The notes beneath the pieces were generated by a model. The model was not told the origin of the DNA. It searched no databases and worked only from the letters and a program-made list of their open reading frames with translations. From positions 3,650,968 through 3,714,967 of the forward strand of contig OY725497.1 in NCBI GenBank assembly GCA_963281255.1: DNA of 64,000 bases, written 5' to 3'. This DNA comes from Aphrocallistes beatrix (taxonomy: Eukaryota; Porifera; Hexactinellida; Sceptrulophora; Aphrocallistidae). The position numbers and the translations under genes were made by a program. This document shows positions 1 to 64,000 of this stretch, piece after piece. Each line of letters begins with the position of its first letter. Position 1 is the first letter of the stretch.

Positions 1-702
1 GAGGGGAATAAGCATGGCCGGCGGAACTGGTCCGGCTTTGGCCGGACCAATTTTATGCCATTATGGCTTATTTTCATATGCAAATTTGCTTTTGGCCGGA
101 CCAACTTCCGCTTTGGCCGGACCAATAAAAAGTTGCTTCCGCCGGGCCTGATAAGGGGACCATTTTGCTCAGATTAGAACTAGAAGAGGAGAATTTTGGT
201 TTAGTTATTGTCTTTCTAATTTTATGCCTGAATTCATGCCTTGAAATGAATGAATAATAAGATAAATTAGATAAATTGCTCCACCATAGACGACGAAAAT
301 AATTGTAGATTGATATTTCAGCGTCTAAGATTAAACATATTTTATGGGGAGCAATCCCCCTGACCCCCTTTAGAATCGCAGTCGGAGTAGTAAATCAAGG
401 GGCCCGCTTTCGAATTTGGGGCTCTCGTTTGCCATGATAATGTGCATATTAAACAGCATATTGTGTGTAACCAGGGATGGTTTTTTTGGGGTGGGGCGCT
501 GTTCCCGTACTTTAAATTCCAGAGGGAACGCAAGGGAACTTCTGTTATATTTTTTAACCTTGGGTTTGTGTCTGTGATCATTTGACAGTTTAGTCTTTGA
601 GACTGAAAATTGTTAGTAATTCGCATCAATGACATTATCATATTATATGGTAGAAATATACGTACTTGTACCAAGTGAAATGAGCACTGTTTTGTATTCT
701 AG
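1..702. other. AT-rich noncoding stretch with a short GC repeat at its left edge
   Basis: No supported gene. The first 125 bases hold three copies of a CTTTGGCCGGACCAA-like unit (about 36-50, 90-104 and 111-125). One copy pairs with an upstream inverted copy, TGGTCCGG at 28-35 with CCGGACCA near 41-48, to form a short hairpin. The element is probably cut by the window edge. The rest is simple AT-rich sequence. The open frame at 342-674 on the minus strand has no recognisable content. Confidence 0.4.
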
Positions 703-1507
703 ATTGCCCAATGTCCGTAGAAGATGCTCTCGCTGAACGATTTCAATCCAGAGCCAGATCCCCAATGCGTATCGAGCTCTTTATTAGCATAATATATATG
801 ACTTCGCCGGAATAGATTTGTACCAGTTAGCCAGATTTATGTTCAAATTTCTGATGACGAAGTTTTAAACTCCACATTAGAAGATGCCTGCATCTGTTTT
901 CTTGATGAATCAACTGAAACTATTTTCAAGTCAGATCCTTCATGCAGGGAACGAATTTCTGTTGAGCTGATCTACGAACTAACCGAATCTTGGAAATCCG
1001 TTCGAAAAAAGCTTGATCAATCTTGAAATGTCTCGTCTCATGGACCAGAGATTATGAATTAGGGTTTTTAATCCCGGGATTTCGGGATTGACAAATTCTG
1101 AATCCCGGGATTAATAATTTTCAAGAATTGGTATGCTAGTATTTGTATATAGTTTAATATAACGTAACTATTTATGAATTACGGAAATAATATGAATAAT
1201 GAATAATGAATATAGAATTAACATCTCTATTTCTTTTCTTTTTTCAGATTGTTCCTAAAAAATACAAGTGTGTCTAAAGTGCTATCATTCAGCCTTGTTC
1301 TTAACTTGTTGCATAGATATCCTGAGGATCAGTATCCCGGGATTGAAAAATGAATCCCGGGCTAAAACAAGCCGGGATCCCGGGATCGGGAATCCCGGGA
1401 TTAAAAACCCTATTATGAATGCTCTCGATAACTTCAAAATACGTCAGCTACCTCCAGGTTTAGCAGCTCAACTGACCAGAATGGTAATTGATTATTCAAC
1501 TAAATAG
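703..1507 (+). pseudogene. Decayed gene-like sequence interrupted by a MITE
   Basis: A good acceptor (pyrimidine run ending TAG at 700-702) precedes a frame beginning CPMSVEDALAERFQSRARSPM. A further open stretch at about 821-1026 reads QIYVQISDDEVLNSTLEDAC and on to KKLDQS before a TGA. After the MITE at 1060-1412, with one target duplication removed, the same frame resumes as IMNALDNFKIRQLPPGLAAQ and stops at TAG 1505-1507. The in-frame TGA before the MITE, and the failure of the first exon to join the second in phase, suggest a relic rather than an active gene. I do not recognise the family. It could instead be the 3' end of a real gene with unseen exons. Confidence 0.3.
1060..1412. mobile_element. 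hAT-type MITE (353 bp) with 8-bp target duplication
   Basis: Perfect 21-bp terminal inverted repeats start TAGGGTTTTTAATCCCGGGA at 1060 and end as the exact complement at 1412. The flanks are identical 8-bp direct repeats TTATGAAT at 1052-1059 and 1413-1420, the target-duplication length of hAT transposons. There is no transposase frame, so it is non-autonomous. Internal CCCGGGATT motifs repeat in both orientations. A related element lies at 47838-48240. Confidence 0.85.
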
Positions 1508-2221
1508 GTTTGTTAGGTTTAGCTAAGAATAACTTTTGTAGAATCTAGTTAGTAAGAATAACTTTTGTAGAATCTAGTTGTAGTAGGATTACAGACAGTT
1601 TGTAAACATTTTCCAGTTATTTACTTAGTATATTACTTTTAACTATGAATATATCGGCAGTGAATTAGTATTTAAATCTTGCTTTGTTTTAACGTAGAGA
1701 AGTTTATATTTGATTTAGTGGTTTCCAATAAGTATTTTTTAGTTTTTTTCGTACCCGGAAGTTTCATATTAGTAATTGGTGGCGTTTATCCACGAGACCT
1801 TAATCTAGTCGTGTACAGTTTTATTGAATTAGAACACTAAATTTTGGATACAAAGCCGTCAGAAGCTGTCTTTTGCTTGAGAGTTAACCTGACTAATCAT
1901 GAATTATAAATGAAAAATTATTCAAAATTTATATCCAAAGCTTAAAAAACGATTTGATAGTTCCTTTCTGGAATGAGCAAGGTAGAGGTACGTAGATCTT
2001 ATACATTAAATTATTGTTTGTTTGTTTGTCCGAATTAATTGAAAAATTGGCAAGCCGTAGAGATATGAAAATTGGCATGTAGGTGTGTCTACGATTAAAT
2101 TCGAAGATCCAAGCGAAATTTCACACCTCTGCAAAAAAACAATAGACACATACTATGTATAGTATTAAACAAATTTCAAAATGGATTGGTGAAAGTAATC
2201 AATATTAGGAATTATTTAATA

Positions 2222-2300
2222 TCCCCAGGCGCCCGCAGGGCGACTCTGCGGACACGAAGTGTTCGCTAGCTGTGCTACGCAAGTGCGCTAAGCCCGCTTG
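2222..2300 (+). repeat. GC-rich dispersed repeat, copy A
   Basis: A GC-rich island in AT-rich DNA: CAGGGCGACTCTGCGGACAC, then a hairpin arm GTGTTCGC, then GCTACGCAAGTGCGC. The reverse complement of 29309-29395 matches over most of its length (AGGGCGACTCTGCGGACA and GCTACGCAAGTGCGC are shared). A weaker relative is at 35521-35585. The family is unknown. Confidence 0.6.
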
Positions 2301-2803
2301 TATCGTTTTATCGGTTAAAAGGGCAATTAGTTTATGCTATGAACAAGTTCTTCCATCGTGAATTAGGTATACTAATATATATTTTAATTGTATCTATATA
2401 TATTTTAATTGTATCTATATCTATTTTACTTAGAGATTTGTGTATACGTTGCCATAATCCCTAATTATCGACTACTAGGTTCAAATATTTGCAACAAAAC
2501 TAATCTAAATTTAGCCTTGTTCCTGGCAACTTATCCAATTACAGCAAGATCAATATCATTTCCATTACCTATATAATCAATTCGATCAATTAGTATCAGA
2601 ATTTAACTCTACTACTTGTAGTTAAAGGTTCTACTTCTTCATTTACATTTCAGGTAACAATGGTAACCGCCATTCAATATATGCTCTTTCGGTCAGCAAA
2701 ATCAGTTTATTTAATCATTGATTCAAGAGATTTCAGTATTTTATTATCAAAAATATGTAAAAAGGCATCTAGATATCGAATAATTTTTTTCCTAGTTATA
2801 ATA

Positions 2804-3395
2804 CAGGGTGATCCAAAAGTTCTGCAAAAAATTTTGCTGAAGTATCATACTTACACATGAGAATATAACATCTGACATTTCGTTTACTTGTGAATTATAA
2901 ATGTTGTTTCAATTATTTTGCAATCCAATTGCCTGTCGTCCCTAATATATTTGCTAAGGTGGATCATAAATGTTGTTTGTTTAGAAAAAATATAAATATC
3001 AAAAGAAAAATATCTCGAATGCTTGGTACATTCTATGATTATACTTTAATAATTGTTGTTCTTATTGGTGATTCCCGGTCAATAAACCAAAAGAAATAAT
3101 CATATATTAGTATTTTGAATTAATAACTGACTATAGGAAGATATAAATATATTTAATAAGGAGAAAAAAAATTTTTTTCGAACTTGACATTTTTGAGATC
3201 AGATTATTGGAGTCCCGGGGTATATAATATTTCAAAAAATTGTATAAAAAATATTTTACGCAATGAATAGTGTTCATTTCTAAACTAGTAGGGTGGTAGA
3301 TTCCATAGATGCAAACCGATTTAAAGTTAAACTAAATTATCTTAGTCAAATCAATGAAGTAGAATTTATAGTTGCAGAACTTTTGGATCACCCTG
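2804..3395. mobile_element. mariner-type MITE (592 bp)
   Basis: The 23-bp terminal inverted repeats start CAGGGTGATCCAAAAGTTCT at 2804-2826 and are repeated in inverse at 3373-3395. Both ends are flanked by TA (2802-2803 and 3396-3397), as expected for Tc1/mariner insertion. CAGGGTG...CCAAAAGT is a familiar mariner-like end. There is no transposase frame, so the element is non-autonomous or internally deleted. Confidence 0.85.
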
Positions 3396-4131
3396 TAATG
3401 TAATTGTACTATTTTCAGGACTTTTTTGGTGTATCAGCCGATACGACTTCTGTTCAAAATTAAACTTATGGGTTGATATCCCTTCAAAATCAAGTCATAT
3501 CGGCAAATACACATATTATTTGCATCTATTAGAGGAATAAACTCAGCTGGGGTGTATGATCTCCATCTCCAGTATTGAGTGACCATTAAAATACAGAAGG
3601 CCCGACGGAGGCTCCAAATAAAGTATTACTACGTGAAGGCATACACAGTATCCTATCTGGGTCTTTTTATTTGGGGAAGCTTTGCCCCTCCTCCCCCCTA
3701 AAATACTCCACTGGGCAAACAGGTGTGCATTGCCAAAACGAGTTTATTAACTTAAAATAATCCTAATCGTAGTTGCTGGTAGAAAACATTCAAGAATCGC
3801 TCTTGTTATCTTTCGAATGTAAGTTATCTAAGATATCCTCCCTATCTCACTTCTATCCAAAATTCAACCTGAAAATACTATAGACTCGAGGTGTGAGCAA
3901 ATATCTACATTTTTTTCAGAAGTATTTTTATATTCCCATGGAACCCACGAAGTTGATACCTTAATTATTTTCCCACCTAATTGAAGTTACTTGAATTCGT
4001 GACAGTAGGCTTGTATTATGATGACAATTATATACGTATATTTAACACCTTAAATATTGATATATAAGTAACTCTAGGATTCTAAACTTGTACTTTATTC
4101 TTATTTAAATAGTAGTCAAACAAACGTTATT

Positions 4132-7100
4132 ATGTCGGTTGAGCGAGATGGAACGCTTGACTACCGCAAATATTCCTACGCACCAGATGGCAGCATGGAT
4201 ATTGATAGATCTGTTACGCTCTCAACACACTCCCAAGAGTCGCTTCGCTATGGAGACAGTATATACTTGGCAGTAGCTGGCACGGAATCCCAGTCCCTTA
4301 AGGTAGTTTCTTCCTTCATCAGCAGCCCCATCCATCTGATCGTGACGCTAGATGAGTATTCGTACGGCGAAAAAACCAATCCCGCGCCTGATCTGCACAT
4401 GGCTGCATTTCGTGTTCTCGGTCCGAACAAGAGCCAGGCGCAAGATGAGTTGATCAAGTTCAGAGAGCATCACACGAAAAAGCTATCCCAGGAAGAGGAT
4501 AACAAACTCTTTACGCTAAAAAAGGAGGTTGAGAACGAAATTAGAGAAAATAAAAGCGAACAGTATCGTTTGTTAGGAAAGGAGATAGTATACGGCAACT
4601 GTTTCCAACTCCAGCATCACTATACGAATAAATTCCTAGGCGTTAGCGATAGTCAAACCGCAGTGGTTGACAGAGCCAGTCTGAAGGTCACTTTGTTTGA
4701 AACAAATGGGGAGCATGTCCAGTTCAAGATTACCCCCAAATATAAGGTCAGTAACATTGGAGATAAGATTCGTATTGAGGACCAAATCGTACTAGAAAAC
4801 GTAAAAGCACAGCAATACTTGCACATCAGCAATGCCCAAATAAAGAACTCCTTTTACGGTATTCAGCCCAATAGTCATGAAGTAAATGCATCTGCTGTTG
4901 ATTCTCCATTCTCCATCTATTCGCATATCAGATTGCAAGAGGGCGAATCGCAAGGGTTCAACAATATTCGCGGCGGGTCAGTCCTCCGACTCTACCATTT
5001 ACAGGTGCAGTGCTACGTAGTGGCTGCCGGTTCTTGTGGGTTCGCAGACGATGGAATAACGACTAGAGTTGTTACTGATGATGTGCATCTACGCACAAGA
5101 CAGATAAAATTTGGAGACCTTAAACCTCCTTCCACTTCCGCCATTACGTATTGGGAGATTGAGTTAGCGACAGCCCCTTTATCCGGCGATGAGCTAAAGT
5201 ACGAAGAGCCGTGTCGCCTGAAACACTTACTTACTCAGAGGTACTTGGCAGTGGTTAAAGTCAAATCCCAATTCGTCATCAAACTGATGCGACTGGAAGA
5301 TGATGAACGAGGGGGGGATACCTGTTTTGTTTTCAGGCCATTTATCAACGAAGGAAAGGAGATGATTGATTTCGAGTCGTATGCTCGAATTTATCACCCG
5401 GAAACTAGAACTTGGATAAAAGCGAGTGATGAACTTTATGAAGGTGACTCTGTGCCAACTGGGCCACTAGCTCTATCCGGGTTTAGATGGGACAATGCCA
5501 CTTGCTTTAAAATGCTAGTCGAACCATCCAAAGGTTACCATGATGCTTTCACCCTAGAGGAAGTTGACCCTGAACTTCTAGTTTATTTTCACTATGCCAT
5601 GGGATATTTGCCTGTCATCAGGAACTACCTCACAAGCTACAATGTTGAACTTAAGACTACTACTGTGATGGAGAGATCCTTGCAATCCCTCGCCGATTGG
5701 ATGCTAGACGCACATGACAAAAAAGATAGGAAGAAACGACAAAAACTCCTTCGGAACCTTGGCATCATAGAATTACTGATGGAAATTCAAAATCGATTTC
5801 GGGAAATTCCAGATGAACTTCGAGTTGGTCCGAACTATGAGAGGCGCAAAAATACGACTAAAAAGATCTACAAAGTAATCGAGGCTTACCTCACTGGAGA
5901 GAGTCGGAAGAATGAAAATTATACTTCTAAGTTCATTCCTATATTCGAGTCTCATTTCGATCTGAATATCAACGCAGAAGCAACCCTAATTGAGTTAGTA
6001 CGAGACAACAAAGCTATCATTGCACAGTTTAGCCAGGACTTCAAACAGGTGACAGAGAACTTGTTTAACAAATTAGCAAATACACGTAACTCTGAGATAT
6101 TTTACTACTTCGGTGTCATGTGCGTGGCAGATAACAACCCAATACAGGAGAACCAGGTGGTGCTTGCTAAACAGTTGCTAATCCCACAAGTTCAAAGCTC
6201 GATATTTCTCATGAAGCTTGATGATCCTAACGACCCTAATCCAAGACTCCTCGCCACTTCACCGCTAATGGCAGAAGGGTACAAACTCCTTTCAGAATAC
6301 GTTTCCGACAAGAACCCGAATACCAACACACCAACCTTCACATACCTACTGGCTCAGCTTGATTTCTTCTCTAATTTGTGTCAAGGAAATAATGAAAAGG
6401 CCATTAAAGCGCTGCAACAGCAGTTTCCATTCGAAGTTGTGTTCGCCGGCCTGATCGATAAGGAAATCCATCCACTGATCAGGGCCAAGTTCGCTAAGCT
6501 TATAAATACCATGTTCATCGATGTTGGTGCTAATCGTGCTGTGCTCGAAAACCTCACCTTAACCTTCGAATACGATAAGTGCACAGAAGACCCCGGGGAG
6601 GACACGGGTGCGAGTAACATCGCACTGAGTGGGGTAGAGAATATTTACTTTCCAAAGATGAAGCTTTGGTTTCTTGATTTTTTCAATAATTTAGTGCTGT
6701 ATGGAAAGGAAGATTTCATCTACACTAACGAGCTCATTGCAGCAGTATTGGACATGCTCTTGTTGTTTTCCAAGTTTGGTTATTATGATGACCAGGAAGA
6801 TGCAGATGATCTCCTGAAGCTGCTAATCAATATCTTGAATGGGAAAAAGGATAAGTACTTCCCTACCGATCCAAAATCTAGAAATGCAGCACTAGCAGCT
6901 CATACTTACTTTGAAGATAGCGGAAGGTACAAAGACATCAAGGCAAATGCACCTATATTCGATGTAAAAATTAAATGCTTACAAATCTTTGAGTTATTTA
7001 TGAACTTCAGATTTTACAAGCGACTGCAGCGTCTACTCTTCTTGTATCGTGTCGTTAAAAAGGAAGATAAGATTCAAGAGCCCAGGCACATTCTTGAACT

Positions 7101-10100
7101 CGCCGCAACTCCCGAAGATGTCCTTGCTCGTCATTTAGAACAGCTTCATAATGCAACCTTTGACATACACGAGCATGCGAACCTGTCACACAATGCTGTG
7201 GACCACTTGTCAATTAGGATATTAGAATATGCAAGGTATCAATTCGAGGGTTATTTTGGAGATGAAAAATTTGAATCCATTCTCCTGGACCTAACTCAAT
7301 ACGAGAACCTTGACCTCGTGACTACAGCTCTTCGCCTATTGAACAATCAATACATGGTAGAAAACAACCTATTCGAGAGAGCAATCCAAACACAGGTCCT
7401 AATCAATCCGAAGTCCATCGAATTCTTCAAGGAGACAGACGGAATTCTTCCTGAGTTTCGTCGTCTCCTCAAAGCATCCTTTACCAAGAGCGATAGTTGT
7501 AATCGTCTTGTTGAGATTTTGATCTATTTTATTCAGGCTTGCGAACTGCCCAATGATAAAACTGAAGCTCACCCCCAGAACCAAAAGATCCTCTACAATT
7601 TCGGCATCTTGGAAGACGTCCTGAACCTGCTAGAGAAGACACTGGATGACAGAGCTGTGCTCGTCTCTTCTTCACAAATGGTTATGGTCGACACCGATGG
7701 TCCTACCAGGCTTGCTAAAGTCTCATGCAAACTCCTGCAGAGGATGGCTCAGGACAACATTATCGTCCAACAACGACTCTACAACCGGCTTGAAATACTA
7801 GTAGACCAATCTTTATTCGACGTAGCTCCAAGCGAACTGTCCAGTCTGCTGACGCAATTGTTCACTGGAGCTCAAGACATCGTTATGAATGTGAAGGCTG
7901 ATGACATCAAATTGATTTGCTCCTTGATGAGACCCAGAGACACCCTCCTAATGCAGGACATCCCTCCAATCATAGAAATACTAAAAGCCGTTACTAAAGT
8001 TGAAGAAATCGATTTACCTCTCCACTTCAACCAGGTTCATATCATGAACAACTTCATACCTATCAAGCCGAAGCGGATTGATGATATTTTAGGAACGGAA
8101 GAAGAGAAACGTGAGAGAAGAGCAGAATTATTGAACACTGAAAAACCGGAAGAAAATGATTTGGTCGACCTAAACTTGATGCTGGCCACCTTCGACCTGA
8201 TGGCTTCACTCTGTGAAGGTGAGAACCTTCATCACGAGTCAGTTTGCCAATCCATGATGACTTTAGAAGAACTTTTAGAAATCTTGAATAACAAGAAATT
8301 GCCTTTCGATAGGAAATTCCAATTCGCTTCATTCTTCAATTGGGTTTACATGAATACCCACAAAGTTTCATCTGGATTTGACACCACGGTAGATGACGAT
8401 CCTGCATTTTGGGAATTTCTTGAGAATTCAAGTGACGTGCTGTCTGGTATGATTGCTTATCTGGGCAGGACTTCACCTGCTCGTGCTAGCGAGATAAAGA
8501 AAACTATCCACGAACAAGCTGAAAGCTCAATGAAGCATGACCTATCTGATAGTGGATCCAAATCTTCAATGCTTTTCATCGAGGCTTTTGACTACGGATT
8601 AATTAACTACCTCATGAAGGGTCTTTTGCCCATTATTATCGTATTCTACCGACGCTATTTCTCGACTCGTCCTAAGGAAGACGAAGCCCTTAAAAAGTAC
8701 GATCCATTGCTTATCTCATTTGGAATATGCAGGAAGCTATTCGAGTTGTCCATTAAACTACAGCCATACATCGCAACACAATATCACGCAAAGCTCTTGT
8801 ATGACGCAGCTCTCTCCATTCTCACTCATCCTGAGATCAGATCGCTACCTCAAATCGGTTCTTTTATCGATAACGATCAGCTGGCAGAGTTTTCAAAATT
8901 TGTGGATGAAGAAGACAGCTTTGTCGCGCAGGCAATACAGATATATCATGATGATTTCCAAGATGAAATCGAATTGAATGACCAGTTCAATAACTACGTG
9001 AAGCACCTGAGGAGAGCTTATTGGCGTAAGAACACTGTAAAAGATCAAATCAGTGGAAGTCATAGTTCGACATATTCGGAGTTCTTAGATCCTCTGTGTG
9101 AACACCCATCACCAGATTCTATGCCTCTCGGTCCCTCTTTCCAGAAGCACTTAGCATTATTCTTTACGCATACAGAAGAAGGTTGTGAAGTGAAGAAGAA
9201 ATTTGCTAGGAGTATCGTGCTACAACTCAGATATTCCATCGAAATATTTAATGAACTCACCGAACGGCAGAAGTTGAAGCAGGAACGACTTGACACCAAA
9301 TCATTGCAGCTATTGCGTGGAGCAATACACAACGAAATATTGTACATTGATCCAAACTTGAAAGATCAAAATCCTGTCCATTTTCGTAACGAGCTTGAAA
9401 AAGTGGAACAAGTTCAGAACACTATTGAAGATCTAGATAACACTTGCATTAAGGCGCTGATTTTGATTGACCATCCCAGCAAGGTAGTCTCTTCTCAAAG
9501 CATCTCTCTACTCGCTGACATGCTGTACGGTGGGAATGAGTATATTCAGTCTCAATTAGAAGCTTTAGCCGAGACACGAGAAGAGAAATTCTTCGATCAA
9601 ATGGAAGCTATTCTATTCTATGGAGGTAACAGTCTAATTGAAAGTCGCTCACTTACAGATGAATTGAGAAAGAGAGGTCTATTTGTAACCGAGATGAGAA
9701 TGCACTTGAAGAAAATTAATGAGCGCCTTGTTGGGCCACGAATCCAAACGCGAACTATGTCTACAGGCCGCGGATCTCCTGGTCTAACATTTGCACCCTA
9801 TAAAGGTCCAGATGAGTTAGATGATAGCAAACCCTTGGTCGATGTTCAGAAGGAGGGAATCGAGTTGACGCCCATTCAACAAGCTAATGTTAGCTTGAAT
9901 GTTCAAGGTGAAGAGACAGCCCGCGAAGATTCAATTGGTGAACTGGAAGAAGGCCAGGCTCCCAAAACAAGATTTGATATGTGTAAAGAAGAGTCCAAGA
10001 GCTCTCAACTAGAATCTAAACCTAATAAATCGCAATTGCAAGGTATAACTTTTCAGTGTAGTCTGCGTAATATCCAAGTTTCCTTCAAACTGATGGGTCT

Positions 10101-12240
10101 GATGTGTGATGGTCAGCAGAAATTCCTTCAAGACTACTTTCGTGAACAACCTGACAACCTCGAGAATATCAATATGGTTGTAAAGGCAGTGCAGTTCTTG
10201 AAAATATTTTACACGGAGATCAACAAAGAAAACATCTGTCTTGTTGCGCAGGTGTTTAGAACAGTCACTGAATTCATTAGTGGAAATTTTGATAATCAGA
10301 GCGATGCTTTCAGCTCCAAAATCATGGATATAGTTAACCGAATATTCCAGACTCCTACCTTTAAAGGCTGTACAATTGAAAACCTGGTCGATTTGTACGA
10401 CTCGATAATTCGCATGTTGCAAGTAATGTTAGAAGAAACGAGTTTATCTACGAAGAATCTTGCCCAGGATATTTTCAGCGTTCTAGATGTAGGTAGCGTT
10501 CATCTAGTAATATGGCTACTCAATGACATCAGATTGAACTCCACTGTTGAGCGAGATGTCCGTGACCTTGCAGAAGATGATATGTTCCGTCTTTTCCACT
10601 TTCTTATTCATTTGAAGGATTTTGAAGGCGTCCTGCAGTTAGAAGAGAGCTCCAAGATAGTTCCCCAAGAGAAAGATAAGCAGGAGTCCATATTGAGAGC
10701 TTGGAATTATTGTGAGAACAGATCTAAATCTGTAGAAGTTACATACATCACTGAAGATAACGTTCAGATCTTGAACAAGGTACATTTCAAGAGTCTTGAT
10801 TCTGGAATGTTAACTGATGACGTACGCGAGAAAGTGAAATGGGAAATAAACCGTGATTCAGCAGAGGATAAGCTTCGAGACTTTCTGGATTGGTTCAAAG
10901 CAGTCAAAATTGATCAAAAGTATCACTACAAATTGAGGAACACTCCGGTTATCAGCATCTACCTCAAATACCAAACTTGGAGGAAACGGCTATTCCTGCT
11001 ATGGAGCGTCATTATTAACTTATTCCTACTTTCAACCTGGCTCACGCCCTGTGGCCAGGTAGAAACGAACGTTGTGAACAATTCACAGTTAGTCTATGAG
11101 TGCGCTCCTGAGCCCGCCAATATCAGTGCAGACCGGTTAATACCGCCAATTTTACCTGTCGTCCCAGATTGGTATTTCTTTGCATTCTTTCCGCTAGGTG
11201 CTATTCACCTCTTGTTGGCTCTAGATCTATTGGTTCTCTTCTACATCGTAAATGGAATAAACTTCTACATCCCTTCGATTTTTTATCGCATTATCCCGAT
11301 AGGATTTGATAAGCGAAACTATCGAATTATCTGGAAAGACCCTCCTGAGAGGAGGTATCTCCAAGTAAATATAATTGGATCAAAAGTTGTCTTCATTTGG
11401 ATGATTTTCCTTTCTTCCATACTGTCTCTTCCCTTCCGTGGATACTTCTACCCCTTATCTCTGCTCTACATCCTAGAGAGGAGCGACATTCTCAGGCGGG
11501 TGTTGCTAGCGGTTACTAAGAATGGCAGATCCCTGATCTACGTTGCAATATTCGGTGTCATTTTACTCTACATATTTTCAGTGATCGCATTTGCATTATT
11601 TTACCAACAGGCTCAGTCTACAATCAGCCCTGATAATGCACCATACGTCTTCTGTCATTCTCTTTACGAATGCGCCATCAGCATCGGACGGTGGGGTCTG
11701 ATAGAGACAGTGGCAGTTATTCTCCCCCAACGTTCCATGGAATTCGCACCAGAAATAATCCGCATCATCTATGACATTGCGTTTTTCATCATCATTACGA
11801 CGATTGGATTGAACATCGTGTTCGGTATAATCGTAGACACATTCTCAGAGCTGCGAGACGAGAAGTACACTCAGGAAAAAGATATGAAGAGCGTGTGCTT
11901 CATATGCGGGATAGAAAATTATCTATTCGATCGTAAGGGAAAGGGGTTCAAAACTCATGTCCGGCATGAGCACAACATGTGGGACTATTACAGTTTCTTC
12001 CTCTACCTGGACAGCGTGGACCCGAGTGACCATACAGCAACTGAGAGCTTTGTGTTTAAACAGTTAGAAGAAAACGAAACTGTTTTCTTCCCGCAAAACG
12101 CTGCTCGTTCACTCACTCTGGAAGAAGATGAGACCGCCATGGAATTGATCGTGCTCGCTAACAAGTTAGAGGAACAGTCGAACCTCCTCAGAGATTTGAT
12201 GACCAAAATGAAAAAGTTGGAAACAAGGAAAACATTGTAA
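4132..12240 (+). CDS. Divergent inositol 1,4,5-trisphosphate receptor-like ER Ca2+ channel, single exon
   Basis: A 2702-residue protein in one uninterrupted 8.1-kb frame, the usual length of IP3 receptors (about 2700), which release Ca2+ from the ER. Order: N-terminal suppressor/MIR region (about 1-470), ligand-core helices and RIH-type armadillo regions (about 500-2250), then the channel with its first membrane segment near 2283, a pore region near 2500-2530 and the last helix GLNIVFGIIVDTFSELRDEK. The C-terminal zinc finger is intact (CFICG, later HVRHEHNMW), which fixes the family. Oddities: the pore reads GRWGLIETV (2519-2527) where GGGVGD is expected; the binding loop reads LRTRQ (320-324) where family members have LRTTGRQ; the tyrosine of the YRK contact is serine (S591-R592-K593). 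The basic cluster RQKLLR (536-541) is kept. It may be a paralogue with altered ligand and ion selectivity. A ryanodine receptor is excluded by length and absence of SPRY domains. Confidence 0.88.
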   Translation: MSVERDGTLDYRKYSYAPDGSMDIDRSVTLSTHSQESLRYGDSIYLAVAGTESQSLKVVSSFISSPIHLIVTLDEYSYGEKTNPAPDLHMAAFRVLGPNKSQAQDELIKFREHHTKKLSQEEDNKLFTLKKEVENEIRENKSEQYRLLGKEIVYGNCFQLQHHYTNKFLGVSDSQTAVVDRASLKVTLFETNGEHVQFKITPKYKVSNIGDKIRIEDQIVLENVKAQQYLHISNAQIKNSFYGIQPNSHEVNASAVDSPFSIYSHIRLQEGESQGFNNIRGGSVLRLYHLQVQCYVVAAGSCGFADDGITTRVVTDDVHLRTRQIKFGDLKPPSTSAITYWEIELATAPLSGDELKYEEPCRLKHLLTQRYLAVVKVKSQFVIKLMRLEDDERGGDTCFVFRPFINEGKEMIDFESYARIYHPETRTWIKASDELYEGDSVPTGPLALSGFRWDNATCFKMLVEPSKGYHDAFTLEEVDPELLVYFHYAMGYLPVIRNYLTSYNVELKTTTVMERSLQSLADWMLDAHDKKDRKKRQKLLRNLGIIELLMEIQNRFREIPDELRVGPNYERRKNTTKKIYKVIEAYLTGESRKNENYTSKFIPIFESHFDLNINAEATLIELVRDNKAIIAQFSQDFKQVTENLFNKLANTRNSEIFYYFGVMCVADNNPIQENQVVLAKQLLIPQVQSSIFLMKLDDPNDPNPRLLATSPLMAEGYKLLSEYVSDKNPNTNTPTFTYLLAQLDFFSNLCQGNNEKAIKALQQQFPFEVVFAGLIDKEIHPLIRAKFAKLINTMFIDVGANRAVLENLTLTFEYDKCTEDPGEDTGASNIALSGVENIYFPKMKLWFLDFFNNLVLYGKEDFIYTNELIAAVLDMLLLFSKFGYYDDQEDADDLLKLLINILNGKKDKYFPTDPKSRNAALAAHTYFEDSGRYKDIKANAPIFDVKIKCLQIFELFMNFRFYKRLQRLLFLYRVVKKEDKIQEPRHILELAATPEDVLARHLEQLHNATFDIHEHANLSHNAVDHLSIRILEYARYQFEGYFGDEKFESILLDLTQYENLDLVTTALRLLNNQYMVENNLFERAIQTQVLINPKSIEFFKETDGILPEFRRLLKASFTKSDSCNRLVEILIYFIQACELPNDKTEAHPQNQKILYNFGILEDVLNLLEKTLDDRAVLVSSSQMVMVDTDGPTRLAKVSCKLLQRMAQDNIIVQQRLYNRLEILVDQSLFDVAPSELSSLLTQLFTGAQDIVMNVKADDIKLICSLMRPRDTLLMQDIPPIIEILKAVTKVEEIDLPLHFNQVHIMNNFIPIKPKRIDDILGTEEEKRERRAELLNTEKPEENDLVDLNLMLATFDLMASLCEGENLHHESVCQSMMTLEELLEILNNKKLPFDRKFQFASFFNWVYMNTHKVSSGFDTTVDDDPAFWEFLENSSDVLSGMIAYLGRTSPARASEIKKTIHEQAESSMKHDLSDSGSKSSMLFIEAFDYGLINYLMKGLLPIIIVFYRRYFSTRPKEDEALKKYDPLLISFGICRKLFELSIKLQPYIATQYHAKLLYDAALSILTHPEIRSLPQIGSFIDNDQLAEFSKFVDEEDSFVAQAIQIYHDDFQDEIELNDQFNNYVKHLRRAYWRKNTVKDQISGSHSSTYSEFLDPLCEHPSPDSMPLGPSFQKHLALFFTHTEEGCEVKKKFARSIVLQLRYSIEIFNELTERQKLKQERLDTKSLQLLRGAIHNEILYIDPNLKDQNPVHFRNELEKVEQVQNTIEDLDNTCIKALILIDHPSKVVSSQSISLLADMLYGGNEYIQSQLEALAETREEKFFDQMEAILFYGGNSLIESRSLTDELRKRGLFVTEMRMHLKKINERLVGPRIQTRTMSTGRGSPGLTFAPYKGPDELDDSKPLVDVQKEGIELTPIQQANVSLNVQGEETAREDSIGELEEGQAPKTRFDMCKEESKSSQLESKPNKSQLQGITFQCSLRNIQVSFKLMGLMCDGQQKFLQDYFREQPDNLENINMVVKAVQFLKIFYTEINKENICLVAQVFRTVTEFISGNFDNQSDAFSSKIMDIVNRIFQTPTFKGCTIENLVDLYDSIIRMLQVMLEETSLSTKNLAQDIFSVLDVGSVHLVIWLLNDIRLNSTVERDVRDLAEDDMFRLFHFLIHLKDFEGVLQLEESSKIVPQEKDKQESILRAWNYCENRSKSVEVTYITEDNVQILNKVHFKSLDSGMLTDDVREKVKWEINRDSAEDKLRDFLDWFKAVKIDQKYHYKLRNTPVISIYLKYQTWRKRLFLLWSVIINLFLLSTWLTPCGQVETNVVNNSQLVYECAPEPANISADRLIPPILPVVPDWYFFAFFPLGAIHLLLALDLLVLFYIVNGINFYIPSIFYRIIPIGFDKRNYRIIWKDPPERRYLQVNIIGSKVVFIWMIFLSSILSLPFRGYFYPLSLLYILERSDILRRVLLAVTKNGRSLIYVAIFGVILLYIFSVIAFALFYQQAQSTISPDNAPYVFCHSLYECAISIGRWGLIETVAVILPQRSMEFAPEIIRIIYDIAFFIIITTIGLNIVFGIIVDTFSELRDEKYTQEKDMKSVCFICGIENYLFDRKGKGFKTHVRHEHNMWDYYSFFLYLDSVDPSDHTATESFVFKQLEENETVFFPQNAARSLTLEEDETAMELIVLANKLEEQSNLLRDLMTKMKKLETRKTL

Positions 12241-13256
12241 CTAGGCCCTTTATTTTCGTTTTTCATCACTAGGATTCTTCGTATTAGTTAAACATAGAAA
12301 TTGAACCTTTCTTAGATAATTTGAACTTTTGGTCTTAACATTTTGGATGTGTTTGTTTGAGGCTAAATTTTATTGTATTTATCTGTGTAATGTAGATTAT
12401 AGATAGCTAACTCCCATATATATATATGTTAGCTTATTTTAGATTTTAGTTCTTGTGTAGTGTGTACCATTTTATTTTATTAAAAATGAAAATACAAATT
12501 ATTTTCCGCAATAGGGATGTTTCAGTGCGGCTCCTATAGGTAGATGCCCTAACAGCATAAACTACGCACATACGTCATTATGCGCCAACCTGCGAAATTT
12601 AACAGACCATTTTCCTATTGAACTTGGTATGTACGTAACATATCTCTGTGGTATAAGTTTGCACTTGATTTTTTCCCAATTTCATTTTATTTTTTTAGTT
12701 TGTTTACATTTTCACATCTTTTACAATAAAGCTCTATTTATTGAACATAATTAACGATTCTACTTAGAAAATGCCTTATGAATACTTCATATTTTCTAAG
12801 TAGAATCCCATTTCCCAATTCCAAAGTTATAATGTGAATAGTTCATGCATTTGTTGCAGTCTAAATGCGTTTCGATGCCTTTTTTCGGGTTTCCGGATAT
12901 ATCCACTTAAAAAGCTATACTTTGAGTGCATATTTCATGATTTATCAACAAATGAATATATACAATTTTCACACCTCTGGTCGACGTTCTTTCAGGAGAT
13001 GGACGACTTTTGTTTTGTGGGGTACCTTCTTTATTTTTTCATATAAATTAAATAAATCAAAATGCAGTGAAACTTTTATTCCAATCTGCCTCAGATCAAC
13101 GCATCCGAAAAAATTGAATTTTATGTAATCAAGGTTGCACTGTAAATCGTCTACAATATATACGTACGTATACTACGTATATCCAAATTTAAAGGCAATG
13201 ACAATATTTTAATAACTTTAATAACTAAATGTTTTAAACTGTCACGATTAGCGACT
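12241..13256. other. 3' flank of IP3R-like gene; contains a perfect hairpin
   Basis: AT-rich sequence with a possible polyadenylation signal AATAAA at 12725-12730. A 17-bp perfect inverted repeat (GATTCTACTTAGAAAAT at 12756-12772, complement at 12791-12807, 18-nt loop) follows. Two overlapping open frames at 12834-13128 are low-complexity and not supported as genes. The 5' UTR and promoter of the next gene should lie at the right end. Confidence 0.5.
12756..12807. repeat. Perfect 17-bp inverted repeat (hairpin)
   Basis: The arms are at 12756-12772 and 12791-12807 with an 18-nt loop. It lies about 30 bp past the AATAAA. It may be an end fragment of a transposon or a transcript hairpin; nothing else marks it. 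Confidence 0.7.
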
Positions 13257-13844
13257 ATGGCTCACAATCCCGAAGTTCCCGAGCACATTTACGAGAATCC
13301 AAGAACAGCAATGAATTTGAATTTATTGCATCCTCCTTCTCCCACAGCTCCATCTACATACGCATATGCTCCACCTCAAAATGCTCAGAAGAATGTCCAG
13401 CTAGCAGAATTATATGAAGATTTAACACGCCTGGAAAGAGATAACGCAGCTCTTAGAGAAAATTTAAAATGGAGGGATACTCGCTACGAAGATATTATAA
13501 GTGGACAAAAGCGTAAAATTTCTGAACTAGAAAAGGAAAACGAATCTCTAAAGGGCAGGAATCAATTTATGCGTACAGCATCCCTTCCCTTTCCAGTGAA
13601 TCCTGATTTCATTCCACCATCTCGAGAGCTGAAGAAAGCCGAAGATGAAATTGAAAATTTAAAAGCAGCGATTATCGCATATGAAGATGACGTGAGAAAC
13701 ATTCGGAGAGAACTCAATGAAAGTCAGCGGGCCAAAGGTATTTTGACCCGAGAGGTTCATGAGGCTGCTGAGAGGAATAAGCGGCAAGAGGACGAGATAG
13801 CGAACCTCTCATTCCTCCTAAATGAATATGTTAGGGCCAGCTAG
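13257..13844 (+). CDS. Small coiled-coil protein, unrecognised
   Basis: A single-exon frame of 195 residues starting at ATG 13257. The first 50 residues are proline- and tyrosine-rich (HPPSPTAPSTYAYAPP). Residues about 50-100 and 123-195 are strongly heptad-like and charged (LTRLERDNAALRENLKWRD; ISELEKENESLKGR; EDEIENLKAAIIAYEDDV), separated by a proline-containing link, so two coiled-coil segments are expected. There is no signal peptide or membrane segment. The sequence looks like a real protein (biased composition, coherent heptads), but I cannot name a family. It sits between two housekeeping genes on the same strand, with no sign of coupling to either. Confidence 0.65.
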   Translation: MAHNPEVPEHIYENPRTAMNLNLLHPPSPTAPSTYAYAPPQNAQKNVQLAELYEDLTRLERDNAALRENLKWRDTRYEDIISGQKRKISELEKENESLKGRNQFMRTASLPFPVNPDFIPPSRELKKAEDEIENLKAAIIAYEDDVRNIRRELNESQRAKGILTREVHEAAERNKRQEDEIANLSFLLNEYVRAS

Positions 13845-14508
13845 GGGACGCACCACCCAGGACGGGCGTATGAAATGATGTGAATGTTCTTGTATTGACT
13901 CAGTGCAAGACTTTATTCTATAATTGCAATTGAATTATTATAATTGACTTTTCTACTCAATTCCAGGCATTCATAAAACTTGAGTGATGTCTGTCTATAT
14001 TTTGCTACATTATTGATAAAATACATTGAATACATCCTATCATGATGTAACAACCGCTATCTGACTAAAAGTTGTTGAATTGTCAAAAATGGAAAAAGAC
14101 TGAATAATTTCGGGGTTATTCTAGTTTTGACAATTCGGCCTCATTCTAGTCCTGGATAAAATTCGGCTTTCATAAGTCAACCCATTTTGAGTCATAGACG
14201 TAGCTATGGGTTTGTCCCAAACGAGAATTACTGGCTATCCTCATGTTTCTAGTCAATTTTGTTGATTATCGAGATAAATATAAAACACCTTCCTGTGGTA
14301 GGACTGGCATCAGGTGCCTGAGAGGGACTTTCTGTTATGAGTATTCACAATTACTAGTAGTTGATTGCCTATGTACAAATTTTATCTAATTACTCATTAT
14401 TTGAATTTCGGCTGCCGACGCTCCTGAAATGTGAAATTATAATCTTCCTCACAGTTAGATAGAGAGTGCACACTCTGGTGCTCTCGTACCTCCACAGCAT
14501 ATCAATTC
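13845..14508. other. Intergenic region between the coiled-coil gene and AARS
   Basis: AT-rich, with no open frame or repeat that I can support. Its right end should include the AARS promoter and 5' UTR. Confidence 0.4.
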
Positions 14509-17500
14509 ATGCCAATACCCTCTACTTGGAGTCTTTTGCAGAAAATTCACGCATCTCAATTATTTCGTTGCTTACCAAGTCACAAACCGTCTTTTCCATC
14601 ATTTGCATATAACCCTTTCCGAGAGAATACACAAGTTAGAATGGACCACAATCTATCTGGTAAACAGATCCGATCCATGTTTATTGACTATTTTACCATG
14701 AAACATGGTCACCTCTACGTTCCCTCCTCTTCCACTATCCCTGCCGACGACCCCACTCTCCTTTTTACCAACGCAGGAATGAACCAGTATAAGGACATTT
14801 TCTTAGGCACCGTGCATCCTGGGAGTGACAAGGCCACTTGGAAGAGAGCGGCCAACAGTCAGAAGTGCGTGCGCGCTGGCGGGAAACACAATGACCTTGT
14901 GGATGTCGGGAAGGACGTATATCACCACACATTCTTTGAGATGTTAGGCAACTGGTCTTTCGGCGATTACTTCAAACAGGAGGCTGCAGAGATGGCCTGG
15001 GACCTGCTCACCAATGTGTTCAAAGTCCCCAAGGAGAGGTTGTACATCACCTACTTCGGAGGGGACGCGAACAGCGGTCTAGATGCAGATCTAGAGACGA
15101 AGCAGATCTGGCTGGACGTGGGAGTTCCTGAGGAGAGAGTGCTCCCGTTTGACATGAAGGACAACTTTTGGGAGATGGGTGAGACTGGACCCTGTGGACC
15201 TTGTTCTGAAATCCATTTCGACAGAATCGGCGGGAGAGATGCGAGCAAGTTGGTGAATATGGATAACCCAGATGTGCTGGAGGTGTGGAACCTTGTCTTC
15301 ATTCAGTTCGACCGACAGCCCGACCGCAGTCTGAAGCTGCTCCCCAAGAAACACGTCGACACTGGGTTGGGCTTTGAGAGGATCGTCTCAGTCATCCAGG
15401 GGAAGCGCAGTAACTACGACACCGACGTGTTCACGCCTCTCTTCCGGGAGATTCAGCAGCGATGCGGGATCCCGGCCTACGGCGGGCTGGTCGGAGAGGC
15501 GGACACGCAGGGTGTGGACATGGCGTACCGGGTGGTCGCCGATCACATCCGAACACTGACCATCACGCTGTCAGACGGAGGCCGGCCTGACCAGTCGGGT
15601 CAGGGGTACGTCCTGAGGCGAATTCTGAGGAGAGCAGTCAGGTACGCCACGGAGAAGCTGAAGGCCCCCCCTGGCGTCTTGGGCGGGCTCGTGCACATCG
15701 TGGTAGACAGCCTCGGGGAGGCGTTCCCGGAAATAACCAAGTCCCCGAAAAATATCCAGAAAATAATCGACAGAGAGGAGCAGCAGTTCCTCCTAACACT
15801 GAAGCGTGGGGTGAGACTTTTCGGCGTCCAGGCAGACGCCCTGAATCGCGACGGCAAGACGACCATTCCCGGAGACATCGCGTGGAGGATGTACGACACG
15901 TACGGGTTCCCCGTCGACCTGACCAAGCTGATGGCGGAGGAGCGCAAGCTGAGTGTGGACGAGGAGGGCTACGAGGCCGCTAGGCTGAAGGCACAGGCTA
16001 TAGCGAGAGGAGAGACCAATGTGCACGAGAAGATCATCGAGTTGGACATCCACGCGATAGAAGCACTCCACTCTAAGCAGATCCCTCCCACCCAAGACGT
16101 GTCCAAGTACGACTACGAGTTTGACGAGGAAGGGGAGTATAAACTGGCTGAGTGTAAGGGGGCCGTGCTAGCGATTCTCCTCCTGGACGGACAGTTCGTG
16201 TCTGAGGCTCAGGACCAGTCCGTCGGACTGGTCCTGGACAGGACTTGCTTCTACGCCGAGTCGGGCGGGCAGCAGACTGACGTCGGGTTCATCTGCAAGG
16301 GGGAAGATGTGGAAGTGGTGGTGCGCAGTGCGAAGATTAAAGGAGGCTATGTTCTACACGTGGGACAGCTGGAGGGCAAGATCAGCGTGGGAGATGAGGT
16401 GTCACTGGATGTTAATGAGGAGAGGAGGCGCGGGCTCATGAATAACCACACCGGGACTCATGTCCTGAACTACGCTCTGAGGGCGGTGCTGGGATCCGCC
16501 GATCAGAAGGGCTCCCTGGTAGCTCCGGACCGTCTCAGGTTTGACTTCACCGTCGATGAACCCTTGAGTACAGCGCAGGTGAAAAATACTGAAGAAATCT
16601 GCCAATCTCTGATCAGTTCTGCGCTGCCTGTATACTCGCAAGAGGTGGCGCTACCTCGTGCCAAGGAGATAAACGGCCTGAGACGAATGTTCGATGAGGC
16701 GTACCCTGAGGTGGTGAGGGTGGTAGCGATAGGAGTGCCTATCGACACCATGCTCCAGGACGCATCCGGTGCTAATGCCCTGAAATACTCAGTGGAGTTG
16801 TGTGGAGGCACACACCTACAAAACAGCAAGCATATCGAGCAGTTCGCTATCATGAGTCAGGAGCCAAATGCCGCGAGGGTGAGGCGTATCGAGGCTGTGA
16901 CTGGAAGAGAGGCGGTGCTGGTGCATGAGAATGCTAGGAAGCTTGAGAAGAGGATTGAAGAGGGAATGCGCGCCATTCAAGATGGGTGGGATAAGAAAGT
17001 TCTTGAAATCAAGGCTGTTCTATCCAAGATTTCGGAACTGAAGGAGGGGTCAGACGGGAAGGGAGGAATCAAGCTCGAAGTAGTACCTGTCTGGCTCAAA
17101 GACGAGATACGAGAAAAGCTGGATAAACTGAAGATGCAATTTGAGAAGATCGAGAGAGATAAATTCAATGTAATAAAGGATGAGGCACTCCAGCACACTC
17201 AGGAGATACTGAAGAGTGTAGATAGAAGCGAGAAGTTCCTGGTGTACGTAGTGAATGCAGGCGGGATGATGAAAGCACTGGAAGAGTGCATGAAGAAGTT
17301 CAAATCGGAACTTCCCCAGACTGCTGTGTTGCTGCTCAGCACTGGGGAGGTAGAGAACAAGCAGAGAATCTCCTGCTACGCTCAGGTGCCCAAGGAGTTT
17401 GTCCAGGAGATTAAAGCGAACAACTGGCTGAAACAGGTCATGGGTGTTGTCGGGGGGAAAGGGGGCGGGAAAGATACAGTGGCTCAGGGGACAGGACCGA

Positions 17501-17583
17501 ATGTGGAGGCTATTGATGCGGCTATTCAAGCGGCAACTAGCTTTGCAAGAGAAGCTCTCAAACTTGGTAAAGAGACATCTTAG
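14509..17583 (+). CDS. AARS1: Alanyl-tRNA synthetase, probably dual cytosolic/mitochondrial
   Basis: Attaches alanine to tRNA-Ala. A single exon of 1024 residues from ATG 14509, or 980 from ATG 14641. The class II catalytic core carries TNAGMNQYKDIFLG, RAANSQKCVRAGGKHNDL and HHTFFEMLGNWSFGDYF. The editing domain has the zinc-binding NNHTGTHVLN and CGGTHLQNSKHIEQF. The C-terminal C-Ala domain ends with VGGKGGGKDTVAQG. The first 44 residues are rich in Ser, Pro, Lys and Arg with almost no acidic residues (MPIPSTWSLLQKIHASQLFR), like a mitochondrial presequence, and are followed by MDHNLSGKQIR, the usual cytosolic start. The first ATG has a poor context (T at -3, C at +4); the second has A at -3 and G at +4. 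This predicts leaky scanning and two isoforms from one transcript. The full set of editing residues argues for AARS1 rather than a reduced mitochondrial AARS2. Confidence 0.96.
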   Translation: MPIPSTWSLLQKIHASQLFRCLPSHKPSFPSFAYNPFRENTQVRMDHNLSGKQIRSMFIDYFTMKHGHLYVPSSSTIPADDPTLLFTNAGMNQYKDIFLGTVHPGSDKATWKRAANSQKCVRAGGKHNDLVDVGKDVYHHTFFEMLGNWSFGDYFKQEAAEMAWDLLTNVFKVPKERLYITYFGGDANSGLDADLETKQIWLDVGVPEERVLPFDMKDNFWEMGETGPCGPCSEIHFDRIGGRDASKLVNMDNPDVLEVWNLVFIQFDRQPDRSLKLLPKKHVDTGLGFERIVSVIQGKRSNYDTDVFTPLFREIQQRCGIPAYGGLVGEADTQGVDMAYRVVADHIRTLTITLSDGGRPDQSGQGYVLRRILRRAVRYATEKLKAPPGVLGGLVHIVVDSLGEAFPEITKSPKNIQKIIDREEQQFLLTLKRGVRLFGVQADALNRDGKTTIPGDIAWRMYDTYGFPVDLTKLMAEERKLSVDEEGYEAARLKAQAIARGETNVHEKIIELDIHAIEALHSKQIPPTQDVSKYDYEFDEEGEYKLAECKGAVLAILLLDGQFVSEAQDQSVGLVLDRTCFYAESGGQQTDVGFICKGEDVEVVVRSAKIKGGYVLHVGQLEGKISVGDEVSLDVNEERRRGLMNNHTGTHVLNYALRAVLGSADQKGSLVAPDRLRFDFTVDEPLSTAQVKNTEEICQSLISSALPVYSQEVALPRAKEINGLRRMFDEAYPEVVRVVAIGVPIDTMLQDASGANALKYSVELCGGTHLQNSKHIEQFAIMSQEPNAARVRRIEAVTGREAVLVHENARKLEKRIEEGMRAIQDGWDKKVLEIKAVLSKISELKEGSDGKGGIKLEVVPVWLKDEIREKLDKLKMQFEKIERDKFNVIKDEALQHTQEILKSVDRSEKFLVYVVNAGGMMKALEECMKKFKSELPQTAVLLLSTGEVENKQRISCYAQVPKEFVQEIKANNWLKQVMGVVGGKGGGKDTVAQGTGPNVEAIDAAIQAATSFAREALKLGKETS

Positions 17584-18002
17584 TATTTATTTGAACCTAG
17601 GCAATAGTGCTGTTAGCTTCATTTCTATTTCGTGGTGCATCTACGAATAGTAACTTTAGATACTATTCTGAAATTAATCTTATTTTGTCCTTGCTTACAG
17701 TTTTAATTGAATTCTAGAGAGTTACATAGTTACGTAGTTACGTAATGGCATTTCAGAACAAATTTCGTTTTCTCGCATCAACTTTCAGGTTTAGACTAAA
17801 TTCGTGATTTGGACAGTTCGTTAGATTCCGATTTTGTGACATTATCTAACGGTTAAACGATACTTATCTCAAAATCATGATGCTCCATCTTTGCAAAAGT
17901 TTATTTATCCTTTCTATTTACTGCTGTCAATTTAGGCTAGTTGAACAATCGACTTCTTAAAGAAAGGTTTTACATTTTATTCCTTCCAGTACTACATACG
18001 TA
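17584..18002. other. 3' flank of AARS
   Basis: AT-rich 3' flank with no gene seen. It ends at the TA target site (18001-18002) of the following MITE. Confidence 0.4.
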
Positions 18003-18478
18003 CACTAAGCGGACAAAACTATTTCAACACTTGATTCTTTCCCATACAAATAATATTAATTCGGATTTTTTCATGAAGGGTAATATGTTCAAATTCAAAG
18101 TGATACTAAAAATCTGATTTCAGATTCGAAATCTACACATTCGAATTAGTCATTGTTGAACATAACTAATAAATTACTCAAATCAATGAACAATCTTATC
18201 AGCCTGAGCTACCATAGGTAATTCATTGCCATCATGTATAGTGGTCAAAATGGGTGTATGAGGCATAAAGTGGCACTGATTGATAATTACAAAAAGTTAG
18301 GAATTAATGATTAATTAGAAAAATTAACCTGTGACTAATTTGAATGCGTATTATTCGAATCTGGAATCAGATTAGCTATATCCCATACCGTTTAGAAGTA
18401 ACCTTCTTGAATAGACCCATTTTAATATTATTTGTATGGGAAAGAATCAAGTGTTGAAATACTTATGTCCGCTTAGTG
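18003..18478. mobile_element. Tc1/mariner-type MITE (476 bp) abutting the ALG5 start
   Basis: Inverted repeats of about 58 bp start CACTAAGCGGACA at 18003 and end TGTCCGCTTAGTG at 18478, and include the shared core CAACACTTGATTCTTTCCCA. TA flanks both ends (18001-18002, 18479-18480), as in Tc1/mariner target duplication. No transposase frame. The arms are nearly identical, so the insertion is probably fairly young. Its right end lies 18 bp before the ALG5 start codon. Confidence 0.88.
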
Positions 18479-18496
18479 TATATTCATGTTGACAAG

Positions 18497-19495
18497 ATGG
18501 TAGAATTCACATACACCTCAATCCTATCCTATCTTGCTTTTCTCCTCCTCACGGTTCTCATTATCCTCTACATCGTTCTAAGACTAACCACTGTAAGAAA
18601 ACCGAAATTCCACATACATGCTTTGGAAAAATCCTTCTTTGATCCAGGAAAACAGAAAAGGTTCCCATTTCCATCTATCAACGACCCTCCTACACTTTCT
18701 CTCAGCCTGGTGGTCCCCGCGTATAACGAGGAGGAACGCCTGCCTATCATGCTAGACGAATCCTTTGATTACCTTGAAGCTCGCGCTGAGACGGAGGCGG
18801 ACTTCTCTTACGAAATTATCGTAGTTGATGACGGCAGTAGAGACCGCACGAGCAAGGCAGCTCTGGAATACTGCAAAAAGCACGGCTGTGACAGGATTCG
18901 CGTTCTCACCCTCACCAGGAACAGGGGGAAGGGGGGCGCGGTGCGGTTAGGGGTGCTCTCAAGCAGAGGGGAGAATGTCTTGTTTGCTGATGCAGACGCC
19001 GCGACGGACATCAGAGACTTGGACCGGGTTGAGAAGCGGCTCCACGAAATTACCAAAATGGACCGGCTCCAGAGTAGACACCATTTCGGGATTGTGGTTG
19101 GATCCCGCGCCCATTTACAAGAGGACGCCGTGGCTCAGAGGAGCTTTCTGAGGAACCTTCTCATGTATGTGTTCCATTTCTGCGTGTACATTCTGTGTGT
19201 GAAGGGGATAAAGGATACGCAGTGTGGATTCAAGCTCTTCACGAGGGAGGCCGCTTCTAGAATCTTCCATTGCATTCACGTGGAGAGGTGGGCCTTCGAT
19301 GTGGAGCTGCTATTCATCGCGCAGCAGTTAGGAATGCCCATTGGAGAGGTGGCTGTCAACTGGAAGGAGGTGGATGGGTCAAAGATTGTTCCGTTTTTTA
19401 GCTGGATGCAGATGGCTCGTGATATATTCTTCATCAGAATGCGCTATTCTTTCGGATTGTGGAATTATGCTCTAGAGGCTACCAAGCTGGACTAG
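18497..19495 (+). CDS. ALG5: Dolichyl-phosphate beta-glucosyltransferase
   Basis: Makes dolichyl-phosphate-glucose from UDP-glucose and dolichyl phosphate on the cytosolic face of the ER; this donor glucosylates the N-glycan precursor. A single exon of 332 residues, close to the human protein. An N-terminal membrane anchor (about 5-32, ILSYLAFLLLTVLIILYIVL) precedes a GT-A family 2 fold: SLVVPAYNEEERLP, IIVVDDGSRDRT, NRGKGGAVRLG, the metal-binding FADADAATD, and CGFKLFTREAA with ERWAFDVELLFIA near the end. ATG 18497 has A at -3 and G at +4; the frame is open upstream only as far as the MITE. Unless an upstream exon exists, the promoter or 5' UTR of this gene must run through the inserted element. 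Confidence 0.95.
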   Translation: MVEFTYTSILSYLAFLLLTVLIILYIVLRLTTVRKPKFHIHALEKSFFDPGKQKRFPFPSINDPPTLSLSLVVPAYNEEERLPIMLDESFDYLEARAETEADFSYEIIVVDDGSRDRTSKAALEYCKKHGCDRIRVLTLTRNRGKGGAVRLGVLSSRGENVLFADADAATDIRDLDRVEKRLHEITKMDRLQSRHHFGIVVGSRAHLQEDAVAQRSFLRNLLMYVFHFCVYILCVKGIKDTQCGFKLFTREAASRIFHCIHVERWAFDVELLFIAQQLGMPIGEVAVNWKEVDGSKIVPFFSWMQMARDIFFIRMRYSFGLWNYALEATKLD

Positions 19496-20307
19496 ATTTC
19501 TGATTTGTATTGAAGATAATCGTTACTGACGCAGCTGTAACATTTATAGTGTTACGTATATAGATTCAAATTGTATGCATGAATAAACTAGAAAATATTA
19601 ATGCGTACTGATGAGTACGGTACATAGCTTAGGTAGAACAAACCATTTTGTGTTCTCCACCGAAATCTTTGAAACCTTATCGAGAGAGTTCTAGCCAATC
19701 CGACTAGTTTAATCCTAAAGGCGTATCGACTGATACGCCAAAACGCACTGGGATAGTCTGTTATTGTTTCTCTCACAACTTCTATATTCCGATTACTGTT
19801 TAGTATCTACTGGTAGAATGTATTTGTAAAATGATCTGGATGCAAATTCTGCAAAATTTTCACACCTTTTCACAAAAGGTATCAAGATGTATTATCCAAT
19901 CAGAGTTTTTTTAGCGATTTAAATATAAAGTATGTATACGTGAGTCATAAAAAAATGTACGAAATGTTTACAACACAATTATAACAATATACTACGTATA
20001 TTTTGGAAATTATTCAAACGAGATCTCCATGATTACTACATAGTATTCATTATGTAGATTTCAAATATCACATTTCGTGTCTTACGAGTCACTTAATGGA
20101 GCTGTTGCACTATCAGTCTGTCGACTGTCATTTTTTTATAAATTCCTGAATCAAAGGAATTGTAGCATGCATGAGAAGGCAGCTGATATGCACTACTTGA
20201 AATTATATGCTCCAATGCTTCCACATGTATGGATCTGATTGGGTTCTGTGTATACAAATACAATACAGCACTTCTATTCGTTGAACTCTTATATAGCAAG
20301 AATATAT
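19496..20307. other. Intergenic region between ALG5 and calnexin
   Basis: Holds the ALG5 polyadenylation signal (AATAAA, 19582-19587). Otherwise AT-rich with no supported gene. The frames at 19588-19776 and 20093-20299 (minus) have no recognisable content. Confidence 0.4.
19582..19587 (+). terminator. Polyadenylation signal for ALG5
   Basis: Canonical AATAAA 87 nt after the ALG5 stop codon, in AT-rich sequence. Position and motif fit cleavage shortly downstream. Confidence 0.55.
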
Positions 20308-22200
20308 ATGCTGCGTAGTAGTAGGTTTATGCATCACACTAGCACAATGTTGATTTTCTCAGTCTTGTGTCTGCTGGCAATCACACCTTCGCTCGCTGAG
20401 AGTGAGTTACCGGAATTCACACCTCCCACTGTTCCGGACACTGCTAAGGTCTACTTTGAAGAGAGTTTCTCAGATCAGAATTTATTTGAATCAAAATGGG
20501 TAGTTTCACAGAGTAAGAAGACAGAAGGGGACGCCGATATCGCGAGATATGACGGCGTTTTTGAATTGAGTGAACTGACAGTGCCTGGCCAATGGCCTGG
20601 AGATAACTACATGGTCATGAGTGATAAGGCAAAGCACTATGCCATCTCTGCGCGTCTAGACCCCTATGTGAGATTCGAAGACGACACTCTCCTGATACAA
20701 TACGAAATCAACTTCCAGCAAGGACTGGACTGCGGAGGCGCCTACATGAAGCTGATCTCGGAGCAGGAGGGACTGGACTTGACGCAGCTCCACGATCAGA
20801 CCGGATACACCATAATGTTCGGACCAGACAAGTGCGGAGGTGAAGGCAAGGTATGTGTCTGTTGCAATGGCTACACTCTACAAATCTTGTGTAGGGCCAA
20901 TCAATTTATGGTGCATCTAAATAAAATTTTAGATTTTGTGTGTTATCATGGGTGTGATGCTTAATTCTATGCTTGCTTGGTATTTATATTTAAGTTAATT
21001 TTCCTACAGATTCACTTTATCCTGCGGTACAAGAACCCCATCACCGGTGAGTTCGAGGAGAAGCACTGCAACAAGAAGTCCTCTGACACTAGCTTCATCT
21101 CCGACAAGAGGACACACGCGCTACAGCTGACTCTGCACTCGAACGGAGACTTCGATGTTGCAGTAGACTTGCAGAGTCATATGAATGGGAACATTCTGAC
21201 TGACATGGTTCCTTCCTTACTGCCTCCGGAGAAGATACCAGACCCTGAGGACAAGAAACCCGAGGAATGGGATGAGCGGGAGCAGATCGTGGACCCAGAA
21301 GCGGCCAAGCCTGAGGATTGGGACGAGGACGCTCCGATGGTGATCCCGGACGAGGACGCCGTGAAGCCGGACGGGTGGGACGAAGACGCGCCGAGTGAGG
21401 TCCCGGACCCAGATGCCGAGCGTCCCGACGACTGGGACGACGAGGACGACGGAGAGTGGGAGCCCCCCGTGATCTCGAACCCGCAGTGTGATGTGTCGGG
21501 TTGCGGTGTGTGGGAGAGGCCAATGATCGGAAACCCCAGCTACAAAGGGAAGTGGAGTGCGCCCATGATAGACAATCCCGAGTACAAGGGGGTGTGGGAG
21601 CCCCGCGAGATCCCCAACCCGCACTTCTTCGAGGAGTCAGGGCCCTACTTCAAGCTCACTCCCATCGCCGCCGTAGCCTTCGAGCTGTGGAGCATGAACG
21701 AAGGAATCGCGTTTGATAACATCCTCATCACGGACTCCATCCAAGCGGGGAATTACTACCTGAAGGATGGATGGATGAGGAAGTTCGACATTGAGAGAGA
21801 CGCCCGCGGGGAGCGCTCCATCAATCGCTACTTCGACTACTTCGTAGACCTCGCGAACGAGCGTCCGTACATGTGGGCGCTGTACGCCGCCGCCCTCGTC
21901 CTCCCTTTCGTCCTCTGCTGCTGCCTGATCCCCTCCAGGAAGCGGGCACTCAAGCCCACGCCCCGAGAAGCAGAGCCAGAGCCGAGTGAGGATGTGAGTG
22001 AGAAACCGGACGAGCCAGAGGTGTCAGAGCCACCTACTGTCGACTCCACCACTCCTGACACAGCCGCTGAGAGAGAAAGTTCTGACAGAGAGTCTCCTGC
22101 TGAGGATGGAGCTGGCCCTCCTCCTCCTGAAGATTCCTCTGACAGTCCTTCAGCAGTCCGACAGAGAACCAGGAAGACCAAACCCCGTAAGGACACCTGA
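20308..22200 (+). CDS. CANX: Calnexin, two exons
   Basis: ER membrane lectin chaperone for monoglucosylated glycoproteins. Exons 20308-20850 and 21010-22200; the 159-bp intron has GT-AG ends and phase 0, giving about 577 residues (human 592). A hydrophobic signal peptide (MLIFSVLCLLAITPSLAES) is preceded by short in-frame alternatives; ATG 20308, 20329 and 20347 are all possible. The lectin domain has the conserved CGGAYMKL and DKCGGEGK across the splice site and ILRYKNPITGEFEEKHC. The P-domain has calcium-rich repeats (KPEEWDE, KPEDWDE, KPDGWDE, RPDDWDD), then GVWERPMIGNPSYKGKW and GVWEPREIPNPHFFE. A single membrane helix (MWALYAAALVLPFVLCCCL) is followed by an acidic, Ser/Pro-rich cytosolic tail. 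The helix separates it from calreticulin. Confidence 0.95.
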
Positions 22201-22418
22201 TCCTCTCAGAGCTAATAGGGCCTCCTTTAGGACAGCTGCTTGAGTAGCTACGGTACTGTAGATCTGAATAGAGTTTCTAATTATATTTGTAGGAATGAAT
22301 GCTTAGAGGAAATTACGATTTGTATTATTTGGGCTGTGTAGCAATCATATTTGTGAATATGTATCATTGTAAGAGTATGTAAGTGTAGCTCTACTGAATA
22401 GAAATATTCCAGTAGGAT

Positions 22419-25400
22419 ATGTTTAGAGACAACTTTTCTCGATCCGGTCGGACCGTTACTCCCCCCAGAACATCTCTCCCCCCTCTCAACCTGCCCGCAC
22501 TCGCTCCCGGCGCCTCCCTGGAGGAGCGGCTCTCCTCGTGCGAGCGAGGGCTCCAGTTCCTGATGGAGGAGTCTGTCAGGTCCCGCGGGATGATCCGACT
22601 CCAGCTGCAGCAGATGGGACAGGGGGGCGGGGCCACGGCACAGGAGACCTCTCTCCTACGCAGTCAGCTGCTCTCCACTCAGTCCCAGATGTCTGCCTTC
22701 ATGCGACAGAGCACGAGGCAGGCCTTCTTGGAGGTGGATCGGGAGAGACTCCTCACCTCCCAGGAGGAGTTTTCCAACCAGGTTGAGTCCCCTGTGTGAT
22801 GACGACACGAGTCTGTACGTCTGTCTTTATTCCTGAGCGCCGTAGGCTAGGCTAGACGTGAATATCGGACGGGTGGCTGGAGAGATGAGAGATCTCTCTC
22901 AGCGAGTGGCTCAGACCACACAGCTGTCAGAGCGACAGCTGGACGGCCTCAGTCGAGATGTGGAGTCGGGAGGTGTCACTGTGAAGAGGTTGGCCGCTAG
23001 CCTCTCCTCCCTCAACTCTTCGCTGCACAAGTCGGATGAGAGGCTCTCCTCCCATCTGGCACTGCTGGAGGCGGCTTGTACCCAGGAGCACCAGATTATG
23101 CGAGCTTCACTTTCTAGTAAGCATTACCATATATGGACCTAGCTATTCCACGCACATCTGAATATTCTATTCACTGGGACTGTGATTCGTAGATCGAGCT
23201 GAGCAGTGCAGGTCTGCCTTACACTCCCTGGAAGAGAGCTGGGCGAGTGAGAGCTCAGAGCTGAGGAGTTCTCTCAGCAGAGTGGACAGCGACGTGAGAG
23301 AGCTGGCAGGGGTCACGAGTCGGAGGATACAGCAGATCTCAGAGGTAGAGGGGAGAGGGAGGGAGGCCCTGGAGAGAATGCTGCTTAAAGAACTTACCAG
23401 CACCAGGGACAGACTCGAGATGAAGTTTGGCGGTATACAGACTCGTGTTGCTGCTGTCGAGGCAGATGTCAAGCAGAGGTGAGCGATGCTAGGGACGAGG
23501 CATAGACCGTAGAGCTGACAATTGACAATTATTAGATGCAAGAAGCTAGGAAAGTTACTGACTCATCTGCAAAGTTCTCTGAGCATTCTCGAGCGAGAGG
23601 TAGAGGCAGAGAGAATGCGCACCAACCACCTCCTGCAGGCGGAAATAGGCGCCAGGAAGCACGCAGTGAGTGGCTTGCAGTCTGACGCGGAGAAATTGCG
23701 GTCTGACCTCCTCGCACTCCTCAACTCCGCGCACCAGGCTAACCACCTGACAGAGATCAAGCTGCAGCAGCTGCAGACGAAACTGGAGCAGAACATTACC
23801 ACGCTTACATCAGAACTACAAGTACTTAACCTATATATACGAGTATATATATATATATATACACGTAGTTCTAGGAATGTGACGAAACAATTTTGTATAT
23901 TCCGTTTTCGCATGTTCTAACCCTCCTGTCAAATACGCAGGCAAGGCGCGCTTGTGTTCATTAACTTGTCAATAGGAATATCGCTCAGACTGCAAAGAAT
24001 CCGCAGGTCAGGTTGCGTCTCTGAGAGAATCTGTCACGAAGGAACTGACCTCGCTAGAAGCAGTGCAGAAACTGAGAGAGGAGGTCTCTGCCTTCAAACT
24101 AGGGCTGGAGAGCGAACTGTCCAATCTGAGCCAGAGAGTGGAGTCCTTGCACACCGCAGAGAGTGGAATACGCGCGGAAACAAGCCACCTGAGTAGCAGG
24201 CTGATGCAAATGAAGGAAGAGCAGACCCGGGTGTCGGATAGACTCACTGCTGAGCTGAGCAAGGCGCAGCAGGAGCTGATAGAGCTGAGCTCTCTCCTCC
24301 AACCTCTCCTGAGCACGCCGCAGGCCCTGACCGCCCTGTCCAGGCAGAACCAGCAGCTGGAAACCTGGCTGAGACAGCACAGCGAGGAGACAATGCAGCT
24401 GAACAGAACTCTGCAGGCACTCCAGCACATGTTCTCTCAGAAGCTGCACTTGGAAGAGACAGCCCGCACCAGTGCACTCACAAGTCTACGCAACGACTTA
24501 CATATGATCAAATCCCACTTCCCACACCTCAGTTTCCCGCCTAGCTACCCCGTGCACCCAGCTGCTCCTCTGGATCCCACTCCGCACCTTAAGCCCAGCA
24601 CCCTACACATCCCCCAGCAGCCCTCCCTCAACCTGACCCTGCCCTCCTCCTACGACCAGCTCACCTCCATGACTCTCCCTCCTTCCACCAGTATGGGTGC
24701 ATTCAACCCCTTCTCTAGCCTCTCTGGCCCCGCTCAGAGCAAACAGCCGCACTCGACCCCCAAAGGCAACCCAACCACTCTCAGCGACCCCCTCTACACC
24801 ACCTCTCCTCTGGAGGGCGAGGTCCGCGTGATCTCCTCCATCCGCAGTCAGTACGCACAGGAGCAGCGGGACTCGGCTAAGGAGGGGATGGGGGGCGGAT
24901 CCGCGGAGACCAGCAATGAAGAGAGTCCCGCGAGCATCGCTGACAAGTTCCAGGCTGTGTCAGATGAGCAGTTCACTCCCCTGATAGCGGAGCCGATCCG
25001 CCCCATCACCTCCTCCCCTAGCCTCGGAGACAGACGGGACGCGACTCAGTCCGCGCAAGATAGGGTGCTGAGCATGATCAGGGAGGAGTCCGAGTCCCTC
25101 CTACCCAGTGAGACCAACCTGCACCCAGTCTCCCCGACAGACAACACCCAGTCTGCTGAGGGGGCGGACTTACGACAGAAGGGTACCCCTGCCAACGCAG
25201 ACTCTGCCAGCCAGGAAATGGACCAGCTGTCTCCTCTTCCTCTCTCCAACTTCAGCTCCCCAACCTCCAGAGCAGGCCTGTCCAGGATGCACTCACTGCC
25301 CGACTCGCTGGGGAAGGAGAGGCCCTCCCGAGAGTACAGGCGTCTCCGGACGGTGGAGTCCGTGGCGAGACAGAGTTTTGTCAAGTCTCCAGACTTCGCC

Positions 25401-25565
25401 AGGTCCCCAGCGCCCCAGGACCCCAACCTAGAGGTGGGAGCGGATGAAGGGCTGAATGAGTGGGGACTCTACCAGGCCGTGTTCTGGCTCAAGATAAAGC
25501 GCAGCTTCATGAGGCCGGTACTCAGGATGAGGAAGAAGGGAGCGAGTGATTCACAAACGGAATAA
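22419..25565 (+). CDS. Five-exon coiled-coil protein with disordered Pro/Ser tail (FAM81-like N-terminus?)
   Basis: Spliced model: 22419-22781, 22846-23116, 23193-23478, 23536-23821, 23976-25565, about 931 residues; all joints are GT-AG and in phase. Residues about 30-560 are almost continuous coiled coil with many short Leu/Ser/Glu heptads (SLEERLSSCERGLQFLMEES; LGLESELSNLSQRVESL). From about 570 the protein becomes Pro/Ser/Thr-rich and probably disordered, ending with a more ordered, basic stretch (WGLYQAVFWLKIKRSFMRPV). The N-terminal pattern (an opening helix, then repeated short coils) recalls FAM81 proteins, but those are about half this length, so the link is weak. GC is high in exons and low in the short introns. 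No signal peptide or membrane helix. Confidence 0.7.
23830..23866. repeat. AT dinucleotide microsatellite
   Basis: A (TA)n run in the fourth intron of the coiled-coil gene, immediately after its splice donor. Likely length-variable. Confidence 0.7.
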
Positions 25566-25710
25566 GCTGTGGCGATAATTGTTATCCAAAATTTAATTTG
25601 TTATATTTATCCAAGAAAGAGAAAATACTCATTTTACAACCTGTTTAAAACTGCGTTTGCTAATCCCTGACAGTAGACAGCGAAGTCACTGTACCTCTCA
25701 GGTCTAGTAA

Positions 25711-29154
<3,444 letters not shown>

Positions 29155-29497
29155 CTGCGATTACGCAATAGCCATTTAGCCATAGCACAAGAACACTTAC
29201 ACTAGATATCTGCTAGTTTCTCTGAACCATGTTCGGAGTGGTTACTTATTTTAGATTCGCGGGTTTTAATATATCAAATCGAATATCATTATTTTATCTT
29301 TTTTCCTTCGAGCACACTCCGCGCACTTGCGTAGCATGGCTAGTGATTACTATGTCACTGTCCGCAGAGTCGCCCTGTGGGCCCTTGAGGATATCAAATA
29401 ATTCAGAAGCTTCCTATGGGCGCGAATCCAACTGCTTCTAAGTATAAGTTGCTTCAACTGTTTTAGATTAGAGCTTTATCCGCTCACGATTGCTCAA
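29155..29497. other. Short intergenic region with dispersed repeat copy B
   Basis: No gene is seen in this stretch between RUVBL1 and the next start codon. It is largely occupied by the repeat at 29309-29395. Confidence 0.4.
29309..29395 (-). repeat. GC-rich dispersed repeat, copy B
   Basis: Inverse orientation to the copy at 2222-2300; on the minus strand it reads AGGGCGACTCTGCGGACA and later GCTACGCAAGTGCGC. The part between these blocks differs in sequence and length, so the copies are old or the middle is variable. Confidence 0.6.
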
Positions 29498-31897
29498 ATG
29501 TCCAAGTTCATAAAGAATCCGTTCAGAAAGAGTTCTACGAGTGGACAGACAGCAGAAAAACCTGAGACCGCCACTCCCATCTTCCAACCCTCCAGGCAAC
29601 CGGTGGACACTCAATTCGACATGGGATCGCCGGTTGTAGAAAGCGGGGGTTCCCTCTTTGAAGGAATGGATTTTGGGCCTGATGACGTCATGGAAGCACC
29701 ACAGCCTCCTCAAGATACTCCAGACCAATCCAGTTCTGCTCTCCCTTTCGACTTGGACCTTCCTTCACACAGCCCTCTTCCTCCCATCGCCAACACTCCT
29801 ACCCCGGGGCCACCAGCTCTGCTCAAAGACGAACTAGAAGAGTTTGATCCAACTCCTGCCTCTCTCTCCAGCTCAGCCTCCTCTCAAAAGAAGAAAACAA
29901 GAAAGGCTATACTCCCTGGAGGTGTGTCCACAGGAAGCACCCCCAGGAGTACCAGTTCCACTCCAACACCTAGGGATGCATCTCCTGCTACCGCTGAGAT
30001 AGAAGTGGTTAATCCTCCTAACAGAGAAGGTGAAGGAAAGCTAGAAAAACCGCAGAATGAGATAAAAGAGTCAGTAGACAAGCTGCTTGCCATTCTGAAT
30101 GAGTTGGAGACGAGTCGCAAGTCGGGAGAAAGAGCTTTTGAGAATCGCGTTTCACAGTTGGCATCTCGCTGTGAGCTGCAGCGGAAGAGACAGGACCTGA
30201 ATCGGCTGATCAGGGAGGCGGAGGAAGTGGAGGACTTCTCTGCCGCGGAGAGGCTGAGCTCGGATCTGGAGGGAGTGGAGCGAGAGTTGAGAGAATGCGA
30301 CGTGAAGGGAGACCTCCTGGATGTGTGGAGCGGGTTCTACTCGCACTTGATGTCTCAGTACAGGCGCGATGTGGATAAACTCGAGGAGATGAGTGGCGTG
30401 AGCCAGGAGGCAGCGGATAGACTGGAGCAGGAAGCTAGGTAGGGACGGATGAGTGATGAACTCAGTCACGTGGATGCCAATGCTACTGTGAGGTCTGTTC
30501 TGTAGGAGGGAGGAGCAGGAGTTCGTTAGGCGGACGGAAGAGCAGCGGAGAGAGCTGAGTCTGTTAATGGAGAAGCAGAACCACGCGGAGAGACAGCTGG
30601 GGCTGGACAGAGAGCACGTGCAGAGACAGAGGCAGATTCTGGAGAATGACGTCTCCACCCGTGCGGAGCAGCTGTTGCAGGAGCGAACACAGCTTGAGAC
30701 CCGCGAGGAAGCTCTGGGGGAGGAGATCCAGGAGTTGGAGAGGAAGCTGACTCGTCTCACGGCGAATAGAGAAGATGCGCGCACAGATCTGAGGGGAGTC
30801 CAGGAGCGATTGGGTGCGGTGTATGATTCCGTGCGGGAGGAGAAGGAGAGACTCGATGAGGAGACGCAGGCTGTGGAGCTACAAGGGGAGGAGTTGGAGA
30901 GACATCAGAGAGAGATATCAGCCAAACAGGACAAGTTCTCTGCTTCGGAGCAGCAGCACTCAGAAGTTAGCGAGAGTTCTAGGGACAAGATAGAGAGACT
31001 GAGACACACGCCCCGACTCGTTGCGTGCATGCAGAGTGTGGAGACGGAGACGCAAGGCTACCAGGAGGAGCTGGAGGCAGTCTTGTTCACTCAACTGGAA
31101 GAAGCGAAGACCTCAAAACTGAATGTAACCGTGACTAATCTCTCAGCTGATATTGAACAGTTGTCAGTGAATAGGCAGCAGTGTCAGGAGGAGCTGAGTG
31201 GTCTGGAGTGGAGTCTGAGCAAGGGAGACGACAAGATTCGAGAGTTAGACTCTGTGAAGAAAGGACTTGCTCAAGTTAAAAAGTATAAAGAGGCAAAAGA
31301 AATTGCTGAAGAGAGAAAAAAGGTGTACAATTTTCTGTTGGCGCCAAATTATGTTTACTGCTACCGAAAGAGCAGAGAATTTAAATTTTAAAAATGTACA
31401 CCAATTCGATTTTTTGTTTCTAGATAAGCGATAAGCAAGAACAACTTAAACTAGAAATCGAGTCGAAAACCCTGGAGAGCTCTAAACTGAGTCGGGAGTT
31501 TGAAGAGAAGTGTTCGGGTTTAGAGGCTGCCCGTCTGGAGCTAGCGAAGGAGGAAGAGAGGAGTGATGCCAACGTGATGAAGTGTCTGCAAGAGCTCACG
31601 AGTAATCTAAGCAAGGCTGCACCATTGGAGGTTTGGGATCCTAAAGAAGAATTACGACGATATAAATTGAAACTGTTTAATCTGTACATTGAAGAATTGT
31701 GCATTAAACACGGCTGGGAATACACACCCAGCGCTCCTGTCCAAGCGAGTCTTAATTTGCAGAGTCCAAATGAAGCGAATACTCACAGAACCGAATCCAA
31801 CAGTGTCCAGCAGGAATCAGAAGCTAGAGATCTTGATACATCGGTTGGTGACGGTGTTGAAACACGAGGAGATGATGATGGCGAAGATTCTAAGTAA
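29498..31897 (+). CDS. Three-exon coiled-coil protein with UVR-like helices, unrecognised
   Basis: Exons 29498-30438, 30506-31322 and 31424-31897 (introns of 67 and 101 bp, GT-AG, phases match) give 743 residues from ATG 29498. The first 200 residues are Ser/Pro/Thr-rich and probably disordered. The middle and C-terminal thirds are long, highly charged coiled coil. Two helical hairpins resemble UVR-type motifs: RKRQDLNRLIREAEEVEDF with SAAERLSSDLEGVERELREC, and KKYKEAKEIAEERKK. A short conserved-looking segment follows (WDPKEELRRYKLKLFNLYI), then an acidic tail. I do not recognise the family. Function is open: a scaffold, trafficking or cytoskeletal role would fit the shape but is not shown. 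Confidence 0.7.
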
Positions 31898-32346
31898 ACC
31901 AGGGTGGAGTAGGTGGCTTCAATGTACGTCTATATATATTACTTATTGTGATTTGTGTTAATATATATTTTAGCTGTTCATATCTTTAGCGTTTTTAATT
32001 CATGAATCAATTTCTTTTTGCAGGTAATATTTGTATTTCTGATTTAAATTATTATTGTCAATATATATCATTTAGAAAGTATTTCCATGGCAATATTAAT
32101 AATCCGTTCTGTTAAAGAGTCATGGCAAATCCTACCAGAGTATTTGTTATTGGAGTCTTCTAGACAGAGTTCTGTACTTTAGTAACGCAGTATCTTGCCC
32201 CCTATGGCTGTATGTGGAGTATGTACATTGACCTACAGTATACTTTGAGACTAATTAAGTTGAGAGTATTTCGGTTCCATTCTAGCTTTTTATAATGGTT
32301 GGCATGCTCTCGTGACGAATAATATATTCTGACACCTTGTAACACC
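31898..32346. other. Intergenic region upstream of PIGN
   Basis: AT-rich with no gene or repeat supported. It should hold the 3' UTR of the coiled-coil gene and the PIGN promoter. Confidence 0.4.
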
Positions 32347-35097
32347 ATGTTCAGGCTAGAAGCTAGTCAAGTCAAATATGGACTCCTGGTCCTCCTAGTT
32401 CACGCCATCCTGATAAAGTCTATCTTCGACGTTTACTTCACCTCCCCCCTGGTCCAGGGCGCCCCTCCTGTCTCGCTCTCTCTCCCCCATCCCGCCCAGC
32501 GCCTGGTCCTGTTCATAGCGGATGGACTGAGGGCAGATCTCTTCTTCTCTCGAGACCCTAACCACAAAGTGTACTCTCCTTATCTCCACGAGATTATCCG
32601 GACACGAGGCTCTTGGGGAGTGTCCCACACGCGGGTCCCCACGGAGACTCGTCCCGGGCACGTGGCGTTAATAGCTGGCTTCTACGAAGATGTGAGCGCA
32701 GTCACTCGCGGCTGGCAGGACAACCCTGTGGAGTTCGACTCTCTCTTCAACCGGAGTAGACACACCTACTCTTGGGGCAGTGCGGATGTCTTGTGGATGT
32801 TCGCCAAGGGCACTTCTCTAAATAAGGTTAACGTGAGCACGACAGGAGACCTGGATTTTGGGTTGGAAGACTCCTCCGTCTTGGATGAGTGGGTGTTTGC
32901 GGAGGTGGATCATATGTTCGAGAGGGCTCAAAAGAATTCTACTTTTGAGTCAGAGTTGCGAGAAGACAAGCTGGTCTTCTTCCTCCACCTTATAGGACTT
33001 GACACCAATGGTCACTCGCACCGTCCCACTTCCAGGCAGTATCTAAACAACATAGCCATCGTGGACCAGGGAGTTGAAAGAATGGTAGAACGATTTGAAT
33101 CTTTCTTCGGAGATAGTTCCACTGCCTATGTTTATACTTCAGATCACGGGATGACTGATTGGGGGTCTCATGGTGCGGGGAATCCTCACGAAACTTTGAC
33201 ACCTCTGGTTTGTTGGGGAGCTGGAGTACGTTCCCCTTTGTCCCCCCTGGAAAACCTCTACTCTACTTTTGACAGAGATCGTGTCCCTTTAGATGGGAGA
33301 ATGGATGTGGAACAAGCAGACATTAATCCACTGATGTCGGTTCTGTTGGGACTTCCTTTCCCTGTCAATTCTGTTGGGAAAATTCCTCTTAGCTATTTGA
33401 ACATGTCGGATAGGTTTAAGGCTGATGCGATAAAATCTAATGCCATCTCTATCCTAGGACAAATGCAGATCAAAGAGGAGTCAGTGAAGGAATCTTCTTT
33501 CTCGACTTTCTATTCCCCTTACGAGCCGCTAACTCCTTCTAAACAAGTAGACTACGTACGTAGAATATCAGCAGCCGTTAACAAACTCCAATTTCAGAGT
33601 GCAATCTCTTTATCAGAAGAACTGATTGGGTTGAGTAAGGATGGCATGAAGTACTATCACCACTATAACAAGTTATTCCTCTATTTCCTTATTTCTTCCT
33701 CTTTCATATTCTGGATTATTTTCAATGCATTCTTATTACTCAAGTATTCAATGGGAGACACCTCACACTCTTCGATTAATTTCAGAGCATTGCTTGCCGC
33801 GAGTTGCCTTAGTTCTCTAATCCTTTTCTTAAAGAGTTCCCAACTTTCACACTATCTCTACTCCCTCCTAACTTCCCTTCTCTTCTCCCTACTCTTCTTT
33901 CAGTTCTCCATCCTAAGAAGAATTCATTTCAGAATGCAAATTTATTCCTTCCAATCCGTCCCCATCTACCTAATTCTCATTTGGGTTATGGTTGCTGGCT
34001 TCCACTACAGAGAAGTATTCTCTGTAGGTTTAATCCTCTTATCGTTCTGGCCCTACCTCTACACAGACCTATTTACATCTTACAACATGAGACCAGTCGT
34101 ATTGCTATGGACATTGGTTTGCTGGATGTGTAGTCTGTTCCCCCTCCTCCCTGTAACTGAGAAGGTCACGAGCTACCCCATCGTCATTATTACAGGCACG
34201 GTGGTATTGACGTTGTGCAGTATTTTTGCTTATATGAGTTCTTATGTTAACAAGAACCTAATTCTGTTTCAGTTGACGCTCCTAGCTGTCAGTATACTCA
34301 ATATCGTGACTGTTTCAATCTCGCTTGCTTCAGGACAAGGGACCTATCTAGTGAGCAGAATAATCTCATGGACTGTCTTATTAGTATCCATTCCAACACC
34401 TATGTTAGTCTCTAGGGACATCAACACCAACTTCTTCCACTGCTGGCTCTCTCTCTACTGCCCCTATCTCCTCCTGAGCACTTCTCATGAAATAATTTTC
34501 TCTCTCCTATTCCCAACTCTACTCTATCTCTGGGCACTGATAGAATCCATAATTGACTCTCCAGCATCAACTCAATGCACTTCCTACTCACTCAGCTACT
34601 ACGTGTCAAACATTCCTCAAGAAAGGAATGAATTTATTTCTAATCGCTACGTGAGGAGGACTTTGTTCATTATATTTTTTGGTCTCTTAGGTTTCTTTGG
34701 TACGGGAAACATCGCGAGTGTAAACACTTTTGACATCGCTTCAGTCTACGCTTTTATCACTTTATTTTCTCCTTTCACCATGGGACTTTTGCTAATTGTG
34801 AAGATTGGGATACCTCTTCTGTGGGTAGGCAATGCATGTAACCTCGTCTTGAACACTACGCACTCACGTCGCCATCTAATTATATTGCTTATTCTCATTA
34901 TATGCGACTTTATGGCTCTGCATTTCTTCTTCATGATTACTGATGAAGGCAGCTGGCTGGAGATCGGCACCAGCATCAGTCACTACGTCATAGCCATGGG
35001 AATGATACTGGGAATAATGCTGATAACTGCCCTCTCTAGCCTATACATATCTGTTAATATTGACGAATATATTGATGTCAGAATTAAACAACATTAG
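32347..35097 (+). CDS. PIGN: GPI ethanolamine phosphate transferase 1
   Basis: Adds ethanolamine phosphate to the first mannose of GPI precursors in the ER membrane. A single exon of 916 residues (human 931). It has an N-terminal signal anchor (about 10-28), then a luminal alkaline-phosphatase-like domain: the metal and nucleophile region VLFIADGLRADLFF, then VSHTRVPTETRPGHVALIAG, the histidine site HLIGLDTNGHSHRP, and TSDHGMTDWGSHGAGNPHET. From about 440 onward there are many hydrophobic membrane helices, as in PIGN. All expected metal ligands are visible. ATG 32347 is the only reasonable start. PIGO and PIGG are excluded by the N-terminal catalytic signature and the length and layout. Confidence 0.95.
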   Translation: MFRLEASQVKYGLLVLLVHAILIKSIFDVYFTSPLVQGAPPVSLSLPHPAQRLVLFIADGLRADLFFSRDPNHKVYSPYLHEIIRTRGSWGVSHTRVPTETRPGHVALIAGFYEDVSAVTRGWQDNPVEFDSLFNRSRHTYSWGSADVLWMFAKGTSLNKVNVSTTGDLDFGLEDSSVLDEWVFAEVDHMFERAQKNSTFESELREDKLVFFLHLIGLDTNGHSHRPTSRQYLNNIAIVDQGVERMVERFESFFGDSSTAYVYTSDHGMTDWGSHGAGNPHETLTPLVCWGAGVRSPLSPLENLYSTFDRDRVPLDGRMDVEQADINPLMSVLLGLPFPVNSVGKIPLSYLNMSDRFKADAIKSNAISILGQMQIKEESVKESSFSTFYSPYEPLTPSKQVDYVRRISAAVNKLQFQSAISLSEELIGLSKDGMKYYHHYNKLFLYFLISSSFIFWIIFNAFLLLKYSMGDTSHSSINFRALLAASCLSSLILFLKSSQLSHYLYSLLTSLLFSLLFFQFSILRRIHFRMQIYSFQSVPIYLILIWVMVAGFHYREVFSVGLILLSFWPYLYTDLFTSYNMRPVVLLWTLVCWMCSLFPLLPVTEKVTSYPIVIITGTVVLTLCSIFAYMSSYVNKNLILFQLTLLAVSILNIVTVSISLASGQGTYLVSRIISWTVLLVSIPTPMLVSRDINTNFFHCWLSLYCPYLLLSTSHEIIFSLLFPTLLYLWALIESIIDSPASTQCTSYSLSYYVSNIPQERNEFISNRYVRRTLFIIFFGLLGFFGTGNIASVNTFDIASVYAFITLFSPFTMGLLLIVKIGIPLLWVGNACNLVLNTTHSRRHLIILLILIICDFMALHFFFMITDEGSWLEIGTSISHYVIAMGMILGIMLITALSSLYISVNIDEYIDVRIKQH

Positions 35098-35302
35098 CTG
35101 TTATATGTATTTGTTCATTTCATCATAGGAATATTGTATTTACTGAGTAGATTAGAATTTATTTTCCGTACAGTATTAAGAAGTTGGGGCATGACTAACT
35201 TTTGGGATGCTCTAATAGCCTTAGAGACCATGACTATGCTAGTATATTATTAAACAAAGAAAGCGGGTTGGATGACTGCTTTGGTGAGACATACTATCAA
35301 AT

Positions 35303-35308
35303 AATAAA
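35303..35308 (+). terminator. Polyadenylation signal for PIGN
   Basis: AATAAA about 205 nt after the PIGN stop codon. Confidence 0.5.
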
Positions 35309-35520
35309 ACTCAATTGATGTGTGTGTGAGAAAAATGGCACTTTATACTAAATGCTAATTTCCCCATCATGTCAAATTACGATCATAATGCTAACTTCCC
35401 ATATTTTTCAGCTCCAATTCGCGTTAATTTCCTATAATAAGGTATTTGGTTAATTGTTTTGTTTGTATTTATTGAAATGTGCGGCTATTATCGCTGTAAT
35501 AGCCTATATTAGCTTCTGGA

Positions 35521-35585
35521 GGGTGACTCATGCGGACACTTTGTGTTTGCAAGTCGCGCAGCGCAAACAAGCGAAGCGCGCTTGT
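35521..35585 (+). repeat. GC-rich dispersed repeat, weaker copy C
   Basis: TGACTCATGCGGACACTTTG, then GCGCAGCGCAAACAAGCGAA and GCGCGCTTG. It shares the GCGGACAC block and the GCGCTTG end with the copies at 2222 and 29309, but is more diverged and has its own palindromes. Confidence 0.4.
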
Positions 35586-35637
35586 AGGCATGAATAATCT
35601 AGTTTTTTGTTTTCTTATACTAGCATACTAATTCAAC

Positions 35638-35805
35638 ATGTCTTCTGAAGCCGCTGTTGCTGCCCCAGAAGAGCCATGGGTTTGTCAGGCTTGTACATTT
35701 TACAATCGTCCTGAAATCAATGCATGCGAATTGTGCAACAGTAACAGGGGAACAAACAACCCTCCTCCAAAAAATCCCAAACCCCAAGTTCCAAAAGAAA
35801 AATGA
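35638..35805 (+). CDS. 55-residue RanBP2/NZF-type zinc finger protein
   Basis: A short frame, ATG 35638 to TGA 35803-35805, below usual ORF cut-offs. It encodes one finger, PWVCQACTFYNRPEINACEL then C, an exact W-x-C-x2-C-x3-N-x6-C-x2-C pattern. The Thr-Phe pair after the second cysteine is the ubiquitin-contacting pair of NZF fingers (as in NPL4 and TAB2), so ubiquitin binding is a reasonable inference. The flanks are an Ala-rich start and a Pro/Lys-rich tail. There is no obvious donor inside, and the stop is followed by AT-rich sequence. It may be a free-standing ubiquitin-binding microprotein or the first exon of a longer alternative transcript. Confidence 0.72.
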   Translation: MSSEAAVAAPEEPWVCQACTFYNRPEINACELCNSNRGTNNPPPKNPKPQVPKEK

Positions 35806-36216
35806 CCACATCATTATTTATGGGATGATTATCTATATAACATTGTTAGTATATGATGGATTGTGATTGGTGATATTTATTATTCTGGTTTTTAGAAAGC
35901 TATTGTTAAATGTCATGTCACGTCATAAGATTCAAAATAATTTTCTGGTGGGGAAAGTCCTCCAGAATCCCCTACCACCACCATCGCCCCCCCCCCACTT
36001 TAGCAGAAAAACGAGAAAACTTCACGCATATGCCTGTGGTCATAGAGCTATTTAGCGTCGAAATTGTAGCCTTAATGTAGACTAGTTTTCCCTCTCTTCC
36101 CTCCCGAAAAAATTCATAGTTTTGCTCCTGGATCCAATCCTGCTGCAGGTCAATTCGTAATATCTTAGCGATTCTGTTTGGCTAGCCTTAATAACCGATA
36201 TAGAGTGAATATTATA
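35806..36216. other. Intergenic region upstream of tropomodulin
   Basis: AT-rich, with a C homopolymer of about 10 near 35987. No gene is supported; the small frames here are not convincing. Confidence 0.4.
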
Positions 36217-38050
36217 ATGGCTAATGTCGGTGACGATATGAACGATTTCCTGGGAGACTTATCAGAAGATCAGATCAATGAATTACTGGATGAATTCGAT
36301 CCAGAAGTCAGTCAAGTCATTATCTACTAAAAGTTTTCAATTATCGTTTATGATGCATCTCTTAGGATACCTTACTTCCAGCCTCTGAAAGAGGATCATA
36401 TCAAGTCGACAAGAGGCCGACTGGGAAATTCGACTCGAATCACCTCACAGATCACATGAAGTCACACGCTCTCACCGAGTTACAGACTCCCTCTGATAAA
36501 GATTCAGTTCCGTTTAGACATGAGGTCCGGGGGAAGCCGTATAAGCCTCCTGAGCAACTTGGTGCTAATGAAAAAGAAGATGAAATCTTTGACCTGATAA
36601 AGAGACTCAATCCTTCAGATGTTGAAGATATTGCAGGTACATGCATCTGTCTATATAAAGCCTAATAGTACCAGTTTAATATTTCCAAGCGTCACTGCTT
36701 GCACTCTTTAGAATTGCTGGGATTAGAGGCAAACGAAATTAATGGGAAACAAGTTATCAATGAAAAATGTTCTATACGTGCCAACCCTGTTTGTGGACTT
36801 AGTGCTACTGTCTCCGCTGAGAGAGGGAAAGGTATTTCTTCTCAGTTAAATTGCGAATTTTTTTACTGGCACTATGATATCCTTTATTTCCGTCTTTTCC
36901 AATCATAGAGATTCTAGAAACTAATTTGGATCAAACGCAGTATTCATTCGACCTAGCAGCAACCAAACTATTCGGCAGCATTCCATCTTTCTTAGACGGT
37001 AACTACTTATGTAGACACGAAGGAGCTGAATACTGTGTGATTTAGTTATCCTCTGGCATTTAGTTAGTTTGTGAGTTAACAGATAATCTGTATTTGTTAA
37101 GAGGACCAAGTGGAAGATAAGCCAGTGCTGGATTGGCTGATGGACCAAGCACTGCTCGCTGTGAAGCGGAATGCACGTGAAATTAATTCTCTTGACCTCT
37201 CCTGCATCATTCTATCACACGAGTACGTGAAGGAGCTAGCTGATGCTCTCTCCACCAACAACCAACTCAAAGTGCTTAAAATGTCCAACACGAAGCTGGG
37301 GGATGTCAGTCTCAAGGTTGTACTTTCCATTCATTCCATTTGTTACGAGAAGTGGCGTTCTGCGACATGTTCCAATCGAGACACAACTTCCATAGCACAA
37401 TATTATATTAATTTGGAGTTGTGGTAGTTTTATATTTGTGTTATTATTCAGTGCATCGCTGGTGCTCTCAAGTACAACGTCAGACTTCAGGTACTGGAGT
37501 TAGAGACGAACTGTTTCACTCCAGATGGAATTATGGTGAGTCAAGTTCATATTGTTAAATATAGGGAGAATAGATTATTTTATGCAGTTTATACCTAAAA
37601 AAACAGGAGAATATCCGTGACCTCAATACTTATTCATTTCTGTTCAATAAAGTTTAACCTTTCCACTTCTCCTAGGCACTGTTAAAATCACTTGAAGTGA
37701 ATCAGAAGTTAAAAGAAATTCGACTCTCCAACCAGGTTATTTTCAAGACATTTCTAAGCTGTATGCACAACCTCTTCTAGCGTATAACTACTCTGTTACT
37801 TAGAAACATACTCTTGGAGTCCGGGTGGAGATGGAGATAGATTCTGCTCTGAAGAACAATACGAATATTCTCAAATTTGGCTACTCCTTCACTTCTCCAG
37901 GTCCAAGGAATAACGTAGAGAGAACGATAATGAGAAACAATGAATTGGGTAACCTATCTTGATACTAAATGCTAGTCTATTTCTACTATTTCTACTCAAA
38001 ATTTTACATGATTAATTTCATTAGATCGACAGAAAAAGAAGAAGCTTTGA
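36217..38050 (+). CDS. TMOD: Tropomodulin, nine exons
   Basis: Caps actin-filament pointed ends with tropomyosin. Exons 36217-36306, 36366-36636, 36712-36831, 36909-36998, 37102-37316, 37452-37535, 37676-37735, 37804-37948 and 38025-38050 give 366 residues (vertebrate TMODs about 350-360). Every joint is GT-AG and in phase. The N-terminal tropomyosin/actin region reads MNDFLGDLSEDQINELLDEF, DTLLPASERG and RPTGKFDSNHLTDHM. VRGKPYKPPEQ corresponds to the family's RGKPWVPK. The leucine-rich repeat cap follows from about 215 (INSLDLSCIILSHEYVKELA; LEVNQKLKEIRLSNQ), then LGVRVEMEIDSALKNNTNIL and the basic end DRQKKKKL, like the family's VRKRRL. A leiomodin is unlikely: there is no long acidic/proline extension or WH2 domain. 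Most exons are too short to appear as long frames. Confidence 0.93.
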
Positions 38051-38493
38051 GTCTCCTCGTTATTTCATTAAATACAGTCACTTGATTAATTTTTTAATTC
38101 ATACATCTTGTTGCTCTTATTTTTGTGTGAGCATATTGACAACACTATGGATATTCTTGTTCTAATCACACCATTGCTTCCTGGCATGCGTAGTCTTGAA
38201 TGGATGCATACAGTATCTGACTTGCCAAGGCCGGCGGGAATGGGATTACTGGGCCTGCCGTGATAGAAGTCCTTCCTTTATTCTCCCAGCGCATTTACAT
38301 TTCATTTTTCTGTGAGTTCTGAATAACAATTAGAAATTTTGTGTGAATGTGAGATAAATCATGAATATCTTAAAGTTCACATCTTAGATTCATATATGCA
38401 ATAATAAATCGTAACTTTATTTCTTTATTAAAACCTTTATTCACAATTCATTCCAAGTAGCATACAGAATCTTTGTAGCAGTGTGTGTAGCTA
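38051..38493. other. Intergenic region between tropomodulin and BCAS2
   Basis: AT-rich. AATAAA at 38403-38408 could serve tropomodulin. No gene or clear repeat is seen. Confidence 0.4.
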
Positions 38494-39230
38494 ATGGCAG
38501 GCGTGCACTGGGATGAAAAAGTGGTGATAGACGCTCTACCTTATTACGACCAGGGATATGAAGACCCGGGGGTTAGGGATCATGCGGTTGCACTCATTCA
38601 AGAAGAAATGCTGCTATATAAACCCAACACTGATTATCTCCAGCATCTAGCTCTGCCAGACAACAGATTCGAGTCTCCCATCCTCAAGAATGAGATGGAG
38701 AGGATTAACAACAATCAACCCATGGACACGATTAACATGAAGAGATACGAACTTCCGGAGCCAGCTACTGGCCTCAAGGCTGATGTAGATGCGTGGAGGT
38801 TGAGTGTGGAGAACAGCCACTCACAGGTAATGCGTATCTAAGGCAGACTTGGCCTACTATCTAGTCAGGGAGACTATTTTATCTAATGCCGTGACACCCC
38901 ATGTAATGTGTATAGTTAGAGCAACAATCACTCCGCATCGTGAACCTAGAGCTTCTCCTGCGGTACGGATCCAGCGCCTGGAAGATACACAGCGAGGAGT
39001 TGGAGCGGGTCGTGCTGGGAGAAGAGAAGCAGCTGAGACAGATCAAGCAGAAGATCCAGGAGGTGAACTGGCAGCGAAAGAAGCAGCAGACGGAGGCCGG
39101 CGAGAACATGAGTAAGTTGTCCGCGGAGTGGGACTACCTGGTTAAGGAGAACTTTCAGATTGATGAGGTGTGTGCTCCTCTGGAGGAGGAAGTGGAACTG
39201 TTGAAAACTCTGGTGGAAGGTAGGAAATAA
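38494..39230 (+). CDS. BCAS2: Pre-mRNA-splicing factor SPF27/BCAS2, two exons
   Basis: A core subunit of the PRP19/CDC5L (NTC) complex of the spliceosome. Exons 38494-38826 and 38916-39230 (89-bp GT-AG intron, phase 0) give 215 residues (human 225). Family hallmarks: VVIDALPYYDQGYEDPGVRD near the start, PDNRFESPILKNEMERI, then a mainly helical, coiled C-terminal half (LRIVNLELLLRYGSSAWKIH, KQKIQEVNWQRKKQQTEAG). ATG 38494 is followed directly by the conserved segment, which supports the start. Confidence 0.94.
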
Positions 39231-39870
39231 AAGTCCCCACTGACGATGTTGCGGAGTAAGCCTACAAAGTAGCTGCAGAGTATGGCCATGATATTATACA
39301 TCTAATTATCCTTCCCAAGATACTACTATCATAGCAGACTATTGAGGTTCTATGTCAGTTGGAGACCAGATGCAAATTGTATTTTATTTATATTTAATTT
39401 AAGCAATTTTAAATTTAATAAATAATAACTTCTACTAATACAGTTGTTTAATCTAATCTTTTAAGTAATTTGGTAAGCCGATTCGCTCTCTTATAAGAAA
39501 TGTTCATTTCCATTCATACGAGTACGAAACGAATAAGAGCATATTTATATTGACAACTATTCATATATAGCTGAATTATATTACGTACAAATGATTACTG
39601 AGATTATTTGCAATTATTTTAAAATTATCAATTCCACAGTACACAAAGTATTCCCGGCTCAAGTCATTTTCACAGATGTATTGACATTGATATAGGAACA
39701 CCTGACGCGCCAAATTTCCTGAGCATCTGTGCTTACTGGCAAACTGGAGTGGACGACGACTCTGTGGCATATTACCACTCCTGCTAGGATAGATCTATAA
39801 CCACCTTTAATGATTCACGATTTTAAGTACTTTTGAATTATATGGGATTGCTTGTAGCTAATGAATAGTG
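39231..39870. other. Intergenic region between BCAS2 and the CASC3-like gene
   Basis: AT-rich. It includes a BCAS2 polyadenylation signal (39417-39422). No gene is supported. Confidence 0.4.
39417..39422 (+). terminator. Polyadenylation signal for BCAS2
   Basis: AATAAA about 187 nt after the BCAS2 stop, in strongly AT-rich sequence. Confidence 0.5.
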
Positions 39871-42800
39871 ATGAGTGAATCAATCCAAGTAGCTGAAGCG
39901 GAATTACCAGTTGATGCAAACAGCAAGATTGACACGTCTCGTTCAGATCCCAGTCCATCAGTGAGCAGACCTGGACAAGACCCCGTCTCTCCACACGGCT
40001 TCGGCATAGATCTCGATTCGGAGTCTTCAGAAGATGAGCGATCTGCTTTTGACAGGGATCGAATTCCGAGTGATTCTGATGAGTCGGATGCTGAGAAGCC
40101 CGCGGATGCCACTCCAGATACTTGTGCAGTGGAACCTGTTGAAGTGGCAGCACCAAAAGAGCTGCTGACAGAGCCCACTGAGCCATCTTCAGAGAAGGAG
40201 GTAGAAGAGAAAGTAGATGAAGTCCATACCAAACTGGGAGACGCTGCGTTATCTGAATCTACTGATAAAGTAAGTTGGTTTCGTTGAAAATATGACTCAA
40301 GTATCACTAAAATACTTAACTTCAAACAAGTGGTGACATGCCATTTACTTTCTGATATATGTAACACTGTCATATTTATTAGGAAAATGTAGAAGTTATT
40401 GAAGATAAAGCGGCGTTAGAACATTCTGATGTAGCCCCCATTCCTGTTAAGGAAGAAGCTTTAGACGACAATTCACTAGCCACCAACAAGGACGGAGTAC
40501 ATAGTTCTACAGCGGATAACAGTCAGGTTGATGGTGATGCATCAAAGCCGAGCAAGCATTCTAGCAGAGAAACAGGCACTAGATGGGTGAAAGAAAATAC
40601 ACACGAGCGCCATTATGAGGTATAGACTATATCTATTATTCACAGTTCCAATTTGTAAGGCTGTTCCAATTTGTAAAACTGTTGTTAGAAACCATGATTT
40701 GTTAAGAAAATTAATAAATCTTTAATTAGCTAACTGACGCACGTTTAGGGATGACTTGAGCTGCCAGGAGTTGTATTTTAATGCATTTTATCAACAGAAC
40801 AGCTATCCTCGTGGTGATAGTACGCGTAGAGAACGGGAAGTGAGAGGTAAGAACTTTCAGAGGGAAAGAGAGAGGGGGAGAGTTAAGAAAGAGAACTACT
40901 CTTCGTATGGACATGATGATAGATTCTATGCTGATCCACCTAGGTGCGTAAGACAGAAATACGTTATTTACTATGAGAAAAGCTTTCATTTAATGTATAT
41001 TTTTTTAATGTCGGTCAGCACATTTACTATAGTGTGGCTCAACTCAATCAGGGATTTGAAAAATGCATATATATTGCTACCTGACGAAATTGGCATTCTA
41101 CGTAGTAAGTGTGAAAATCAGAATCTATATTGTGAACTAATCTCTATTGCCGTTGAGATTCATCAATACTTATAAATACAGTCTAGTATTAACAAGCATG
41201 TAAAATATCAATTTGAGGAAACCCCTCAGCTTTTTCTGGGTATGCCACTAGCCATACCATAAGGACATCATATGAGGAGCATTAAAAATGGTTCTAATTT
41301 AAAATAGGGAAAAAGAGAGTTATGGTGAAATTAGAGTATCGCAAGGAAATCCTACAAGATCTCACCAGGGGAGAGGAGGGAAGGGAAGGGGCGGCGAGGA
41401 CAGATGGAAACATGACAAGTTCAATGAAGAAGAACAAGGACCTATCACAGTGGTACGTCTTTATTATCACTCACATTTACTGAGTTTTATGTCTTGAATT
41501 GGTTGATTTGCTAATTAACAAACAAAATGTGTCATAAAATCAAATATTTTGTGCTATCACTTAATAGTTGTAGCCAAGAATATAGTTATCACTCAAGATA
41601 ATAAATGTGAATCCTTGTCTTGAATATTTTCATGAAATAATTAGCGATCACTACACTAAGTAGTAAGTGTTAAATTGTCTATTCTAAACAGGCAAGGAAA
41701 GATTCGCGGAGTGCATTTTCCACAATTAAGTTAGAATAGTTCAACAATTTATCGTTGCGCCGCCCTTCCAGAAGTGATTTTCTAGCCAACTAGAAAATAT
41801 ATAAACATTTTGAATATCACAATCGTCTAATTCCATAACTTCGTTTAGGAATCGGATTACTCACCACCACAAAGGTTGTTAATCACATTTATGTCCATAC
41901 TATACAATATATCCGGTCTGTCCATATATCTCAATTATAGGTATGATAGTAACTCAATGAGTACATCGTATGATAAGAAGGGAAGGGGGCGAGGAAAGAA
42001 ACCACTGTACAATGATGTCCAACCGCCCGTACCTGGATATCCGCGGAACTCTACGAGACAGGAGCACCGAGGGAGGGGATATAGACCTCGGAGAGGGGAC
42101 ACAGACAGATCCTCGGGAAACAGGCGAGCCAAAGGCAGAGGCAGCAGGTGATGTTATCTCTCTTCGAGTATTGAATTCGAGGAAGCTTTAATATAGATTT
42201 CTTGTGGGCATTGAAATATTAATGAGACTTTAGACTTTAATTAAAATTGTGGGCTTTATTAGGTGAAAATCAAAAAGGTTTCCGCTTTTTGTCAACATTT
42301 AGATTAATTACGTAGTACTTTATAGTACTTATCATTGTATTTTTTATCAAATCAAAATGCTGTTTTTAATTTTCAACGCCTCTGAGATCGAATCAAGTCC
42401 AGACAGCCATTGCATGCATTGAAGCGTACAATCATTGTTGATCCCTGAAGCGCCCCAATTGTAAGATCAATCCGGTTCTGCTAGCAAGGTTTATATATCT
42501 GAGTTTATACTCTTCTAGACAAGGTTATGAAGATACCGAAGAAGATCTGGGATTCGATCTCTCTAAACCCATCGTGTTTGTTTCTCAGAATAAGCGTTAT
42601 GATTCTTCTACCGAGAGAGATCGCAGTTATCGAGGGTAATTATATTTAATTTTTAATTGATTAAACTAAGCCTGGGTTTGGATAACCGTCGATATCGATG
42701 ATCGTTTAGATTTTATTCCTAATTTTTTTTAACTATACTGGACTGGCATAATCATTTTTCTTTGCCGACAATCAATAGTAGGCTAACTTCTAAAAGCATC

Positions 42801-45800
42801 GTGATGGCCAGCCGGTCCTATGTTCCCTCCTACAAAAGTTTTAGTGATAGTTAAGAGCTTCCAATTTTCAGGAAAGGTGCAGTTAAACATGTAGATGTGC
42901 ACCTCGGTATACGATTTTCAATCCAACACATTGGCGAGGTAGTAAAATTATGTATTTATTTTTTATAGCTTTATATCTCAGTTATTACAGTAAATACTAA
43001 AGAGGATTTAGCAAACTATTATACTACTGCCTTCTCGCTCTGAGATTACTGTTACTCCAGTGTAACTCAGGGGCGGTCACAGGAATTTTCCAAACCAGGG
43101 CGAGGCGGGGCCAAAGAAAAAAATCCGGGGCCTTCCTATGATTTTGGCTTTAGGTGGTCGAATGAAATCCGGGGCCGCAGAATCAAACTCGGGGCAAATG
43201 CCCCGGATGCCCTCCCCTGGGACCGCCCCTGGTGTAACTCCACCCTAAAAGCAGTATTTTGCTCTATATATTTATCCAATTCACGAATAACTCGATAAAT
43301 AAATCTACATATGAAAGTAAGATTGATATAGTATTGACAATCAATTCCATTGAAATTAGAGTGGATTTATTAGACAAATTTCCTTCATATTTCGACATTT
43401 ACCAAAGAGAATCCGGCATTTTTCTTAGAAGATTTTGAAAATGAATTTCTCCTGTTGTTAGTGTTCGCTTCGCTCGTGAACTGTTTGACTTCTTGAGTAT
43501 ACGTTGAGTTGAGAATTTGACACACTTCGCTATTGCCGTTTTTTATCAAATTACTTAGCGTGTCGTTTTCCACGAGACGAGGCCCCTCCAGGATTATCAA
43601 CCTCTCGCAAGAAGATAATTGGATGAGTCTGTCTGTGAGATAAATTACTGTTTTTCCTCTGCAATGCGTTCGAATAATTTTGTGTACCTTACTCTCGGTT
43701 TCCTGGTCTAGAGAGTTGACTGCACTGTCCATAATTAATAGGTTGCTCTTTTTAAGGAGAGCCCGAGCTAACGAGAAAAGTTTCCTTTGCCCCTGACTAA
43801 ACGACTGATTGAACTGCGACATGTCAAAGCTCAACTGATTCGGGAGAGTATTAACTAAGTCCTTCAACTCGGTCATTTCTAATATTTCCCAAATCTCCTT
43901 ATCACTCGCCTTGTCAAATGGGTCTAAGTTTAATCGCAGTGTTCCAGGAAGTACCAAGCAATCGATAGGAATTATGGCAATGCTGTCTCGCAATACGCTG
44001 GGATGCACAGTTGTAATGTCAACATCATCAATCTTAATTCGACCACTGAACTCGTTTAAGCATGCCATTGCTGCTAAGGTAGCAGATGCGTTCTTCCCGA
44101 CAATTCCTATTGTTTCTCCAGACTTGATAGTGAACGAAATTTGTTGTAACATGTTAGGAAGATATGGTGCGAAACAAAAGGTCACATCTTCGAATTCAAT
44201 GGTCGGGTTAACAGGCCAATTTTCGCATACTTTTATTTCTCCTTCGTAATTGGGTTGAGAGGGCAAGTTTTGGTAACTGAAGAGCCTTTGCACCGATATC
44301 ATTTCATTTTCAACCTCGATGCTGAGAAGCATCCAATGTCTTAACATCCACAGAGCTAAGATGATTTGTCCAAGCGTGGTCGCTACGATGTAATCAGCTG
44401 CTGTGATGGCAGTCAATATCACCGCTGTTACTAACGAGAGAGTGAAAATTCCTATTATGCCAACGCGAATTCCAACCCAAATGTTAACCAGATGATAGGT
44501 ATAGTATGCGTTAGAATAGTTGTCCTGGCACTGGAGGAAATGGGACATTAGATTTTTCTGACAGTTGTGGGAATGTATGGTGAGGATACCATTCAGAGTG
44601 ATGTTGCTGTGGGAGTAGAGAGGGATGCAGAGCTTAGATTCGAGTGAGCGTACTGATCTCGAGGTTTTAAGGTAAATCCATCTGAATATGATGAGAATGA
44701 CGACTATAGTGAGAAGAGCTGGAATCAGAATGCTCTGGTTGATAGAAAACGTGAGCGCAATTACCCCGACAGATTGAGCTGTTAGAACTGTGAAGAAAGT
44801 AAAGTGGCACGGTAGGATGTCGTCACACACCGTGATGTCCCGAATGAACCTGTTCACAATGATGTCAACTGGAGTACGGATGAAGAAGGAATTCTTTGCT
44901 TTCAGAATGGAACTGTACATTTTATCATGGAGCGCATCTGAACACTGCAATAGAACAAACATCGTGACTACACAAAAGGAGAGATAACAGAGGACAGACA
45001 GAGCCGTGAAAACTGACACAGTGATGTATGTCTTCCATTTCTCTTCCACTGGAAAGGTGCTATTGTAAGAGTTATTGGATGTATTCAGCACTATTGTGAG
45101 TTCGCTGCTTGGAGGAAGGAAGAACCAGCCTACTAATGACAAGATATTGGCTGTCTCAGCTAGGATTGCCAGTATTAGCAGTGCGTAGATAATTGCTATA
45201 TTCGACCCTGATAACATATAGTTAATGTAGGTCCTGAAGGAGATGTGATGAATCATTTCGTCTTCCTTTACATTGTATGTCTGTCTCCAATCTCCGCTAT
45301 CTTGAGATTGCAAAATCCCCCTTGATTTTTGTCGCAGCATTTTGCTCCCTCGCTTAGCAGATAACCTATGATCATTGTGACTTTGTTTCGATCCTGAATC
45401 TTGATCCTCTGTTATTGACAGCCTTAGCCTACTGAAAATATCCTTTATCTCACCGTTCTTCATCTTAATTTCCCTCGTGACGAGATTTAAAATTTCTACC
45501 TGGTTGGTAGCAATTAAAACGATCTTATCAGACATTAATTTATCGATTAAATTTCTGAATATCGTAATGGATGACTTGAGGTCGATTGAACTGAAAATAT
45601 CATCAAAAAGATAGATGTCGGCCTTTTTATAGATTGCTCGTGCAATACAGATCTTCATTGCCATAGGACCTTTTATGCTCGCCTCATCCATGACTTGTGT
45701 TTCGTCTTCGATTCCTAGACACCTGGATTCCTCTTCAACGCCACAAATGTTAATCACTTCCTGGTACCAATCTTCATCTACCTCCTCGCAGAATATTATA

Positions 45801-48800
45801 TTTTCTTTGATGTTTCCATCGAATAGCCAAGCTTCTTTAGGTACGAACACTAGACTGCCTTTTTTCTCGATCTTGAGGTCCTCTGGTGTGTCAAATTCCC
45901 CGATTATTGAGAGCAGCAATTCAGAATTACCTGCAGTGATGTTACCAGATATTCCAACTATATTTTTCCCAGTTTCTGGATAGGCAATCAGTGAGATTTG
46001 TGAATTGTTTGTTGAGGATATTTTAAGATATGTCTTATTCTCTTGTTCTGTACTTTGAAGTTGGACCATCTCATGATTTAAAACTGAGCCATTCTGAGTG
46101 ACATCCTTGACTCTTTCTGGTGTATCAGCATTTGGTTTCTTGAGAGATGCGTCGGTAACACACTCATACTCAGGCAAATCCAAAAGTCTTGCTATTCTTT
46201 TCAAAGATAGATTGATCTCTTTAATAAGATAGATTGCATGATTGAATTCAAATACTAGTGTGCCACTGAGCTGTGCGAATATTAGAAATCCTGCGTTTAC
46301 CTGTCCTGCCGAAATTTGTTTCCCTAATGCGAGAGAGTAGGTCAATCCTGTGAGGTACGTTGTAACAGTTGGACAGATTAAGAAAAATATTATTTTTAAA
46401 AATCTGATCAAACTCTGTTTTTTGAGAAAATTGTCTTCTGTGTTTTTAGCCTGGTACATGATTTTCGAAATTGGTTCTTCCCAAGCCAGCAGCCTCACAA
46501 TGCTTATGTTTGCGATCAAATTCTGTACACAATCTAACCGGCGATCAGCATACTGCAGCATTTTATTTCTAAAACTTTGAAATTTGTTTGATAATAGCAA
46601 TTGAATGATAGACACGATTGTTAAAAATACAACTCCGGGAATCACTGAGTACTCCAATCCCAGTCTGGTCCACATAAAGAATATGACCGCTGCAAGCTCT
46701 ATCGGAGCTATCCAAAGAATGTGGATGGTAGCTATCCCCTCTCGGAATATCTGCGTGTCTGAAGATATCAGATGGATTACATTGAAATCTTTCAATGCAG
46801 ATTGCTTAACTCTCAGGAGTTTTGAATATATGATGGTTTCGAAGAGAACTCGAAGATGTGTTGAGTTGAAAGCATCAAAATATGATTTGAGAGTCGAAGT
46901 TATGATCTCTCCTAAGGCAGCTGCTATCAGAACACACGCAGTCATTATGACGGCATTCGAGCCTGAATCAGGGTCGGAATTCTGCTGTGTGATATTGGTT
47001 GGATTGTTGGCTGTGCTATTTCCGGATGAGCCGACTAGTGCGGCTAGAAGCAAGTCCTTCGTTAAATTCAGAGAATGTTCGAGAAAAATGAATATCCCAG
47101 TTAGGAAGAAGTTAATACTCACTGACTTGATGAGAATCCATTTTAGAACCAGGACCGTATTCGATATTCCTGGTCTGTTATTTAGATGTTTTGAAATACA
47201 TCTCCAATCTCGTGTCATCTTATTGCAGACTTTTTCTCCTTTATAACTTTCTTTTACTCGACAGAGATCTTTATCTTCTAACTTCCTCCTTACCCCATTG
47301 ATGAAAAGAAGATCGATAAATAAATCTGCAAATACATTTTTGATACCCACAATACAATCCATTTAAATTAAAAGGCACTGATAAACCGTTTTATATTAAG
47401 AAATATGGCATCAAATTATCTATTTATATAATCTCACAAGCGGATTTTGACGCTTTGAATAGGATTCTAACAGTATTAATTGTGTTTCCCCAACTGTTAG
47501 TAGCTATTGTGCTGTGGATAAACTTCTTGTAACGTATAAATTGCATTCATCACTTTGTAATTAAAATATGCATCACATCAGTCTACTCAATGTGTCATCT
47601 TATTTCCTCATTTTTTGCCCTATCACCCAAGTATTTATATGGGTTCTATATGGGTACATTCATTAACATGTTTACGCAACTTGGCCTAAAGAATGTCATC
47701 GTAATTTTCGTCATTGATTCATGATGACGTGACAAATTTACTTCCCTTCGTGTTTCGTACACCTAGATCAGGTTTCAAGTAATTTTCTTACTAAATATCA
47801 GGAGTGGATATAAGTCTCAAATCAGCAGGTTTACAACTAGGGGTTACAATCCCGAGATTTGTCGGGATTGTATCTTAGGAACAAAATTTTTGTGAATGTC
47901 AATTTGGGAAGTTTAGAGAAGGAAGTTTTTAATTTGATTCTTGGCAAACACAGACATAGATTCTGAATTTTTGATTTTGTAATATGAATATGAATAGCTA
48001 TTTTTTATTGTTCCAAATTAAGCAAAGAGTATTTAATGTACTTGTAATCAATCATCGTATATTCTTGTTGTTATTTAACACTAAATGATGTATTTGTAAG
48101 TTACCATTGTAAATAGATTATTGTTTCCAAGTAATGTGATTATACAATGGATAAATTATAAGGAAATTGGTCTATTGTTGAAACATAGAGTAAGATAGAC
48201 ATAACACTAAAATTTCGGGATCCCAGGATTGTAGCTCCTATTTACAACAAGCGCCAGCTCCGGATAATAAAATTCTTAATAATTAGTACAATGTCTTCGA
48301 TGTACTATGTATTAACGAGAATTAACGTATGTCCATAACTAAAATCTGTAGGTATGTTTATATATTATTTATGTTTAGACCTTCTTTAAATTCTAACGAA
48401 CTGGTCAAAATTGGAGAGAGTGAATATATACAGTCGAATGCAAGCACACCTCTCCCTACCATTCCTATTCTCACATCAAGGCAAGACTTTGGTACGTGTC
48501 TCTATAATGAATAATGTAATTGCTGTTAGGTATTTTAGTGTGCTTCCTATACTATTTATTATTATATAGGATCTATCATCCTATATTATAATAGTACACT
48601 GGGTGCACAGTTCAAAATGAGTGTTGGTGTCCGGCCATGTATAATCGGGGTACAGCGACTAAATAACATAACATTTCACATGTGTATTCTCACGATAAGT
48701 TGGAAGCACACCGTCCCGTCTGTGAGGGTTTAACTATATTGTTAATTATTCGATTGTCAAAACTTTTTTTATAATTTGATCAACTTGATAGATTTGCCAT

Positions 48801-50383
48801 TAAATAACTCTAAAGACACTTCCCAAATGAAGTATGCTGATTCCTACACTCAGAAGCGTGAGAATAAGTATTCCTCTACCCCAGGACTCATATCGTTTGC
48901 TGGAGTCGGTAGAGGGAAGGGCGATATCTTAGCTAAAATGGGCAGGGAGCAGACTGAGAAAGATTCTCCGAAAAGTAGGATACTTGATATGTATAAAAGC
49001 AAATAATTTACTTTATTTATCAATTTTTTAATATATAAACGCCACATATTTTGGATAGAAGGAGATCCTATATATACAAGAGAGACGAGACCATATAAGG
49101 AGTCATCTCCTCACCCAACTATAGACCCCGGTCATTATCAAATAAAGACCAAACCACAGCGTTATCCTGCTCAAAGACTGGAACAGCAAAAGAATGCTAG
49201 TAGTCCTAGCAAGGATAAGCCCACTTCTAAACCGGTGCCCTCTAACTCGACACAAGCCCCCGATAAACAACAGGTTCCAGGGAGTGCAAAGCGCGAAATT
49301 CTTAACACCAAGGATACAGGTGGATAATCTTGCCTAGTTACTTACTTTACTTTAGTGATTACACTAAGTACGTATTTGAAATTGTATTATTATCCATCTG
49401 GTCTGCTGCGATATATAAACATATCAGAGTGGAGTACATAAAGGATTGCTACATCCTCCCTGGCATTTCATTTCCATTTTTGATAACATTGTAAGGTCGT
49501 AACTAGACCTTAGTGCTTTGAAATTAGAGATTTTCTTCTTAGGTTTAGATGGCCAAGTTCCTTCAAAAAAGCTGGAACATCCCCGTCAAGACAAACGGAG
49601 TGCACTTGCCGATCTGAAATATTCTGAATTCTACCCTAGTCCTTATAAGGTATTATTTATCTCTGGAAATGTACTAGTCAATAGAGTATTTGTGTGATTA
49701 TTTCGCAATTATTCATATGTGTGTAGGAGGAAATGGTTGGAAATGAATTCACACATATGCAACAGTTCAACATCATGGCAGATGGATCCATTATGCAAGG
49801 TGATCTGTAGCTAGTAAATGAGCTACGAAAATATATTACTCTCCGTTTGTGGCTTCTGGCTGATCTATGAAAGTATTATCTGTTTAATGTCTGGTGTGAG
49901 ATATGATAGCTGTGTTTAATGTTTTAGATTATATGCTTCCCCCGGAAGTTAAAGATGGCGATCCTCTCAAACCCCAGAGTTTCCATCAAATCCAATTTCC
50001 CCCTTTCATGCCCCCAGATATGGCAATGAGCATGAAAGGACCACCTGAGATGATGGGAGGTAGGAAATTGGTTGCTATACCGTCATTAATTTCAAAGTTT
50101 GGTTAATCTGATTTCAAAGTATGGAATTTCGTACGAAATATAAGCTCTCTACGGATTATTATTTTGTGGTATATAAATACAGAGCATATTTTGTTTAGGA
50201 GTTCCATATATGGGCAATCCATCCATGGCCCCCGAGTACATGATGCCGAATGAAGTTCCTCCGAATATGCAATCAGACTTGTTTGTACCAATGCCTGGGT
50301 GAGTTCATCGCGATGAATAACGGATACAAGCAAACATTTTTTATTCGTTTTTCCCTCTTTCCAGATTCTACCCCCCAATATGA
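39871..50383 (+). CDS. CASC3: CASC3/Barentsz-like exon-junction-complex protein, fifteen exons
   Basis: Exons 39871-40269, 40383-40619, 40798-40943, 41308-41452, 41849-41874, 41941-42147, 42519-42635, 48379-48491, 48792-48974, 49059-49319, 49543-49649, 49727-49799, 49928-50059, 50199-50298 and 50365-50383 give 754 residues. All fourteen joints are GT-AG and phase-consistent, including the one over the 5.7-kb intron 7. Exons 1-2 encode an acidic Ser/Glu-rich start. Exons 3-4 hold HDDRFYADPP and DRWKHDKFNEEEQGP, close to the SELOR motif of CASC3/MLN51 (WEHDKF-R-E-DEQAP), which clamps eIF4A3 and RNA. Exon 6 is Arg/Gly-rich (RQEHRGRGYRPRRGD). The tail is Pro/Met-rich (PPFMPPDMAMSMKGPPEMM) and ends GFYPPI. 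CASC3 identity rests mainly on the SELOR-like block; another RGG protein is possible. Intron 7 contains an antisense ABC transporter gene. Confidence 0.68.
43068..43231. mobile_element. hAT-type MITE (164 bp) in CASC3-like intron 7
   Basis: The ends are inverted: CAGGGGCGGTCACAGG at 43068 and CCTGGGACCGCCCCTG at 43231. They are flanked by 8-bp direct repeats GTGTAACT (43060-43067 and 43232-43239). CAGGGGCGG ends plus an 8-bp duplication are typical of hAT elements. It is GC-rich, unlike its surroundings, and has no coding capacity. It lies just beyond the 3' end of the nested ABCC gene. Confidence 0.85.
43385..47362 (-). CDS. ABCC-family (MRP4-like) transporter with degenerate ATPase sites, intronless, nested
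   Basis: A 1325-residue single frame, the length and order of a short ABCC (ABCC4-like) full transporter: N-terminal NGVRRKLEDKDLCRVKES, six-helix domain 1, NBD1, linker, six-helix domain 2, NBD2. NBD1 Walker A is GNITAGNS (473-480; lysine replaced by N479), its signature reads IKGPM where LSGGQ is expected, Walker B is intact (YLFDD, 584-588) and the H-loop is LIATNQ. NBD2 Walker A is GKNASATL (1089-1096; lysine replaced by T1095), its signature is nearly normal (FSQGQ), Walker B is LLIMDS (catalytic glutamate replaced by S1213) and the H-loop histidine is aspartate (YLTDRL). Neither composite site could hydrolyse ATP in the usual way. The frame has no stop or shift, which suggests selection for a non-ATPase role, or recent loss. 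It lies wholly in CASC3-like intron 7, antisense. A possible polyadenylation signal sits at 43371-43366. Confidence 0.85.
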   Translation of the reverse strand: MDCIVGIKNVFADLFIDLLFINGVRRKLEDKDLCRVKESYKGEKVCNKMTRDWRCISKHLNNRPGISNTVLVLKWILIKSVSINFFLTGIFIFLEHSLNLTKDLLLAALVGSSGNSTANNPTNITQQNSDPDSGSNAVIMTACVLIAAALGEIITSTLKSYFDAFNSTHLRVLFETIIYSKLLRVKQSALKDFNVIHLISSDTQIFREGIATIHILWIAPIELAAVIFFMWTRLGLEYSVIPGVVFLTIVSIIQLLLSNKFQSFRNKMLQYADRRLDCVQNLIANISIVRLLAWEEPISKIMYQAKNTEDNFLKKQSLIRFLKIIFFLICPTVTTYLTGLTYSLALGKQISAGQVNAGFLIFAQLSGTLVFEFNHAIYLIKEINLSLKRIARLLDLPEYECVTDASLKKPNADTPERVKDVTQNGSVLNHEMVQLQSTEQENKTYLKISSTNNSQISLIAYPETGKNIVGISGNITAGNSELLLSIIGEFDTPEDLKIEKKGSLVFVPKEAWLFDGNIKENIIFCEEVDEDWYQEVINICGVEEESRCLGIEDETQVMDEASIKGPMAMKICIARAIYKKADIYLFDDIFSSIDLKSSITIFRNLIDKLMSDKIVLIATNQVEILNLVTREIKMKNGEIKDIFSRLRLSITEDQDSGSKQSHNDHRLSAKRGSKMLRQKSRGILQSQDSGDWRQTYNVKEDEMIHHISFRTYINYMLSGSNIAIIYALLILAILAETANILSLVGWFFLPPSSELTIVLNTSNNSYNSTFPVEEKWKTYITVSVFTALSVLCYLSFCVVTMFVLLQCSDALHDKMYSSILKAKNSFFIRTPVDIIVNRFIRDITVCDDILPCHFTFFTVLTAQSVGVIALTFSINQSILIPALLTIVVILIIFRWIYLKTSRSVRSLESKLCIPLYSHSNITLNGILTIHSHNCQKNLMSHFLQCQDNYSNAYYTYHLVNIWVGIRVGIIGIFTLSLVTAVILTAITAADYIVATTLGQIILALWMLRHWMLLSIEVENEMISVQRLFSYQNLPSQPNYEGEIKVCENWPVNPTIEFEDVTFCFAPYLPNMLQQISFTIKSGETIGIVGKNASATLAAMACLNEFSGRIKIDDVDITTVHPSVLRDSIAIIPIDCLVLPGTLRLNLDPFDKASDKEIWEILEMTELKDLVNTLPNQLSFDMSQFNQSFSQGQRKLFSLARALLKKSNLLIMDSAVNSLDQETESKVHKIIRTHCRGKTVIYLTDRLIQLSSCERLIILEGPRLVENDTLSNLIKNGNSEVCQILNSTYTQEVKQFTSEANTNNRRNSFSKSSKKNAGFSLVNVEI
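47838..48240. mobile_element. hAT-type MITE (403 bp) in CASC3-like intron 7
   Basis: The ends TAGGGGTTACAATCCCGAGA (47838) and CCCAGGATTGTAGCTCCTA (to 48240) are imperfect inverted repeats. They are flanked by 8-bp direct repeats TTTACAAC (47830-47837 and 48241-48248). The ends match the family of the element at 1060-1412 (TAGGG...AATCCCGGGAT). No transposase frame. It lies upstream of the nested ABCC gene's start. Confidence 0.82.
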
Positions 50384-51142
50384 CTTCCTGGGACTGGTCA
50401 CTCACATGCCAGATTTAATTCAATGGTGAGTTACTATAAAACTCCGAAAATTCAATTGTTCATTAGGGATACGAACTCTCCAGTTTTACTCAAGTCTATT
50501 TTAGGAATACTATTGAATCAAGTACGAATCTTTCAAAGGTCTTGCAAACGAATATTCATTTGCTTTTGTAACTCCTGTTTCTATGTAATCCCCCGGCTGA
50601 CTGAAGGCATCAAACTGTCACGTAATGCTAGGAATTAATCTACTAAACACAGAGCTGTTCCTTTCTACTATTTGTAACGGGTCTCAGCAAACAGTGTGGC
50701 CTAGGCCTATCTATTTTTGTACCATTGTTCTCCTCTACAATGACTATGTACTTGTATCTTGGCATTAAAATATTTCCTCTACTTATTAAATCAATATAGC
50801 ACATATTATAGATGTTCTTCCACTAAATATTCAAAATTATCTCTACGAACAATTTATGCGAACTGTCTGGCGTATTTAATAAACATATTTGTGTAGGCTG
50901 ATAAGAGTATTTTTAACCAAAATCTCATTGTATTTCATGTTTTAATTAAAAATTAAACTGCAATTTTTCAAATATCATTTTGTTTCCTCATTAAAAAATC
51001 TCTTTCATTAGGAAAATGAAATTTTATAAAAATTATTGCTATGTCAGAAAAAATTGTTATATAAACTTTATTAAAAAGAACGCGCGTCATTTTATATCTC
51101 CGTGAAATTGATTCTTTCAACATCAAATTGTAAAAAGGCGAG
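50384..51142. other. Intergenic region between the CASC3-like gene and PWP2
   Basis: AT-rich. A candidate polyadenylation signal AATAAA is at 50878-50883. The frame at 50423-50638 has no recognisable content. Confidence 0.4.
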
Positions 51143-53848
51143 ATGCAGAGTAACAAACTCAACTTCGTATTCTCCAATCTATGTGGCTGTATGTACAAAC
51201 AGGGAAATATTCTCTTTACACCTGATGGAAATTCGATACTGAGCCCAGTGGGGAATAGGGTCACCCAGTTCGACCTCAAGAATAATAAATCCACAACTTT
51301 TCCATTCCAGAACCGTAAGAACATCTCCCGCATCGCCATCTCTCCCAACGGAGATCTGCTGCTGAGTGTGGACGAAGAGGGCCGGCTGATTCTAGTGAAC
51401 TTGTACCGCAAAGTAGCTCTTCAGCACATCAATCTCAAACTCCCGGTCAAAGACATCAAGTTCAGTCCAGATGCCGCATTTATTGCTGTCACGCATGATC
51501 GCGTCTTAGACATTTGGCACAGTCCTTCAAAAGTGAAAAAGTTCGCATCTTTCCAACGATTCAGAAGTTTTCGAGGCCACAGTAGTAAGATAACCTGCAT
51601 CCACTGGTCTTCTGACTCAGAGTTCGTAGCCACCGGATCCAGTGACATGACAATTCGAGTTTTCTCTCTGCACAAGACTCACGGCTACAGACACATGAGA
51701 CTAGCGGGACATAGGAACACGTTGGTGGGGTGTTTCTTCGAGGACAAGTCTCTGAGTCTGTACACTCTCTGCAAGGGCTCCATCCTACTGCACTGGACTT
51801 GTGACGTCAGTCTGGAAGAAGCGAGGGAGCTGAGAGAGAAAGCTGAAACAGGAGCGAGTAGAGACGAGTTGGAGAGTGAGGATCTGAAGGGAGATCTCTT
51901 CTTTTCGGAGGGAGGGGGTGGAGAGGATGACAGTTCGGGTGAGGAGGACAGGTACAAGTCTGCGGCTAAGAGACTGAAAAAAACAAATTCAATCGTCTGG
52001 ACGCGATGTGAAAAGCACATTCTCAACTCGGACCATCACTCGGAAGTTAGCTCTGCTTGCTACCACAGCAGCTCTCATATCCTGGTAGTGGGGTTCAAGA
52101 ACGGCGTGTTCGTACTCCACGAGACCCCATCCCTCTCCCCTATCCACTCCCTCTCTGTTTCCCAGCACGCGATCACATCTGCGGCAATCAACACATCTGG
52201 CCTGTGGCTAGCTCTAGCCTCTAAGACGCTAGGACAGCTGGTGGTGTGGGAGTGGTCCTCTCAGACGTTTGTTCTGAAGCAGCAGGGGCACTCGCAGGGA
52301 ATGAGTTCCCTCGCTTACTCACCGGATGGACAGGCCATCGTGACTGGGGGAGAGGACGGGAAGGTGAAGCTATGGAGCACGGACACTGGCTTCTGTTTCT
52401 CTACGTTCGGGGAGCACAACGGACCTGTGACGAGTGTCTGCTATAACGTGGTCGGGCAGGTGATTGTGTCGGCCTCTCTGGACGGAACAGTGCGAGCGTT
52501 CGATACTAAGCGCTACAGAAACTTCAGAACCTACACCTCCCCCAACCCTGTCCAATTCTCCTGTCTGGCAGTCGACTACTCGGGGGAGATGATTTGCGCG
52601 GGCTCTCAGGACACCTTTGAGTTGTTCCTGTGGTCCTTAGAGACAGGAAAGCTGTTGGAGATCATAAGGGGACATACGGGCCCAATTAGTTCCCTCCAAT
52701 TCTGTCCCTACAGCTCTCTGCTAGCCTCTTGTTCCTGGGACAAGAGCTACAGACTGTGGGACGTTGTCAATCCAGAAGGGAACAACGAACACGTCGATTT
52801 TGTAGCCGAGGCGGTCGCTCTCTGTTTCCGTCCGAACGGAAAGGAGTTAGCTGTGAGTACCCTGGATGCACAAATCACGTTCTGGAATGTAGAGAGTGCG
52901 GTACAGATAGGAAGCCTGGAGTGCAGAAGAGATGTGTGGAGTGGAAGGAGGGCAGAAGACCGAGTGACAGCGAAGCACCTCTCCAGCACCAAGTGCTTTA
53001 CCTCCCTTGCCTACTCGGCAGACGGAAACTGCCTACTAGCCGGAGGTAGGTCCAAATACATCTGCATCTACGATGTGGCGAATAAGATTCTGCTACGGAG
53101 GTTCCAAATCAGTGCGAACCGCTCCTATGACGCCATGCAGCGGTACCTGGACAGTAGGCGAATGACCGAGGCAGGACCAGAAGATCTGATCGAAGTTTCT
53201 TCTGAGTCAGAGAGCGAGGAGATCGGCCTCCCAGGGGTGGTCAAGGGAGACTTCAGCCGCCGCAAAACCCGACCTGAGATGGAGACAAAGAGCGTCCGAT
53301 TCTCTCCCACCGGACAGGCGTGGGCAGCTGTGACCACAGACGGACTGACGGTCTATTCCCTGGATCAGGGGATGGAATTCGACCCGTTCGAGCTGGGGGC
53401 AGAAGTCACACCTGCTGCTGTGATACGTGCAATCAACTCCGGACATTTCATGGAGGCCCTCGCTTATAGTATCCACCTGAATGAGCACTCGCTGCTACAG
53501 AGGGCTGTGGAGAGTGTGCCTACTGACCAGGTCAAGTTCATTGTGAGCACTCTCCCATTTCGCTATATTCCTTTATTGATGCCACATCTCGCGGTCTTCC
53601 TCGCCAAGACTCCACACCTCCACTTCTACATGCTCTGGATCCAGTCTCTGTTGCTGTACCATGGACCGAGCATAGAACGAGAGACTGAATCCTCGCTGAG
53701 GCCAGGCCTCATTGCTCTTGAGAAATGCATCAATGAAAAAATGAAGGATCTCTCAGCTCTGACTGATTCCAACAGTTTCACTCTAGATTATCTGCTCGCA
53801 ATGCAGAAGAAAGAAAAGGCTGCACTTGAGTCTAAGGAAACATCGTAA
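51143..53848 (+). CDS. PWP2: Periodic tryptophan protein 2 (UTP-B subunit)
   Basis: WD-repeat subunit of the UTP-B part of the nucleolar SSU processome, needed for 18S rRNA processing. A single exon of 901 residues (human 919). It starts MQSNKLNFVFSNLCGCMYKQ, as in PWP2. Two WD40 propellers follow, with clear repeats such as VKDIKFSPDAAFIAVTHDR, FRGHSSKITCIHWSSDSEF, GQAIVTGGEDGKVKLWS and SSLLASCSWDKSYRLWDVV. An acidic insertion sits near residues 235-280 (EEDRYKSAAKRLKKTNSIVW). The helical Utp12 domain is at the C-terminus (FIVSTLPFRYIPLLMPHLAV). The start agrees with the family. Confidence 0.96.
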   Translation: MQSNKLNFVFSNLCGCMYKQGNILFTPDGNSILSPVGNRVTQFDLKNNKSTTFPFQNRKNISRIAISPNGDLLLSVDEEGRLILVNLYRKVALQHINLKLPVKDIKFSPDAAFIAVTHDRVLDIWHSPSKVKKFASFQRFRSFRGHSSKITCIHWSSDSEFVATGSSDMTIRVFSLHKTHGYRHMRLAGHRNTLVGCFFEDKSLSLYTLCKGSILLHWTCDVSLEEARELREKAETGASRDELESEDLKGDLFFSEGGGGEDDSSGEEDRYKSAAKRLKKTNSIVWTRCEKHILNSDHHSEVSSACYHSSSHILVVGFKNGVFVLHETPSLSPIHSLSVSQHAITSAAINTSGLWLALASKTLGQLVVWEWSSQTFVLKQQGHSQGMSSLAYSPDGQAIVTGGEDGKVKLWSTDTGFCFSTFGEHNGPVTSVCYNVVGQVIVSASLDGTVRAFDTKRYRNFRTYTSPNPVQFSCLAVDYSGEMICAGSQDTFELFLWSLETGKLLEIIRGHTGPISSLQFCPYSSLLASCSWDKSYRLWDVVNPEGNNEHVDFVAEAVALCFRPNGKELAVSTLDAQITFWNVESAVQIGSLECRRDVWSGRRAEDRVTAKHLSSTKCFTSLAYSADGNCLLAGGRSKYICIYDVANKILLRRFQISANRSYDAMQRYLDSRRMTEAGPEDLIEVSSESESEEIGLPGVVKGDFSRRKTRPEMETKSVRFSPTGQAWAAVTTDGLTVYSLDQGMEFDPFELGAEVTPAAVIRAINSGHFMEALAYSIHLNEHSLLQRAVESVPTDQVKFIVSTLPFRYIPLLMPHLAVFLAKTPHLHFYMLWIQSLLLYHGPSIERETESSLRPGLIALEKCINEKMKDLSALTDSNSFTLDYLLAMQKKEKAALESKETS

Positions 53849-54092
53849 TCAATTTTAGACAATTAAATCCTATCTTTTCTATATTTTACTGCGTTTAGTA
53901 AAACAAAACTTTCGAAAAATGTCTAAGAAATCTTGCACCCCAAATATTTGGCTGAGATTTGCTTCATTCTGACACTAAATACGTAAGTAATGATTTAATA
54001 ATAGCTATAATTGATACATAATTTGATTAATTCGATCTAACTGGGAACCAGGAGTTTAGAGTGAAATATATTAATGTTTAATTAAAGTGCTA

Positions 54093-54923
54093 ATGTCTAG
54101 CTTATACATAGATAAGATGAGTAGAATGAGTAGACGGATGTTCTCTCTCATCTCCCTTTCCCGCGGCATTTCAAGTTCTGCATTTTCAAGAGAAAAATTT
54201 GTCAACAAAGATGTGTTTGTATTCTATAGAAACAAGATCTGTCACACGCCCCTAGAAGCTCAACTCCCACCCACTCAGTTCATGAACATGTACGACATTC
54301 AAAAGAGACAGCTCGCTATTTTTATTCCACACTTTACCACCGGTTCCATCCTTAAAGTTGTATGGACAGAGAAGGCCTCCGTTTCTGGTCTGTGCCAGTT
54401 CACTGGGATTTGTACTTTCAGAAACGTTGGCAAGGCAAAGGTGTCAAGTATTTTTACGCTCAGAAACGTGGTTCGAAATGAAGCGGTGAACCTCTCCTTC
54501 GAGCTTTACTCGCCTATCATTCAGAGCATAGAACTGATCAGATACCAGCAACTCATACCGGAGAAAATAGATCTGAAAGATTTGGAGGAATACCCTCTCT
54601 CTGCTAGTACAATTCCGCTTGACCTGAAGCAGGTACTGACAGATAAGCCAGTGGTTCTCACAACGTGGAAAACTTGTCCATACTTGTCTAACCAAGAATT
54701 GCAAGAACAAGTGAGACAGGATAATTTGAAATACGTAAGTTCTCCCGAGGAAGTGAAACTGCTGAATGATCCTTACTACAAGTGGCTGAATGCGGAGTAT
54801 TTGATGAACAACCTTCCTGGGGTTGCGGAGAAATTCTTCGAGATAAACAAACCGACGGAAGAAGATGTGGAGCGCTTTAGGGGTATAAAGGTTAAATTGA
54901 ATTCGGAGACTGTTAAGGCGTAA
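54093..54923 (+). CDS. MRPL19: Mitochondrial large-subunit ribosomal protein bL19m
   Basis: A single exon of 276 residues from ATG 54093, or 268 from ATG 54117 (better context, A at -3). The latter begins MSRMSRRMFSLISLSRGISS, a clear mitochondrial presequence. The bL19 fold is visible at about 80-150: TGSILKVVWTEKAS, FTGICTFRNVGKAKVSSIFT, LRNVVRNEAVNLSFELYSPI, which matches the bacterial pattern of a basic loop followed by FTLRN and the ELYSP turn. The C-terminal mitochondrial extension (LNDPYYKWLNAEYLMNNLPG) is as in animal MRPL19. An ATG four codons long (54073-54084) lies just upstream and could act as a tiny uORF. Confidence 0.9.
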   Translation: MSSLYIDKMSRMSRRMFSLISLSRGISSSAFSREKFVNKDVFVFYRNKICHTPLEAQLPPTQFMNMYDIQKRQLAIFIPHFTTGSILKVVWTEKASVSGLCQFTGICTFRNVGKAKVSSIFTLRNVVRNEAVNLSFELYSPIIQSIELIRYQQLIPEKIDLKDLEEYPLSASTIPLDLKQVLTDKPVVLTTWKTCPYLSNQELQEQVRQDNLKYVSSPEEVKLLNDPYYKWLNAEYLMNNLPGVAEKFFEINKPTEEDVERFRGIKVKLNSETVKA

Positions 54924-55645
54924 AATCATTTATTACAGTTTTAGTGTAGAATATGTTTAATTAAAACAATTGCATACTAGACCTAAAATAATTTTACTTA
55001 ACATTACGACATCTTAGTTAAATTGGGTACTATTCGACTCAATACATATATTATCTCTCTGCAAAGTCTAAGTCCCATTTTCAATATGTAAAAAATATTA
55101 TGTAGCACTTTAAAATGTTGCACCAGAATATTAGCTGTGGAAATAGAGGGAATTATCCATTCGTATATTCTACTTGGTGGAATTAGCTAAAGTATACACT
55201 CTACACCTGCTGATGCTAAATTAGGTATTGCATTTAACAACAGAAAAACTCACTATAAATACTTGAGTAAATTCGTATTTCTATTCATTTATTATCCACA
55301 CGTACGTCGTACATACATATACATATATCTAGTGACCTGTCACTGTTATATTTATGAATATCCTTCACGAACCAAAATCTTATAGACTAGTTCACACCCT
55401 AAAAAGCTAAATTCAAACAATTAAATCAACTCGAACTGTTTCGATTTCAGCCTCCTTACAAATGTGCTCGCAACTTATGCACAGTTTATTAAACTAAATG
55501 TATTTAGGACGACCAATTCAGAATTTGCTGTTTTAGTTTTAATTTCTTATTCAAAAATGGACCATCTTAATCCACTCTATCGAATTAAATTTTAGCTATC
55601 CTTGAATTTGCATTGGATACACTTCAATTAGAAATACGAACATAC
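54924..55645. other. Intergenic region between MRPL19 and UBXN7
   Basis: Strongly AT-rich. No gene or clear repeat is seen. Confidence 0.4.
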
Positions 55646-57864
55646 ATGCCTCCTAAAAATCGAGGAAGAGGAAAGGGGAAGGGGCGTGGCAGAGGGCGTG
55701 GGAAATCCCCTACCAAGAGGAGTGATTCTAACCCAATAAGTTTCGACTCTGGCTGGTCCAACCCTCGGGTGCCTGATAAACCAATTGTAATTGATGAGTG
55801 TGACGAAGTCATGGAGACACCACTCACTAAGTTCATGAACATTACGGGAGCTGAGCAGTCGGTTGCCAAGAATTACCTCACAATGTGCGAAGACCTCAAT
55901 GAAGCTATAGCTCTCTTCTGCCAGTGCGCCGGATCCGATAATGTCGATCCTCTCTCGAGTACCGTGAATAGTGGGAGGGATGAGAACTTTGATGCTCCAT
56001 GTGCCCTCCCCTCCGAGGTTCTCTCTCCAAACACTTATCAGAAGACGTGAGTGGTTTAGCTCTAGGCTTCCTACTTACTATATAATTACTGTTTCTACTC
56101 GATCTAGACATGGAGTAAGGGCGCCATTACCTCGAACCAAAGCGCGGTTAATAGATGAACCAGGTTGGAATACTTTACTAGACACCTGGCAATATTCGTG
56201 TTGATTTCTCCTTTCTTTGTAGAAAATATTCGCTCTAATGGCAAGAGGAAGCTCCCTGATTCCATCTTTGATGAAGATTACAATCCATGTGAGTATTTAT
56301 CTGAGAATTATACTAATTTGTTTTTGTTGTTGTTATTGTTGTTCTTTTTTTAAGTGTAAATGTATTTTTGCCCTTGCTTGATACATACTCATAGCAAAAG
56401 TATTAACAGGTCTAACAGCCAAACTTCCAATAGTGAACACCTCGAAATAGTGAGCCTATTTCCGGTCCCAGATGTTCAATATTTCAATCAAATACTATAT
56501 TAAGAAGAACCTGCTTCATGAATACCTCATATAATGAACATAAAATCTGGTCCCGAGGGTGTTGACTAGAAAGAGGTTTGACTGTATATCATTTTATTTT
56601 ATGAAAATTATTCCTTTTCCTTCAGTGAATCCATCAAAGAAGAGTAAGAAACTTCACGACTTGTTCAAAGCTCCATTGGACATCACATTTAAAGGAACTT
56701 TCGAGCAGGTAAAGTGTCTTTATTTGTGGGAAAATGTAATTGAAAGAAATACGAATAAATTCAATCTCCTTCAAACTTATCAGGCAAAACAACACGCTAA
56801 GGTATCCAACACACTGCTACTGGTCAACATACAGGATCCGAAGAATTTCGACTCGCATCTTATCAACAGAGACTTGTGGAGAGAAACTAGGGTGCGAGAA
56901 CTCCTCCGTAACTTCACTCTGTGGCAGGTGAGTGTCTCAGGTTCTTAATACGTAATTAAAAAAGACTTGACTAAATATTTATATTTGGATTTCGTAGATA
57001 AATAAAGATAGCCCAGATGCAGACTGGTTCTCACGGTTCTACGAAGTTAATTCATTGCCTTATATAGGAATATTGGACTCCATGACAGGTATTGTAACTC
57101 TGTTCATGTGACTGGAGACTTGTGGTTCCGATAAATCCTTCTATTTAATTGTTTTACTTTTCAAGGAAATTTTTTACGAGATGTTACGACTACCAGTAAT
57201 CGCGTGTTTCTATCCACTGGTTAGTGTACTTTGATTATCAAATTCTCTGCTCAGTATTGAGAGGAGTTTATACTATCTAAATCCTGTATTCCTATGCACA
57301 GTTGAGAACTTCCTTGCGAGCTACTTACCGAATGAAGATGAAGAGATGAGTACTGCGATAGCAGCTTCATTGTCTCAGCAAGAGAACGGAGTTCTATCAA
57401 GTCAACCCTCGCCTACCTCTAGCCAAGTTCCAGCTCCGACAAGTTCAAGAGCTCTCGAAACGAGTGAGTCCCATAACACCTCAGAAGGATCGCTCAGACC
57501 ATGGATTGAGTGCGACTACGTTCCTCTCTTAATCCCAGGAGATGCAACTACTCGTATCTTGATTCGGTGTCTAGATGGCGAGAGGCGATCGGTTACTTTT
57601 TCGCAATCTCAGTCCATCAAGGTACGTAAATATGTCAGAAGATATACCATACTTAATATCCATTCATATTTACTTGCAAATTGTTGCTACGTAATTCCTC
57701 TTTAGGAACTCTTCGACTATTTATCCGCTCACGGGATAGACCCTACCGAATTAGAAATTGTCTCTGCTTTTCCAAGAATGCTACTCAACACAATAGAACC
57801 ACGCACCTCCTTTAAAGATGCTAATTTGGCACCCAGTGCTACTATATTTATTCAGTACAATTAG
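55646..57864 (+). CDS. UBXN7: UBX domain protein 7, nine exons
   Basis: An adaptor linking p97/VCP to cullin-RING ligases and ubiquitylated substrates. Exons 55646-56046, 56108-56163, 56223-56288, 56626-56708, 56784-56927, 56998-57088, 57166-57219, 57302-57621 and 57706-57864 give 457 residues (human 489). All joints are GT-AG and in phase. Domain order matches UBXN7: a UBA-like domain (MNITGAEQSVAKNYLTMCED), the linker VRAPLPRTKARLIDEP, a UAS thioredoxin-like domain (LHDLFKAPLDITFKGTFEQ; LLLVNIQDPKNFDSHLINRD; LPYIGILDSMTG), a UIM (EEMSTAIAASLSQQE) and a C-terminal UBX domain (RILIRCLDGERRSVTF; VSAFPRML, with the p97-binding FPR). Unusual: a Gly/Arg-rich, RGG-like N-terminus (KNRGRGKGKGRGRGRGK) before the UBA. 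Confidence 0.94.
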
Positions 57865-58448
57865 CCTGCTAATCTTGTAGAATTTAGACTGCTTCATTGT
57901 TTTAATTCTTCTAACTTAGTACATCAATGAGATATTTTACTGCTATAACTCCTGCATCATACTGGTACCCCGTACCCATAGCCCATTCTAATTGTGCTAC
58001 AGTAGCAAATAGTTCTGCTTGCTTTTAGGATTTGCCTGAAAATTGAGAATTTGTTCTTGTGACCTTCCATTGGTCCCAGTTCAGCCGTAGCATTACTAGT
58101 ACAAATCAATGGCTTATAACGAAAAAGTTCCCCGAAAGCATCGTTATAGTCTAAATGGACACATATTTGTCTCCTAGACTTGTTAATAATAAGTCTCAAA
58201 TGACTGTAGCAAAATGCCCAATTATCAAATGAAAAATCTGGTGTTAGATTGACACAAACAAAGATCTCGTTGTCCATAACGGACAGTCATAGAAGATATA
58301 ATTTGAAAAGACTAGTTTGAATTAAAATTAATTAATCACAACCTCCATGTCTGTAGTAATCACTTCAAAAACACATACGTAATATACGTAACAAATGTAA
58401 CATTTACCTCACAACGCTCTCTATATCTGAGATCCCTATGTATAATTC
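57865..58448. other. Convergent 3' ends of UBXN7 and copine
   Basis: The two genes are tail to tail here. It contains a 106-codon minus-strand frame, listed separately. No other feature is seen. Confidence 0.4.
57957..58277 (-). CDS. Possible small ORF, 106 residues, unrecognised
   Basis: ATG at 58277 to a stop at 57957, downstream of copine on the same strand. It begins MDNEIFVCVNLTPDFSFDNW and has fairly protein-like composition (six cysteines, mixed charge), but no known motif, signal or membrane helix. It may be chance, a pseudogene fragment, or part of the copine 3' UTR. Confidence 0.2.
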   Translation of the reverse strand: MDNEIFVCVNLTPDFSFDNWAFCYSHLRLIINKSRRQICVHLDYNDAFGELFRYKPLICTSNATAELGPMEGHKNKFSIFRQILKASRTICYCSTIRMGYGYGVPV

Positions 58449-60200
58449 TCAATAGCTCCACCACTGGATATTCTTATACGGATCCTTCATGTAATCCTCG
58501 ATTTTCTCCTTGTGCTTATCGTAATATTCTATGATGTGTTCTGGAATTTCCCTGTGGATCGCTTTTGTGAAGAATTCTTTTTCAAATTCCTCGGCTGCTT
58601 CTGTGTTTTTATTTATGGTCTTTAACGATACGAACTGAACTATGTCCCGCGCCATACGCTGGTTGCGCCCGTTTTTCAGCGGCTGAAGATCTCCATCAAG
58701 TCGTCTCATGTCGGTGAAATCCGCATCTCCCACCCCTACGATCACGATAGACAGCGGAAGATAGGAGGCATACACGATCGAGTCGATTGTCGCTTCTCTG
58801 TCACAAATAACTCCGTCTGTTATGATCAGGAGAATGTTATAAGTGTCATTTTCCTTCATTCCTTGCTGTACCTTTACTGCCACGTTTTTAATCAATTTTG
58901 AGAAAACGGTCGGTCCTGATAGTTCTATCTCTTTAAGTTTGGATTTGTACACATTTAAGAGATCATCTAGTCCATTTACTTCTGGGACTTTCTCATTTCC
59001 GTTTAATGCAAAGCAATGGGAAGTCTCTGTGTCACTTTTCAGTTTCGCCCCGAACCCAAATGCTGCGATACGCGGGTCCGTGTATTGGTTGAGAAGTCCA
59101 GGTAAAGCCCGCTTCAGCACTTCAACATATTTGTTGCCAGACCCCGTGATGGTGTGCAGAGATGTCAAATCGTCGTATTTACCGTTTGATGCTGTGAAGT
59201 CGATGGCTACGTGTATTTTGAGCTTTATTTTTTTATCGGCGACGAAAGTGTAGTAGTCTTTCTCGTCGTGTTTCTGCTTTGATGGATCGATCATTTCTAT
59301 CATGACATTTCCCGTATCTTTTATTTTGCTATGAGTCCCAGTTCCTTTATCATCGAATGAATCCTTTCCCGCAACCATACTTGTTGATTTAACCATCACA
59401 CTCTTCTTGAGTGTTAATCGTTCACTTTCTCTCGCTTCTTTGCCAATGAGCTGATCAAACGTAATTTGGAAACTTCCATTGAACTTGTATTTTCCGAAAG
59501 GGGAGGCGGAAAAGACAGAAAACTTAAGCTCAGAATCATCATTTGTATATAGAAGCTCCTGTTTGACATCTTTAATGGTCCAAACAGGACTTGTCGTGTG
59601 CTTTTGTTTTTCAGATTCGTATACTTCTATTTTTGTTTTGTCGCTGCGAATCTTATCTAGCACCATATAAGAATTCGGGCTGATAAACTTCTTCGGTAAA
59701 AAAGTACTGAACTTTAAGGAGAATGTTTGGGGTGGTAGGGGTGGAATTATATCAACGTGTAACTTTAACAGACCTGTACTCCTCTGCTTCTTTTCTAAAG
59801 GCATTTCTATCTCTTTTTGCTGATCTTTGACAAGTTCGCTTACATCAATTGAGACCTCACCAATAAGATCATTCCCTCCCACATAGTCGAAATCATATAC
59901 ACTGAATTCTAGGACTTGATCTTCCTCAAAGAGATATGATACTAAAATCGGTTTTTTAAATACGGGACATTTTGTATTGCTAATCTTCTCCGTTCTTCCC
60001 ACAACCACCGTCCCTAACATATCCTTTCTAACCTCTTTAACAACACAAAAAGGGTCAGGATCACCTATGTCAGTCGAGTGGAGATCTTTAGCTTCTATTT
60101 GAATCTCAAGTTTTGTCAGTTGCTGTAACTCGAAGTCTTCCATTGCTTGAGGTTTCGTTTGCATCGTTGGCTCGATCCCATTCCCATTTTTCGTAGCCAT
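58449..60200 (-). CDS. Copine (Ca2+-dependent phospholipid-binding protein), single exon
   Basis: A single exon of 583 residues from ATG 60200 (MATKNGNG); the frame extends further 5' only through non-ATG codons. Copines translocate to membranes on Ca2+ rise. The C2A domain (about 25-145) has Ca2+-ligand aspartates in DIGDPDPFCVVKEV and DFDYVGGNDLIGE. C2B (about 155-290) is less canonical: the first acidic loop is weak. The copine/VWA domain (about 310-555) has the MIDAS-like AIDFTASNGKYDDLTSLH, then FGFGAKLKSDTETSHCFALN, ILLIITDGVICDREATIDSI and VIVGVGDADFTDMRRLDGD. The length equals vertebrate copines (about 540-590). Which human copine is closest cannot be told by eye. Confidence 0.94.
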   Translation of the reverse strand: MATKNGNGIEPTMQTKPQAMEDFELQQLTKLEIQIEAKDLHSTDIGDPDPFCVVKEVRKDMLGTVVVGRTEKISNTKCPVFKKPILVSYLFEEDQVLEFSVYDFDYVGGNDLIGEVSIDVSELVKDQQKEIEMPLEKKQRSTGLLKLHVDIIPPLPPQTFSLKFSTFLPKKFISPNSYMVLDKIRSDKTKIEVYESEKQKHTTSPVWTIKDVKQELLYTNDDSELKFSVFSASPFGKYKFNGSFQITFDQLIGKEARESERLTLKKSVMVKSTSMVAGKDSFDDKGTGTHSKIKDTGNVMIEMIDPSKQKHDEKDYYTFVADKKIKLKIHVAIDFTASNGKYDDLTSLHTITGSGNKYVEVLKRALPGLLNQYTDPRIAAFGFGAKLKSDTETSHCFALNGNEKVPEVNGLDDLLNVYKSKLKEIELSGPTVFSKLIKNVAVKVQQGMKENDTYNILLIITDGVICDREATIDSIVYASYLPLSIVIVGVGDADFTDMRRLDGDLQPLKNGRNQRMARDIVQFVSLKTINKNTEAAEEFEKEFFTKAIHREIPEHIIEYYDKHKEKIEDYMKDPYKNIQWWSY

Positions 60201-61117
60201 TATAGTTAACTGTAATAGTTTAGTATTAATGAATGAAGAAAGGTTGTATGATGGCGAATGCAATATTGTGCTTACTCTAAACGTATGCCTTGAACTTAAG
60301 TATCCTGCAGTGTCTGCCTATACTCTGTAATTAGATGCTCCAGTCTAGTCCATATCATTCCACTCGCTCGTGCCACTAAATGTGAGAGTTTTATATTACT
60401 TGAGCGTTGTTTCCTAGATAATCTCGGGCATCCTGTTATTCCTGTGGAAGTTGACTGTCCTCTATTTTTTCTAAATTTAGAATGTTCAGCTAGAATTAGA
60501 TTATTTTATTAACAAGGCCCCTATCTCCCACACAAGAGATTAGTCAGGAATATATATGATAACGAATCTTTGTTGGAGCTAGTTAGTGCAAAGTTGGAAA
60601 GTATTCTCTTTTCTCTGCTATAATATATTACGCACTTACTTTACAGCAATTTTGTATTTAATAATTCCAAGGATTAATAATAAACACAGACACGTATTTC
60701 AATTGTCAATTTGTTTTTAAATAATTAGTTTAGTGCACTGCATACAATGTATTGGTGTAAATCTGTGAGTTCATTTCCTCTAGTTGCACCCTGGCAGCAG
60801 ACTCAGCACAATACTGCCTAAGCGCCTAATTCACATGTTTTCAGGGACTTCTTCCTTGTGAAAAATTATTCATACTTTCAGAAATATTTCTACTAAGAAT
60901 CCAAGAGAAGACCATACTGCCATACTGCGGTTTCAAACCTTATAAAATAGCAATTAACTAAATATGTGTCTGTGAAAGCATCGGATCCCTACCAAGTAAA
61001 CTGTGGTTATGAATTAGAGATTCACTACCGCTCCATCCATCTGCACATACGCACTGAGTTATATAAGGCAGATGACACCTACGTTATGATTTCATTAGTT
61101 GTGTTAGGCGATAAGAG
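60201..61117. other. Shared 5' region between divergent copine and glypican genes
   Basis: 917 bp between the two start codons; likely carries both promoters. The glypican side has a TATA-like box, listed separately. No other gene is seen. Confidence 0.5.
61060..61067 (+). promoter_or_regulatory. Candidate TATA box of the glypican gene
   Basis: TATATAAG, 50 nt before the glypican ATG. Transcription starting about 30 nt downstream would leave a 5' UTR of roughly 25-30 nt. The match is clear, but AT-rich DNA gives chance hits. Confidence 0.45.
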
Positions 61118-63902
61118 ATGGATCTGAGTACTAGAACTTGGTTTTACATTACATGCTTGATTCTATCAACTATTAGAAGAGGGCATTGTGTGAACAATGT
61201 TCCGTCATGTACCAACACGATAGCCTACGTCAGCCACCATGAACCAGATCTCTTCCATATTTATGATCCAGGTATTCATTTTGTGCGCGTACTAGAATAT
61301 CTTTATAGTCGACTCCGCTTAATAGGGTCACATCGGTCAGAGGACATTTTGCCGATTAAACGGAGGACCCTATTAACCGAAAATATTTATTATATTATTT
61401 ATTATTTAGCTTCTATGTGTGAGAACTATTCCGGTCCTATCAAAAGTGGCCCGATTAAGCGGTTGACCCGATTAAACAGTGACCCTATTAAGCGGAGTCG
61501 ACTGTATTCTCTTATTTACCTTACTTGAAAAGCTATTTGCAAGACTAATAAATATCTCAAAAATTTAAATTTATCTCTATTGAAGAAAAATTGAGTTGAA
61601 CAATTCAAAATTTACTTTCGTAGATGTTGCTTCTATCTGCGGGCGCACGACTCAGAACTGCTGCAAAAGCAAAGTAGAGAAGTATTTCCGTATCAGAAAC
61701 TACCGAAACGCGACTACTGACATCGGGAAGATGCTCCACACTCTGCTGCGTGACTATAGGAGCTATGATACTCTGACAAGTAAGTCGGTTCTTACAAAAC
61801 TCGCATAATATATATCACTACGTTGTATTGTGAATACTATTGTTGTTTGAAATTACCTTAAACTACTTCGGCCACTTTTCCATTATGCTGAACTTCAATA
61901 GTAAATTATTTTAATTTATTCGCAGCTACCTATGCATATGCAGTCGAGAAAGGAAGAGAGCGGTTTATCAGTTATTTCAGAAACACATTCGGTAATCACC
62001 ACTACAAGTACACATTCATAGCTGATGCTCTGTTCCAGTATTTGAGTAACTTCACTTCCACCCTCAATGCCAACCAACTCCCAGGAGAACTTTACAGTTT
62101 CTATGCAGACCTCTTTGTTGCATCTAGCAAAGAATTCCTCCACCTGTCTCACGTCTCCCCCGGATACGAGCAGTGCTTACGGTCTGTGTACCGGCGGTTT
62201 GAGCACACCGGATATGACACCTTATACAGGTCACTGAACAGCTTGCTACAGAAGTTGCAATTAGTCCTACGAGCTAGAGAGACGTTAGGGAAAATCCTGG
62301 ATCATTTGATGGGAGACCAGTCCCTCTTGTTAGGAGGCAACTGTCCCACATCCCTCATGGAGATGTCAACCTGCCAGCTCTGTCACGGCTACGCGTACCA
62401 TTCCCTCCCGCCGTGCAAGAACCTCTGTCTCAACACGCTATCTGGCTGTTTGGCGCCAGTGCGCAGACTCACCAACCCTCTTCTCTACCAATACCGGATA
62501 TTAGAGCAGCTGATTTCTCAATACAGCGGCGAGTTTAAAGGCTTCGAGGATCATTTCTACATTCTTGCTAAAACAACCATGGATTTCGTCATTCGAATGA
62601 GCGATATCGCTCATAGCATCGTAGAGAAGGTATGCCAATATTGATTTCTAAATGTACTAGAATGTTACATTTATCTGTCTTCTTCACTCGTCATCATTAC
62701 TAACTTTTGCTAATCTATTCCCTAATGAAGATTTCGTACAAATGAATGATATCATAGTTTGGATGACATAGAATAGATTAGCACTTAACCCAAAATTTTG
62801 CTTTCGATTATCGACATGAAATACTAGTTTCACTAACTTGTTGCTATATCGATTTTTTATAATTAAGATCCAATCTAATTTTTTAAGGAATGGAATATCC
62901 CAACGATCAATGAATAATGTTGAGTTTATAATCCCAGGTTAAGAACCAGTGTGCAATAGAGAAGAATGGCGATGTGAAACGTGTCTCCAGCAGCGACAAA
63001 GCTAAGCACGTCCACTCCTCTCCTCAGCAATATCCTATCTCTGCTCCTACTCTCGATCTGAGCAGTGATCTAGAGCAGTTCCTAATTTCTCATAACAGAG
63101 TCGTCACTTTCCTACTCAACCTTCCCGCCAAGTTCTGTCACAAACTAGGAGCAGCCACAGTAAACTCACATTGCTGGAATGGGAAAGAAAAAGGAAAGTG
63201 AGTTTGACTGAATACCAAATCATAAACTAAATGAAGTTTACTGGTGATATTATACACCATCATACCCTGTGTAGGTATAGAGTTGAACTATTTAACTCCA
63301 GTATCTCCCAGCAACTGAACAACCCCACGGTCTCTCACACTCCCGATAGTTTTCTGTCCTACGAAATGGACTACCAGAGAATAAAGGACGTGACCTACTC
63401 AATTCAGGATGTCGTTCAAGTAAAAGCTTGCTACGATGACGACCTCCGTTGTTATTCCTCCTTACCACGTTGCTCTGGATCAGAACCTGAGCTGGGGAGT
63501 GGGATGAGTGGCGATGGAACATTTGATTCTGAAGAGATGGGGGGTGAAGACTTGTCCTATTCAGAAGAGGAGAGCGACCAATTGGTCTCCTACTCTGGAG
63601 ATTTTAATTATGAAATTCAAGATAGAAGTATAAAAAATACTATGTTCTATAAGATAGCAAGGAGGATGTCCCACACAGTTAAAACATGCCTTCCTCCTCA
63701 GTATGTCTTCCCGCCCATCAATACTCGGAAAATTCCACCCATCAATACTCGGAAAATTCCACCCATCACTGAACCCACCGACTTATACTACCTCAACCAG
63801 ACTGAATTCAATACCACTCTAGACGTAGGTAGTGCGGGAGCTAAGAATAGTTGCATTATCTTTCTATTATGGATGTGCTTATGTCTACTGATGTCACTCT
63901 GA
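61118..63902 (+). CDS. GPC: Glypican heparan-sulfate proteoglycan, five exons
   Basis: A GPI-anchored co-receptor core protein. Exons 61118-61271, 61624-61779, 61926-62629, 62938-63197 and 63275-63902 (GT-AG, phases consistent) give 633 residues. A signal peptide (about 1-24, TWFYITCLILSTIRRGHCV) precedes the cysteine-rich globular domain: ASICGRTTQNCCKSKVEKYF, then CLRSVYRRFEHTG, CPTSLMEMSTCQLCHGYAY and PPCKNLCLNTLSGCLAPV. These are the glypican signature positions. Near residues 490-530 an acidic segment holds Ser-Gly attachment sites for glycosaminoglycan (SGSEPELGSGMSGDG). A further cysteine (VKTCLPPQ) follows, and the C-terminus is a hydrophobic GPI signal (SCIIFLLWMCLCLLMSL). An eight-residue unit, PINTRKIP, is repeated in tandem by a 24-bp DNA duplication near 63716-63763. 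Mammalian subfamily is not assignable. Confidence 0.93.
61306..61504. mobile_element. Pogo/Tc1-type MITE (199 bp) in glypican intron 1
   Basis: Inverted ends of about 26 bp: AGTCGACTCCGCTTAATAGG at the left, complement at the right, flanked by TA (61304-61305, 61505-61506). Inner copies of CCGATTAA/CCCTATTAA are in both orientations. It has no coding capacity. It is wholly inside the 352-bp intron 1 and supplies over half of it. Confidence 0.78.
63716..63763 (+). repeat. 24-bp tandem duplication in the glypican coding sequence
   Basis: The unit CATCAATACTCGGAAAATTC plus four bases is present twice without change, adding PINTRKIP in frame. A partial third copy follows. The identity implies a recent event. 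Confidence 0.85.
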
Positions 63903-64000
63903 TGCTATGGATTGTGAACTGTATAAATTCTTGGAACCGTTATTATGTGAAAGATATTCAGCTAATGTCATGGCTTACATATTCTATATTATATTATAAA

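Follow-up and report, generated by a model that had tools for sequence, protein, structure and literature searches.

The window analyzed here, a stretch of 64,000 nucleotides from the hexactinellid sponge Aphrocallistes beatrix, contains a gene for an ABCC protein in which both ATPase sites are broken and the reading frame is intact. This observation, first made in an earlier note on the same DNA, was confirmed. Judged from its sequence, the product of the gene is likely a full-length membrane protein of the ABCC4 type, one that lost hydrolysis at both composite sites and has been maintained by selection, that is, a pseudo-ATPase ABCC. Since both ATP sites look destroyed while the open reading frame (ORF) and much else are preserved, the protein probably serves some purpose apart from ATP-driven pumping. 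The features of the gene are listed in Table 1.

The reading frame and its ATP sites

The coding strand, which the earlier note had not named, is the minus strand, and the reported 1325 open codons were borne out, with no stop as a frame-breaking lesion anywhere along the ORF. The start ATG sits immediately 3' of an in-frame stop. Each of the remaining five frames carries 41 to 113 stops across the same interval, and the chance of 1325 codons staying open in random sequence of the same composition is about 1e-38.

MRP4 was the best solved match of the protein in a phmmer search (query 16-1291 versus 27-1280, 478 bits, E 4e-142), and the 60 best solved matches shown were all ABCC proteins. Pfam recognized two ABC_membrane and two ABC_tran stretches. 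No N-terminal TMD0 is present, because the match to MRP4 starts at query residue 16. The stretch between NBD1 and TMD2 spans only 74 aa (69 to 101 aa in 29 paralogues) and holds no R domain.

Table 1. Positions of the gene, its domains, and its ATP-site motifs in the window
Feature	Position	Strand	Remarks
Single-exon ORF	43385..47362	-	1325 aa; ABCC4/MRP4-type full-length ABC protein, both ATP sites degenerate
AATAAA, poly(A)-signal-like	43366..43371	-	13 nt past stop codon; single hexamer, chance level not assessed
TTTATCAG, acceptor-like	47378..47385	-	15 nt upstream of ATG; by eye, chance level not assessed
TMD1, ~aa 76-400	46163..47137	-	Family-invariant residues kept 5/5; approximate boundaries
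NBD1, ~aa 441-650	45413..46042	-	Approximate boundaries
NBD1 Walker A	45923..45946	-	GNITAGNS, Lys to Asn479; canonical in 29/29 full-length paralogues
NBD1 Q-loop	45836..45838	-	Gln to Lys509
NBD1 signature	45662..45676	-	LSGGQ to IKGPM
NBD1 Walker B	45599..45613	-	YLFDD, retained
NBD1 H-loop	45503..45505	-	Asn620; His in 29/29 full-length paralogues; Asn also in 9li5
TMD2, ~aa 701-1030	44273..45262	-	Family-invariant residues kept 14/16 (lost: G833D, S913I); approximate boundaries
NBD2, ~aa 1031-1290	43493..44272	-	Approximate boundaries
NBD2 P-loop	44075..44098	-	GKNASATL, Lys absent; region shortened by net 4 residues
NBD2 Q-loop	43964..43966	-	Gln to Ile1133
NBD2 signature	43787..43801	-	FSQGQ, retained
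NBD2 catalytic Glu	43724..43726	-	Glu to Ser1213; Walker B Asp1212 retained
NBD2 H-loop	43631..43633	-	His to Asp1244

The protein failed 8 of 10 ATP-site motif tests, whose patterns were composed after inspection of the motif table. The analysis upheld the NBD1 signature IKGPM and the replacement of the NBD2 catalytic glutamate by S1213, as well as the reported survival of the NBD1 Walker B core (LFDD) and of the NBD2 signature. Both Q-loop glutamines were found to be lost in addition (K509 and I1133). The claim that both Walker A lysines are gone held for NBD1 (N479) and for the loss of the NBD2 lysine; naming T1095 as its substitute is only a choice of alignment, because four paralogues from the same genome have net 4 residues more in the NBD2 P-loop region (counted by hand). 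Both H-loop histidines are replaced as described (N620 and D1244). The asparagine in NBD1 is by itself not diagnostic, because TNQ stands at this position in the solved ABC transporter C family member 2 (9li5) as well.

The damage is asymmetric, NBS1 being far less hurt than NBS2. The latter, which is the hydrolysing site, comprises the NBD2 Walker A, Q, E, and H elements together with the NBD1 signature, and it is nearly erased, with little more than Asp1212 and one signature glycine remaining. The consensus NBS2 of a functional ABCC transporter is absent: the NBD2 Walker A lysine, glutamate, and histidine and the NBD1 LSGGQ are all lost. NBS1 is partly kept: the Walker B aspartates and Walker A serine of NBD1 are in place, as are D-loop residues and the signature of NBD2. 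The remaining Walker B aspartates and NBD2 signature could be taken to mean that the protein is an active pump still, by way of some unusual ATP chemistry. We regard this as extremely improbable, because the lysine of each Walker A and the glutamine of each Q-loop are gone, along with the NBD1 signature and the catalytic glutamate and histidine of NBD2, whose P-loop region is shortened too; to our knowledge, no ABC ATPase works without all of these elements. On the pseudo-ATPase reading, no ATP would be hydrolysed and the protein would no longer be a primary active pump.

Decay and selective retention

The same assembly yielded 34 further ABCC loci, of which 29 are full-length. All 29 pass nine of the ten motif tests, and 28 pass the remaining one, the exception (L011) reading LSRGQ. 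For other ABC families of the genome, PF00664 matched 76 times, from 73 of 116 candidates scored. No near copy of the 1325-codon ORF was found. A pattern search for its relatives gave no match in viral contigs and 21 matches in genome contigs, none of which was related. In the five frame-broken ABCC paralogues, the motifs sought, which were those other than the Q-loops, were canonical except for one NBD1 Walker A that was not found. These copies, with frame broken and motifs kept, show the reverse of the pattern in the window protein.

A pseudogene, either young with a few hits that fell by chance at the ATP sites or old with a frame left open by luck, would account for the loss of most ATP-site elements, and the presence of frame-broken ABCC copies in the genome is in keeping with it. 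Neutral decay was simulated assuming 5 indels per 100 substitutions, 80% of them frame-shifting. A stop-free frame permits about 0.01 to 0.02 neutral changes per site, at which at most about 1 of 22 catalytic residues is expected to be lost, and not the 12 of 22 that are lost in the protein (the list of 22 is our own and leaves out H620). At 0.02 changes per site, with about 4% of residues changed, P(no stop) was 0.04. Loss of 12 of 22 residues becomes likely only near 0.3 changes per site, where about 31 stops are expected; an old pseudogene should have accumulated tens of stops and frameshifts. Across nine divergences, the best joint probability of an open frame and the motif loss was about 2e-13.

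Residues were not lost evenly along the protein. Among columns invariant in 20/20 representatives, 19/21 were kept in the TMDs, 26/43 in the NBD scaffold, and 23/62 in the NBD ATP motifs (Fisher, 2e-5 for TMD versus motif and 0.03 for scaffold versus motif), and the better conserved a TMD column is in the family, the more often it is kept, the retention going from 0.18 up to 0.68. When each representative was compared with the columns invariant in the other 19 as a control, 62/62 to 62/65 were kept in motifs, 43/43 to 43/46 in the scaffold, and 21/21 to 21/25 in TMDs. By this control, TMD retention of the window protein lies inside the canonical range and motif retention far outside it. The contrast was smaller at a looser cut of 18/20, with 34/50, 39/65, and 33/77 kept in TMDs, scaffold, and motifs, respectively (Fisher, 0.007 for TMD versus motif and 0.045 for scaffold versus motif). 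The coupling-helix segments are recognizable and much of them is kept. Against the pseudo-ATPase reading, the two lost TMD invariants lie in or near these segments.

Of the 30 terminal branches, that of the window gene is much the longest (3.33 changes per column, versus 1.8 to 2.4 by domain under a second model), a point in favor of a pseudogene. In favor of a selected pseudo-ATPase, its length relative to all other branches was 0.15 in TMD1, 0.19 in TMD2, 0.28 in the NBD1 scaffold, 0.17 in the NBD2 scaffold, 0.43 in the NBD1 motifs, and 1.34 in the NBD2 motifs. Absolute lengths were similar across the four domains (1.79 to 2.41), a result that relaxed constraint throughout the protein would produce as well. 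With so long a branch, neither the alignment nor the branch lengths are certain, and the lengths estimated for the motifs may be too high. Codon tests were weak and did not single out the coding frame, which again would suit a pseudogene. The all-codon score was 0.045 per codon versus 0.13 to 0.31 in five further genes of the window, including one that belonged to the training set. In the synonymous-only score, the coding frame (0.023) ranked below one antisense frame (0.038). Within the family, the gene was 16th of 30 counted from the lowest.

The simulation, the opposite pattern of the broken paralogues, and the selective retention of invariants lowered the pseudogene reading, which we now hold to be very unlikely. 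That the gene is a pseudo-ATPase rather than a case of simple decay, as had been proposed, is supported by four lines: the open frame is too tight for the motif loss, invariants are kept mainly outside the ATP motifs, 29 full-length paralogues are canonical apart from one LSRGQ, and frame-broken copies decay in the opposite way. Catalytic residues are lost, the frame is kept, and the fold is kept as judged by profile match only.

Possible roles of the protein

In a selected pseudo-ATPase, selection would have retained the membrane core, the residues of the coupling helices, and the fold of the NBDs, and the NBDs would still fold and dock onto the coupling helices. The earlier note suggested a channel, a scaffold, or a regulator of a partner transporter, each of which is a possible role. 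It is plausible, with a chance a little short of even, that a full-length ABC exporter abandoned hydrolysis at its two sites in natural evolution and took on a new role as a channel, facilitator, or regulatory subunit independent of ATP; the gene stands beside a large canonical ABCC family in one animal genome. More tentatively, the most likely role is that of a hydrolysis-independent membrane component, e.g., a passive facilitator or a regulatory subunit resembling the sulphonylurea receptor. Such a protein may still bind some nucleotide at NBS1, where Walker B, the D-loop, and the NBD2 signature survive.

If ATP is bound only at NBS1 and there controls a channel or a partner, the protein would be nucleotide gated and nonhydrolysing, using its degenerate site in the manner of CFTR and SUR. 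The milder damage to NBS1 (NBD1 Walker B and NBD2 signature) favors this, and so does the NCBIfam scan, in which the CFTR model outscored the MRP model (400 versus 387 bits), whereas MRP stood above CFTR by 105 to 149 bits in four canonical paralogues, all of these scores lying under the cut-offs of both models. This score order had raised a CFTR-like reading. It was lowered again because there is no R domain and direct comparison favors MRP4 (478 bits, versus 328 bits for the best CFTR chain). NBD1 has lost its Walker A lysine and its Q-loop glutamine as well, and we consider nucleotide gating rather unlikely.

Slightly less probable still is an ATP-independent channel or facilitator in which the ABCC transmembrane pathway is held conducting. 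The retention of TMD invariants and of much of the coupling-helix segments, with ATP chemistry gone, is consistent with it, and according to a review (PMC7756269), ABCB2 (TAP1) became a nucleotide-gated facilitator instead of a pump in a D-loop mutant. Against this reading, each of the residues that correspond to Q994, W995, and R998 of the MRP4 pocket is changed. R998 is also missing in 9/29 canonical paralogues, and the changed pocket was dropped as a sign of a new ligand because canonical paralogues vary there too.

Comparison with known ABC proteins

If the reading is true, a selected ABCC with both sites dead would separate the structural role of the NBDs from the role of ATP and would offer a natural test of whether the ABCC membrane core works without hydrolysis, with at least 29 full-length paralogues of near-perfect motifs as a comparison set in the same genome. 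Among the matches listed from open-licence PMC articles, titles and abstract openings mentioned no full-length ABC protein whose two sites are both dead.

The protein resembles ABCC4/MRP4 over nearly its whole length, in the order of the four domains, and in its recognizable coupling-helix segments. It differs in that both ATP sites are broken; the canonical paralogue L009 scores 887 bits to MRP4. Some type I exporters, MRP1 and TAP among them, have a single degenerate site that lost catalytic residues yet stayed constrained, as is proposed here; according to the same review (PMC7756269), these exporters keep one consensus site, whereas the window protein has none.

Among the five proteins scanned, only the window protein ranks the CFTR model over MRP. 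CFTR (ABCC7) belongs to the ABCC subfamily without being a pump, and it retains a working NBS2; the window protein has no intact NBS2 and no R domain. SUR1/SUR2 (ABCC8/9) serve as regulatory subunits and not as transporters, and their NBDs bind nucleotide; they differ from the window protein, which is without TMD0. A single dead site is common among ABCC proteins, and CFTR and SUR are examples of how such a protein can cease pumping yet retain nucleotide-driven chemistry.

Gene, ATP-site motifs and paralogues

The gene under study is a single open frame with a stop codon immediately before its ATG, and the 1325 open codons claimed in the earlier note were borne out on the minus strand. In the encoded window protein, Pfam identified ABC membrane and ABC ATPase stretches, two of each. 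Its top solved relatives were MRP4/ABCC4 chains, which aligned over residues 16 to 1291 with 478 bits. With NCBIfam, CFTR scored above MRP for the window protein (400 versus 387 bits), and MRP scored above CFTR in all four canonical paralogues scanned.

Features of the window
Feature	Position	Strand	Description
ABCC4/MRP4-type gene	43385-47362	-	1325 aa
IP3-receptor-like gene	4132-12240		2702 aa, one open frame
Dispersed repeat	43068-43231		roughly 165 bp, directly downstream of the ABCC gene

Every motif change named in the earlier note was confirmed in the protein sequence. The replacement of the H-loop histidine by Asn in the first ATPase domain (NBD1) is present but is a weaker marker, as the solved ABCC protein 9li5 also has Asn. 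The NBD1 Walker B and NBD2 signature, correctly described as retained, account for the 2 of 10 motif tests that the window protein passed, using patterns composed after the family motif table had been inspected. Beyond the losses first listed, both Q-loop glutamines are gone, and the NBD2 P-loop region is a net 4 residues shorter than in 4 paralogues (hand count on side-by-side sequences). At composite site NBS2 the lysine, the glutamate, the histidine, and the Q-loop are gone, as is the bulk of the opposing signature; Asp1212 remains. NBS1 has lost its lysine and Q-loop; Walker B and the Walker A serine survive there, together with D-loop residues and the signature opposite.

At the protein level, searching the assembly (100.5 Mb, 28 contigs) gave at least 44 matches, with 35 of 82 candidates scored. 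The closest paralogue among the matches scored showed 29% identity to the window protein (27% over the full alignment), and the sole match in a DNA search with the window gene was the gene itself. Thirty-four further ABCC loci (L009 to L042) were retrieved for comparison, of which 29 gave a protein of more than 1150 aa as their longest frame and 5 were interrupted by a stop or frame change. Nine of the ten motif tests were passed by all 29 full-length paralogues and the tenth by 28, the exception being L011, which reads LSRGQ. This large family consists mostly of single open frames of about 1260 to 1340 aa, and some members are nearly identical (L033 and L034, 99.8%).

Distribution of lost constraint

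Conservation was assessed with 20 representatives of less than 80% identity, yielding 126 invariant columns. The window protein kept 5/5 of these in the first membrane domain (TMD1), 14/16 in TMD2, 26/43 in the NBD scaffold, and 23/62 in the ATP motifs. When each representative was compared with columns invariant in the remaining 19, retention was 62/62 to 62/65 for motifs, 43/43 to 43/46 for scaffold, and 21/21 to 21/25 for TMDs. Loosening the cut to 18/20 left a smaller contrast (TMD 34/50, scaffold 39/65, motif 33/77). The ratio of the window protein's terminal branch to all other branches was 0.15 for TMD1, 0.19 for TMD2, 0.28 and 0.17 for the NBD1 and NBD2 scaffolds, and 0.43 and 1.34 for their motifs. 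Absolute terminal branch lengths were similar in the four domains (1.79 to 2.41), branches so long being poorly measured; such similarity could also be expected under relaxed constraint on the whole protein. The segments that we take to be the second, third, and fourth coupling helices are partly retained (AWE, NRFxRDxxxxDDxLP, and LxGxxTI, respectively), and the two TMD invariants that were lost (G833D and S913I) fall within or close to segments of this kind.

Decay or maintained frame

Neutral change was simulated from the present frame at nine divergences, assuming 5 indels per 100 substitutions. The mean number of stops expected rose from 3.2 at a divergence of 0.02 changes per site to 31 at 0.3, and loss of 12 of 22 catalytic residues (our own list, with H620 left out of the count) was likely only near 0.3. 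The top joint probability across the nine divergences, indels included, was about 2e-13. Nearly all motif losses must therefore have occurred during upkeep of the open frame. The five frame-broken paralogues (L018, L021, L029, L030, and L032) present the reverse of the window protein, with canonical ATP motifs. In a search covering signature, Walker A, Walker B, and H-loop motifs, all five had the NBD2 Walker A and, in each NBD, the signature, Walker B, and H-loop; four had the NBD1 Walker A. Some of the interruptions may reflect introns or errors in the assembly.

Codon-based scores shed no light on the question of decay. The all-codon score of the window gene was highest in the coding frame yet low (0.045); five other window genes, one of which belonged to the training set, scored 0.13 to 0.31. 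With synonymous codons only, one antisense frame scored higher (0.038) than the coding frame (0.023). Compared across the family, the gene's synonymous score ranked 16th of 30 from the lowest and therefore separates it from its canonical kin neither way.

Genomic setting and comparison with known ABCC proteins

Four other genes in the window, for an IP3 receptor, an alanyl-tRNA synthetase, a WD40/Utp12 protein, and a copine, are single open frames; calreticulin-family and glypican pieces are also present. A single-frame IP3-receptor gene of such length is unusual in animals. Given these genes, we read the window as animal DNA, gene-dense and apparently intron-poor. Glass sponges match this picture: for Aphrocallistes vastus, PMC10282587 gives 12,409 single-exon transcripts versus 19,578 genes. 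The repeat has at least 39 more copies in its own genome at 87 to 95% identity (40 of 294 candidates scored).

The review PMC7756269 describes ABCC proteins as hydrolyzing ATP at NBS2, with NBS1 degenerate yet ATP-binding. Judged from its motifs, the window protein would lack ATP hydrolysis and would bind nucleotide weakly at most, at NBS1. Because the membrane core is kept, the sequence suggests that the NBDs still dock, and the protein may serve as a regulator or passive pathway instead of a pump. No description of a full-length, frame-intact ABCC protein with both sites lost was found in open-licence PMC articles (titles and abstract openings among the matches listed); a single degenerate site is ordinary among ABCC proteins.
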